DNA from: Glandiceps talaboti
Taxonomy: Eukaryota > Hemichordata > Enteropneusta > Spengelidae
Assembly: GCF_964340395.1 (NCBI RefSeq)
Contig: NC_135549.1
Location: forward strand, 23,949,842 to 24,013,841
DNA: 64,000 nucleotides
Direction of reading: 5' to 3'
This document shows positions 1-64,000 of this stretch, in pieces. Positions within the stretch are counted from its first letter, which is position 1. Every line of letters begins with the position of its first letter. Below the pieces are notes generated by a model. The model saw nothing but the letters and a program-made list of their open reading frames with translations, had not been told where the DNA came from and searched no databases. The position numbers and the translations under genes were made by a program.

Positions 1-882
1 CGTTCCCTTTTTCCTTTTCAAGTATTACCTTATTTCAAAACACCTTTGACTTGGATGGGTATAAGCAATTCAAACTTGATGTGATTATTGAGATGGTGCC
101 ATGCCAACAGGTACTTATGCCTTCATTAAGTCATTAAGTCAGCGTTCAGGAAATCAAACAGTTTGTTTGGAGGTTTTTTTGGCCGTGAGCAGTCCAACGA
201 TAAACCAAACTATTTTATCACAATGAACACTCGTGATATGAAGTGATATGATGTTTTTATTCAACTCTGACCTACTTATACTAGCAAAATCATCATACCA
301 CTTATTCACGGAGGGGAGATCCAATTGTATGTATGAGCAAACAAACAGATAACGACGAGGCTCGGACAGATAAATAGGATGCAGTGTTATCTGTGTCGCG
401 TGATCCCTATTAGATAAATTGATATCACTGTACGTCAAATGATTAAATTTTCATGGGTGAATTTATGGGACAGCTAAATATATAACTACTCAACAACATA
501 ACACAAAGATCACAAGACCAGACGTATAAACTGAGCCTCCGGATCCCAATAAGGGCAAAACCTCAACCTCTAAGTTCTTACACACGTTGGTTGTAGGAAA
601 GCAAAAATCTGAGCTACAGATATCGTACATGATGTAGCCTTAAATTATTAGTATGAATTGTAATAGGCTTGTATATGATGTCGCGTTCACATATAAAACC
701 CTTTCTGGTATGTCTTTTAATTCGTATGGCTCAAATCGCATATAAGCATATTATCATCATCTTTATCATCAAGTTTAATATGTTCACCTCGCTCTTCTTT
801 ATTAAATCACAATTATTCGAATCACTTTCTGTTTGAAATGCGGAAAAGTGGATCGATTTCAGTTCCATACCATCTAACTTGA

Positions 883-895
883 CACAAACAAACAA

Positions 896-958
<63 letters not shown>

Positions 959-1105
959 GGCAGGCAGGCAGGCAGACAGCCAAGCAAACAAAAAAGCAAA
1001 CAACAGACAAAAAAACAAAAAACAAACAGCAAACAAACAAACAAATAAACAAACAAACAAACAAACTAACAAACAAACAAACAAACAAACAAACAAACAA
1101 ACAAA
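883..1105. repeat. Compound (CAGA)n / (CAAA)n microsatellite
   Basis: Tetranucleotide tract of CAAA, then about 15 CAGA units, then GGCA units, then degenerate CAAA/CAAACA units. Long open frames on both strands here (QTDR, CLSV and FVCL repeats) only reflect the period and are not genes. Confidence 0.95.
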
Positions 1106-1824
1106 ATAAGAAGTAAATTGTAGTTTGGTGAAAATAAAGCAGATAATAGAAACTACATTGCACTAGTCTAACCCTATACAACAGAATGAAGAGTCTTGGT
1201 TGGTTGTTTGAGGTAGAATATACTGTCGTAACTTCGAGATAATAAGGGTAAATCTATAGTGCTTTGAGCCCGATGCTTCGCGGAGAGAAGGGCAGCATCG
1301 ATTCACACCTGCGCGCGTGAACCATAGACCCTCCACGGTCTATGTGTGAACACAGACATTCTTAGTCTTGTTACAATAATACAAATAACTGATACAGACA
1401 AAAATAACAGCGGGTGCCTCTGATGTTGCTTCACACTTAATTAAAGACATTTTTATTAGTTTGTTTATATCTGTAACAGTTGGGCTTGATTGCTATGATA
1501 ATGTAATATATTAGTAAACAGAGTAATGGAATCCAGGGTTCATGTGGTGTCCATACAAGTTATCGACACTGATCATTGTATACATGCATGAAACTTGTCT
1601 CATTCCTGCTTTATAGGGAGCCTTTAGTATTTAGAAGGGGAAGAGCTTGGGGAATTAGGGGTGTCACTTTTTACAAATCGGCTCTCAAGGAAGGGGCATA
1701 TTTTATAAAATGGGATTTGGGACGGTCTTAGTGACCGTTACATTAATAAGCTTTTTGAGACGTGCACTTTGATACAACGAATGTGTGTACGAAATTATAT
1801 AGAACTGGACGTAGGCATTCTTCA

Positions 1825-1912
1825 TACATACATACATGCATACATACATACATACATACATACATACATACATACATACATACATACATACATACATACA
1901 TACATACATACA
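1825..1912. repeat. (CATA)n microsatellite
   Basis: About 20 CATA units, ending in a few TACT units. The open frames on both strands (YIHT and MYVC repeats) are artefacts of the array. Confidence 0.95.
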
Positions 1913-1971
1913 TACTTACTTACTTACACACATTGGTTACCCCGGCCACAGAGTCAATCATCGGGTCTAAG

Positions 1972-2366
1972 CACAGGGAACAGGACAAATAATCAGTTTT
2001 GTTATGGCGATTTTCCGGATTTCTAATATTATTTTCTGTATATTTCAAATAAAGTTTCCTCTCACTGTTTTTTCTTACTATTTCCTATGTGATATCAATG
2101 TCTTATCGGAGCTTATCAGCTTTGCATTAATTAGTAGCTTACTAATTCAAGAACAAACTCACTAGTTATTTGCCCAATTAGCGCATTAAGCCGTGAGTGT
2201 AAACATTCCCTGATCCGACTGATAAGCTCCGATAAGATATTGATATCACATAGGAAATAGTAAGAAAAAACAGTGAGAGGAAACTTTATTTGAAATATAC
2301 AGAAAATAATATTAGAAATCCGGAAAATCGCCATAACAAAACTGATTATTTGTCCTGTTCCCTGTG
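1972..2366. mobile_element. Foldback / MITE-like element, 148-bp inverted arms
   Basis: The left arm (1972-2119) and right arm (2219-2366) are reverse complements along 148 bases, with one mismatch that I can see (TCAATGTC against TCAATATC). A 99-bp non-repeated spacer separates them. Outer ends read CACAGGGAACAGG. It contains no transposase. A diverged single-arm relative lies at about 22966-23060, so this is a family and not a unique palindrome. No clear target-site duplication was identified. The near-perfect arms suggest recent insertion or arm homogenisation. Confidence 0.85.
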
Positions 2367-3646
2367 GTCTAAGCTAAAGGGTGGGTGGCTTTCGCCATCA
2401 GTTTACATAATTGTAAGCTTATTTCTTTATCGCTTACTAGTGTTATTATTATATTTTAATATATGCAAATTAAAACTCGACACGTAAATAAGCGATCGTA
2501 TCCACTGGGGAGGGGGAAGAGCTTTAAAATAAAATTTGACAAGCGAAATTCGAGAGCCAAGTACTAATACAATCATACTTTCTTCAACGTCGTAAACTAC
2601 AGGCCTGTTTACGGCACCGTCTGAAACGTACCCGCCAAGCAGAGGTTGCTTCAGCAGAAATCTGTGCTCTGCTCTGGCTTGCAATATATCATTGACTTTC
2701 TTTGTTGGAAAGGGAAAGATCGAGGCTGATATTCTCAAAGTACTTTTTTTAAATAGATATATTCAATAGTTAAGGGGACATAGCAAACAATGTGCAAAAG
2801 CATTGTTTTTGTTTCTTACAAAATACTACAAACACTATGTCGTCACCTAATCTTATTTATACGCATTTATACTTTTCTGTTTACGAATATTTTCATCTAA
2901 AAATAGCAGGTCTTTAATAGTTGACAGGCATGGCATCTCTTTTCAATCCTGTCTCCAATCGATCATGCTGAAAACAAATTCGGAAGAGTTGTGTAAACCC
3001 TGAATTGTATCTATTTGGCATTTGAGCCATTCGAATATAAATCCGAATTCGACTCTGAAAATATCAATATACGAAAATTCATTCGTGTTTGTTTGTGCGT
3101 TAAATAGCTACTCACGGACTAGAATCCTAGTGTTTACGTTTACCACCTCTGGTCTGCGTCATCAATCTTGGAAATTGTTCGTCTTAAAGCCGAAACATCG
3201 TCAAAATCACCATCGACTTTGTGATTTACACTCCATAAATAGAGTGCGTGTTGCTGTAAATCGGAAACAGCTAAGTAATCGCCCTGTGTAACTGGTTGCG
3301 CAATCACAATCGTCTGCAGGAAAAGTATGATGGCCGCCCTTCTTTCAACTAGTGTTTGTTTACGTTGTGGACTTGCTCAAGAAGGTGTTGCGAAACAAAC
3401 TATTTTACCACTGTACTCTTTTTATCAACGTTCGGACTCTCGTGAACAGTCTCGTGAACTAAATCGTTTTCTGTCATTGCGATTTTACTAAATTTGTTTT
3501 TGCAACGAGGACTGTGTCCCTGTACCACTGGTGGAGGGGATTAAAAACTGTTATCGTCTCTCGCTTTTTCTAAAAGTAGGACAACACCGAAACGTTCTCT
3601 AATATTGTACATCGAATGGTCGTAGGCAAAGGGGTTCCCAATCACC

Positions 3647-3702
3647 ATGGATGTACATGAACTGTTTTTGAGTTGTAAGATTGGTGATTTATCCCGTGTT
3701 GA
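3647..3702 (+). CDS. ABTB1: ABTB1 coding exon 1
   Basis: Encodes residues 1-18 (MDVHELFLSCKIGDLSRV), matching the vertebrate N-terminus in pattern. The preceding in-frame TAG at 3623 excludes a longer start unless a further 5' exon is spliced in. Donor is GA|gtaagt. Confidence 0.92.
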
Positions 3703-6700
3703 GTAAGTATCATGTGTAAAGCAAACACCACGCCCCTAGATGTAGTACTTTAGCGGCCGCGGTTTCATACATATACATACACATACATACGTACGGTGCG
3801 TGCGTATGCACCGTACACACACATGATATGACACACCGTGTTGTCTATGCATAATAATATATTAATGAGTGTTTACATACATTTTTTGGTTGACTATTTT
3901 TTTTTATTTTTTTATTTTTTATTTTTTGCAAACATTTAAGAAGTCATGAAGCATACGCAAACCAGACTAGCTAACAGGAAAACGGTTCTTTAGGGCTGAA
4001 TGTGTAATTTGAACTTAAAGAAAAAGAAATCTGAACTATTTTGTACCTTTTGTAAGATGTACCTTTTGACTTTCTGTAGTGCCCACTTATGACTGATTCT
4101 GAATTGAAGTACAAAAATGTAATTAGATAGATCCTAACTATTTTGCAAGGTCTGAAGTAAAAGTTGTCTCCAAGAATTGATATTTGACTCCCACTTCATC
4201 TCTGGTAGGTATCTGGTGGAGAAAAAAGAAGTTGAATTAAACATCAGAGATGCATGGGACAGTACTCCACTGTAAGTTTTGAATGATATTATTACTATCC
4301 AAATTGATATATTTAAACAATAATGTACGCCCTCCCAGCCCATAATGGACGAAAGCAAACTTTGAACGACATAATGGGCGAGGCGACAGCCGAGCCCATT
4401 ATGGAGTACAAAGTTTGCTTGAGTCCATTATGGACTGGGAGGGCGTACATTATTGTTATTATTTTATAGTTTTGCCAATTCCAGTGAATTTGTAGACCTA
4501 GAAACGCAAAACAACGTATAATATACACAGCGCTGAACATCGTCTGCCATGTTCGGCCCGGAAGCTGAATACTAATCATAGCGATTCACGTACGTACATG
4601 TACACACACATATACACTTCAATGAACTGCTGTGAACACAAATTTGTTTCATGAATGCGTTGTATTTTACAGTAGAAATGACAATCATAAGTCTCAACAT
4701 AAATTTCGAAAAAATACCTAGCCGTATGAAGAAACAGAACAAATCTCATCTCTTACGGACATAAGCTTGTATTGTTATGCTCGTTCCGGGGCCGCGATGC
4801 CCAATAACGGAGTACATTATCAGTAATAATGTACAGCGATGACGTCACAAAATTCACTGGAATTGGTAATGCTATTATATAATTGTGTATAATGGGGTTT
4901 GGATGGTAATCTCTCCTGTGTGAGGAGACCCGAGACAGCTCCCCAAATCGAAGCCACAAGAAGCTCTGATATTTTGTAGATGCCATTAAGTTCACATTTA
5001 TATAGCCTAGAATCCAGTTGTGTGGGATTTATTCCTTACCATGCCTTGCATTTTGCCAGCCATTTACTTATGTTCAGCTAGAAAGAAAGTGTAAATTCTT
5101 ATTGGGTTTAAAAGTTCTTCCCTGCTGTGTGAGGTGATGTCAGTAGCATCACCACGTGATTAGAACCAACTTGAAGGGTTGAGCTGTACGATGTAAATAT
5201 AATTATCATATTCAATTGGGGTTGTGCATCACTGCAGGAAATTGTAATCTCATTTTACATGTAAGTTTCAATAAACGGCTAGAGTTGAAATGCCAGGCTA
5301 TATCTAAAACTCCCCCACATTTATATGTTGGGATACTTATCATAATTTATGTCAATTTTTGCCTAGGTGATTTTCATCAGGCTAGATTGTTAACATTTGA
5401 TAGCATACCATGTGATTGTCAAAAAAATGTAAATTTGGATGAGGTATTGCTTTTTCTTGTATGTACAACGTACATGTAGTAGAGCTTGTAGACACTAAGA
5501 TTCACTTGTCTGATGAGAAGCCCAGATATTCTGAACTGAAAGAATGGCAATATTGCATGTGTACATGTATACAAATGTATATTGCAGTATTAAAATTACA
5601 TGTAATATATTCATATTTGAACTAGTGAAGTGTATGTAGTATTTTGTCTTGATGTTCACTGTTGATACCAGTAATGCACATCTAGACTGTCTGAAAGCCT
5701 GGCTTACATTGGAATTGTTAACATATGTTTTACCATTTGCTCTATCTGTGTATTGTATGCCCTCAACGGTAATCTAAAATATTTCTACAATTTGCAATGC
5801 CCACTGGCAGCAAAAGTTGCCAGGCTGTGAGAGAGTCTACCTCTACACATGTAACTTTTTACTTCATCTTTACATTGTAGTTGTACACAAATGTTGGTTA
5901 TTCAATGTCAACACAGATGCGGTGGTATATCAAGTGTGACATTATAAACTGCACATTATTTAAATTGTCTGTTTTTGGTCACCAGGTATTATGCCTGCCT
6001 GTGTGGTCATGAAGAGCTGGTAGAGTTTCTACTGAGTTGTGGTAAGACTAAGAGAAGTCCTTATATTAATTGTCACAGGATGATTTCATACATCTATTTG
6101 ACTTAGCAATTTCTGATGCATATTCGATAATAATAGTGTATACTGAGCGTTTGTTGTCATCAATCTAGATCTTACATAAAACATGAATGAATGAAATTTA
6201 TTTCACCAGATAAACAAAAATAAGCTACATTTTCAAAGAACATACATATGATACAAATATACAAAAGGGATACAAATGAAATACACAACTGTTAAAGGTA
6301 CAATTCTATTAAAGGATCACTTCATCCGTGTTATTGATGATAATTGTGCATCTTACTTTTCAGGTGCCAAGTGTGAACTGAACACTTTTGATGGTGAACG
6401 GTGTTTGTATGGAGCTCTCAATGACAAGATTCGTAATATTCTCAAGAATTACAAAGCCATCACAGCCAAGTATATGAGAAGAGATACGTTTCAGGAGTTC
6501 CTTAGAAAGTAAGACTTTTGCCAGTAATATTTGGTCAATATTTTCTTTTAATTTATCTTTCCACAATCATTTTTCATCTGTACAGAATTTAACTTTAACA
6601 AGACATGGTCCAACGTGAGACACTGTTTTCATGAAAAAAAAGTCTGTTAAAACTGCACTGCCTGTTCCTGGAATATTATTTTTTGATTAAACAACCAACA

Positions 6701-9700
6701 ATGTATTCACTGAAATTTGTTTATGTTCAATGCTAATAGACTTTGTACGTGGGGGGTGTTTGTATCCATAAGCAGTACAACAAAAGGTTGAAATAGTGAT
6801 GATGGGGGGGAGGTTTCCACGTACGGCTGAGTTTACATGATGATGTTTTCAAATACTGAAAAATCAATAGTACTGTTGTCGTTTTAATGCCTTCTCACAA
6901 GTTTACACGATTGGCTGACAAGTGTTTTTGACTGTCTGCACTGAGACATCAAAGATGGAACAATTTGAAAATGATGCTGTTGCATACATGTATGCATAAA
7001 CATAATAATGTATGTTAGTACATCATCAATGGTGGTTATTCATGAGGTCAAATTTGTGTATTTTCAAAATGTTGAATTTTAAGTAGTTTATACGGTGTTG
7101 TTTTTTAATCTTTCTGTTTTCGTCTGTTTACTCAGACTCTGTTTTCAAATGAAAACGAATCGTATTCAAAACTTTCAACAGTGTTTTCAAATTGGAGATT
7201 TTAATGTACCTTTTTGTTATCTTCCTGTAGATGATGTGCAAACACAACAAAACACTGCTGAATTTGAAAACAGCATCATGTAAATGAGGCCTAAATCTCT
7301 GTATAGTGTAGACAACTTTACACTTGTAAAGTTGTAATAATAAATAAATAAATAACTATGTTCAAAGTATTAAGAGTGTCTATAAAGCATTGGGAAAATT
7401 TGACATTGACCACTGTTCAGTGTTATTTCAATTCCTCAAATATACATGTATCTTCAAAATACATCAATGTTGGCCCCAGATTTAGATTCCAAATGCGTAG
7501 CTTTCAATACAAAAACCCTTCTTTTCCTCCTTCTTAAAAAAAACGAATTTTGGAAAATTTCTTTCAAGTTTTGTTAGATAATCACAATTTGGAATTCCCA
7601 ACACTGCATTCCTTTCCATTGAAAACCTGTTATTTCATCTTTTACAGACTACTTGACCGTGGCAGGTATGAAGATATTTCTTTTGAGGTTCATGGGGAAA
7701 TATTTACTGCTCATCGCTGCATCTTGTCTGTCAGGTCGAACTACTTCAAAGAAATGTTACAAAACAAATGGAATAAGAAAACTACTGTTACTCTCAAACA
7801 CCAACTGGTATGTTGTCTCCAATTGTTTCTTTTAAATCCTTTCAAAGAAGTAGTGCTAAGTTTGTGACGTGTAAAGATATATACTGAAGACTTTTGCAAG
7901 AGACTCTAGTCCATTGGTAGTATTGCAGTTACAGATTGAAATAAAACAGGTATTGATGAAACCTTGTAATTTAAGAAGTACAAATATCCTGGTTACATGC
8001 TTATTAGTGATACATTGTGTATGATTGCTTTGGCAAGATCACTACCAAACCCCCCCCCCCAAAAAAAAAAATAAAATAAAATAAAAATAAAAATAAAAAA
8101 TAAAATAAAATAAAATTATTTTTGTGGCATATTGAAATGAGTCTATCAATTGATGTTAATATGATTAAACTAACAGAATGATTTGCAGTCTTCAGTTCAG
8201 GGAGAACAATACACAGCAGTTTAGTTGTAGAGATTTCCAGCACACATTTTTGCAAACTTCATGTATTTTTATACACTACATATTACTAGGGTGATTGCAC
8301 CCACAGAACCAAGGCATGGCTATCACCTATTTATGTAACCTAGTAATAGAGGTATATATTGTGTCTATCTTAGTTTATACTGGTACCTCTGTTGTGATAA
8401 AATGGCATCACTTTTACTGGTAAATTCTTAGTAACTACAGGGCCAGGGGTACTAATTGTAAGCACCTTGAGCTCTCTGGAGAAAAAGTGCATTATAAAAT
8501 ACGCAGTATTATTATTATTAGATAGTAGATGCAGACTTATTTTAAGTATGAGTCAATAGTGATGTGTCTAAATACTTGTAATTGCATCGATGTCAACTTT
8601 TTTTATCAGCCAAAGTAATGTGGTGTCTAAGTACACATGTATGAACATTTTCCTTGTTGTTAATATTGTTGACAGTGAAATATTTGTTTACCATAATTGT
8701 AACTTTGCTTCATTGCAGGTCAGACCAAAGGCATTTGGTGCCATTCTTCAGTATCTGTACACAGGTAAGTACTGGTTCAATTAGTGGTAATATTATGGAA
8801 GTAGTACAGAGGAGACGAAACAACAATAATATCTCATGCCTTTTACACGTAGGTACATATATATAAGGAGGTCTTATGTTCGTACAAAACCAGATTATAA
8901 TAACAAAATTCGACTTCAGTTGATAGCATAAAAGCAGGAAGACAGAACTGTCCTTTTGTATGAATAAAAAATCATGTCACATATAAAGACAGGACAATGT
9001 GTAATTCAGGTCTTTCTGGATTATTTTGGTAAATTGATGACAAAATTACAGTTTTAAATTTCATTCCCAATCCTGAACTCTGAATTTTCATAAATATATA
9101 ACAATCATTCACTGCTGCCCTACATGTATATCAAGTACATTTCAATTTTATACCGTTCAGATGTAGCTTTGTATGCTCCACCAACTCTAATTAATGTTTT
9201 GGGCACAGATGAACTAAGGTTGAAGAGTGCTATGTGTTTGTTTGTTTGTTTTGTTTGTTTGTTGTTGTTGTTTTTTTTTTTGGTTTGTTGTTGTTTTTTG
9301 TTGTTGTTTTTTTTTTGGGGGGGGGGGTTCGTGTATGTGACTTAAAGTTACAAGATATGCCTGACTGTACATGTACCCATTGTCTCAGTATTTGTTACGG
9401 TGTCTCGTATGGAATCAAAATGGATTTGATAGATTTCACAGTTGTGCTACAATGCCATTGGTAAGTCTATTTTTCTATCCCCACTATGACAGACTCAGTT
9501 GAAGTCCATGTAGATAATGTTGAAGATGTGATGAGACTGGCCAAACAGTGTCAACTCACTGATTTAATGATGAGGATTGAAGATTCATTGAAGAAAACTG
9601 ACTCATTTGGTAAGGAATCGTCAGGTTGAATTACTGAAGTTGAATTCTGTAAGAATTGTCTTCATTTAGAAGCAAAGTGGTCATAATAGAAGGGTATTAT

Positions 9701-12700
9701 TATTTTCACATATCTGTGGTACATTGTCTCAGTTTTATGGCTATAAGAACAAATCGACATAGAAAACAGTGAGAATTATCATATAATACTTCTACTAATA
9801 CTTTTTAATATACCTGTAGTATTAAATGTATACAAGTAAAAATGTATACAAGTATGTGTATTTGTTGATGCCACAAGAAGCAGGTATATACTACAATGTG
9901 AAGGAGTTGGCTTTCCAATAAAGAACAATGAGATTTTTAACAAATTTTCTGATCTCATTTCCTAAAAACATGCAAGGATATCAAGTCTGTTGCCGATCTG
10001 ATACTTTATGCTCTCATTGTTACCATTTATATATTTGACATATTTTAACATGCACAAACCATTATTGTACGAGTTCAAATCAAAATGCAATTTATTTATT
10101 CATTTTATGACCATTCTATAACACAGGTAAAGTACTTTTATGTCACTCTGTCGTTCTAGAAATATGAGTCAAACAGTGAATGTTACATTATAATTATTTC
10201 ACCCAATTGTTCATGAAATTAAACTTGGGCAGGTATAATTCCCCAAATATTTATTTGCATTCAGCCAGCAAAAATACTCGACAGAAATATTTTTTCAGTA
10301 CTTGTTTGAGTTCCAGTGACAAAGCCTCATATCTGACTTGTATTTCCTTGGTCTAACTATAAAAAAAAGTATTGGTAAATTTGTTTTGTTAGTTGTATAT
10401 TCCATATCAACTTACAGAAAGCACTGGGCCTAATATCTGTTTTCATTTGTGTCACTATCAATATGGCATATCAACTAAATTTTGATTTTTAGCCCAAATT
10501 GTTCAAATGAAAGTGATCAGATCAGTGAAATGCCATATTTCATGTGATCAATTTCCTTTTCAGTGTAACTTCTCAGGTATGTCACTGTGTCATATATTCA
10601 CTGTCAAAATTCCATTGTCACTCCCATTTCAAACTAAAAGGAATACCTTCTATATTAAAGAATAGCATGGATTTCAATTTCACCCATTTTGTACAACACC
10701 TTTGGCACTATTCTGTACCTCTTATATCTTATCATAATACAATGTATCTTGTAGTGAGTGCTAAACCTGGTACACGTGTGACAGTGATCAGTATAGAGTC
10801 CCCAGAAGAAAGCACAGCGTTACATAATGATTTGGGACAACTAGCTGAAAGGGCTATTCCAAATCTGATCAATAATTGGGTAAGTCGCAAATCTGAAATC
10901 ACAGCCGATGTCTGTATATTGTGTAAATAATCAGGAATCAGGTGCTTGTTATCCAGAAATTTCACAATTATGGGATGTTGCTCAGGTATGGATATGACAT
11001 CACATGTAAAAAGAAGTTGAAAATAAGAGAGAAGCAGTGAAAGAAACAATGAAAATTATTGTTCCAACGAGTAACATCTGCAGGGGACTTAAATAACCAT
11101 GTTGCAATTTTGACACTGCCAATTTGTGAACAGTGTCTATTAATAGTACAGTGTCAAGATATGTCAAGAAATAAGAAATTATTCTAACCCTCTGTTGTTT
11201 TTGCAGAGATTTTTGTAACCATGGTAACATAATTAATAGAAGGTGGGGGAGTGATAGTGAACCCTTAAAACTTGCATATATTGTAATACCTTGTTATAAT
11301 AATGTTGATGTTAAGTAATATTAAAATGCCACGGGAACTCTGATTTTACCAACTTATCAACTAAAACACAGTGATGGAAAGGTTGTCACAACTTTAATGC
11401 ACATTCTGTGATAACAGGTTAACTGTGGTGAGTTACCATTCTGTGTTGAAGATGATGAGGAGCCGTTGTTTGCTGACATATGTTTTTCTGTGGAAGGTCA
11501 CCATTTCTACTGTCACAAGGTATGTAGTGGTAAGATAAATACACACTATTGTCACGACTAATGAGGTAAACCCTGTAACACAACCCCACAAGTTACATCA
11601 CTGCAAGTAAACAACACGTTCAATATTAATACATTGTATCTCGTTGTGAAAAATCAGATTTTCCCCAGTTTTCTCTGGCTGCAGTACAGTGCAAGGCCAA
11701 GAGCTTGCTTCCTATTTGACTAATTGTCTGAAGGAAGTAAGCTCTTAGGAGTCATGAATATTCAGTGTGCATCTAATGAATATTTATATTATGTATGCTA
11801 ATACCCACAATGCAGTGGTGTATCACTAAAAAAAACAATAGAGGTGAAAAAGTTTAAATTTGGTGTTTCTTGGAAACTGAGCAAAAATTACGTGATGTGA
11901 AATCATGAAATGAGTCTCCCAAAGCCAAACTTGAGGAAAATACCTTGATTTCCTGGAGTGCCATTCACCTTTAACTTTTCCAGTTGCCTCACATACCTTG
12001 GATAATGAGATATTAACATGTAATGCAAGCTTGGTTTCCTAGTAAAATGCTGTCTATCCAGTGCTGTAAAGTAATATTTGACTTGTATAATGTGCATTGT
12101 TTGCCAGTGCAAGGATAAAACCCAAGTGACACTTGCATTTTCTTTCTCAACCAGATTTTCTTCTGTTGCCGTAGTGATTATTTCAGTGCGTTGTTGGCCG
12201 ATCATTTTTCTGAGATGGGGACAGACTCACAAGAGAATATACCAGTGGTGTTTCTAAAAGACATCTCAGCACATGTCTTTAGCAAAGTTGTTCAGTATCT
12301 GTATACAGAGAAACCACAGGTAAAGACCTTCTATAACACAAGTAAAAATGCATGTAATATGATAAATGGAAAAGATGTGAGTTAGGGATATGAAGAGGAA
12401 AGTGTAACCTGTAATTTGTCTTGCAATTGTTTGACAAAAATTGCCTTCAGTCTTGTACTTCATGCAAAAGACTATTTTTTGTCATCAAACACCTTTCACC
12501 ACTGTGTGTATGTATGTATGTATGTATGTATGTATGTATGTATGTATGTTATGTATGTATGCTATGTATGTATGTATGTTATGTATGTATGTATGTATGT
12601 ATGTATGTATGTACGTATGTATGTACGTACATATGTATGTACATACATGCGCGTGTGTGTACGTACGTACGTTTCTGTTGTTTATTTCCCATAGTTTTCT

Positions 12701-14588
12701 CTTCAAGTCGCCTATTTGTTGTGTATGGCATATCACTGACTTAGTACTTTATTCTGTACTTGTAGATTTCTCCTCAAGTGGCCTATGATGTGTTGTGCAT
12801 TGCAGACCACTGACCACTGACTAAGTACTTTATTCTGTATCCTAAGTTTTCTCCCCAAGTAGTGTGTGACATGCTGTGTATGACAGATAATTGGCCTAAT
12901 ACTTTATTCTCTATCAGTAGATTTCTTATCAAGTGGCATATGATGTGCTGTGTGTAGCAGACCACTGACTTAGTACTTCACTTTCTATTTGTAGATTTCT
13001 CCTTAAGTGGCCTATGATGTGCTATGTGTGGCAGACCACTGACTTAGTACTTTATTGTCTATTAGTAGATTTCAAGTGGCCTATGATGTGCTGTGCATTG
13101 CAGACCACTGACTTAGTACTTTACTTTCTATTTGTAGATTTCTCCTCAAGTGGCCTATGATGTGCTGTGCATTGCAGACCGCTACCTATTACCAGGCCTG
13201 AAAAGAATAAGTGCTAACGTAATAGCACAATACCTTGATGAGTATAATGTGGTGTCAGTTCTGAAAGCTTCACGAATGTTTGAATTACCTCGGTTAGAAG
13301 ACCAGTGTGCTGAATTCATGGCAAAGATACTTGACAAGGTACAGTGTGTGTCTTTTATTTATAAGCACTCCTTTAAGTTAATCTTCTTATATCCACACTT
13401 TTTGTTAGAACTTTAACTGAACTAAGATTTCACAATAAGTCATGCCAGTGTGCTTTGTTAAAGGAACCTTCAGTAATTACAGGGAGGAGGTTAAGTAGAA
13501 ATGATGCCCGGTCTGTCCTGTCAAATCTGACCCTCTTCCAATCCATCATGCTAAAAATTTGCCATCCCCCAATTTCGTTCCTCTTACACTTGATCCTCTT
13601 CGGTTAACATATTTTTAAAAACATGGGTTAAAATGCTGTCAGGCATGGACAAGGTACAAGCCCCAGAATCAGTGGTAAGAGCTTGATCCCACCACTGCCA
13701 CCAAAGAGAGTTTTAAAGGAATTGGTCTATTTCTCACTTCTACCACCACCGGGAATTTGATGAATGTACTGTACATTTATTAATCAATACCTATGTTTGG
13801 ATCTAATTGGTTGAGCTGAAGGTCAGCACTCCCAAAGACTTGATGGACATGCACCGTGGCACACTCTCTACATTGTCAGGACATTCAGTCAACATCTCCA
13901 CTCCACAAGATTATCCCCAATATCTTACCCAACTGTTCCTATTTTACTCCTTTGAGACGCACTCCTCCCCTAATATCACAACTAACAATCAATTCACTAC
14001 ATGGTTGTAATAATTACATCATCAAGCCATTTGAAGCTTATATTTTAATACAGATTTGATTTCAATCAAGTGTAACTAATACTAACCATAGTTAGTATGC
14101 TTCATTAAGTAGAATACTGAGAGTAACTCTTGAAAATGCAGCAAAAATTATGCCCTAAAATGTATAAACTCTATAATGCTGACTGTGTACTCTACATATA
14201 GAAGGAAATACTAAACTTTCGAAGAACTCTACCAAAGCAAAGGAAATTGATTTGATTTAATGTAATACCCAATACAAAACATTGCATATGAAATACGATA
14301 TTTCTTCTTTTTTTTTGTGATAATACTAAATTGATTGAATTATAAAACATTACTTTATTATTGTCATGACTATTCTATTAGGTCGTTCACACAGAGGAAT
14401 TTGCTGACTTGATCAGAGAAGATGCCAGTAGTGTGAAAGAACGAGAAGAAACCGATTCCATCATGATCGTTGATGACATCCGCTACCACATCACAAACAA
14501 CGTACAGACATACAGCGCCATGGAAGAAGCTAATGAGAAATTAAATCTGTTAGACGATCTGTTGATTCAGTTGGATGTAGAATGTTAG
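3647..14588 (+). CDS. ABTB1: Ankyrin repeat and BTB/POZ domain-containing protein 1 (12-exon gene model)
   Basis: Coding exons: 3647-3702, 4209-4271, 5986-6041, 6364-6508, 7648-7807, 8719-8764, 9493-9609, 10755-10879, 11418-11519, 12155-12319, 13138-13338, 14382-14588. They total 1443 bases, giving 480 aa, against 478 in human ABTB1. All junctions are GT-AG and phases close. The protein has N-terminal ankyrin-type sequence (about residues 1-75, including NIRDAWDSTPLYYACLCGHEELV), a conserved FDGERCLYGAL linker, BTB domain 1 (about 110-205) and BTB domain 2 (about 275-385), ending in a helical tail rich in Glu and Leu. An in-frame TAG 24 bases upstream fixes the ATG, which has a good context (ACCATGG). 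In mammals this protein (BPOZ) is a cytoplasmic factor reported to link eEF1A1 to CUL3-dependent ubiquitylation and to act downstream of PTEN; that role is inferred here by homology. An AATAAA at 15184 may be its polyadenylation signal. Confidence 0.95.
4209..4271 (+). CDS. ABTB1: ABTB1 coding exon 2
   Basis: Residues 19-39, YLVEKKEVELNIRDAWDSTP, the first ankyrin-like repeat. Acceptor is ctggtag and donor is ct|gtaagt. It was recognised by homology to the human VNVRDKWDSTPLYY region. Confidence 0.93.
4319..4454. mobile_element. Short inverted-repeat element in ABTB1 intron 2
   Basis: Left half begins AATAATGTACGCCCTCCCAG and the right half is its reverse complement, ending in CTGGGAGGGCGTACATTATT. 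Arms are about 60 bases with a few mismatches around a short centre. A related stretch in opposite orientation (AAATTCACTGGAATTGG) occurs at about 4475-4493 and 4852-4872, suggesting a larger nested structure. Confidence 0.7.
5986..6041 (+). CDS. ABTB1: ABTB1 coding exon 3
   Basis: Residues 40-58, LYYACLCGHEELVEFLLSC, almost identical to the vertebrate ankyrin segment. Acceptor is accag, donor is g|gtaaga. Confidence 0.95.
6364..6508 (+). CDS. ABTB1: ABTB1 coding exon 4
   Basis: Residues 59-106, including the family-diagnostic FDGERCLYGALNDKIR motif that links the ankyrin region to the first BTB domain. Acceptor is ttttcag, donor is aa|gtaaga. Confidence 0.96.
7648..7807 (+). CDS. ABTB1: ABTB1 coding exon 5 (BTB domain 1)
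   Basis: Residues 107-160. It holds the core BTB signature: DISFEVHGEIFTAHRCILS followed by RSNYFKEML. The donor follows CAACTG. Confidence 0.96.
8430..8520 (+). mobile_element. SINE/LINE 3'-end-like fragment with (ATT)n tail
   Basis: Reads GCACCTTGAGCTCTCTGGAG, then an AAAGTGCATTATAAAATACG motif, then ATT repeats. This resembles the conserved 3' ends of CR1/L2-like elements and their SINEs in many invertebrates. It is a fragment without coding capacity, in ABTB1 intron 5. Confidence 0.55.
8719..8764 (+). CDS. ABTB1: ABTB1 coding exon 6
   Basis: Small 46-base exon, residues 161-175, VRPKAFGAILQYLYT, the conserved FxxxLxYLYTG part of BTB domain 1. Acceptor ttgcag and donor gtaagt flank it. 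Confidence 0.95.
9438..9465 (+). mobile_element. Relic end of the internally repetitive element family
   Basis: The motif AGTTGTGCTACAATGCCATT matches the 3' terminus of the elements at 16331-17678 and 19438-20507. It lies just 5' of ABTB1 exon 7 in intron 6. Only the end is recognisable. Confidence 0.5.
9493..9609 (+). CDS. ABTB1: ABTB1 coding exon 7
   Basis: Residues 176-214, including NVEDVMRLAKQCQLTDL, the end of BTB domain 1 (LAxxCQL pattern). Acceptor is tgacag and donor is g|gtaagg. Confidence 0.94.
10755..10879 (+). CDS. ABTB1: ABTB1 coding exon 8
   Basis: Residues 215-256, the linker between BTB domains. It starts SAKPGTRVTVISIESP, corresponding to the human SKPGTCVKVLTIEPP segment. 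Acceptor is cttgtag; donor follows TGG. Confidence 0.94.
11418..11519 (+). CDS. ABTB1: ABTB1 coding exon 9 (start of BTB domain 2)
   Basis: Residues 257-290. The end, ADICFSVEGHHFYCHK, is the first strand pair of the second BTB domain. Acceptor is aacag; donor is aag|gtatgt. Confidence 0.94.
12155..12319 (+). CDS. ABTB1: ABTB1 coding exon 10 (BTB domain 2)
   Basis: Residues 291-345, beginning IFFCCRSDYFSALLADHF, equal to the human FFCGRSDYFRALLDDHF segment, then VFSKVVQYLYTEKPQ. Acceptor is accag; donor is cag|gtaaag. Confidence 0.95.
12504..12672. repeat. (TATG)n / (TACG)n microsatellite in ABTB1 intron 10
   Basis: Long TATG array with occasional single-base slips, ending in GTAC/GTGT-rich units. 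The MYVC open frames here are artefacts. It directly precedes the decoy ladder of exon 11. Confidence 0.93.
12695..13137 (+). repeat. Tandem degenerate copies of ABTB1 exon 11 start (pseudo-exon ladder)
   Basis: Six units of about 69-81 bases start at 12695, 12766, 12847, 12921, 12995 and 13069, followed by the real exon at 13138. Each unit has an AG acceptor after a T-rich tract, then a copy of the first 14 or so codons of exon 11, then GACTTAGTACTTTATT-type sequence. Read in the exon phase, most units hit a stop soon: 12766 and 12921 end in CAC TGA, 12995 in TAA after three codons, 13069 in TGA after five. No unit has a strong 5' splice site. Confidence 0.9.
13138..13338 (+). CDS. ABTB1: ABTB1 coding exon 11
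   Basis: Residues 346-412, ISPQVAYDVLCIADRYLLPG onward to LEDQCAEFMAKILDK, all conserved with vertebrates. It is preceded by six degenerate copies of its own 3' splice site and first 14 or so codons (12695-13137). The copy used here is the only one that reads through CGC TAC instead of CAC TGA. Confidence 0.96.
14382..14588 (+). CDS. ABTB1: ABTB1 coding exon 12 (terminal)
   Basis: Residues 413-480 and the TAG stop. It contains EETDSIMIVDDIRYHI and VQTYSAMEEANEKLNLLDDLL, matching the human ETDSIPLVDDIRFHV and VQTYSAIEEA tail. Ends in Glu-Cys, close to the human ending. Confidence 0.95.
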   Translation, partial: VVHTEEFADLIREDASSVKEREETDSIMIVDDIRYHITNNVQTYSAMEEANEKLNLLDDLLIQLDVEC

Positions 14589-16330
14589 ATTGTCGTTCAT
14601 CATTGATGCACAAAGATATACCATCATGACTGTGCTCTAGTTGTAAATCGAATTTGATAATCTGTTTCACTCAGTATTTGGTTGATGCTTAGTATCTTAT
14701 CTGAATGTACGGTATGCCAATATGATAATGATGAAGTGACCGAGTTTGTAACTTTATAGATTTTGGCGGTTGCTTTTCTTTCGTATTATTACCGCTGTGG
14801 TCTTTGATGTATGTATGCAAATCGGGTTGCTTAAACATGATGCTTAGTTATGGTTATCATGTTTAGACTAAGGACACATTTCATCCTTATCATTAACATA
14901 CTAAGACCATTCATTTGGAACCCCACTGGGTCATAATGGTTACATTGTAATCAAACCTGTGTCAACTACCTATTTCGAAATTAGTCAGTTGAATTCTAAC
15001 TTTGCATATACAAGATTGAACACTTTGTTCTTGATTCCAATGACATGCTCTCAGCCCACTGTTAGTCCAACCTCTAAAACATGTATAATAATGTCAAAGA
15101 ACTGGTTAAGCGCTCAACAGAAATTCATAATATATAATATCCAAATGGCATCATCACTTATATTTTGGCTGCCAATCATTTTGAATAAAAGACCAGTCTC
15201 AGTTTATTTGTATATATGACACTGGTAATCCAGCCTTCGGTTTACTATTAAAGATAGATGTAAACTAGATCTATTGTTCTTCAATGTGATATATTACACA
15301 ACTTGGTGATAACGGTTCCTCTGTTGTTTGATTCTAATCACCATGTTATCAAGATAGTGTAAACATTGGAAGTCCCAAAACAGCACTGCAAGTTCATGGA
15401 ACTCTAAATAAACTAGTTTTCAGAGAGCCCTTCCTACTGAGACTCTAATTAAACCAATGTCCATTCAATAGCTAATCACTGTTGTGTCAACATGTTGCGA
15501 CAATAGTTTAAGTTTGTGTCTATCTTAGAAAATGGAAGGCTCAATTAGCAGGGTAATATCAAAGTGATGTCTCAGAATAAGTTTTGGTACCAATAATTTC
15601 AAAAAATCATCAGTTCTAGTTTTTAAGCTGTTAGCCTCTTTATGCATATTTAATGACATATCACATTGTGTTGACTTTGTGACTGGTTTGTAAATAGGAT
15701 TTATTGTATACTAGTATTGTGGATTTGCATTTTTGTCAAAAAATGAGGACATGGTGCAGTTACAGAGAGTGTCACTTGAGTTTAATATTGTATCAACTAT
15801 TTACTATATTGTATATTACCAAACATGTCTATCAGCTGTATTGTGTATGGACTGAAAGATCAGCTCTATTATGGGCTCTCTGTATTATCCTTTTTCACAG
15901 GGATATTCCCCAGTGACGTATGTGACAGTCTGTATTGTATATGCCATACCAAAGTTGAGCAGTGTACGAACTATAAATGTACAGGTGTTATACGATTTAT
16001 AGTTCAGAGTATACAGACATATTTAGTCCATTAATATGAACCATTCATTAAAATGTATAAAGCGTAATGTTATCATCACATCTTATATTATCACATTAAT
16101 GTCTCAAATGTGCAGACATATTCAGGGCACATGATTACAAAGCCCTTAGATTTATACTGAAAAGCAAATTTCACAGTAAAATATGTTATTGATAATTATC
16201 TCGTCATTGTATTTTGTATATAAATTATCATTATCAAACCTAGAGTAATTGATACACTATGTGATTATGCATGTGTCAGAAATATTTCATATCTGAAAAT
16301 GATAATAATTAAACAGTCATAGTATTTATT
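14589..16330 (+). other. ABTB1 3' UTR and 3' flank
   Basis: There is no coding sequence here. Candidate polyadenylation signals AATAAA occur at 15184 and 15407, about 600 and 820 bases after the stop. The rest is AT-rich unique-looking DNA. Confidence 0.55.
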
Positions 16331-16387
16331 AGCATAGCTGAACTGATGGTTCAGTAGTGCTATAGGCATGCCAAAGTGTCTGTGTGG

Positions 16388-16446
<59 letters not shown>

Positions 16447-17678
16447 AAAAGTCAAAAAATTGTTCAAATGAAAATGATCTTACCACCGGTGTGTGATTTG
16501 GATAAAAAAATGAGATTTTTGGTCAAAAAACTTAAACTCGAAAACTACTGGGCAGATCGATCTGAAATTTGTTGGGAACAGTCTTAAGGGTGTTTAGATT
16601 AGAAATTGTTCACGACATGATGATCCCATCAGTGATATGCAAATTAGGGCTAAAATGTGTCTTTTTGATCAAAAATCTTTAATTCCAAAACTACTGAGCT
16701 GATTGAGCTGAAATTTAATGGAGGTGCATCTGGAGGTGTATAGATGAAGAAATTTCAAGCACATTATGATCTCATCAGTGATATGCAAATTAGGTGTAAA
16801 AATGTGAATTTTGGTCAAAAACTTGTATCTCAGAAAGTACTTGGTCAATGAGACTGAAACTTGGTGAGATGTTTCTGGAAGTGTTATTCTGCAGATTTTC
16901 ATCAAAAGATTTTGACATAATTGACCCTAGCAACCATGACCACACCCTTAGCAACAACCAAATGGCAGTATATTTTGATTAAATAACAACATCATCTGAT
17001 AGGCAAGTGAGTAAACATTCACAAATGTATACAAATATCCCTAACAACCATGACCACGCCCATAGTAACAGTCAAACTTTGGTGTATTTCACTAAGATAA
17101 CAACTGGGATTCGTAGACGAGAGAACCAACATTGAAAAAGTGTATGCAAATATGCCTAACAACAAGACCACGCCCATGGCAACAGCCAAATGATCACAGA
17201 TATTGCAAAGATAACAACAGGGATTAATAGACAATTGAATAAACATTGAAGAAGTGAATGTATATGTGCCTAGCAACAAGACCATGCCCATAGTAACAGC
17301 TAAATGATCACATATATTGTGAAGATAACAACAGGGATTAAGACAAATGAATAAACATTCAAAATATGTATGCAAATATACCTAGCAACAAGACCACGCC
17401 CATAGCAACAGCCATATGGTCACGTATATTGCGAAGATAACATCAGGGATTCATAGATAAGTGAACAAACATTCAAAAAAAGTATGCAAATATGTCTAGC
17501 AACATGACCACGCCCATAGCAACAGCCAAATGATCGTGTATATTGCAAAGATAACAACAGGGTTGGATAGGCAACTGGATAATCATTCAGCAAATGAACA
17601 CCTATACCTAGCATGGATCAGCATGTGGGTAAACATTTTTTTAAACTGTACAGTTGTGCTACAACGCCATTGGCGCTC
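16331..17678 (+). mobile_element. Internally repetitive non-coding element, copy A
   Basis: Starts at AGCATAGCTGAACTG and ends near CAGTTGTGCTACAACGCCAT; the ends share an inverted GCACAACTG-like motif. Order inside: terminal module with GGTTCAGTAGTGCTATAGG, a (TG)n tract (16388-16445), about three 120-150-base units containing CCAAAACTACTGAGC-like and ATATGCAAATTAGG motifs, then six tandem units of about 113 bases (16926-17610) starting CCTAGCAACAAGACCACGCC. No open frame encodes a transposase. Related copies at 19438, 17876 and 49602 show it is a dispersed family. Confidence 0.8.
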
Positions 17679-17875
17679 TTTTTGATTTAGAAATGGTAAT
17701 TTTTCAGCATTGCAAAGTTTTTTAAATGATATAATACTGTTTGGAGAGTGTATTTAAACAGGAAGGGAGGGGCCATGATAATTAAGTACTGTAATCTCCT
17801 CTGAGAAATCATTGTTTCTCAGTGTTTTCATGGACTGATGTAATCAGCAGTTAGTCAAACTAGTTGTCCTTGTTT

Positions 17876-18110
17876 TTGCACAACTGAACATTAAATTTCA
17901 TTAGGACTACATGCATCACAAAATGTGTATATGTGCGGTTGTGTGTTAAAGTCAAAAACTGCCTCACCGATTGCCTTGAGATTTGACGGAGACATTACTT
18001 TTGGGTGTCTGGATGAATGTCATTGAAATGACAGTGGTTTTCAAGTTATGTGTAAAAGAGTGTTTTTTCATCAAAACAGTCATCCTTTACAATGGAAGTC
18101 CGTGGGGTAT
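17876..18110 (+). mobile_element. Truncated copy of the same element family, copy D
   Basis: Begins with GCACAACTGAAC and continues with AAGTCAAAAACTGCCTCACC and GGGTGTCTGGATG, as in the 5' part of copies A and B. Similarity is lost after about 230 bases. Confidence 0.55.
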
Positions 18111-19437
18111 GGTCATATAATGTTATAGAATCACTTGGCAAAAGTTCATGGGATGTTCCATTATCTTGTAGAGGTGTTTCCATGTTTGAAGTGTGTCTCT
18201 CTCACTGCATGTGTATGTCAGATATTGGATTTCAGTGGTATGTACACATTATATTGGGCCATTGGCATTACTTTTTATTATTTTTAATGTTCGAATCTTA
18301 CAAAGATTTTTTCAGATGCATTTTATTCATTGCTTCCAATAAAGTGTACATCCCTCAGTTTTCATTATCTTAGGCATTTTGATGGGCCGTTTCTATGGAA
18401 ATTAAGTGTAAAGCGGACAACTGGAATATGACAAATTATACTACATTCAGTCAGTCAAGTTGCATGGATTTGAGCAAAAACTGTGTAATTTATACCCTTG
18501 TCATCCTACATCACCACAAAGTGTGTCTACGTTAGCTGTTCTACAGTGCTCGAAATTTAGTCTAGTCAAACTTGAGTCAACATTGAAGAGCTGATTTAGA
18601 AGAGGTGCATTTGAGTCTTTGACAGTTATTAAATAACAGAATGTTGTGAGTAACGGAATATGATTATGATAATAAAAGCATGTTAATCTGTGTGGATAGG
18701 TATTTTACTGTGTACTGTTGACTTGTTTCTGTAACATAGATATCTTTAATGAATATTAGATTTTTCGCAAAAGGTTTTGACTAGCTCAATTATTGAAAGG
18801 GCACTTCGACCGCTTGTTTGACGGTGTAAGCTTCAACATATACTTTACGTTCTAAAATTCGAAATACATCCACAGACTGCGACACTTACGTTCTCTATCC
18901 TCTGTGGCGTGTCTACTATATTCTATCTATGTACATGCATTATGATGTGATGTGATTTTTGTAACCTTTATTTGTTGTTGTTTTATATAAACGCAGCTGC
19001 TACGAATCTGTTGGCGAAACATTTTCTGTTTTATACAGTTCGTCTTTTATCTAAATAAGATTACAAACACAAGAATGAGAACAGACTGTAACATTAGAAA
19101 TACTAACAATGAGCATATAGTAAGGAAACAACCCTGCCCTCCATGATGAGCAATTTAGGCCAAACCTTGACGATAGTTTAGAGAATTACTAGCGTAAACC
19201 ATGCAAATTTAAGAACGTACGTGAAAGTAAAAACATACCAGTGCCACGGAGTTACGTGATAAGAAGGGGATCAAAGGATCAGGACAAACAAATTAAAGCC
19301 CACACTACTAAATAATGGCTCTTGATCGAACACTGTCATTGTGTATATTCACAGGACATGACGTTTTTTTGGACCTCCAAAACAAGTGATGTCGTGGTTG
19401 AACACATTACAAAATAACATTACAAAATAATCATTTT
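18111..19437. other. Intergenic DNA without recognised features
   Basis: AT-rich sequence between repeat-element copies. I see no exon with family similarity, no tRNA-like element and no clear inverted repeat. Confidence 0.5.
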
Positions 19438-20507
19438 AGCACAACTGAACTGGCAAGGTTTCAGTAGTGCTATAGGCGTGTGTCTGTGTGTCTGTGTGAA
19501 CAACTTAAAAGTCAAAAACTGTTGCACTGATTGCCATGATATTTGGTGGATGTATTATTATCTTAGGTGTCTAGTTGGGACATTGTTCAAATTAAAATGA
19601 TCTTACCACCGCTGTGCGATTTGGGTCAAAAAATGTGATTTTTGGATAAAGAAAACAACAACTCCAAAACTACTTAGCAGATCGGTCTGATATTTGTTTG
19701 GAATGTTCTTACAGGTGTTTAGATTAAAATAATTTCATGCCATGATGATCCCAATAGTGGTATGCTAATTAGGTATGAAAATGTGTCTTTTGGCCAGAAA
19801 TCTTTAATTCCTGAACTACTGAGCAGATTGGGCTGAAATTTGGTTGAAACATTCTTCAGGGTGTTTATATCAAATTAAGAATTGTTCATGACATGATTTG
19901 TCAATCAATGATACGCAAATTATAGCTAAAATGTGTCTTTTTGTTGAAAAATCCATCATTCCAAAACTACCCAGCAGTTTGGGCTGAAATACTATAATGC
20001 GGGTACATCTGGATATGTGTAGATAAAGCTGTATTTACAATGTGATAATCCTATTAGCCATATGCAAATTAGGTCTAACAATGTCAATTTTGTTCAAAAA
20101 CTTATATCTTGAAACTGCATGGTGAATCGGGTTGAAAATTGGTGGGGATGTTTCTGGAGGTGTAATTCTGCAGTTATTAATTGTTGAAAACATTATGACA
20201 CATGTGGCCCTAGCAACCATAACCACGCCCTTAGCAACAGTGAAATGACAATGCATATTACAAAGATAACAACAGGGATGGGTAGGTAAATGAATACAAA
20301 TTCAAAAAAATGTATGCAAATATGCCTAGCAACAAGTCCATGCCCATAGCAACAGCTAAATGTTGGTTTATATTGCAAAGATGAAAAGCGAGAAGGGCAG
20401 GCAAGTTATTGAAGATTCCAAAAATGTATGCAAATATATGCCTAGCAACAAGGCCATGCCCATACCATCAACTATATACAGTTGTGCTTCAATGTCCTTG
20501 GCGCTAT
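19438..20507 (+). mobile_element. Internally repetitive non-coding element, copy B
   Basis: Starts AGCACAACTGAACTG, continues through TTTCAGTAGTGCTATAGGCG and repeated AAAACTACTGAGCAGATTGG-type units, then two to three CCTAGCAACAAG units, and ends GTTGTGCTTCAATGTCCTTG. It has fewer 113-base units than copy A, so unit number varies between copies. Confidence 0.8.
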
Positions 20508-21310
20508 TTTTCATATATATCATGTCTATATCCCAAATCCTCGACTAAAAATTTCTGAAATTCACCATTTAAGTAAGGCTTATTTGTAAGTTACCGGTGA
20601 TGAACAGAAGGTATTTATTTTTTACTTCCTGAAATGGCTTGGTTCTAAAGTAAAGTAAAGTAAAGAGGCATAGATTGAGTAAATACATTTTCGAGGGGTA
20701 GGTATTGCCATGCCTGTAGCTTCTAAACCTTTACATATGATATTGTTATGTCATGCGCGGAATAGATTTAATAGACAGTTAAAGTATATTGAAAGCAAAA
20801 ACAACAATAGCGAAAAAATAGAAAATAAATAATCCCCGTTGCAGCTAATATGCCTGATTAAATTTCCCCCAAAAAATTGTGTATTTGAAGAAAGCTTTAA
20901 AATGGCACAAGTAGTTTATTTAACTATTTATTATATCTTTAAAATGTGAACATACTTACATAAAACCATAATTAAATGTAACCTTTTCTAGTAGTATCAT
21001 AATAATGTGAATGCGTGCCTTCAATGAAACTGGTGAAATCTTGTTCTGGTGCAAAAAAGCAGTTTCCTTCACATTAGACAACTAGTACATCATTTTATCG
21101 TATCGTTTCATCTATATTATTCCTAAATTAAACCAGGTTCCAGCTAGCCCTGCCATTGGTAAGTGGTGGTTAAAGTTGCTTCACTAATTAGAACACAACA
21201 GGTATACCTTAATTCCCAGCAAAAATTACGTCTCAGAAATGTCTAAATTCAGTTTTGTGTTCCCTTGTGACAAAGACTCCTAGACCAATGTCCGTTCCTT
21301 TGTCTTTACA
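20508..21310 (-). other. 3' flank of the SGNH hydrolase gene
   Basis: No coding exon. On the minus strand AATAAA (TTTATT on plus) occurs at 20915-20920 and 20927-20932, about 380-395 bases past the stop, and could be the polyadenylation signal. Confidence 0.5.
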
Positions 21311-22840
21311 TTATGCCGTGTTATAAGCACTTATCAAAGCTGCTAAGCGAATGTTCGTTGTGCCACTCTTTACAGTTATAGAGTGGATACCCGAAGAAAC
21401 ACCACTTCTGACATCAAACAGACGCAGAAGTCCAAACTTGAAACTTGTAGACAGGGTAACTTGATGAGTTTCATCGTCGTCCATCCAAACATTTACGGTA
21501 TCACATTCTGAACAAGTGAACGTACCGATCAATATTTTCGCTAGCTTCTGTTGATAAGGTTTTATGTTAATTTCAAAGGTGATCGTGCTGTTGGCTCTGG
21601 AAGGCTGCCAATGCCATTTATTGTCAACACGGTTGTTTGCCGATTGTCCAGGAAGCGGTCGTTGCCATCCATTATTCTTCACGGGAATAAGTGGGTGTTT
21701 GTTGCCAGTTTCTGCCAAAATTGTTGACCAACACTGCGTGTCCGTTACACTTGTTTCATTGTATAGGGGAGGGGGCAGGTTTATTGTGTTCTTCATTTTG
21801 TTTTGAATTTTTGTGGTGTTGGATATTTGACCTGCAGATCTTTCAAGGGTATCAACCACTCTTGCGAGGATACTATTGAATATTTTGGCTAGCAGATGCG
21901 CGACTATCGTATGGTATTTGATACTTGGGTGATGTCCATCCAAGGGGCTGACTAAGTCGTCAATTACACCACTATCTTTAAGTTGACAGTAAGCATTCTC
22001 CATATTCAGAGATGGAATATTATAGTATTCACTCAGTGGTTTACTGCAAATATCTCCATTGCCAAGACACAATCTCTGTTTGATCCCACACATAAAATTG
22101 ACGTAAATTATTTGGGGCCAATCCTGTACGTTCACTATTTTCCTGGTTAATTCTTCCTGTGGTGAACAGCCATATTTGAAAACAAAGTCATTGACCGCAA
22201 ACTCCCAAAGAACGACATCAAGTTCAGTCAAGTTCAGATAATTGTCTATACAGTATGTGAAAAACATACTTCCTGTAGCGCCAACCGCGCCATTCCGAAG
22301 AACTACGGGAGTCTTTAAAACATAACTGAGCATTACTCGAAGTTGTTCTGCGTAAAGATTTTTGGTGCCAACATTTGCAGCGGCAGAAATTGAACCACCG
22401 CTTACACCCATCACCAACTCACGTTTCGTCAGGATTACGTCCTGGATGGCACGCTCTAGAGTGGGAACTGCAAAGTTTTTATCGGGAAGAGTTTGTTTTA
22501 GTATTGTTTCATTAATTCCCAATTCAATAAACTGTATCTTAAGCTCGCCATCAAGGTAATTAATCCTCCCCCGTATATCCATCAAGTCGCGAATCAATTT
22601 AGTCTTGTCGTTGCCATTATCATTGCCATCCTCTCCCCTTGTTGTAGCCGCCTTCTCACGAGTTTCTAGAACAAACGTACACCGTTGTTCTGTAGAAGTA
22701 ACGTCGCTTTTAATCTCCTGATAGGAATTGGGCGATGTTGCTCTCTGCCTTAGGGAAGTCGACTTGAATATGAATACGAGAATCCAGCACAGTACTGTTG
22801 CTGAAACCAATGATACAAACGCACTGTTGATATTCTTCAT
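21311..22840 (-). CDS. SGNH/GDSL-type hydrolase-like protein, intronless, membrane-anchored
   Basis: A single uninterrupted frame of 509 aa. Residues 7-25 form a hydrophobic segment after a short basic start, read as a type II membrane anchor or uncleaved signal. A low-complexity charged stretch (about 60-85) leads to the catalytic-like domain (about 140-335). In it are VMGVSGGSIS (candidate nucleophile Ser150), NGAVGATGS (block II-like Gly), VLWEFAVNDF (block III Asn, residue 218) and DGHHPS (301-306, the Asp-x-x-His of block V). A C-terminal region (about 400-505) with W-, D- and T-rich strands looks like a beta domain. The substrate is unknown; relatives act on acyl or acetyl esters, often on glycans. 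There is no obvious functional link to its neighbours. The lack of introns contrasts with the other three genes. Confidence 0.82.
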   Translation of the reverse strand: MKNINSAFVSLVSATVLCWILVFIFKSTSLRQRATSPNSYQEIKSDVTSTEQRCTFVLETREKAATTRGEDGNDNGNDKTKLIRDLMDIRGRINYLDGELKIQFIELGINETILKQTLPDKNFAVPTLERAIQDVILTKRELVMGVSGGSISAAANVGTKNLYAEQLRVMLSYVLKTPVVLRNGAVGATGSMFFTYCIDNYLNLTELDVVLWEFAVNDFVFKYGCSPQEELTRKIVNVQDWPQIIYVNFMCGIKQRLCLGNGDICSKPLSEYYNIPSLNMENAYCQLKDSGVIDDLVSPLDGHHPSIKYHTIVAHLLAKIFNSILARVVDTLERSAGQISNTTKIQNKMKNTINLPPPLYNETSVTDTQCWSTILAETGNKHPLIPVKNNGWQRPLPGQSANNRVDNKWHWQPSRANSTITFEINIKPYQQKLAKILIGTFTCSECDTVNVWMDDDETHQVTLSTSFKFGLLRLFDVRSGVSSGIHSITVKSGTTNIRLAALISAYNTA

Positions 22841-22965
22841 TTTAATACAGCATAATTTACTGCCGGAATCCTTAGAACGTCTAGACAGACCAGTCCTATA
22901 AAAGATCTAAAGGTTGTGCTCTTATTACAAAGATGGCATACCAAGAGGTTAAATATTTAGAGATC

Positions 22966-23060
22966 GGGTCAAGGACGAATAACCAATTTTGTTCTCGCTA
23001 TTTTCCTGATTGCTAATATTCTTTCTCTAAATTTCAAATAAAAACTTTTTTTTTAAATAT
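22966..23060 (+). mobile_element. Diverged single arm of the 1972-2366 foldback family
   Basis: GGACGAATAACCAATTTTGT and the following ATTTCAAATAAAAACTTTT parallel the left arm at 1980-2070 with many substitutions. No opposing arm is present nearby. Confidence 0.6.
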
Positions 23061-23282
23061 TGCCGCCATAACGTTGTGGAATGTTTGGTGTAAGAGGATT
23101 TTTTAAGTTCTTGAATTTCAAAAATCTACAGGGACGGGAGGAGGTGCCCATCCCACTTGGCTCCCTCAAACTACGATTCAACTTATACCGCCTAATGTCC
23201 AATTTTACTAACTACTTTGGGAATAAGCTGGCTCCATCATGTTATGAGGAAATTCAATTTCAAAATAAAAAGTTTGTTATTG

Positions 23283-23340
23283 TATGTATGTATGTATGTA
23301 TGTATGTATGTATGTATGTATGTATGTATGTATGTATGTA

Positions 23341-23373
<33 letters not shown>

Positions 23374-23374
23374 C
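23283..23374. repeat. (TATG)n-(TG)n compound microsatellite
   Basis: TATG units for about 64 bases, passing directly into TG units. Confidence 0.95.
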
Positions 23375-23727
23375 ACTCAAAATGTCAAGCTAGGCGGGGG
23401 AGGGTACTCAAATGTTCTGGATTTTCAAAGCAATCCCCCCCAGGTCATAAATCATGATGGCTCCCTAAGATAGAGGCATTCGCTGGCCTGGAGCTGAACA
23501 CGTTAAAATACAACGAACGAATGGTTTATTAGTTTCATTATTGTTTCATACTCAGAAGATCAAAATTCAACGTCAGGCAAGTTGTTATTAACATTATTAA
23601 CTCTGCTCAAAACTTTTATGAATAACAAACATTGACGATGATTTTTTCACGCCCCAATACTATTAGGGGTATATGCACTTTAGTTGTGCCATTATGCTCA
23701 ATAATACAAGAATTCACGGTTTTTGGT

Positions 23728-23728
<1 letters not shown>

Positions 23729-23800
<72 letters not shown>
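23729..23800. repeat. (GT)n microsatellite
   Basis: About 36 uninterrupted TG units; the long (HT)n frame on the minus strand is an artefact. Confidence 0.95.
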
Positions 23801-23801
<1 letters not shown>

Positions 23802-25503
23802 GGTATGATGCCATCTCTGACCAAACAACCATTATTATACCAGAAAACTTAACTTAATATTATTTGTTATGTATCATGTATATACATGAAGTCCAGCAAA
23901 CTGGCGAAACAATAATTCTACCTGACACGTAGCACGTAGGCATACAGCCTTACCTTAAAGTTATTGATATACGATGATTCCACTGTAACTGTAGTAGTTC
24001 CCCAGATAGTATGAACCGAAGCTTATGTGATTGCTGTAATCTTAGAAATAACTTATTTCACGGACACTAATGGGGTTAGCGTCACAAAACGACACCCTAC
24101 TGTGCTAAAGAAGACGTGTCATCCAGAGATCGGCAGACGGTGAGTTACCTGTATTAACACTTCTGACGTACTTCGTTGGTTTGTGTTTTTACATGAAGCT
24201 GTAATATTTTATTAGAGTAACATCTGGTCTATTAGGAAACTGATACTGCACAAAGATTGTCGTGAGCATTTTAAAAAAACACGCTGTATTTCGGACAAAA
24301 ATACTCTTGTCGTAATCAAAGCCTCTGTATACTATAAGGGACCTACACTACCTAAGTTTCCGATCCAAGGTGAAGCTCATATAATAGTCAATATCCAAGG
24401 TTATTATAAACACTTTTATGGAAACATTCTCACAAGCCTTCCTGTAAACTTCCATTTGACTACAGGCTGCAAATCAGTCCAGCTGCAACCCGTTGTATTT
24501 TTTTCATCAAGTATAACCAAAAATAATATTCATCAAAAATTAGTAAATAACCTATAAAAAGACATATGTATTTGTTAATTAGATGACTGTCAATATTGTA
24601 GGTAGTTTAAATCTTAGTTTTGAATCTGTTACGATGTTAAAATTGTACCAGCTGTACCTGGAGTATCATTTTTCATTCAGACAACCACAATATTTGAAAA
24701 TTGTTAAAATACCAATAATGAGACATTTAATCAGGGGTCGATAATATCCATAACGGGTACAGAAACAGGTTGATTTCACGATCGCCATTGAGGGCGCTGA
24801 TTTTGGATAATCACGTGCTATTGGGAGAACTCGGACCTGGCATCATATTTTACAAATCTATGTCATCGTTCTACGTATACTAAAGTATAGAAGTACCTCC
24901 TTTTCTGCCATCAAATAAGCAAACGCCACCAGGTACGATTTTAATGCCATCAAAGACGTGAATTAACATTAAAATTAGGCTAGAAAAACTTAATTTAGGT
25001 TTATAATAATATATAATATATAATAGACATTTTCACTCGAATAAAAATGTTTGCTTAAAGTGTACATGCAAAGGGTGATACTTTTTTCGTCAATATGTTT
25101 ATTTTGTGAACCTTGTGTTACTCTGAAAAAGCGGTGAGTTGAGTAACTATTACTGTAATATATTAATATTACTATTACAGTGTTCACATTTTTTGTACAT
25201 CAGGTGTTTATTTTAGGTGCATATATGTGACACGGAGACCCTGCTATGGCCAATCTTCGAATATCAATTTTAGAATTTTGTGACTGGTTAACAAAGAAAT
25301 GAAGTTAATGACCGTGTACGTGTGTACGGGTGGGTGACTGTGGATGGGTTTTAAATTATATCTCATGCATTTCAGGACTTCTAGAGTAACGACTTTGAAT
25401 ATATACTGTGAGTGAAGGTGTAAATCGTAATTATACCATATGGGAACTAAACTATATACATATACACGTCATCCTGTTCGGGTTATTACTACGGCTACGT
25501 ACA

Positions 25504-25592
25504 TAGTCTCGGTTGCCCAGCCTTACCGCTGATGGCTCACTTCATAGCCAAGCGAAATGCCAGCGGCGGAAAGTCTGGGTAACCCGAGACTA
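25504..25592. mobile_element. Miniature inverted-repeat element
   Basis: An 89-base unit with ends TAGTCTCGGTTGCCCAG and CTGGGTAACCCGAGACTA, imperfect reverse complements of about 17 bases. The centre contains GCTGATGGC and GCCAGCGGC. It is too short to code for anything. Confidence 0.65.
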
Positions 25593-26115
25593 TACTCCTA
25601 GCAAATGCTAGATAAAAACACGCCATGACCCATTTCTGCACAAAATACAAAATATATGTAGCACAGTTATTTTCATAATACTTTCTAAAATCCACTTTTT
25701 AATGTTTTTTTTTAAATTGTTGCATTTTCTCACATACCACACAGCATCTGCGCTGTAAATGACTTCGAAGTATAGGAGATTTTGGTTGACGAAGTTGTGC
25801 TTTTTAATTCAGAAATCCTACTTCGAAGGCAAAATATATTCCTTTAACATTTAAGTCGAAGGGTTCGCCGAGTTCAGATTAACTTTACTGACGTTAAAAT
25901 GTCTATCAGTTCAAATGATAAATAACTCTAACAAAAATAAAGTTGTCAATTATTCTCCATGTAAGTAAAACTATGCACAGTTTTATCAATGACAACACTG
26001 ACTTATTTTCGTGTGCTGCTATTTGTTGTGCATAACTTGATATAGTTTGAACACCATTTATTTAAGATATATTCACACTCTGACAATGATTTTAACAAAT
26101 ACCTATAGGAATACT

Positions 26116-26117
<2 letters not shown>

Positions 26118-26173
<56 letters not shown>
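26118..26173. repeat. (AC)n microsatellite
   Basis: About 27 AC dinucleotide units. Confidence 0.95.
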
Positions 26174-26174
<1 letters not shown>

Positions 26175-26822
26175 TCTGTTATCCAACGTCTATGCCCACA
26201 TAACACTCTCTTGTAAATATATACGCCATGCGTACATTGTATGAACGCCCACAAATACAGAACGAAGAAGTTCTTTGTTCTCTGAAGAACTTACTAGGTA
26301 AATATTGTAAGCTTTACTGTTCCGATAGTCAACACTTCCGGGAATGCATGAACACTTTTCCAATAGTCTAAGACGTCGTTGTCGAACTATAGGTGAACAA
26401 TTGTTACGGCGTTGGGTGTTTTGGTTCTCCAATCATGTGGAACGGTTTGCCGTGACTTTTACTATGGCTGATTTTAATCATTGGACATTAATTACAGTGA
26501 TATACCGGTATTTCGTCGACAGACAACAAATACTTGACCAGGCATGCAATGATTCTTTACTTTAAGCAACCTTTCCAGTTAAACGCCGTACGGTTTCTAC
26601 ATGTTTGAACATGTTACAATGACAGTCTTCTCGGATAGTGAGATAGTACTCTCATTCTAGAAGAGAATTTTGAACTTCGTTGATATTACATATGATTATA
26701 GTCATGGGCCCCTAGCTATCTCTCGACACCTCTATTTCAGATAAACTAATGTAACATGGTGGTCACCTCAAATAATGCAATTGACAGGATAAATGGATGG
26801 ATGAATGGACAGACAACACGTT

Positions 26823-26833
26823 CAGACAGACAT

Positions 26834-26891
<58 letters not shown>

Positions 26892-26894
26892 GTC

Positions 26895-26984
<90 letters not shown>

Positions 26985-27133
26985 GGCAGGCAGGCAGGTC
27001 AGCCGGCCGGCCGGCCGGCCTACATACATACATACATACATACATACATACATACATACATACATACATACATACATGCACATAACATACATACATACAT
27101 ACATACATACATACATACATACATACATACACA
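26823..27133. repeat. Compound array (CAGA)n-(GGCA)n-(CCGG)n-(CATA)n
   Basis: A single 300-base block in which the tetranucleotide changes stepwise: CAGA from 26823, GGCA at 26984, a perfect CCGG tract at 27003-27020, then CATA to about 27133. All long frames over this block on both strands are artefacts of repetition. Confidence 0.95.
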
Positions 27134-28074
27134 TAAACCAATCTGGTGTGCTGGTGAGGGAAAACTTGATAAATAGGCCAGTCAACCCCTATGACGGGGA
27201 AGACTCATTTTTCGTGGCTAGATTAAGGGTAGAAGTACTTGCATCAGATATTGAAACACCACTGATTTTCGCAATCGTTCTCGTGACTAGTAATAACAAC
27301 GCCCACCAAAATGTAGTGTATGGTGAACCAACAATAACTTGATCTACCTCCCACAAACTGCTGACTTAAGCATAATGGAGATTGCCGTGACCTCATCCTG
27401 AAGGCCGAATAGCCTAGCACTGGCAGCCAATTCAAGGAATGAATGAATGAATGGTTACTGGTGCATGCGCACTACAATAGCTACTGACAAAGAATGAGTC
27501 CTATGACCATATGTAATGGGTTGTCCCAGTATATATGTCACGTGTTTACACACAGCGTGGGCGATTGATTCACTTAATGGGAAAGTACGTATATTCACTG
27601 GGGGGTATTTTTAGCTGACTAAGATGAAAGTAAAACTTTCGGGCACACTTGCTTGAGACACCTTATACACTCTAGAACCATTCCGTATTGTGGAACACTT
27701 TCTCACATCCTTTCTACTCAACGTTAAGAAGGAGAACCATTCTACCTACGGTATCCTTGACTGCACACGGTAGGTCATAATGTTGAATATATGTGTTAGT
27801 ACAGCCAAGTTCACTCTAGAAGGACTGTGGTACAGGCGATTTCATGTTAGTGTTGCCTTTACTGGCTATGCCTGAATACAACGATGCAGACACCAATAAG
27901 ATACTACACAGTCTACTCTTAATCTTTAATAGCAAGATCGCAATTTCTTGTCATTTTGTCTAAATGAAGTAACAGACCAAGTGAACACTAACACGAAACA
28001 GACAGTATTTAGTTCTTGTGAATATTGGAGAAGTTGTATTGTGGCTCCTTTTAATTGAAGGACTGGTCGGTTTC

Positions 28075-28480
28075 TCCGCAGTCTGGGGGTGGGGGGGGGG
28101 TCGTGGATTCTTCCATCGGGCCGACAAAAAGTCACCGACCCCCTATCTGTAAAACCAAATTCTAAAACATGATGACCCCCCCCCCCATATAAGATATTCA
28201 AACAAGAGCTTGACACTAGGATATGTACACCTCATGTGGGAGGGGGTCCTAGGGGTCAAACCTTATAAGCCCTGAAGGTTTTTTACTCTTAAAGAGAATT
28301 TTAGGCTATCGAAAATGGGATATTTTTTTAATTCTATCACAGTCCAAAACACAATGACCCCCCCCCCATCTACAATTTTCAAAACAGCATGACCCCCCTA
28401 TACTACTGCCAATTTCAAAAACAGGGTTACAACCCCCACCCCCGGCCGAAGAACTGACCGGTCCCTAATATCAAATATTG
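28075..28480. repeat. G/C-homopolymer-rich dispersed repeat, copy 1
   Basis: Contains runs of G or C of 8-13 bases spaced by related sentences such as CGGGCCGACAAAAAGTCAC and AAAACATGATGACCCC. The same sentence recurs at 36198-36310, so these are two copies of a dispersed non-coding repeat. The homopolymers may vary in length or be assembly-sensitive. Confidence 0.6.
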
Positions 28481-28827
28481 TCGTGCTATAAGACGTTCCA
28501 CATTGTATAGATCTGGTTCCTTACCGGCCGGATGCATATAATATAATTGTATTTTCGTATTAAACCCCAGTCAGTGTCATTATAAGTAGTTTACATTCAA
28601 ATATCAGTAAACCAGCACTCGTAGAGCCGAGTTATGAATTTTCAAATATATTTAAAGAGATGGGCACAAACAGATGGCAGATGCACTGTAATGACCTTGG
28701 TTTTAAGGGGGGGGGGGGGTTTCCATCCATTTAAAGACTGTTTGCCCATTGAAAAAAACAGTATGGTTTGATTAATGATGACTAAAATCTGTTCACACTT
28801 TCGATTCAGAGGGTTGATTTGTAAAAC

Positions 28828-28952
28828 ATGGAGGACAGGACATCTTTGGGTGAAAGTGATAAGATTGTGTCTGGCGAGTTGGAAGGCTATGCTACAATAC
28901 AAATTAATGACAGTGAACCCATGCCACTGATATCACGACAGGTTAAAGCTGA
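28828..28952 (+). CDS. Otopetrin coding exon 1
   Basis: Residues 1-41, a hydrophilic acidic cytoplasmic N-terminus (MEDRTSLGESDKIVSGELEG). Start supported by an in-frame TAA just upstream. Donor ga|gtaagt. It was assigned by phase and splice-site fit, as this part is not conserved in the family. Confidence 0.78.
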
Positions 28953-29674
28953 GTAAGTATAATATACAAACTTTCTACATGTGTGACCATGACGCTGTTT
29001 CAATTGATGGTATTGTCAGAAATCAATGAACGATCGCCCAATCATCTTTTCCTCTAGTCTAGTTCCAGACAGGGACAGTATTAAGGATTAAAAACTTCAC
29101 CACTTTCCCAGTTTAGTCAAGGCCCCGACGAAAGGTGTTAATCGTGGTTCTACCGCACAGCGAGCGAAGCTTGAACGGCCTATATGTCAGTAGTAATCCA
29201 TCATAAATTGACAGGCTGTCGTCATCGTTCTCATGTTTCTAGGATCTAGGACTGATATGATATGTAAATGTTCAACCAGGACTCTACCTCCAGTCTGTAA
29301 ACTGAAATCAGGTGGGGACGCGACGACGTCGTCATGTTTATTATGAACACGGTTGGGGGGAGCACATATATCTGTGCTCGAACAATGGCCTTGAATTGAC
29401 TAGACTGGGAAAGAGATGAAGTTTTTAATACGCAATACTGTCCCTGTCTGGCGAACTAGACTACTATTCCTCCAACTTGCCATGCGTATGTATGTATGTA
29501 TGTATGTATGTATGTATGTATGTATGTATGTATGTATGTATGTATGTATGTATGTATGGATGGATGGATGGATGGATGGATGTATGTATGTATGTATGTA
29601 TGTATGTATGTATGTATGTATGTATGATGTATGTATGTATGTATGTATGTATGTATGTATGTATGTATGTATGC

Positions 29675-29705
<31 letters not shown>

Positions 29706-30187
29706 TGTATGTATGTATGCCTGCCTGCTTGTCTGTCTATCTGTGTGTCTGTGTGTCTGTGTGTCTGTCTGTCTGTCTGTGTGTGTGTGCGCCTGTGTGT
29801 CTGTGTATCACGCACGCACGCACGCACGCACGCACCCCCCCTTTCCACACACACGCGCACCTGCATGCGGGCTGTTGTTTTATTCATGTGTATTTTTTCA
29901 TGCTGTTTATTTTCAGAGCTACGGTGAGTAAAGCATTCAGCGAGTTATTGGCTACAACTCTGGTTGTCATGTCTGTGGTTTTCGTCATAACCGTTGCACT
30001 CAACAAAGACAAAAATCTTGATCTGCCGTATGATGGTGTCGATTGGTATTATTTATTTCTCTACTCAACTTCTATACTTGCTATGGTAGTCATGAGACTA
30101 AAGATGATTGATAGATCTGCGAATATACCAAAAAAATCTGGCTCGTCATATGTCAAAGGTATGTATGTATGTATGTATGTATGTATG

Positions 30188-30219
<32 letters not shown>

Positions 30220-33200
30220 AAATATAATGCTGCTAGGACTGTAGTACAAAGAAATGCATATGGAACTAATAAATCAGTCCGTATAAATAGCTGTTAAATC
30301 CGACGTTTAGAATAAATATTCTTTTTCAAAGGAAAAATCAGTGAGACACAGAAATGTTAGGTCAAAACCAGAACATTTCTAAATAATTTCTGTGTCTCAC
30401 ACCGATTTTTCCTTTGAAAAAGAATATTTATTCTAAACGTCGGATTTAACAGCTATTTATACGGACTGATTTATAAGTTCCATATGCATTTCTATGTATG
30501 TATGTATGTATGTATGTATGTATGTATGTATGTATGTATGTATGTATGTATGTGTGCACGTGTGCACGTATGCATGTATACATGTATGTATGTATGTATG
30601 TATGTATGTATGTATGTATGCACGATGCACGTATTAATTTACGTATGTACGCACGCCCCCCCCCCCACGTACACACGTCTTTAGGTTATTGTTTTCAATT
30701 TGAAAGGGGTACGTTACTCCAGGAAATAAAGGTATTTTCATAAACTTTGGGATCTTTTAGAATGTCATTTCAATATCAATATTTCACATCACATAAATTT
30801 CGCTCGTTTGCCAAGAAACGTCAAATTGAAACGCTATTTCACCTGATCCCTTGTTCATACAGTGGTGCACCGCGCCACAATGCATACGATTTATAACGTT
30901 GCGTTGCGTTGTGTTGTGTGTAATCGCCAGCTTCGGTGACATAATTTAAAAGAATAGTACTTTCATTTGTTCATATAGATTTTGATATTTTATGTTCTTA
31001 CCGGGATTCACCTTCATAATCAGTGAAAATAAGACGCAACAACTTGAAGACCCGCCAAGGATTTCTTGCAGCGTTGCTCAATCTCTCTAACAATGAAATG
31101 AAGTGTTATCATACTAAACTACTGTTTATCGTTCCAGTCGGTGCGACATTGTTTGGTATATGTGTAATGATGTTATCAGGGTTTAAGTTCGCTGCAATAG
31201 TGGATAAAAGCTACGAAAATGCTGACTGGGTGAATGCAACAGAATCTGTCGTCATGATCATATTCATATTAGCACAAATGATATTCGTGTCTTCGTATTC
31301 TGACATCTGCATCAACAAGTGGACCACACTTGCCAGGTATGGTTTCATAAAGTTTCCAATTTTGATACTGACAATTCACTGCTACACGGAACTACTTCAT
31401 AAAATAAGCACGCCACTGGAAATCCGTTTTATTATTTTTTGCAATATATTGGTTACTGGGAAGTTTGCCAAATATGACAATTTGCGACTCGCTCATCGAC
31501 AACCGTTCGCTCGGTAATTTTATTTGGCTTTGTCGATGTCTTCACTGTACTATGTTTTACATTTTTACGAATAAAATAACATTTCACTGTCATGTCAGTT
31601 TGATATGACTGTGATTATGTGATTCAAATGATGTTTCCATGCCACTACATAGGATATATGATAAAACCTTTACGTCTCGGATATGGCTTATGTGGACTTC
31701 AGCAGTACTGCTTACGTGTTCACTTAAATTTGGGCCCTCCCGCCGTGCAACGTCGGTCATCGAAAACCAATATATCGGCCGTAAAGATTAATAACAGATA
31801 GATTACCCATTCATTTTCTTTCCGGAAGATATATTAAACAATTTTTTTCTTCATCTTTTGTCTCGACAGGGTTGGTGCTACAATCATCTGGGCTACCAAT
31901 GTCAGTGGATGGGTTCGTGCTTATGTATATGAAATTACAGACGAATGGAAAACACAGGAAGAGGAGTTTGAAAGACTTCACCTTTGTAATAATGTAACAA
32001 AAGACCATAAAGAACACGAACAAGATCAATTTCACAATGGTTAGTTTTATTGGAATTATGATTTTGATAATTGTATACGCTAAGTGCTTTAAATTCTGTT
32101 CTTTCAGTTGCTGGTGAATTTTCATAAGTTATTTGATTTCGCTTTACAACATGACAACTTAAATTTGGGAAATATAGTGTTCATTTGAGTTTGATTGAAT
32201 GGAAGAGAATTCAAGCCAATATATTATATTGCACTCTGAGGTTTTTGACTAACATCTCGACAAACTCATCTCAAACAGACTTTATCTAAGCCTTAGGCTA
32301 ATAACAAGTTGTGTGGTTCCGATTACATTCAATTTTACAATAGGTGGGGTAGATAGATTTTTTATTTAATTTTATGATTATTTTGAAATTCATGCACGAC
32401 TGTCTAGTTCAGGTTTTCAATTGTTTTCCATATGGCCCCTGTGTTGTTTATTTCTTCCTATCAGATGTACATCCATTTCAGATTGGAAGAACAGTTTTAT
32501 ACGATCTTTTTAGTTGATGTCAGTTTCCGCATCCACTATTTCTGGAGAGACTTTAACAAAACTTTCGCGATTTTATTTTATATTTTTCTAATATGTAAAA
32601 GCAAAAAGTGGAGGATCGGCAGTGAAAAACTAGTTGGGATTGGGTACCGGAACCAAACACTTTTTTCTAGGCCTTATATATAGCCATGTAGTCTATGTAA
32701 TCGGGTATTTGCAAACCCACCTCTTGAGTATTTTCAATGGTGCCTTATGGGAAATATGATGATAAACATAAATCAATCACTTTTATAAAGAAAATAATTA
32801 TGTCCTATTGCTTTTAACCACAAGCAATTTAGTCTTACAGATAACTACAAATACTCCCACATTTCCTTTGTGTCTGCGCATGCTCGCTTTAGATGTCGAC
32901 AAGTTTCCTATATTCATGATATTGTTACCTTTATAAATTATTATAATCATATTGCATAGAAATGTGGGATTGCATTATAGTTGGCCACAGGCGTTACACA
33001 GAACAGTAAGCTAAGGCCAAGTAAAAAATATTGTGTGTTTCAGATCGTAGTTTAAGCCTCCTATTCTAAACATTTTTTTTGAATGTTTAAAAACAAAAAA
33101 GATAAGACATTCTTTGTCTTCTTGACCTTCATACACGTCTGTTTTCTTTCCCCACCAAGTATGTACATATTCAATCAAGCAATATCACAGCAGGGCTATT

Positions 33201-34311
33201 CTGACCGACATTGATTGTTTTTGGGTCGAGGCAATGTTTTTCACAATTAAAAAGATAAATGAAAATAAAATAAAATCCCGACCTACCTACCATAGTTTCT
33301 GTGGCTGCATGTTTTCGGAAACACACAGTTATTTTTTTTTTTCGCCTAGCTTACAAATACAGTACATTTGTTTAGCCTGTAACCTATAACCTGGTTTATT
33401 AATGTAAAGATGTTTTATCTCCAGGGACGCTGCAAAATTTGACACCAAACACCAACCCATCGTCAATGGACAATTTCATGGACATCTACAGAACATCTGG
33501 AGAGTTCCTCGTGCCATCAGCAATGGAATACGATATTATCATGGCGGGAATTATGTATTTCTTTTATACTAATATTGGAACCAGTAGAAGCATCGAGCAC
33601 AATTATCAGAAATTGGTGAAAAATCGCACTTTTGAATACAGCGTGGGTGGATTCGCGCTTGGAGTTGTAACTTTAGTGGCGTCTGTTGGTATCGCAATCG
33701 GGTATGCAATTAAAGCTCCTAACAACTGGAAGGACAATAGTGGTTATGAAGCCGAATCATTGTATTATGGGTTTCTCACCGTATTGTACACTATGTGTAA
33801 TATCGCCAGTCTGTTCTCACTAATCAAAATCTACAGAAGTGATTGGCTCCCGGATGACTCGGCGAAAGCCGAAAAGCGATTGGAAACCAGTCTATTAGTG
33901 ATTTCGTCAGTAGGCAAGATTGTACACCCCTTGTTTGTAATCATGTCAGCGCTTTCGTACATCCATTGCTCAAAGCACAACGCTCAGATACTCATCATCA
34001 AGGAAATTTGTGGAATCATAGGCGTCTATTTACAAGTTTTCTTCATATACGACACTTTGCATCGCTCTCCACCTCGGAACAAGTCAAATGCCATGATAGT
34101 TCGTCAGTTCGTAATGTTCTTAATTTTTGCAAATTTGACCATGTGGTGGATGTGCTTCTACGAGATCAAGTTCTTGTCAGTCCATCCGATTCAATACTGT
34201 TTCTATGGTGTTAGGACCTGGTCGCTCATCTTACATTTGACTACTCCTTTGGAAATATATTTTAGATTCCATTCTGCAATATTACTATTAGGGATATGGG
34301 AGAGCTTCTGA
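28828..34311 (+). CDS. Otopetrin-family proton channel (5-exon gene model)
   Basis: Coding exons: 28828-28952, 29917-30158, 31024-31336, 31870-32039, 33425-34311; 1737 bases, 578 aa, all GT-AG, phases consistent. Twelve hydrophobic segments at roughly 52-71, 84-102, 154-175, 195-213, 229-247, 317-334, 357-377, 394-418, 439-462, 472-494, 508-528 and 545-574 fit the otopetrin 12-helix fold of two six-helix halves. Family-like motifs include ATNVSGWVRAYVYE (helix 5), EYDIIMAGIMYFFYTNIG (helix 6), RQFVMFLIFANLTMWW (helix 11) and TTPLEIYFRFHSAILLLGIW (helix 12). The family conducts protons across the plasma membrane, serving acid sensing, otoconia formation and, in sea urchin larvae, calcification. 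Which paralogue this is cannot be said. TAA six bases before the ATG fixes the start. AATAAA at 34484 is the likely polyadenylation signal. Confidence 0.92.
29486..29834. repeat. Compound microsatellite in otopetrin intron 1
   Basis: TATG array with a GGAT block at about 29557-29580, a long second TATG block to about 29720, then CTGT/GTGT units and a GCAC array to about 29834. It ends about 80 bases before exon 2. Confidence 0.95.
29917..30158 (+). CDS. Otopetrin coding exon 2 (membrane segments 1-2)
   Basis: Residues 42-122: ELLATTLVVMSVVFVITVAL and WYYLFLYSTSILAMVVMRL. The donor g|gtatgt is the first unit of a (GTAT)n array. Acceptor is ttttcag, after a pyrimidine-rich tract. Confidence 0.88.
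30159..30217 (+). repeat. (GTAT)n array forming the exon 2 splice donor
   Basis: About 14 GTAT units begin exactly at the exon 2/intron 2 boundary, so each unit offers a GTATGT match to the 5' splice consensus at 4-base spacing. Confidence 0.93.
30251..30492. mobile_element. Palindromic MITE-like element in otopetrin intron 2
   Basis: Left arm starts GAAATGCATATGGAACT and the right arm ends in its reverse complement. Arms of about 105 bases match with few differences (for example ACTAATAAATC against ACTTATAAATC) around a short AT-rich centre. TATG arrays flank it on both sides at 30159-30217 and 30493-30620. Confidence 0.85.
30493..30622. repeat. (TATG)n microsatellite with GTGCACG insert
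   Basis: TATG units broken by TGTGCACGTGTGCACGTATG, then TATG again. It directly abuts the palindromic element. Confidence 0.93.
31024..31336 (+). CDS. Otopetrin coding exon 3 (membrane segments 3-4)
   Basis: Residues 123-227, with LLFIVPVGATLFGICVMMLS and ESVVMIIFILAQMIFVS. Acceptor aatcag; donor is ccag|gtatgg. Confidence 0.9.
31870..32039 (+). CDS. Otopetrin coding exon 4 (membrane segment 5)
   Basis: Residues 227-283. The start GATIIWATNVSGWVRAYVYE corresponds to the conserved HxxATN..VW helix 5 of otopetrins. A charged, variable linker rich in Glu, Asp, Lys and His follows. Acceptor cgacag; donor g|gttagt. Confidence 0.88.
33425..34311 (+). CDS. Otopetrin coding exon 5 (membrane segments 6-12)
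   Basis: One 887-base exon encodes residues 284-578, the whole C-terminal half plus helix 6. It is the best conserved part and gave the family assignment. Acceptor is ctccag; the stop is TGA right after WESF. Confidence 0.93.
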
Positions 34312-34483
34312 GTATGGTGACATCATGCACGGCTCTTGCATGTACATAGTCTATAGTTCCTATACAGTATCGTTACCATTATATGTCCACTCACTAGAAA
34401 CCACAGCTGCCATCCAGACTAGCATGTACGATATGTTATCCATTTTGAGTGTAATGTAACAAAGGCCACATGCTAGGCTTGTA

Positions 34484-34489
34484 AATAAA
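34484..34489 (+). terminator. Likely otopetrin polyadenylation signal
   Basis: AATAAA 173 bases after the TGA stop, the first such hexamer downstream. Confidence 0.55.
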
Positions 34490-34820
34490 CCAATATTGAA
34501 ATAGTATACTTTACACTTTAATATGAATGCTATAAACGAGTGTAGCACATAGAGAAAGTGCTTTACTTCAGTTTTACTCGTTGTACTGAAAGCAGTGTAC
34601 TACATACATGTACCTGCTGTGGCAAACCATTTGACTATTTTCCATGTACGAGTTTCTGATCATGGTCATGATTTTCCTGAGCTGCTAAAGCTATTAGAGG
34701 GTTGACATTTAAATAATCAGAAATGGGGTTAAACTTAGAAGAGATGCCAGCTATAATTATATTGTTTACGTACCGATAATCCCACGCCTGCATGCCATTG
34801 AGTAATTATAAACTAGTTAA

Positions 34821-35166
34821 AGTGGCCATATGGATGAGAATTTGGTATTTATTTTGGATTTTTATTTGATAGAACAGCTTCACTATGTTTTTCTACTTGA
34901 AAAAATAATGTGAAAGAACATATACCAAGTCCATGTTCACAACTCAATAAACTGCAAAACATTAAACAATGTGTAAAATGTTTGTTATTGTACATACAAT
35001 AACAAACTTTTTACACTTTTTGCATCTTTTTGCAATGTATTGAGTTATGAATATGGACTTGGTATATGTTCTTTCACATTATTTTTTCAAGTAGAAAAAC
35101 ATAGTGAAGCTGTTCTATCAAATAAAAATCCAAAATAAATACCAAATTCTCATCCATATGGCCACT
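34821..35166. mobile_element. TTAA-flanked palindromic MITE, copy 1
   Basis: A 346-base near-complete palindrome, from AGTGGCCATATGGATGAG to the matching CTCATCCATATGGCCACT. TTAA lies directly on both sides (34817-34820 and 35167-35170), the expected target duplication of piggyBac-type or other TTAA-specific transposases. The centre holds TGTTATTGTACATACAATAA. A second TTAA-AGTGACCATAATGATGAG start follows at 35167, perhaps a truncated relative inserted next to it. Confidence 0.85.
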
Positions 35167-36197
35167 TTAAAGTGACCATAATGATGAGAAATGAATATCG
35201 ATTTTGTGTGTTTTTTTTAAAAATTAATAACAAAACTTTACTGTGTATAGATAGTTGTCTTTGAGTTTAAAATGATATTTCATTTACCCATGCATATTTG
35301 TTTGTTTGTAACGTTTGTTTGTTTGTTTGTTTGTAACGCGGTTTCTGGGCTCCCTGTGCAGCAACGGGACACTACATTGTACATTCATTTGCCAATGGTT
35401 AATTGGATTACAACGGACATAAACTGTATTTTGTACCATGTTTAAAACGGGCGAGTTCTCGTCTTGCGTACGTACAATTGTATAATTCCACCCGGACTGT
35501 TTGAAAGCCATTTGAACTCCACATGTCGTGTCTATGAATATTGGCTGCTACATGAACTATAATTTGTTAGATAATGCCTGTCATCACCATAGTTACGTAT
35601 AAGCTTTGTTTCTTTATGTTGTATAAATCTGACGAGTGTTATCTGTGACTTATTGCAAGTTCTGTTTCATTGCATATAATAATATTTTTGGTTAAATACA
35701 ATATTATCAAAATTGATATGTTGTTCTAGTCGTCTCCTTTATGTGGTACTCCATTCTATCCCTTATAGTTATGTGTGTCACTCGACCACCTTGTGATAAT
35801 CTCCAATGAATATGACAGATTATAGTAACATAAATGTGGACTTACAGCAAGTATAACGAAGGCAACGCTTGGCTTGGACTGATAATGAGTAACACATTGA
35901 CATAAACTAATCCCCAGTAAAATGGGGGCACTATAAACCAAAAACTAACTAGGGGGTGGGGGTGGGGCTATACCCCTCTTAGATCACTATCTACTAGGAC
36001 GTACAATCTCTAATTCACCATTCACCAGTATCTCCAGATATCAATTCACGATCACCAAATATTAATGTGATTCGCCATTCAGCAGTAAGGCTTAAATTGT
36101 GTAAATTCGCCAATATCAAATATACAGGTTTATCATAGTTTGACTAGCCTTAGAATCATCTTAACATTACGTAAAGTGTATAATGGTGGAGTTTTCT

Positions 36198-36310
36198 ATC
36201 GGGCCGACAAAAAGTCACTGCCCCCCCCCCCCCCCCACACACACCTATAAAACCAAAAAGGAATGAGCCCCATCGCTTATTTCTAAAACATATTATGTTA
36301 ACCCCCCACC
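36198..36310. repeat. G/C-homopolymer-rich dispersed repeat, copy 2
   Basis: Shares TCGGGCCGACAAAAAGTCAC and the following poly-C and AAAACAT..GTTAACCCCCC pattern with 28110-28190. Further C- or G-runs and gggagggggtcctaggggtc-like text recur to about 36950. Confidence 0.55.
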
Positions 36311-37247
36311 CCATCACATTTACATGGCGGGTATTTCATCGTGACTCAGAGTGGACTGCTTGCCTATGTCTCGCAAATACTTAATACTAGAACATCACGT
36401 AATTAGTGACTGCATAGTGATGAAAGAAGTTTACATGCAGTAGAATGTATGAGGAAAAGGTTGGATGGGAATATGTACATCTCTCATGGGGGTTAATTCT
36501 AAAGGGGTCTCCGCCTAGAAACTCTGGATGTTGTGTGACTCTTCAAGCCGTCTATTCAGATATTTTCGGGCAATAATTTTCAAGCTTTACAAGACAGCAT
36601 CATCATATAACTAGCAACTAAATCGGTTTGATTTTAAAAAAAGGAGAGTTTAATATCATCTTGAGGGTTAAAGGTAGGGGTAGATCTTGGGATGGGGATA
36701 CGTCCACCTCTCATTGGCGATAGTTTCTTTACTTTAAGAGTCTGTTAAGGCAATTTTTAGATGTAAACAATAATTTCACAGCTGTAAAAGACAGTACCAT
36801 CTCAAATTAGCTATTAATCTTTATACATGGGGTTAAAGTGTTAGGAAAATTTAAATAACATCATGGCAGTAAAAGGTACATGTGGTTGTTGATTGAATGA
36901 GTACCTCCCATTCATCGGGGGAGGGGGAGGGGTCCTAGGGGTCTCCTTCTAGCAGATCGAGTTTTTGTAGCTCTATATACAGCTATTATTTTAAGTTATT
37001 CATAGCCTTTTAAGGTTATAACTTCGCAAATCCAAAAAGCTAAAGTTCATTTAAGTTTCGCATGTCACATACAAGTTGTAATAAAGTCTATAACATTGGT
37101 ATAGTGGCACTACTATAATTGCAGATAGTAAATTCACATATACCTACTGTGCTGACAGTTTTGTGTCTGGTGACTGACACATAACTGGCGCCCTCAACGA
37201 TGACCAAGGACTGAGCTACAATACCACACGGCATGAAAGCATAATAT

Positions 37248-37625
37248 AAATAATTGAATGACATGTAATCGTATATAAACTTTTATGCATTGAATGGTAT
37301 ATAATCATAAATATTTATGCCATTGACTGGCAGATAGGCATAATATAAATATTCATCTGTTGAATGGCATTTTTGTCATATTATGAACGTGTGCAGTTGA
37401 ATGGTGGTGGTCATATATTTATGCATTGAATGGCATAGTCATAATATAATCAGATATGCAGTTGAATGGTGCAATCATATATTTATGCAGTGAATGGCAG
37501 TCATAAATATTTAATATAATCATGTATGCAGTTGAGTGGCACATAGTTGTAATATATTATTTATGCATTAATCTAAATAATCATGCTATTATCATGAATG
37601 CATAATTTTGAATGGCAGCTGGGCA
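37248..37625. repeat. Degenerate minisatellite, TTGAATGGCAT-type units
   Basis: Irregular repeats of about 40-60 bases built on GCAGTTGAATGG followed by CATAATATAAATATTTATGC. Units are heavily diverged; about eight can be counted. Confidence 0.65.
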
Positions 37626-39672
37626 TTCAGTACCTGTCAATTGGACATTATATTGCAAATGCAGTTGGGAATTCTACCCATAGTCAAATACAATTCTTCA
37701 CCAGATAGAACAATTTGGCAATCTTTGGGAGTGCAACAATGACAGAAAGCTGTTTCAGACTATGTCTTTTTAAATAATATTACTGTAAAAAAAGAAAATA
37801 TACTGCAAATAGTTTTTTTTTTTTTACAAATTTATTTCAGAATTTAAGATAACAAATTCATAATACCCAATATGAATAGGAATTTGACAATTGAGAAAAT
37901 GCACCACTTTTAACTTTACCAAACACAATAATCCCAAATCCACCTTGCATTGAAAATAATTCAATACTCTAAAATAATCAAAGCTTTGATATTAGAACCC
38001 CAAGTACCATTTCTTTGCATGATAGTTCATGTAAGCACAAGTCATATGGCAAAACACTCGAATGAGGTATGAGCTAAGTGTGTTGCTATGGTTACTAAGT
38101 ACCAGGTCTCATTCCAATCACTTAAGTTGGTTGTCACTAGTTCCACAAGTGACTTGTGCCAACCTTATTCTTTTATTTCAGTCTTGTGTATATAGTCTGT
38201 GTGTTTTCCCGCCCACATGACTGTACAGATGGATCACATAAACAGCTGACTAAATTTCTTTTCCCCGAGAAGACAATGATTTTTTTTATGAAGCCAAGCA
38301 TAATCGTAAAGTGCCCAGCTGTTAATCCTGCCCATCTCTGAATAGTTCAGATGAAAGATCATTGACACTCCATGCAGCTCAGTGTGTATAAGCTATGGAA
38401 TAAATTACTATCAATTACCCACTGATACTGAAATACCATCGTATTCAGCCATATCAAGTTTTAATATATGGACCAAGAATACTGCATGTGACATTCTAAC
38501 AATATTTTGAATAACTTGGATCGTTCTCTCTGACAAAATATATGATCTGAAGTGTTACACAAGAGTCGAGTTTGTTGCCACTGGAGTCTGTGAAAGACTC
38601 CACGGGATACTATGTTGTCGATATTAAGACTCAGGTGTTACTTTTTGCACTGTATAACCTAGAATGCAATCAATTTGTACCTTGCATGCTGTTAATGGCC
38701 GACGACATCACTGTGGATTGTCGATTGCGATGAGCTGACATGCCTTAAGGCTTCATCTTCATCAACTACCTCTAACTATAAATCAACTGTCGTCAATTTA
38801 GTTTCAAACGACCATTGTAGTCACTAGAGATGGGCCATATGTCACATTTACTGCCATCTTTGTACACAGTGCAAGGCACAGGTGTGAGGAGATAACACCT
38901 TGCAGCCATGTCACATGGCAGACACATTCTCATATTTGTTTTACGTCCTTGAAGTAGCTGCTATTTTTGAGGGCACATAGAGGAATTACTTTTAAGGGCA
39001 GCACTTTTTATTTCTGTATTTCTAATGACCAACCAACCCATCCAACAGTATATTTCTAAGGTTCAACAAAATAATTTTTAAAAAATGATGTTTCTACAGC
39101 TGAATCAGAGAAATACAACAATGTCACTGATGGTATAAAGGTCAAATATTTTTCTGGATGAAAATTACTATTCATTGCTGAAATTTGTGACCTTAAATAA
39201 AACAAATTAATACTTCATAGTTTCCTTGCGACTTTAAAATTGTCATTTCTAATCCACACTGTCAAAAAAAATCATGATTATTAATTGAAAGCATCGCAAA
39301 TTTTAAGTAATGATTTCTGTGATAAGAAATTTAAATTTTTGCATTTTACAGACTCAAAACTAGTTCCCAAAGGCTATTTTCTTTCCTCCAATTTTTGTCA
39401 TTTTCATGTACATTTGTACAGTAGAAATAAAAAAAACCTGTACATTTTCAATGCAGCTTTACCATATAATGTGTTTATAAGTACCTCCATGTATATGCCA
39501 ACATACTACAAGTACACAGATAGTGATTACCTGGTACAATAATTCATTTTTACATGTACTAAATTTTTGCTCTTTTTACTGTCTTTTCTTTTCTAGTTTT
39601 GAAACAATCATATAATAATAAAATAATTCTTAAACATGACTAGCCCAGAAGCTATCCTGTTATATACCTCTG

Positions 39673-39705
<33 letters not shown>

Positions 39706-41527
39706 GTGCGTGTGCGCACATGTGTGTGCATGTGTGTGTCTGTGTGCATAAGAAAAGAGAGATTATGAATACCTGTTGTTTTCAGTGAAAACCGAATCAC
39801 TGAAGTATTTACAGAAACCATCCAGAATAGAAATTGCATAAAAGCATAACATTTACATACATGTAGATAGAAGTGTTTTTAAACTCTTAGACTGTCACAT
39901 AATTTGGATTTTCAATTTCATGGCAAATATGATTTTGGAATATTCATCACCTCTCTTGATCACTCACCTCAATGTTTAACTTAAAACCAGGAAGAGCATG
40001 TATCAATGTAGACTGTAAGATATGCCAAGTTATTCAGCCCTCACTGGCCTCCTCCTCTGAGAGGGGTTGGCCGATGTGTGAGGATGCCCAGTCACGGAGT
40101 ACCTTACACACTTAGTATCAAAGTTGGTTTCTTTGTACAAAAACTGATTTCAGCTATACTTTTACTCATAAATTGATATGTTGTTCTGTTTTATTGCATG
40201 TGAAGCAATTAATCTTCAATATATGACAATAAAACAATTCAACTGCAATATTCATTACTATAATGTACAAATATCGTTTTAGCTGACATGGAAGTATTTT
40301 TTCTTCAAAACTTGATATCAACGAAAATCAGAGTACTTGATAAAAAAAATTTTTAACCAAGTTTACATGTCTTCCATCTATCTTTGAAATATTGAAATGT
40401 TTTGTTTACCTAGTACGCTATTGGACCTCCTCTAACTCAGTGAGGGTTGGGTGTGTGGGGGATGGGGTGGTGGTGGTGGTGACATCTTACATTTTGTATA
40501 TCTACTACTACTACTACTACTTCTACTACTACCACTACTACCTGAAGTCTGAAGTGAACTGGTGAACATAATTCATAACATGCAAAAAAAAAAATTCTTG
40601 TGGGAAGAGGAAGACAAGATTATTGTATATTTCATTTTTTTTTTACATTTACAAATTTCCTACCTTTAATAGTAAGTTGGATTATATGATTATATCATTC
40701 TCGGTATCAAATTTATCCCTTGTTATGTACAATTTATTTGCCACTACTTTAGACAGCAAATACCTTTTTTTCTGTGTGGGAGATGTTAGATTGAGGTTGG
40801 AAAAAGATACAAAATATTACATTGTTTGAAAAAATCTGTAACCTCATATTTATCTGGGGTTTTTTTTCCAACTGTAATCTGACAAAGTATATTGAATTTC
40901 TATAGTCTCTTATAAGGACATACATTCAGGTAAATTTAATGGCGTAAGCTGCTTTTTTTCACTTCTACTTTAAAATAATTTGCGAAAAAACTACTCGCAT
41001 AAATCAATGACTGAACTGAATCTAGTACATACTATGCCTAAATATGCAGCATTGAGCTTTGCCAATGGCGAGAATGCTTCAGACTTTGTAAGTACTGGAA
41101 ATACCACAAGTACATTTTAAACATGCATCACATATTAACCCCTATTTAAAACAAATGAACTCAGTTTGTGCCCCCTTTAACCTTGTGCAACTAAGAATAG
41201 TTGAATCGGATTTCGTAATATATTCAAATATCTAATGCAAAAATAGAAGAGTCAATCCGAGCTTTGAAAGTGGCTGAAAAGATATTTAAATACACGTATA
41301 ACACGTACAACTCATTGCATAAAGGTGAAAAGTAGTAGCCTCTCTGAGGACTTGATGTTATCCAAATTCAGACATGGAGAGTAATCTAACAAAGTACTAT
41401 CTTGTCAGGGGAACCTGAGGGAATAAACAAGTTCATTTGCTTTAGTCGCAACCAATTGCTTTTTTCCTACTTAGCTTTTTTGCCACACAACTTCTCACCA
41501 AAATGGTAATTTTCCTAATCAAACATG

Positions 41528-42177
41528 GCCCTTTAATGCCTGACACCCTATATATAGGGTATATATAATTACAATGAATTACAGAAACCAAGTCATTAAA
41601 GCCTGATACCCTATATATAGGGTATAATTACATAGAGTTACAGAAACCAAGTCATTAAAGCCTGATACCCTATATATAGGGTATAATTACATTGAATTAC
41701 AGAAACCAAGTCATTAAAGCCTGATACCCTATATATAGGGTATAATTACATAGAGTTACAGAAACCAAGTCATTAAAGCCTGATACCCTATATATAGGGT
41801 ATAATTACATAGAGTTACAGAAACCAAGTCATTAAAGCCTGATACCCTATATATAGGGTGGAATTACATAGAGTTACAGAAACCAAGTCATTAAACCCTG
41901 ATACCCTATATATAGGGTATAATTACATAGAGTTACAGAAACCAAGTCATTAAAGCCTGATACCCTATATATAGGGTGGAATTACATAGAGTTACAGAAA
42001 CCAAGTCATTAAATCCTGATACCCTATATATAGGGTGGAATTACATAGAGTTACAGAAACCAAGTCATTAAAGCCTGATACCCTACATGTAGGGTGTAAT
42101 TACATAGAGTTACAGAAACCAAGCCATTAAAACCTGACCCTACAGGGTGTAATTACATAGTTATAGAAACAAAGTCA
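41528..42177. repeat. 59-bp tandem array with a palindrome in each unit
   Basis: Eleven units; after the first, spacing is exactly 59 bases. Each carries the self-complementary core ACCCTATATATAGGGT, at 41545, 41608, 41667, 41726, 41785, 41844, 41903, 41962 and 42021. The unit at 42080 has ACCCTACATGTAGGGT, with both sides changed so the palindrome is kept. The last (42137) is shortened to ACCCTACAGGGT. Units also share AATTACATAGAGTTACAGAA. The array begins about 110 bases beyond the MGLL stop on the minus strand, so it may lie in the MGLL 3' UTR. It has no variable spacers and is not a CRISPR array. Confidence 0.93.
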
Positions 42178-42288
42178 TAAGTAACAACCGAATATTCAAA
42201 TAAGGTTAGAAAGATTTGCTTTCTACGGTATAATGTCGTAAACAGACAAGTTCCCCAAAACTTTGTAAATGTATCCATATTTGCATGA

Positions 42289-42429
42289 TTATTCTCTAAG
42301 GTGGACATCTGATGCTTTGACAGGGTTTTGTGACATTCTTTGCATAATCCATGCGACAAGGTCTCTGATTACAATGGCGGCATCTTCTTTTGGTTCCTTG
42401 TGCAGTGCATGCCAATGTCCGGGATATAC
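42289..42429 (-). CDS. MGLL: MGLL coding exon 7 (catalytic His)
   Basis: Residues 260-305 and stop TAA. VYPGHWHALHKEPKED holds His266, matching human YEGAYHVLHKELPE. Acceptor attctag. Confidence 0.95.
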   Translation of the reverse strand, partial: VYPGHWHALHKEPKEDAAIVIRDLVAWIMQRMSQNPVKASDVHLRE

Positions 42430-45400
42430 CTAGAATAGAATGAACACATTTATGACATTACATAACTCAGAAGTAAAAATCTTGCTGCTACTTTTGTTCA
42501 AGAAAACTTCCAACGTATTGTATAGATTGGCACCAGTCCATTGGGGGATTTTTTTTGTTTTTTGTTTTAATGTTTCGAATTTGTTACTAAGGTAAGGTTA
42601 CTATATATGCAAATTAGTCTTAGTACCCACTCATCTGATTTGCTAGAGAAATCTGTGCAGTTGTCTTATCATTCTCTCTTTGTTCACTCTTTATTGACAA
42701 CTTTCAGTCGATAACATCTGAGCGCTGGTGACTTTAATACACCAGTCCCTTGGGAGGTTACCCCGAGAAAAATTCCAAAAATAGTTGACCACTTTGACCT
42801 TCCTGAAATTTTAAAATGACTCACAAATTCAAAACATTTTAAGATTATGAGACATAAAAAATCTCCCAAGAGACTGGTGCCAGTCTATCTATTGTACATT
42901 AAACTCATAAAAAAAACCTCTTGGGTACAAATTCTTTAAACAGATAAGTCAAAATGATGTCTAAATTTTAGAATTGGAAATGGCCATAAATGTTGTGTTC
43001 ACAGGAAATTACAGATTTCCTTGAAAATAAGATGATGATTCCCCAAATTATTTTATTATTTTAAAAAGACAAAGGAACAAGGTGTCATGTGGCAAACTTT
43101 CGAGAGATTTCAAGAACTTTTATTTTCAGGGAAATTGCTCTTCAAAGGTGTATTCTATCTTAAACCACATACATTATTAATGTATGAAATCAAAGATAAA
43201 TGTTTGCTATATCATATGCTTAATCTTCACTTGCCAACTACAAAGTCTCACTCCAGGCAGAGATTTGAAGTGACAAGATGTCCACATTCACATGAATCAT
43301 AATTATTGAAATATCTCAGTAGCTATTTGTTGAGGTTTTCAATATGTAGGCGAACACCCTGTAAAATTTACAGTTTTTTATACTACATGTAATTACAATA
43401 ATGTAACTTTTTCAGTATAATTTCTACATGTAATGTGTATCAGTAAAGTGTCACAGGAAAACGTTTCACATTTCAAGTTTCAATTATTCACATAAACACA
43501 AATGGCATGTAAATATTTATTAAGACCCTTGCAACAAAATACTTTGCTTGTAAGAGTGAAGGGGGGATGTGGAAGGGTGAGGATCTCCGTACACTGAGAC
43601 TTCAACCACGTAAGGCCATTCTCTATATTTGTCTTTCTATATACAGGTGTATAAAAATTATAAGTGTAATTATTCGTTTAGTATGTGAAACAATACATAT
43701 TATTACAACCCCATGACACGCCTCAGCAAGTTTGGGGTACTTAGGGTATTTGCATGAGGACCTGCAGTGTTATCTGTGTTTGTACTTTCATGAGTGTAGC
43801 AGGTCAAAGTACAGCAGAAACATCGCAAGCACTAAATTACAAATACCCCAAACACTACTGTATGCATACACACAGGTGCAAGTAATCACTGGTGTATATG
43901 TAATAATTAACAATTGACAGTTGACACTTAATTTTTTCATACACAGGACCAAGTTCCTATGCATCGATATCCCATAATCTATTGCTGCCTTCAGTGGCGC
44001 CATGTTTGCCTTATCACATAGTTTATGTTACACGCTCACCGACTTTCTGAAGAAGATACTGTGACACACAACTTTCAGGGTGTTGATAGTAATTAATTCA
44101 TAAATAGAATAGGCTGGCACAATTCTGAAGTATATTCTATTAAATTACAATTATATACAATTCCATCAAAAGCTAGTGCAGTGTATATACATGTGTATTA
44201 TATATACAAATGTAGTAGTTGTATGTCAACCAGTGGCCAGCATTCCTGTACATACTTTGTCAAAATCTGTTCCATTGGTCTAGAAATTTCGGCAAAGACG
44301 AATAGTTTTAAAATTTGTATTTGTACACTATGGTTTTATGAAAAAATCCAATATGGCCCTCACTGAATGCAGCACTCTCTTGGAAAGTTGAACCAAAAGT
44401 TGTGGAGGTCAACTTTTTTTACAGTAGTGCTACGTAGGCGTTTGACATATGACATATTTTATCATTTATCTGTAAGATATATTTTGTTTTTCGTCTAAAT
44501 TGGGCTTCTCTTACAATAGAAGTAAAAGTATGTGGTATCTGATTGAGTATCCAACATCTGATATCACAACATTTTTATCTTACAGACTAATTAATCAAAT
44601 AAATCACTCATACCTGTAGATGTTTATCAGTACTCTGTGCTTTTTCTACCAATAGTTGTGCACCAGATGGTTCAACCAATTTATCTTGGTCTCCTTGCTG
44701 CACCAAAAACGGAAACTTGATCATTGGTAGTTTGCGCTGAAGTTCATAGAGAGCATCGAGTGTCCTCACTGACCACCTAGCTTTCATACCACCATGGTAA
44801 ACCAATGGATCATTTGTATACAACTCCACCTGTGAGAAAAATATACTTGATAGTCCGACAGACACATTTCAAAAAGGGAAGCAGTGGTTGGTGATCAATG
44901 TATCATGTGATGTACAATCTCCGAAATATGATTCGTTACATAGTCATCATGTGGTTAGTACTAGTCACATCTGATTGGATTCCGATGTCAAATGACTGTC
45001 AAGATCATGTCAAAGGTGTCAACTCAGAAATATGGTGAAGTTAAGATTATATAGTTCTTTTTCTTAAATAACTTGATGAGTAATCACATAGTGTTGTATC
45101 ATTTGCATGAGTTTGAGCTTTAGGGTACATGTTTGTACAGAATGTTTGTTAAATGAACCGATATATTGTTTACTCTCCACATATCACAAGAGACATGTAC
45201 GGTAGTACATGTATTTCAAGATGCAATTTCGATCTTAAAATAGCCTTTTCTTTATTTAAAAAAGAAAAAAGAAAACAGTCATTCAAAAATTATGTCATGA
45301 ATATATTAATTTAAAAGTGATTCCTACCAACTATTATGTTTGCTACAAACCACATTGTCTAATGTACAGGTGTATGATAGTGGACATGGTTACTGATCTA

Positions 45401-48400
45401 ACTTGAACTTAAAAGTCAATATTCCCCACAGAAATATATTATAATCTATTTTATGTGAATACACAAATAACACTTGAGAACTCTTGATTTAGAGGCAGGA
45501 TTTTTGATCAAAAGAAACTTATTCCAGGCAGTCCTTTAATTTTGACATTTGCATAACATAGTAATCTATTTTTGAAAATGTATTGAACCTTTCATGGTCA
45601 CTTCTCTGACAAACTGGTGTTGTTTTTTTAAACGCTGAAAGTCCACGAAAATACATGTATATCACGTCACTCACCTCTTTGGGGTCCCTGCTAACATATT
45701 CTGGTTTGATCTTATCTATTTGAAACTGTGGCATGACATAGGCTGTCATCCTGGCTAGAAACACCTGACCAGAAATAAGATGATGACAAGTATATAATAA
45801 CAATAAGTTTACTTATTTGACAATAATCTTTAGTTATACTGGATAGAAACACTTGTCTCCCAAGAAGTCTAGTGAGGGGGCAATCCCTCATGGTGTTTGA
45901 ATATGCAGGAGGTAATCAGAGTAACCGGGGAAAACCTGCGCTGTTCGGTAGAGTCAAACTGAATGACACTCTTCATACTTATTTACTTACAGCATGGTAA
46001 ATTTAATCAAACTCTGCATGGGTTCAAACCCTGACTGAAGTGGTAAGGGGCACATGGTTTAACCATTCGGCCACCGACAGATCAAATCTTTCAAAAAGAC
46101 AAAGTTCCACCAACCCCACCCCTATACTAAACCATGTGACTTATCAATGAAATGGGAACAAATAGGATCCAGTCAGGGTCAAGATCAAATATAAAGACAC
46201 TAGTAGAAAGGTCATATCTGATAAACTGGGGCAGATACTAGAATTAAATGTCAGTACCTTCTTCTGAGCTTCTGAAGTAAAACCATGACTACAATTACAA
46301 ATGGTGAATTTTGACATCAAAGTTTAACCTGATGGGGTGGGAGTGGGAGTGGGGGTTAATTATCTTCATTGTGATTTTAACAAATCAGTGAAATCATGTC
46401 TCAAAAAAGTACCCTCTAGGAATGTTCCAGTTCATGGTAAAACCTGATTTGTGATTTGATTTGAATGGCACCGAGCCTCGCTAATAGTGAGAGTGTGGAG
46501 CCTCGCTAATAGTGAGTTTGGAACATCGCTAATAGTGAGAGTGTGGAGCCTAGCTAATACTATAATAGTGAGAGTGTGGAGCCTTGCTAATAATAGTGAG
46601 TGTGGCTATTCCATCTATATATAAGGATGTTTACTACTAGATCAACTGACCAAACATTGCTTATAAATGGCAATTATGCATGCTAATTAAATAAATTAGT
46701 TCTAGCCATTACACCCCCCCCCCCCCAACTGTTTGTGCCAATCTTTTTTGAATTGAGCTTGCCGTTTTTGAGAAAATAATCATCGTAGAATACAGATACA
46801 GACAACATAAAAAAAAAATTCTCCTTTATTACAGAAGGTAAAAACTTGTATTGCTGCATAACTTTACTGATATTATTATAATAACATTCAGGTAATGGTA
46901 TCCAGTGACATTAAACAAATTTAAAACATTTCCCACTAAACTTTCAGACATCTTCTTTTTCACAACATATTATCAACACAATTCTTGTTTCCTAAATACA
47001 GCCACTGGCATCGGATTAAAATCTAAAGGGGGAATATGGTTCAATATTGCTTTTACCTTTATTAGTTTACCTTCATATACTATCATTTGTTTTCGGGTTT
47101 GTTGTTCTGGGTGCTCACTCCCAATTATTGAGTTGTATCCCCGCATCAGATTTTAATCAGATTGGGTTGATTAAAATTGTCAAATTTTATTTCGTCCCAC
47201 AATACAAGTATTGTGCTAATGAGCATGAATGGAAAAACCTTCAAAACAAATTAGATAACCAGAAATCCTTTTTTTCCAATTCATGTTAAAGGTTATAGGT
47301 AAAGTATTTGATGTGAATAGTATTAGTACAGAGCAACTGAGTGATACACTCACAAGTAATTTAAGTGTTTCCACGTCAATTGACCTAATTTGTTCATACA
47401 AGTCCTCTCTCCAATGACTTATCGATTCTAAAAGAGCAAATTGAATTTTCAAACAACCTGTCAGCCCTTCAGCCTAAGTACATGTTTACATATAGTGTAT
47501 ACCATCATCAAATAGAAAATGAGATGTTAATTCTCTGTCTATGAATTTTGATCATGTAACATCAATAAAGCAATTAGATTGGTCACATGACATCAAGAAC
47601 AAGTCTTCGTAGAAGACAAGTCCTCCTCAAATATGCTACTTCTATGTGACTGAATGGAAACATGATTTTAAAAGAAATTGGTGGCAACAATTAATACTAC
47701 AAAGTGTCTGCAGATAATGCAGGAAATTGCTGAATTTAAAGGTAATTGAATCTGAAGATCCAGGTCAAGGCATATTACCTACAAGCATGATTTAAAAGAA
47801 TTGACAATATATATAAATACTGCAATGAGGCTGTGATAGGCAGGAATTGGCTTGATTTTGATAATTGACCCTGAAGGTCAAGGTCAAAAGCCCAAGGTCT
47901 CAAAAGATAGCTTGCATCTGATAATATGGGGTAGTATTAAACTTGAATGGAGTCGCTAGGTACATGTATTACAGTTTTTGAGTTATGCAGTAAATATTGA
48001 TTGACAAATACATGTCTGGCTGCTAAATAGTGATATGAGCAACAAAGATAATGCTTCTGTATAATTCTTATTTCAATATTACTTGTAAACATCATTTACA
48101 AGAAATTGTACAAATTGTACAATGTGTCTGTGATAGGCAGGAATTGGCTTGACTTTGATATTTGACCCCAAAGGTCTTGAACCAAGTCTCTAAGACTATG
48201 TATTCAGTTTTGAGTTATGCAGTAAATATTGATTATCAACTACAAATATGGCCGCCACATGGTCAAATTTGCATAAAGAAAAAATTATGATGTGCATATG
48301 TCATGTCACCTTTGTACCAGGTTTGAAAGAAATCGGATATTGCATATCTGAGAAATTATGTATTATGGACAGATGGATGGACGGATGCACGCACAAATGG

Positions 48401-51400
48401 ACAGAGCCCATTCTAATATTGCCTCCCCCCCCCCCCCCTTGGGGACCAACAACAAATGTGGTCATGTGATATTAATGGACCAATGAGATCAGTCATGTAA
48501 CATCAATAAATCAATGACTTGTCATGTAATCCACTGACTTGAAAGACAAATCATACATCAGAAGTTCAAGCTAAAGACTTACCAGACATGCTGTTGCAGT
48601 TGCTGGATTGGCAACAACTGCAGGAGATATGAGCACTACTCCTGCAAATTGATCAGGTCTTTCTAATGCTGCCAATAAAGCGATTAGACCACCCTGAAAT
48701 AGACAAAACAAAATATATCTCAATGAATCTGAGTCATTGCTTGGAATCAGAGTTGTGCACCCTATGATAACTTAGACAAAATGAAATGTCTGGTGTACAT
48801 ATTGTACTCTCCTGTTCTATGTAGAAGAAATGCCCTGTAGTCAGCATGTATTCTGCGCTGGTCTATTACATTGTATATTGTGCAATGTCCTGCAGTTACT
48901 ATATTTTCCAGGCTGACCTTTTGTATATTACAAATGTCCTGTCGATAATTGCCATGGATTCCAGGCTGTTCAATTTTACTTAGAAATATACCCTGTGGCT
49001 GGCACAGTTGTCCTTTTATACATGTATTGCGATCCATAGCTAATATAGATTTAATCATCATAAATCCATTGGTCTTTATGGGATTAGGCTAGGCCTGAAA
49101 TGATCAGTCTGAAACAGTGAAAGTGAAAAAAAAAAACATGTTGTTGGCCAGAAAATAATCTAAAGTGATGGCTTATTCATTTCTCACATTTTCCTCACCT
49201 GAACAAAGAACAACATTGGGGAATAATATATATTATTATACCAAGCATGAGCCAGGTTCAACAAAAAATGTGGGAATACACTCTGGTTGTTCTACATCAC
49301 AACAACACACATCTATGTTACGATAATGCTTGTCTACTAGAGAATTTTGTGGAAGTGAATCCCAAAGGTTCGCTGACATCTTGTCAGTATCAGCAGGGGT
49401 GTATGAGACATTGGTGACAATTTGCAAATTGCTTTTTTTTTGACTGTGTGCATAGACATTTTCAGTTGGTACTATGAGCCACGAGTCTATGAACATTCAT
49501 TCTGGTAGAGTCTACTTTGTCTTATCGCTATACCAGATACATTATGTAGTAGGAATGTATAATGTAAGCTAATCAATATGATTTAAACCATATCAAATAA
49601 AAGTGCCAATGGCATTGTGGCACAACTGTTGAGAGTATTAAAACTTTAATTTTCTAAAATGATTGTGTGGTCTTGTTGTTAGGCAAATTGGCATATATTT
49701 TTCAAACAATTTCCCAACTACTAGAACTAGACAGCACAAGTAATGTCGCCACCAAATACTAAGGCAATCAGTCCAGTGTTTTTTGAGTTTAAGTTGTCTC
49801 CACACACACACACACACACAGACAGACACACATGCGTGCGCACGCGTGCACGCACACAGACAGACAGACCATGCCTATAGCACTATTGAACCTTATCAGT
49901 TCAGTTGTGCTAAAAATGACCCGACATGGTTTATACAAACGATGACATGAATAAACGACAGACAAAACATGAAAGCTTATTATAAAATGAATCAAGCTAT
50001 CATTCTCTTCAATCAGATTTTTCTAATCTATCCAACTTTTAGATACTGGTACGGGGGTAATAGTAATTTACATAATGCTATCAATTCAAAATAGAAGTTT
50101 GGTGTATTCTCACGTACGCCTACAATAATGTACATTGTATATGTGCATGTAGCCTGGGAACAAATTAACCAAAAAATGCAGCCATTGTTATTTCTATGTC
50201 ATGCTAAGGGAGTAAAATTCTATTTTAGGTAACAAGATTTGCATTTTAGTATATGGAAAAAAAAGATAAATTCATATATATGTATGTACTAGAGAATTTT
50301 GTACTAAATCGTCCAGGTTAATTTAAATTAGATAGAGTTACACAATTATTACAACTTGACATTTACAAAACTCCCAAGAGACAATGTTGCTGGTACATTA
50401 ATTTGTTAGAGCTTGAATAACATATGTAAGCTAATTGCAAATATTTGGAGAAGCACACCTTATATTAAATAACAGATAATCATTGAAATCTAACCATTTA
50501 ACAAAGCTGTTTTGAGGTTTTGGGGGCTGTGCAATGGCACAATGTGGGGGATAATGATAATGGGGGGGGGGGGGTTTCAAGGTAACTGATCAAGGTATAC
50601 ACATACATGTACTAGTACTTGAATACTTTATCATTTATAAAAACTCGGTAATTTTTTAAAAATTTTATTTTAAGTCAATATCAATTACCTCCATCTCTGT
50701 ATGTTTAACTGTGTCTGTATTAATGTTATTAAATATAGCTTATTATTTACTCTTATTATAACAAGCACATTCAAGCATAATAAAATGACAAAATATAAAA
50801 GCTGAAGGCACAAAATGAAAGTATACGCTAACATCTAAGAATCGAACTTCCATCAAATAATCCATATAACTGCTGAAAGTGGGTTCCAATTGATGTCATT
50901 CACTACATCAATCAAAGTAATGTCTGTGCATGTTCAGTCAGTCCAACTGCATGCAGATTAATGGCATTTTAAGTGTGTCGTATCAATTGAAATCTGTAGA
51001 CATGTGACCACTTATATGTGTTAATTGTAAAAAAATATTATGCATGTGAATACACGTACATCGATGTATTTTTAAAAATCTTTTGTTTACATTGATGCAT
51101 GACAGATGCACAAGCTGACTTTATGTGGTTTGTTTTATGAATTTAAAGTAATTTTTTGCTGCATATTTATCAAAACTTCCCTATTTGGTGCCAGTAAATA
51201 ACTGTGCCAGAAAGATGATTTGTATGCCATGTAATGTTAATAGTAGACTAGTTTAATCAGGGTTCTGTGTATAAGTAATTTCATCCGAGGGAAAACGATT
51301 GATAAACTTAGCAGCTTGTACCAATTTAACAGTACATGACTGTATAAATGTTGAACATGTGAAACACATCGATATATCTACTTTGTAAAGTCTTATATAA

Positions 51401-54400
51401 CATACAATGTATGAACACATCGAAGCATTTACAATGTACTGTGTAACATGGGAAACACATCGATGCATTTACTATATCATGTGAATACATCGATGCATTA
51501 CTTTGTAAAGTCTAACGTGAATACATCGATGCATTCGCAATGTATTGTGTACTGTGTTTGACATGTGAATGTTGCTTAGTCGCCGTCTTGTTGTTCAGTG
51601 TGAGGAGTGCAACATGAACACATTGAAGCATTCATTGTACATCTACAATCATGTAAATGTCAGTGAACACATCAATGCATTCATTGTTATGTTAAACATA
51701 TACATGTATGTGAACATATCAATGCATACATCATTTAATGTTAAGCATCTCATGTGTTAACACATTTGCCATCAAATATTAAATACTGTACTAACATAGC
51801 AATACATTTGCCATACATATATAATGTTAAATATGCGATGCAATTTCACCATATGTTAAATGTAAATGTAAATAATTAATGCATTCTTGTGACTGTAGTA
51901 TAATATGTTAAACATGTGATCAAGTCAACAAATTTATCATATACATGTAATAATAAACACATGAACATATCAATGCATTCGGTAAGTTTTACATGTGATG
52001 TGTTCGCTGTAGTGTTAAACATTTGAACACATTGATGTCATGTTTTAATAGTGAACAAATCAAAACATTTGTCATATAATAATAAACATGTGAACACATC
52101 GATGCATTCGTTATGTCTTACATGTGATGCGTTCGCTGTAGTGTTAAACATTTGAACACATTGATGCATTTACTGTATAATGTTAAACACATTACATGTA
52201 TGCATTCACCATACAAGTTAAACAGTGAACAAATCAAAACATTCATCATATAATAATAATATACACGTGAATACATCAATGTATTTGCCATATACGATGT
52301 AATGCATTTACAATACAATTTTAAAACTTGAACACATTAGAACATGTGAACATGTGAGCACATACATTGTATATATCCATTCATCGTATCGTCTTATTCT
52401 TAAACACCGTTGCATGTGAACACACTGAGATGCATTTATCATATTACTGCAGATTGGAAATTACGTTACCCTTTTAGTGTCTCAACAGTATCATTTATTT
52501 CCGGAACTGACAATCAAAATAAAACTGTACAGTCATGTACTATGTAGGTCACTTTTCTTGAATCAGTAAGTATGGCTATTACATGACAGTGACTATTACA
52601 TGTACAATTATTAGAATGAATTCCAATTTAAATGTCAGACTAAATCAATTAAGAAAATGAAATCGTTCAATTTGCAGCCTAGATCAGAGAGATATTAATA
52701 ACATTTTATCTGCATGCACCAGTCAAGTCATATGTTTGAACAGAAAATGTGATTTTTCCCTGACTACTCTGTCATGACAACATACACATCAACATAATTG
52801 AATTTGTAGATCTCCAAATATGAGTCAGAACATTTTAATTCACCATTATTTTCCCCCTTTTCCTCCATAAATTAAGTTTGTAGAGATCCGTTTTTTCATT
52901 CATATGGAAAATACTCGTGACATACAGTGCTTGACACGACTCATTTTCAACACTTGTGGTCTAGCCTCTTATGTAAATTGAATTTTCCTCAGTTGAATGA
53001 TGAAAAATAGTGAGGAATGAAACCTAGATATCAAACAGAATTCACGGTATAAAAACTATAATTTGATCCTATCACTAAACTTAAGTGTCATTACTGCTAT
53101 GCTGAAGACATGTCGCTGTGAGATACATGGTTATTTGCATAGATTTAGAACGGCACTGATGATTTGTTCATACAATGTAAGTAAAAATGTACTCCTTTGA
53201 GTCTAAAATCTCATCGACTAACTTTCCAATGTGAAAATATAAGAGTCACTCTATCACAGCTCCTCTTAAATTAAAATCTAATGCGGTGAAAGTGGCTAGC
53301 TGTACCGGATCAATGCAAATAAAGACATCTAGCTGCTTTAACCACATCAATCAGATTGAGAAGAGCTGTGAACTGATGTATGAGGCATAAATCTAACGAT
53401 CTTCTCCAGCACCACTGTAATTTTATAATGAATTTTATAATAAATTCCATATTGAGCATAATAATATTGAGCATAATTTATGCTCAATATAATATGAAAA
53501 ATGGGAAAGAATAATGGTAATTTTGAATGTTTTGACTTCTATTTTGGGCACCGTACAACAAATGGTGCACGCGCATGTTGTCATGATGTAGAACCACCAA
53601 TAAATCCCATATTGTTTGTTCAAACATGTTTAACTTGGCTTGTGTGAGGGATACTTCCCAATATTGTACATCTGCCTGAAATACATGTACTTTTGATGAA
53701 AGGAACATCATGTACAGTAATTTTCTATTAATTTGCTTAAAGGATTAGGTGAAACTCCAGCCCTTCCTATGTCACAAAGTTTTCCCTGATATTCAAGAAA
53801 CAAAACAAATTGAGGAAATGCCAAGAACATAGAAACAATTAATTTAATATATTGGTTGAAAACAGCCATTGCACTACTGTGAGTCTGCCATCGTTACATT
53901 CTTTTCAATCAGTCACCACACTCTTGGAGATCAATTGATGCAAACAATGTTACCAACCTGAAGGTCATCTTAAGGTGAAAGTCTGCAACATCTTTTGGAT
54001 TAATTGCTATGGCAACACGGACTTGAATTGCCTTTGATTTTTTTTTCTATTTCACAGAATGACATGTAAGAGCTTGTTGTAACTACATGTACATTGTACT
54101 TGAGTCAGTCAAGAAGCGCTTTTTATTGCACATACATGTACTTCATATTTAGTTGTCCTAGTTAAAGCATTTTGTGTAGCATCTTCTTCTTTTGCGATTC
54201 CTTACTGATGAACTTCATCAATTTTTTTTATCTTTTAGATATAATCCAATCTGGTTACAGAATTTCTGAAAACATTAATCTACAAATATTTCAATAAATA
54301 TAGGAACTTACACATGTAGATGTTTCTAATTTCAACTTTTTTTTTAGTCAGGAAGGCATGTGGCTAAAACTTAAAAGCATTCTGCACATGACCTATATGA

Positions 54401-57400
54401 TCTGCATATTGATTATCTCAAACTGACCAACCATCATCCATATGCAAATGAGTTGCTGTGTACTGTACAGCAATCTATTCAATCATAATCAGTATGCAAA
54501 TGAACTCACCATGGAATGACCAATGAGGAAGACAGGTAAACCGGGGTACTTCTCAATCATTATGTCTAAGTGTTGCAAAGAATCACGGATATAAATATTG
54601 AAGTCTTTGATATCCATTCTTATTCCTTGGCTTTGACCATGACCAACTGTGGAGATGAGAAATACAGGATTACTGAATCACAAAATATTGCAAATTTGGA
54701 TGCAAAAATATGAGATGCAATTATTGTAATATTGCAATCATTTTATAAGAATAGAAGGTTTAGGATTCAAAAATAAGTACCATTTAAAACATATATTGTC
54801 AACAGCTTATATTGGCCTGCAGCATAAAAAACACAACATCAATAAATACTTTATTTACAAAGTTGACATGAGATATGGAATTCATATACTCACAGATGGC
54901 AATGTACGTGACTGTATTATTAAAAATGCCAGCTGTGTGCAATAAAAATATTAAATAGCATACACAAACATTCCTTTTTCAAAAACCATGCCAGCTGCAT
55001 ATACAGTATATGACCAAGCTATATTTTGAGAATGAATATTCATGGCCTCTGGGTTCATACTTAGTAATGTAATTTCTACTCAAAGAGTCAAAATATTTCT
55101 TGGCTGTTGGCAAACATTTGGGATTCCCTTCCAGTAAATATTTTGACTCTGTGAGTAGAATTTTCATTACTAAGCTGTATTTCATTGTGTATATTTTCTT
55201 TTTCAGTTTTCCTGTTCAGAATCAGACGAAATGTTGTCTTTAAATTTATTATTTATGACAATAGTTTGTCTTTCTCTACCATAGAAACTTTCACTGTAAT
55301 CCCACTAACACCCATGCAAATAATTATCACTTGCCTTGCACTACATGATGGCAAAATGCCACTCTGTCACTAAACTAATTTGATATCTACTACTGAAAAT
55401 TTCTTGGAAGCAAAATCCCACATTTTTGCAGACATCTTGCTGACATAGTACACCCCTGATGATGCCGACAATAAAAAATTTGGGGGTTTGTGTCCAAGAA
55501 ATTGTTTGACTCTGTGAGTAGAAATTTCCATTACCAGGGTAGTAAGTATGTATACGGTGTTCATGAACATTCTGAACATTTGTTCTCGAAAATTTGATAC
55601 CATTTGTGTCATACAATACATGTAGTTAGTGTACATACATGTATCTATAACAGCAATTACATACCATGATCATGAGCAAAGACCAGCATACCACCACCGA
55701 CTAATGGTTCTGCTACATCGTCATATCTCTCACAGTGTTCTCCGGCTCCATGTAAAACCATTACAAGTCCTCTATTTTGGAAAATAACAAATTAAAAAGT
55801 GACTGGCATGCTTTGATGAAACTAATACATGTATATAATCCCTCAATCATACTTCTAGTAAAAGCCATGAAACACCATACTGATTAAATTGTGAGTTTTC
55901 CATTACTTACCCTTAAAAAAACCCAGGCATTGAATTTTTTATTTTTTTATTTTTGGTTTATGATATCTTCATTTGTTGCATTTTTTTATAAGAATTTTAT
56001 TTCACATCATCATTGAGAAACTTTTTTTTTCAATCAATTCCAAAAATTTCAGGTTGACAGTGAAAAACTAGGCACGGTTTAATAAACAGGACCAGATTTT
56101 GTTTTTGTTTCGTCGGGCCTAATACAACACCATTCATAATACAAGGACTTTCAATTGCCATAAATCTCTGCTACTTGAATTCAAAAGTTTTTCAAAAGAA
56201 TTAGTAAAGTTCAAGGAACAGAAAATGCAATTAAACTTTAGCTTTGGCTTGTTTTCAGACGAGTAAATACATTGTATGGATGAATCTAACAAAACAAAAC
56301 AAGGTGCAATCTGCTTAAGTATGTGCATGGTTAGTCTAGTGCTTCATGTATCTGTGGCATCAAATCTCAAGATCTCTCTTTACTTGATACCATGGGAGAC
56401 ACCTACATGTAATGCATGTTAGGGGATCAAACTAAATTAATTTGGGGTTTTTTCACACGTTTTATATACATGCTGTAATCATTGCTGCATTTCGTTTTCT
56501 TATGAAATGGTTACTCAAGGTAAATTTCACCTATATGCAGATGCCTTTCTCGATTTGAGGTCACACACACACACAAATTTCTTTTGTAATTCTCTGTCCT
56601 CGAAAATGCTTTCTCTGTGTAAGCGAAAAAGAAAAAGTCACTTAGTGGTAAAGTGGTAGTCAGTAATCAGTAATATGACAGCTAACCTAATGACGTGTGA
56701 GTGTAAGTGTGATGTACTTAATTGGGGTACATTTGTATTTGCACGAGTGCTTGCAGTGCTCTCTGTGGCAGTACTTTCACGAGCATGGTGACTGAAAGTG
56801 CAGCAGAAAACACTGCAACATGAGTGCAAATATCCCTGAGTACCCATCCACACTGGCACTCATGCCACACCGGTTTCTGTATGTTTATCAGAAACAACAA
56901 ATTTCCATAAAAATGACACTACGTGATCAAGCGCTTTCATGCAGAATGAACAACTGTGTCCATATTTACATATCGTTTACATGCAGGTATGCAATAATGT
57001 TTTTGGTACAGCAATGAAGTGCAGATACCACTAGTATGCGCATGCACCATTGCACGTAATCTTTGGTACATAAAATAGACAGTACCAACTACAAGAACCT
57101 TGTATCGGTATTTAGCAGGAGTAGGTATTAGTAAATATGTATGCATTAGTGATTACTTGCATTGATGTGTACACACAGTTGTATCAAAGTTGTATGTGTA
57201 AAATTGATAACATTATTAATTATGTGTATGCAAATGAGCATGCTGGCATTCGATGATGTACAAGAAATCACCTAAGCACTGCTCTATTTTTTTTTTTAAA
57301 TTACCTTTTTTAAGATAATACTAACAGAATGCCATGGCATTGAGTTTGAGTGTCAATATTGAAGTATACAGTACAGTATATTCACTCCTGTTTTCAATGT

Positions 57401-60400
57401 TTTCTACTGCACTTTAGTCTACAAACAATTTACATGTGTGGGCTTGTTTGCTGCAATCTCTCTCTCTCCCAGTACAGTCAAATAGACAATCTAGCAAATC
57501 TAATAAAATCCATCGCTGGGGAATGGGTTAAAGTGCAATGTGTCATACACTGACAGGCAGTTGTAATTGGTTCCTTTGTTCAGTTTACCACAAACTCAAC
57601 CTCTAGACTTTAGTAAAAGTAAGTCATGTGGAACATGATAACATCATCACGTTTATATGTCAACACTCCAATAGCATTAATAATATAAGTGCTGTCAGTG
57701 GTAAGAACAGAATGTTGTGCTAAAGAAAGCAATTTGACTTTGTACATGTACATGTATGGTGGAGAGAGAGATCATAGAAAAACACCCACACGTATTTACT
57801 ATTATGTTTGTAGAATATCATGGCTGCTGAGAACACCACAAGCACTTGACTAAATATACCTAGCAATAGAAGTATGCAACTCCCACATCATGTTTTCTGT
57901 AACAGTAACTACATGACAACTCGTCTAAAGTAATGACACTCTCCACACTGAGTGAGGTCACCATCAGGGCAACCCATTTGCTGGAATAGACTCGAAATGG
58001 GATTTGAGGGAATAGGAGATTGCATTTATAGATTTCTTTCACTTTCATTGAACATCAATCATAAATTAATAACATGCCTATTTGACTAGTAATATCCAAT
58101 GAATCATACAGGTACATGTCTTCCAAAGCAATAGTTATCATCATGATTGTATTTATTTGTTGTGAAAAAAATTCTATTACTTGAAGAAGGAATTCATCAA
58201 GTTTTAATGAGAAAGGCATTGTATTACATTGTACATGAAAGCATACACATTTGATGGATTACAAGTTTACAACATAGATGTCTATTTTCACTAGACATAT
58301 TCCATTATTTCCCCTCCCCCCCCCCCCACCCACGAAAATAACCACCAGCAATGTGCAGCATCGGCATATTTTGACAATCTTGAAATTATAAATAAGTGAA
58401 TGTACAACTGTCGACATCGGACCGGGAACAAACATAACCTGTTACAAACAGGGAAAGCAAAAGAAATGAATTTGATTAATAACAATTGGCTAAGCATGTT
58501 CGTAAAGCTAAGACTTGTATAACATACCATGGTTTGATATGAACAGTTTTGTGGCCTCTTTGTATGTGCATGAATAAACTGGGGGGGGGGGGGGGGGGGG
58601 GGGGAGAACACGTCTTAATTTGTTTGTGAATGTGAACTATTATGTAAAGATGCTATAAAACTGTTCTTATCAAATGATAGGATGAAATACAAGTCTCTCT
58701 GTATTTCCAACATGCTGGGCCAAGTGTTATTAATCCAATTCAGTTGTTTACTTTCCCTGTTTAACAGGTTCCTTTCATCCATGGTCTGATGTCGGCAGTT
58801 GTATGTGGGTTGATGATGAGAGTCCCATGCTAATTGCATTATTGTTCAGGATAACACTGTCATTGCTAGCTATAGGCAGATTCTCAAAGTATTTTAAAAT
58901 TCAAAATATTTCTTCTTTTGTGATTTTAAATATGATCATTACTTTGTGGTCTTACTTGATTTTGCATTAAGTCTTAAAGTGTCCATAGGGACGATGATTG
59001 GGTATTTATTTTGGGATTTTTTAATTTATTTAAACATTTTTATCATGGCTTCCTACTTGAAAAAATCAAAGCGAAACAACATATGCTATTAGTATTAAAG
59101 TCCTTGGTTGTAACTCAACTTGTAAATAAATTGCAAAATCCTAATAAATGTCTAACATGTTTGTTATTGTATGTAAAATAACAAACTTTTTACACATTTT
59201 TTTTTTAAATTAGTTTTTTTTTGTAATGTACAATGTAATGTATTGAGATACAAATACAGACTTGGACAATATTGTTTCATAGTGATTTTTCAAGTAGGAC
59301 ACCGTGATAAAATTGTTTTATAAATTAAAAATCTACAATAAATACTCAATCCTCATCCATATGGCCACTTTCACAGGCACTTGAATCAATCTGTATGATT
59401 TGGGGGGAAAAATGTATCCTGAATAAGAGAAGGTACGAAGGTACTCGACATTTGAACTGTTGACCCCGATTGCACCCTCATTAGCATAACACTGGACATC
59501 CTGGATTACGACATTTCATCACAAAATATGTTATATAAAGTAATAATTCTAGCTAATGAATAGCTAAAAGGTACTAAATAGTAATATGTTGTTGCAATCG
59601 CTACATACTTTGCACTAAAAATGGTATCTATTTCGATTTCAAATCGTACGGCCGGCTGCGCTATCGTCCAATCAGAAGCCACAAGTGTATGCTAATGAGG
59701 GTCTGCAGTTCAAATGTCGAATACCTTTGTACCTTCTCTTATTAACTATACATTATTTTTTAAAAATCATACACATTGATTCGAGTGCCTGTGGTGACAA
59801 CCCTTAGGTCACGAGTATTGTCCATCTGAATGAAGTGGAGAATAACGTTACGTAATTACATGTATACCAGCGTCAGTAATATCAAAGAAACATCGGAAAT
59901 TAATGTCAATTTTGAACATTTTGACTCATATTTCGAACAAAGCAGAACCAGCGATGTAGACATGCGTTGTTGTGACACAGATGTGCGTTGTCTTGATGTA
60001 GAACGGCCAGAGTATATATTCCATATTTTTTGTTAAAATTGGCTCAAGCATGGTATAATGTGCGTTAGTTCTCTTTCTTTTTTTTCTTATTTTATCAGAA
60101 CATCAGTACACACACACACGGTAGCCTGGAGGCCAACATGGTTTAATTATAACACAAGAGTGATGGAGGTGTAAATGGTAAATATAATGTATAGGAACTA
60201 GACTATACACACTGTCACAGGGGTGTATTTAAACTTTGTAGTCTAACCAGTTTAATTACATCAAATATGTTAACTATTCCTGCTGGCTAATAGGTTGGAC
60301 TTTGAGACCAATTGGGTTGTAAATCAATGCAAATAGTATAAAAACTCATCAGTACTACTCAGTAAATCAACAGTGGACTGCAGCCTGTATAGTGTTGTAC

Positions 60401-62124
60401 CAAATTAAATTAGTTGAACCTAACATTCTGACAATCCATGTCCAGGATTTGATCACCTTGTTCATAGGGAGGTAAGAAATTTGGTTACACCTCTCTTAGA
60501 TTCTTTGTACTAAAATGCGCCATAATTTGGGTGGGGAAACACCCTTGATAAGCCTTAAACTTGGACAGAATAACCCTACATACATTTGAAATCATGTAAA
60601 TACAAAATCATTCCACATGCCATTGCTGCTGGGTAGTCCTGACTAGTTAAGGGCAAACTGATATTTATTGACACTTCAACTATTTCACTAGATGTTTACA
60701 AAATGTAATATATCAAAAGAAAAATTTAAATATGATTATTCTCTACTAGCTGTGGAGGTAAGTGTGATTCTACTTTGTATGTGAAATGTTATTAATATTT
60801 TAATTCTATTTTAATTTTATTTATAAACACTGCTGGGGCATTTTTTTAAATTTATTCATTCAGTTGTGTTAAAATATTAGTGACATGGGATATTATATTA
60901 GTGACATGATAGAGCAGAATACATTTTTGTATGTGCATTATTTCCAAATTAGATTGAGTGATGGTGTGGGGGTCTTTTAAAAATATTTTTTATGGGGGGT
61001 GTCAGAGTGTTTGTTGTACCGTTAAGAATCCACTAACACCCCACCCCACCCCCAGAAACTGACAGAAGGTACAATAATGAGTTCAATATATTTCCAAAAG
61101 TGCAATGCATTACTCACACCATACTGAAATGCATGACATACAGTGGGGCCATGGTCACTGGTCTCTGTGATAGATAGATATATGGTTTACTCTTTGATAA
61201 TGTTTAATATACCATAGTAACAGAATGTCTTGTTATTGAACTTAAAGGCCAAGAGCAGGTCTACAACAATAACATATTGTGTGTTCAAGGTTTAGAAAAA
61301 TGATATGAACAGATTTAGACAGTCAGTTGACATGACCTTGAACGTTGAAGGACAATATTGATTGTTCAAATGTACTTACTATTATTTGCAGTACTGAATA
61401 GGTGAAGGTGCACTGGACTGAAGCCAAGGGTATTTTTATACCACTACTACACTAATAAGAAAAGCAGCATAAAATATACACGGACAACTATCTAATAATA
61501 GTAATATATGCTCAAGACATGTGAGAATCATGTACAATATAAACAACATATTCCTTTTTGAAATGACACTCCTTTGTACTTATTTTATTTTTTATAATCA
61601 TAAAATGACAAGTTTGACGTAATTTCTACTTATTATATACAGTTGCATCAAAATTTACGTATTTGCTGGAATGTACATGTACTGTATCATTGTATGCTAG
61701 AAATCTTATTTGAACTTGTTGTACGAATGTTTGCAATTAATTGCTGTCAATACTTTTACTAGAACTAAACCGCGAACTTTGGTGATGATTTCTTACATGG
61801 TCTAAAATTTACATGAAACTGACTAGATGCATGTCAACATATAAGTTCCATGGTTTGATCACCAAATGCACTTACTACATACATGTTAATCATTGCAGAA
61901 CCTGGGCTTACGGTCTGTACCGTACGTTCATTCGGTTATTTGTCACTTTGTGAGCACTCGGGGAACACGTTCGCCCCTATGTGATTATATACTACAGTTC
62001 TCACTTACTTTGGTGTAGCACAGTCTGGTAGTTCCCAACATTTTGTATAGATATATAGCCCGTCCTTGTTGACGAAGTGTGGAAGTTCCGAGTACGGTAC
62101 ACCCTGAGGACTCTCACCTGGCAT
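42289..62124 (-). CDS. MGLL: Monoacylglycerol lipase (7-exon gene model)
   Basis: Coding exons in transcript order: 62124-62009, 55771-55665, 54646-54510, 48693-48583, 45764-45675, 44829-44614, 42429-42289; 918 bases, 305 aa (human 303). All junctions are GT-AG with consistent phase. An alpha/beta hydrolase: oxyanion-region HGAGEH (about 46-51), nucleophile elbow GHSMGG with Ser119, acid Asp236 in GDQDKL, and His266 in WHALHKE. These align to human Ser122, Asp239 and His269. The start MPGESPQGVPYSELPHFVN aligns with the human N-terminus. The enzyme cleaves monoacylglycerols, including 2-arachidonoylglycerol, to fatty acid and glycerol at membranes through its cap region (about 150-200, by family). 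Human cysteines 201, 208 and 242 are replaced by Tyr, Arg and Val. Introns total about 19 kb and are full of repeats. Confidence 0.96.
42523..42890. mobile_element. Inverted-repeat element in MGLL intron 6
   Basis: Ends AGATTGGCACCAGTCCATTG and, inverted, GACTGGTGCCAGTCTATC, with arms of about 30 bases. An internal ACACCAGTCCCTTGGGAGG copy sits near 42738. No coding capacity. Confidence 0.65.
42891..44613. other. Remainder of MGLL intron 6
   Basis: AT-rich intronic DNA without recognised repeats or exons; short open frames here show no family similarity. Confidence 0.5.
44614..44829 (-). CDS. MGLL: MGLL coding exon 6 (catalytic Asp)
   Basis: Residues 188-259, VELYTNDPLVYHGGMKARW to STDKHLQ. 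Asp236 in QQGDQDKLVEPSG is the triad acid. Acceptor tcacag, donor gtatga. Confidence 0.96.
45675..45764 (-). CDS. MGLL: MGLL coding exon 5 (cap region)
   Basis: Residues 158-187, VFLARMTAYVMPQFQIDKIK then PEYVSRDPKE, the lid/cap part that varies most between species. Acceptor ggtcag, donor gtgagt. Confidence 0.92.
45850..46080 (-). mobile_element. tRNA-derived SINE in MGLL intron 4
   Basis: Minus strand begins GGTGGCCGAATGGTTAAACC, a tRNA A-box-like start, and about 35 bases later has the B-box-like GGGTTTGAACCC. It is followed by a body with GGTTTTCCCCGGTTACTCTG, seen in the bodies of many invertebrate SINEs. It is not a tRNA gene, since the cloverleaf cannot close cleanly and a SINE body follows. 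Confidence 0.72.
46470..46612. repeat. Short minisatellite GAGCCTCGCTAATAGTGAGA
   Basis: Five imperfect units of about 25-35 bases in MGLL intron 4, varying by insertion of ATA/ACTATA within CTAATAGTGAG. Confidence 0.85.
47690..48460. repeat. Repeat element with internal duplication in MGLL intron 4
   Basis: CTGTGATAGGCAGGAATTGG followed by CTTGA[T/C]TTTGAT and a GACC..AAGGTC stretch occurs near 47829 and 48128, and a weaker version near 47705. It ends with GGACAGATGGATGGACGG and a poly-C tract at 48425. AACATCAATAAA-containing flanks recur at 47558 and 48500. Probably a non-autonomous dispersed repeat. Confidence 0.6.
48583..48693 (-). CDS. MGLL: MGLL coding exon 4
   Basis: Residues 121-157, GGLIALLAALERPDQFAGVV then LISPAVVANPATAT, as in human [20 protein letters not shown]. 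Acceptor ttcag, donor gtaagt. Confidence 0.96.
49240..49500 (+). repeat. Dispersed AT-rich element in MGLL introns, copy 1
   Basis: Contains AACAAAAAATGTGGGAATAC and GGTTGTTCTACATCACAACA. Reverse-strand relatives lie at about 53500-53660 and 59890-60050. Its second half (GACATCTTGTCAGTATCAGC, then GACTGTGTGCATAGA) resembles 55390-55570. Confidence 0.55.
49602..49912 (-). mobile_element. Short copy C of the internally repetitive family
   Basis: Read on the minus strand it starts AGCACAACTGAACTGATAAG, then GTTCAATAGTGCTATAGGCA, a TG-rich tract, one GCCTAACAACAAGACCAC unit, and ends with ACAACTGTTGTGCC-like sequence AACAGTTGTGCCACAATGCC. It is 311 bases, an internally deleted version of copies A and B, in MGLL intron 3. 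Confidence 0.75.
50000..51349. other. Part of MGLL intron 3 without recognised features
   Basis: AT-rich intronic DNA; only a G-run near 50560 stands out. Confidence 0.45.
51350..52450. repeat. Degenerate satellite, ACACATCGATGCATT units, in MGLL intron 3
   Basis: About 1.1 kb of irregular units of about 40-55 bases sharing TGTTAAACATGTGAACACAT followed by CGATGCATT and CATATAATG. A long near-identical stretch recurs (TTAACATTTGAACACATTGATG-type text at 52014 and 52144). No coding potential. Confidence 0.75.
53500..53660 (-). repeat. Dispersed AT-rich element in MGLL introns, copy 2
   Basis: Minus strand carries GGTTCTACATCATGACAACA and AGTCAAAACATTCAAAATTA, matching the order of the copies at 49240 and 59890. 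A perfect hairpin AATATTGAGCATAA/TTATGCTCAATATA lies just before it at about 53462-53492. Confidence 0.5.
54510..54646 (-). CDS. MGLL: MGLL coding exon 3 (nucleophile)
   Basis: Residues 75-120, VGHGQSQG and LPVFLIGHSM. Ser119 is the catalytic serine; the intron falls inside the GHSM/GG elbow. Acceptor ccacag, donor gtgagt. Confidence 0.96.
55665..55771 (-). CDS. MGLL: MGLL coding exon 2
   Basis: Residues 39-74, GLVMVLHGAGEHCERYDDVA to LVFAHDH. Contains the HG oxyanion motif. Acceptor aaatag, donor g|gtatgt. Confidence 0.95.
58301..58330. repeat. Poly-C tract in MGLL intron 1
   Basis: Homopolymer-rich C run near 58310-58328, paired with a G run of about 24 at 58580-58603. Both are likely length-unstable. 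Confidence 0.7.
58978..59369. mobile_element. TTAA-type palindromic MITE, copy 2 (diverged)
   Basis: Starts AGTGTCCATAGGGACGATGA after TTAA (58974-58977) and ends CTCATCCATATGGCCACT followed by TTCA. It shares with copy 1 the TACTTGAAAAAATAA-like arm and the central TGTTTGTTATTGTATG. About 392 bases, more diverged arms, so an older insertion. Confidence 0.78.
59372..59793. mobile_element. Inverted-repeat element adjoining the TTAA MITE
   Basis: Outer ends CACAGGCACTTGAATCAAT and ATTGATTCGAGTGCCTGTG. The arms continue inward through AATAAGAGAAGGTAC and TCGACATTTGAACTG to CCTCATTAGCAT, about 110 bases each. The core includes GCGCAGCCGGCCGTACGATT on the minus strand. It begins three bases after the previous element. 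Confidence 0.78.
59890..60050 (-). repeat. Dispersed AT-rich element in MGLL introns, copy 3
   Basis: Minus strand has AACAAAAAATATGGAATATA, CCGTTCTACATCAAGACAAC and GAGTCAAAATGTTCAAAATT, parallel to copies at 49240 and 53500. Confidence 0.55.
60060..62008. other. 5' part of MGLL intron 1
   Basis: AT-rich intronic DNA; no exon, tRNA-like or clear inverted-repeat structure seen. Confidence 0.5.
62009..62124 (-). CDS. MGLL: MGLL coding exon 1
   Basis: Residues 1-38, including VPYSELPHFVNKDGLYIYTK, like the human IPYQDLPHLVNADGQYLF. No close upstream in-frame stop was seen, so the start rests on homology. Donor AA|gtaagt. Confidence 0.93.
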
Positions 62125-64000
62125 AGTGGTGCTGTGTGGTAAATGGTTACGTGTTATGGCAAACGGCTGCGATGAACAACAAACTTGAATGGGTACGGTG
62201 TGATTTATCTGAAAATCGTGAATGGGTCGAGTGACTTCTACTTATCTCATAAGCCTGGGAACATAGAACCTTCGTTGTTGATCGTCAATTCGGTAGTGAC
62301 GGACTTGTGAATAAACCTTGAAACGAGGTCAGGGCTCGTTCATTTCACTTTCAGTAAACGGTGAAGTTCTCATGGATCCATAGGTCTTGCCTCATGAGGG
62401 CGCTAAACCACATCCCGTTATGGTGTCCGTCACCAAGCTGTAACACTCGCGCACTCGTCACGACCTGTTGACAATTTCGCAGCTGACGCACTTCTGGATA
62501 AATGACAGTCGTGTTAACTACATATGAGTACATAATTGGGTTTGAATATTGTGATTGGAAAGAAGTAACATGGCAACATGAGGCCACAAGAAAGGGTTCC
62601 ACGAAGAGCGTCGACAAAGACTTGTTAAATATTATGCAGTTATCATTCACTTTGTCTCAAGTTGAAAGTTTTTTTTTTATTTAAATGAAATTCGTTTTAC
62701 AAAATAACTAGGCAAATCGAAACAATTGTGTAGTGCTGATTATTATCACTATTAGTTTCTACCTGTCGACTCTCTCGCCAGTCAATAAAATTTAACGTTC
62801 ACTAAGATATACGTTTTTACCAATTAATAGAATGATCATAGCAGTCACGCCGGTTAGTGCTATGACATATCCATAAAGTGAGAGTGTAGGCGTACGTGTA
62901 CATAAGAGCTTACACTAAGTCTAAGTCTGTATTCCGAGTATATGATGGGTTCATATGTCACATATCATATCATATCATACCATATCATATCATATCATAT
63001 CATATCATATCATATCATATCATATCATATCATATCATATCATATCATATCATATCATATCATATCATATCATATCATATCATATCATATCATAGCATAG
63101 CATAGCATATCATATCATATCATATCACATCATATCATATCATATCTCATATATCATATCATATCATCATATATTATATCATAAGCTTATCATATCATAT
63201 CATATATCATATATTATTATATCATATCATATCATATCATATCATATCATATCATATCATATCATATCATATATCATATCATATCTCATACCATATCATA
63301 TATCGTATATCGTTATATCAAATCATATCATACATATCACATCATATCATATTCCCTATACGAAGGATCTAATTCATCCACTCGAGGTTTACCCAATCTA
63401 CAACCTGTTTCATACCACACCTGTGACCCGCTGCTGACAATCACCGTGCACCATGACAGATACTGTGTCGAGGGGAGTGAAACGACAACTTACCACTTTT
63501 AACTTTCTACAGCCCCAAAGAAAAGATATCACCACGAGTAAATTAGGTCAAAGGTGTAACTTTGTCTCATATCCAATGCATTGACACAACCTCTGAAAAA
63601 GCTTTCCAAGGTTTGGAATGATAAGGTTAAATGTTATATTTCGTACTTTACTTTAGATAGCCTAGATCGACCACATGCACCCATATCCCGTCGACTGTTA
63701 CAGTACAAGTCAAACTATCTGTTGCGTTTATATCAGCTTTTTCGTACATACGGCTATATTTTTTGTAAAACATTTTGTCTATTAATTTCATAAATAAGCT
63801 TATACTTGTCTGTGGCCTCGGTAATAAAGTTGTACCACGACGATATACATCACAGACAAGTCCGTCTTTTCTGTGTATACATGTATGTGACACGTGTGTT
63901 TTTAGGATTATGTATAAAATGTAAGTGTTTTTCATAACACAGAATTTCCAACGGGAAGTGAGTGCGGAGAAACCTTGGCAATGACATATACAGTATCAGT
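62125..64000. other. MGLL 5' flank
   Basis: No coding exon is supported. Likely holds the MGLL promoter just upstream of 62124; no TATA box was identified with confidence. The CATAT array is listed separately. The window ends in unannotated sequence. Confidence 0.5.
62962..63352. repeat. (CATAT)n pentanucleotide satellite
   Basis: About 390 bases of CATAT units, pure to about 63090, then with CATAG, CATCAT and single-base interruptions. The HIISY open frame is an artefact. It lies about 840 bases upstream of the MGLL start codon. Confidence 0.95.

What the first reader, a model, noticed from the sequence alone, without database searches (positions are those of the whole stretch)
12695..13338. 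Ladder of six decoy 3' splice sites made of broken copies of ABTB1 exon 11
Six units of about 69-81 bases each repeat the acceptor plus the first 14 or so codons of exon 11. Most introduce an early stop (CAC TGA where the real exon has CGC TAC). None has a good donor, so use of a decoy acceptor would give an extended exon 11 with a premature stop. This could be a neutral tandem duplication, or a splicing switch that tunes ABTB1 level through nonsense-mediated decay.
Basis: partly seen in the sequence, partly recalled or inferred. Interest (0 to 1): 0.75.

Follow-up and report, generated by a model that had tools for sequence, protein, structure and literature searches.

The report
Tandemly copied intron-exon boundary in ABTB1
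Just before the eleventh exon of an animal gene sits a row of six worn copies of that exon's own starting point, a neutral-looking repeat of a kind already described in lancelets, now seen in what is probably an acorn worm.

Summary
The ladder is real. Window 12692-13180 is a 74-base, 6.6-copy tandem array: six imperfect copies of the start of ABTB1 exon 11, then the true exon at 13138. All six decoy readings meet a stop, and none has a good donor. Two paralogs on another contig, open from exon 2 to the stop, each carry a three-unit ladder at the same boundary, so it predates the gene duplications. In the one pair tested it evolves like intron: C4a-C4b ladder identity 171/209 (0.82), rest of the same intron 135/164 (0.82), other introns' alignable blocks 0.78. 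Private decoy changes show no codon bias, and one C4 decoy lost its AG in both copies. Stops are ordinary: 63% of random intronic starts stop within 16 codons. This matches amphioxus 'mirage' minisatellites, reported not to disturb splicing (PMC3087553, PMC3902484; passages). Mitochondrial tRNA-Lys CUU and ATA = Ile point to an ambulacrarian, probably a hemichordate, so the host group appears new. Best reading: neutral boundary minisatellite, with 13138 the normal acceptor. A regulated decay switch is not excluded but unsupported. No RNA data were available.

The parts
3647..14585 (+). ABTB1 gene (ankyrin + BTB), 12 coding exons: 1 at about 3647-3700 (weak match); 2 4209-4271; 3 5986-6041; 4 6364-6508; 5 7648-7807; 6 8719-8764; 7 9493-9609; 8 10755-10879; 9 11418-11519; 10 12155-12319; 11 13138-13338; 12 14382-14585
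   Evidence: tblastn of exon peptides and splice-site curation; exons 2-12 join into one open frame of 461 codons to the stop. The exon 1 and 2 query was a human-like ABTB1 N-terminus recalled from memory.
12320..13137 (+). intron 10, 818 bases, containing the ladder
12503..12641 (+). (TATG)n microsatellite in intron 10, just upstream of the ladder
12695..12765 (+). decoy unit U1: copy of the exon start (30/39) behind a CCATAG acceptor with a non-homologous upstream tail; orthologous in all three paralogs
12766..12846 (+). decoy unit U2: exon part 41/42 identical to the true exon start; best-scoring decoy acceptor (9.7 bits against 2.5 for the true one)
12847..12920 (+). decoy unit U3: old, diverged (30/42), weak AAG acceptor, stop at codon 37
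12921..12994 (+). decoy unit U4: CAGTAG tandem acceptor, stop CAC TGA
12995..13068 (+). decoy unit U5: in-frame TAA at codon 4
13069..13137 (+). decoy unit U6: TAGTAG acceptor, 5-base deletion that shifts the frame, otherwise identical exon part (37/37)
13138..13338 (+). true exon 11 with its acceptor; 201 bases, open, donor AAG|gtacag

Best explanation
It is a 'mirage' minisatellite: a short tandem array that arose by repeated duplication of an intron-exon boundary (branch-point-like CTGAC, polypyrimidine tract, AG and the first about 42 bases of exon 11). The last copy is still joined to the rest of the exon and works as exon 11; the others lie in intron 10 and decay. Shown: the array, the open gene, the same array in two paralogs, turnover of units, and, in the C4a-C4b pair, divergence at the rate of ordinary intron. 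Inferred: the spliceosome normally uses 13138, because only that acceptor gives a normal-length exon next to a real donor. Use of a decoy would give a longer exon with an early stop, that is, some wasted transcript. There is no sign of a selected function.
For: Tandem array. Two more paralogs, open from exon 2 to the stop, with the ladder at the same boundary: C4a 4889519-4889729 minus strand, 3 units; C4b 4917144-4917374 plus strand, 3 units. In the unit tree U1 groups across all three genes (support 1.00, helped by its shared non-homologous tail) and U2 and U3 pair between C4a and C4b (0.85, 0.96), while C1 U2, U5, U6 lie next to the C1 true boundary, i.e. recent expansion or homogenisation. 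C4a-C4b identity: ladder 171/209 = 0.818, same intron before the ladder 135/164 = 0.823, alignable blocks of nine other introns 3972/5100 = 0.779, first 45 bases of true exon 11 45/45. Decoy-private bases by codon position 7, 5, 10 (p = 0.42), with 0 private bases in the 3 true copies. C4 U2 has lost its AG in both paralogs. A stop within 16 codons follows 63% of 19,864 random intronic starts and 844 of 1312 intronic AGs. The genome is rich in such arrays: 39 arrays covering 6169 of 160,000 sampled bases, the two satellite-dominated stretches of 18 dropped. Amphioxus mirages have the same anatomy and were reported to leave splicing intact (passages).
Against: No RNA was examined, so normal use of 13138 is inferred. 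On a small home-made matrix (30 acceptors from 10 exon trios) the C1 decoy U2 outscores the true acceptor (9.7 against 2.5 bits), so sequence alone does not explain why decoys would be skipped. U1's AG is kept in all three paralogs, and both C4 U2 units have another AG about 10 bases downstream at the same place (not among the AGs above the 90th percentile). Raw differences between the true exon start and the 6 of 12 decoys that align without gaps sum to 18, 8, 22 by codon position, as weak coding constraint would give; I read this as silent changes of the true exon counted several times, since private changes show no such lean. The rate test rests on one pair of paralogs.
Confidence: 0.82

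Rival explanations
1. Splicing switch: the decoy acceptors compete with 13138, and their use yields transcripts with early stops that are destroyed by nonsense-mediated decay, so unit number or a factor that picks among sites tunes ABTB1 level.
For: Five of six C1 units keep a YAG acceptor; all but U1 have a CTGAC or CTAAT branch-point-like motif 22-27 bases upstream; scores lie within the range of real acceptors; all six readings stop; the ladder sits in all three paralogs.
Against: The C4a-C4b ladder diverges as fast as the rest of the intron; one decoy acceptor is lost in both C4 copies; stops are expected of any intron; inheritance by gene duplication explains the shared ladder; amphioxus mirages are reported not to disturb splicing.
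Confidence: 0.07
2. Mildly harmful splicing noise: decoys are used at a low unregulated level and the array persists by drift, or serves as raw material for a future intron or exon, as proposed for amphioxus globins.
For: Decoys with intact AG and tracts; the intron-gain model printed for amphioxus mirages (passage); a donor-like ATG|gtatgc of 7.8 bits inside C4a U2.
Against: No transcript seen; no spliced retrocopy found in the genome to read past splicing from.
Confidence: 0.09
3. Assembly artefact or mis-joined haplotypes.
For: Tandem arrays are hard to assemble; unit count may be wrong (general knowledge, not tested).
Against: Units differ from each other (TRF 76% matches), and independent copies with orthologous units stand on another contig.
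Confidence: 0.02

Closest known systems
'Mirage' minisatellites of amphioxus (Adh3; troponin C; globins BflGb6 and BflGb9; PGBD5)
   Same: Tandem duplication of an intron-exon boundary, several units (6 and 3 in the two BflGb6 haplotypes), many units keeping AG or GT signals, homogenised inner units, one authentic copy at the exon (PMC3087553 and PMC3902484, passages seen). BflGb6 duplicates the same kind of boundary: the intron's 3' end plus the exon's 5' part.
   Different: A different gene and, by mitochondrial features, a different phylum; unit of 74 bases against 150-160 (BflGb6) or 10-72 (Adh3); the ladder predates the gene duplications and is found in three paralogs.
Decoy exons that promote intron retention (SF3B1, OGT; PMC8706089 passages)
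   Same: Extra splice sites inside an intron that could compete with the true ones.
   Different: Those are noncoding decoy exons proposed to interact nonproductively with the intron's ends; here there are acceptors without good donors, with no sign of conservation.
Intron changes by variable internal tandem repeats at exon-intron boundaries in human segmental duplications (PMC2812944, passages)
   Same: Minisatellite at an exon-intron boundary altering gene structure.
   Different: There recent, variable repeats, half of them in coding sequence, some proposed to create new introns; here exon length and frame are unchanged.

Membership tests
mirage minisatellite | tandem units that span an intron-exon boundary | tested here: met
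   U2-U6 carry tail and exon start; U1 the exon start only
mirage minisatellite | one authentic copy remains joined to an intact exon and gene | tested here: met
   exons 2-12 open to the stop in all three genes; exon 1 only a weak match
mirage minisatellite | turnover and homogenisation of units within the array | tested here: met
   C1 U2, U5, U6 group with the C1 true copy; the edge unit U1 groups across paralogs instead
mirage minisatellite | unit number unstable between haplotypes, or somatically | not testable with these tools
   only one assembly; between paralogs the number is 6, 3 and 3
mirage minisatellite | regular mRNA splicing undisturbed | not testable with these tools
   no RNA data reachable
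regulated poison or decoy splice element | conservation of the decoy sites above neutral intron | tested here: not met
   (one pair of paralogs): 0.818 against 0.823 and 0.779; AG lost in both C4 U2 units
regulated poison or decoy splice element | premature stop on use | tested here: met
   but not informative: 63-64% of ordinary intronic starts stop within 16 codons
regulated poison or decoy splice element | transcripts using the decoy, rising when decay is blocked | not testable with these tools
   no RNA data reachable

The most novel reading that the evidence does not exclude
The array is a copy-number rheostat: unit number sets the share of unproductive ABTB1 splicing, and it has been kept for that in all three paralogs since before they split.
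Probability: 0.05. Interest if true: 0.7.

Novelty: new member of a known kind. Interest (0 to 1): 0.3.

Why it matters
It suggests that boundary-spanning minisatellites, which in the papers I found are described only from amphioxus under the name 'mirage', also occur in another deuterostome phylum, and that one of them has outlived the duplications that made three paralogs. That makes it a natural experiment on how a spliceosome finds the right acceptor among seven tandem near-copies, and it warns gene predictors and scans against reading such copies as regulatory decoys.

Tried and rejected
Amphioxus as host: considered because the mirage literature is from amphioxus. Rejected on the mitochondrial contig. 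ARAGORN gives tRNA-Lys with anticodon CUU between COX2 and ATP6 (not among the Rfam hits; ARAGORN also lists a minus-strand Lys|Asn UUU candidate inside the ND5 frame, which Rfam does not show). ATA reads as Ile: in COX1, CYTB and COX3, 25 ATA codons stand opposite I 14, V 4, T 2, Y 2, M 1, L 1, N 1 in the best-matching solved structures, while 24 ATG codons stand opposite M 21. AAA is absent from the CYTB, COX3, ND1, ND2, ND4 and COX2 frames and from COX1 after its leader; the ND5 frame has 2 AAA in its last six codons and the COX1 and CYTB leaders have 3 and 1. Gene names are my reading except COX1, CYTB and COX3. PMC3121625 and PMC2697986 (passages) give CUU and ATA = Ile as ambulacrarian traits and AAA as missing in Balanoglossus. 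Against a plain hemichordate pattern: CYTB lies between ATP6 and COX3, and the large rRNA after ND5, unlike the order described for Balanoglossus. No GFP-family match agrees with a non-amphioxus but is weak, since the control genomes were silent too. The species was not identified.

Fossil transcripts: a search with the joined exon 10-11 peptide gave 9 matches: the separate exons of the three paralogs plus three distant long open frames, BTB genes by inference. So no retrocopy was found to show past splicing.

Acceptor matrix: 30 training sites in 10 trios of orthologous exons, leave-trio-out range -7.7 to 11.9 bits. It also gives high scores to AGs inside the exon copies and the true exon, so it is too coarse to rank decoys against the true site and is used only to say that they are not excluded.

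Other mirages in the three genes: BLAST of exons 2-12 against each own gene found none apart from exon 11, only 19-23 base matches (exon 1 not tested). The C4b ladder itself gave no match at E 0.01 in that search, being too worn; it rests on the alignments.

Origin of U1's tail: not homologous to the unit tail. Whether the original first tail was lost or the first duplication began at the AG was not resolved.

Plasmid collection search for the exon 11 peptide: no match, as expected for an animal gene. The original Adh3 mirage paper is not held; I know it only through the citing papers.

Full report
What is there. The window is G000:C1:23949842-24013841 of a 590 Mb eukaryote genome. From about 3647 to 14585 it holds a 12-exon ABTB1 gene; exon 1 is a weak match (E 7e-4) to a recalled query, and exons 2-12 match in order, have a clean donor and acceptor at each internal boundary, and join into one open frame of 461 codons. 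Intron 10 (12320-13137) ends in a tandem array, 12692-13180 by TRF, period 74, 6.6 copies. It consists of six decoy units and, as the seventh copy, the true start of exon 11 at 13138.

Anatomy. A standard unit is: branch-point-like CTGAC (or CTAAT), tract, AG, then about 42 bases of exon 11, then directly the next CTGAC. U1, the outermost unit, has only the exon part (30/39); its upstream 32 bases match the true tail at 10/32 in this gene, 13/32 and 12/32 in the paralogs, no better than shuffles. Read from each decoy acceptor in the frame of exon 10, all six meet a stop: after 14, 15, 36, 15, 3 and 5 codons. The best GT in the C1 ladder scores 4.0 bits against 7.1 or more for the 30 real donors, which are also the training set. 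Stops are cheap here: 63% of 19,864 random starts in the other introns of these genes stop within 16 codons, and 844 of 1312 intronic AGs do.

Paralogs. A DNA search of the own genome found two more places, both on C4. They are two further ABTB1 genes, open from exon 2 to the stop (473 and 466 codons), head to head, with first exons (weak matches, E 0.001 and 0.002) about 1.6 kb apart. Each has a three-unit ladder before exon 11. In the unit tree, U1 of all three genes groups with support 1.00, helped by its shared tail; U2 and U3 of the two C4 genes pair; C1 U2, U5 and U6 sit next to the C1 true copy. So a ladder existed before the genes split, and the C1 array has since grown or been homogenised from its inner end.

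Selection. If decoys were used, their acceptors should be kept better than the intron around them. Between C4a and C4b, the one pair tested, the ladder is 171/209 identical (0.818), the part of the same intron before the ladder 135/164 (0.823), alignable BLAST blocks of nine other introns 3972/5100 (0.779; unalignable parts are not counted and blocks may overlap), and the first 45 bases of the true exon 45/45. The AG of U2 is gone in both C4 genes, though both have another AG about 10 bases on. Bases private to one decoy fall on codon positions 7, 5, 10 (22 in 12 decoys, p = 0.42), while the three true copies have none. Against this: raw differences from the true exon in the 6 of 12 decoys that align without gaps sum to 18, 8, 22 by codon position, which looks mildly coding-like. 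The true exon's own silent changes are counted in each comparison, which I take to be the reason. Also, C1 decoy acceptors are not weak: on a coarse matrix U2 scores 9.7 and the true site 2.5 bits, and the other five decoys 1.4 to 4.4.

Background. Tandem arrays are common in this genome. In 18 sampled stretches of 10 kb, TRF gave 41 arrays of period 20 or more (microsatellites left out) covering 18,196 of 180,000 bases; leaving out the two stretches dominated by one long array each (L018, L019), 39 arrays cover 6,169 of 160,000 (3.9%). In the window itself 9 arrays cover 2,703 bases. With 22 splice boundaries in a 12-exon gene, random placement alone would hit about 0.9 of them (my arithmetic), so one boundary array in this gene needs no special cause; selection against broken boundaries would lower that figure.

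Which animal. The mitochondrial contig C40 carries repeated copies of a 15.4 kb genome (COX1 matches 15,435 apart). ARAGORN gives tRNA-Lys with anticodon CUU. In COX1, CYTB and COX3, 25 ATA codons stand opposite Ile 14 times and Met once in the best-matching solved chains, while 24 ATG codons stand opposite Met 21 times, so ATA reads as Ile. AAA is missing from the CYTB, COX3, ND1, ND2, ND4 and COX2 frames and from COX1 after its leader; the ND5 frame has two at its very end. PMC3121625 and PMC2697986 (passages) give CUU and ATA = Ile as traits of echinoderms and hemichordates, ATA = Met for chordates, and AAA as missing in Balanoglossus. COX1 and COX2 are neighbours. I infer a hemichordate, probably an enteropneust. 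Not fitting neatly: CYTB lies between ATP6 and COX3 and the large rRNA after ND5. The species is not identified. A GFP family search found nothing, weak because the control genomes were silent too.

Known kind. Tandem copies of intron-exon boundaries were named 'mirages' in amphioxus. [quoted passage not shown] PMC3902484 (passages) adds PGBD5 and cites Adh and troponin C. The present ladder has the same anatomy. My paper searches (open-licence library only, listings of titles and abstract starts, two of them cut) showed no report of mirages outside cephalochordates that I recognised; that is not proof that none exists.

Mechanism. Most likely slippage or unequal exchange copies the boundary; only the innermost copy stays joined to the full exon and is under selection; the others become intron. 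Why 13138 should win is inference: it alone gives a 201-base exon beside a real donor, whereas decoys would give exons of 270 to 644 bases. Decoy use, if any, would waste transcript. A regulated switch would need evidence from RNA that could not be had here.

Noticed in passing
G000:C4:4901594 (minus) and 4903191 (plus): Two of the three ABTB1 paralogs stand head to head, first exons (weak matches) about 1.6 kb apart, possibly sharing a promoter region.
   Followed up: partly
L004 and C4a ladder, near G000:C4:4889636: C4a decoy unit U2 holds a donor-like ATG|gtatgc scoring 7.8 bits; with the U1 acceptor it would bound a 93-base pseudo-exon.
   Followed up: no
window 1971-2165 and about 2211-2373: The same peptide (GTGQIISFVMAIFRISNIIFCIFQIKF...) is read on + and then on -, i.e. 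an inverted duplication, perhaps a fold-back element.
   Followed up: no
window 41533-42137: A clean 59-base, 10.2-copy minisatellite, 94% matches, not tied to any exon that I identified.
   Followed up: no
window 16926-17596: A 114-base, 5.9-copy minisatellite downstream of ABTB1; its minus-strand reading CCYGRGHVARHICI resembles CCYGHGLVARHICI at 20193-20405, so related repeats may lie there too.
   Followed up: no
G000:C40: The 51,222-base contig is a head-to-tail concatemer of a 15.4 kb mitochondrial genome with CYTB between ATP6 and COX3 and the large rRNA after ND5, unlike the order described for Balanoglossus.
   Followed up: partly
L018 4514-10000 and L019 3461-10000: Two of the 18 sampled stretches are more than half one long tandem array, probably satellite.
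   Followed up: no
window 33403-34311 and 21311-22906: Neighbouring long open frames: a multi-pass membrane protein that looks otopetrin-like (recalled, not searched) and a 531-residue minus-strand open frame, unidentified.
   Followed up: no
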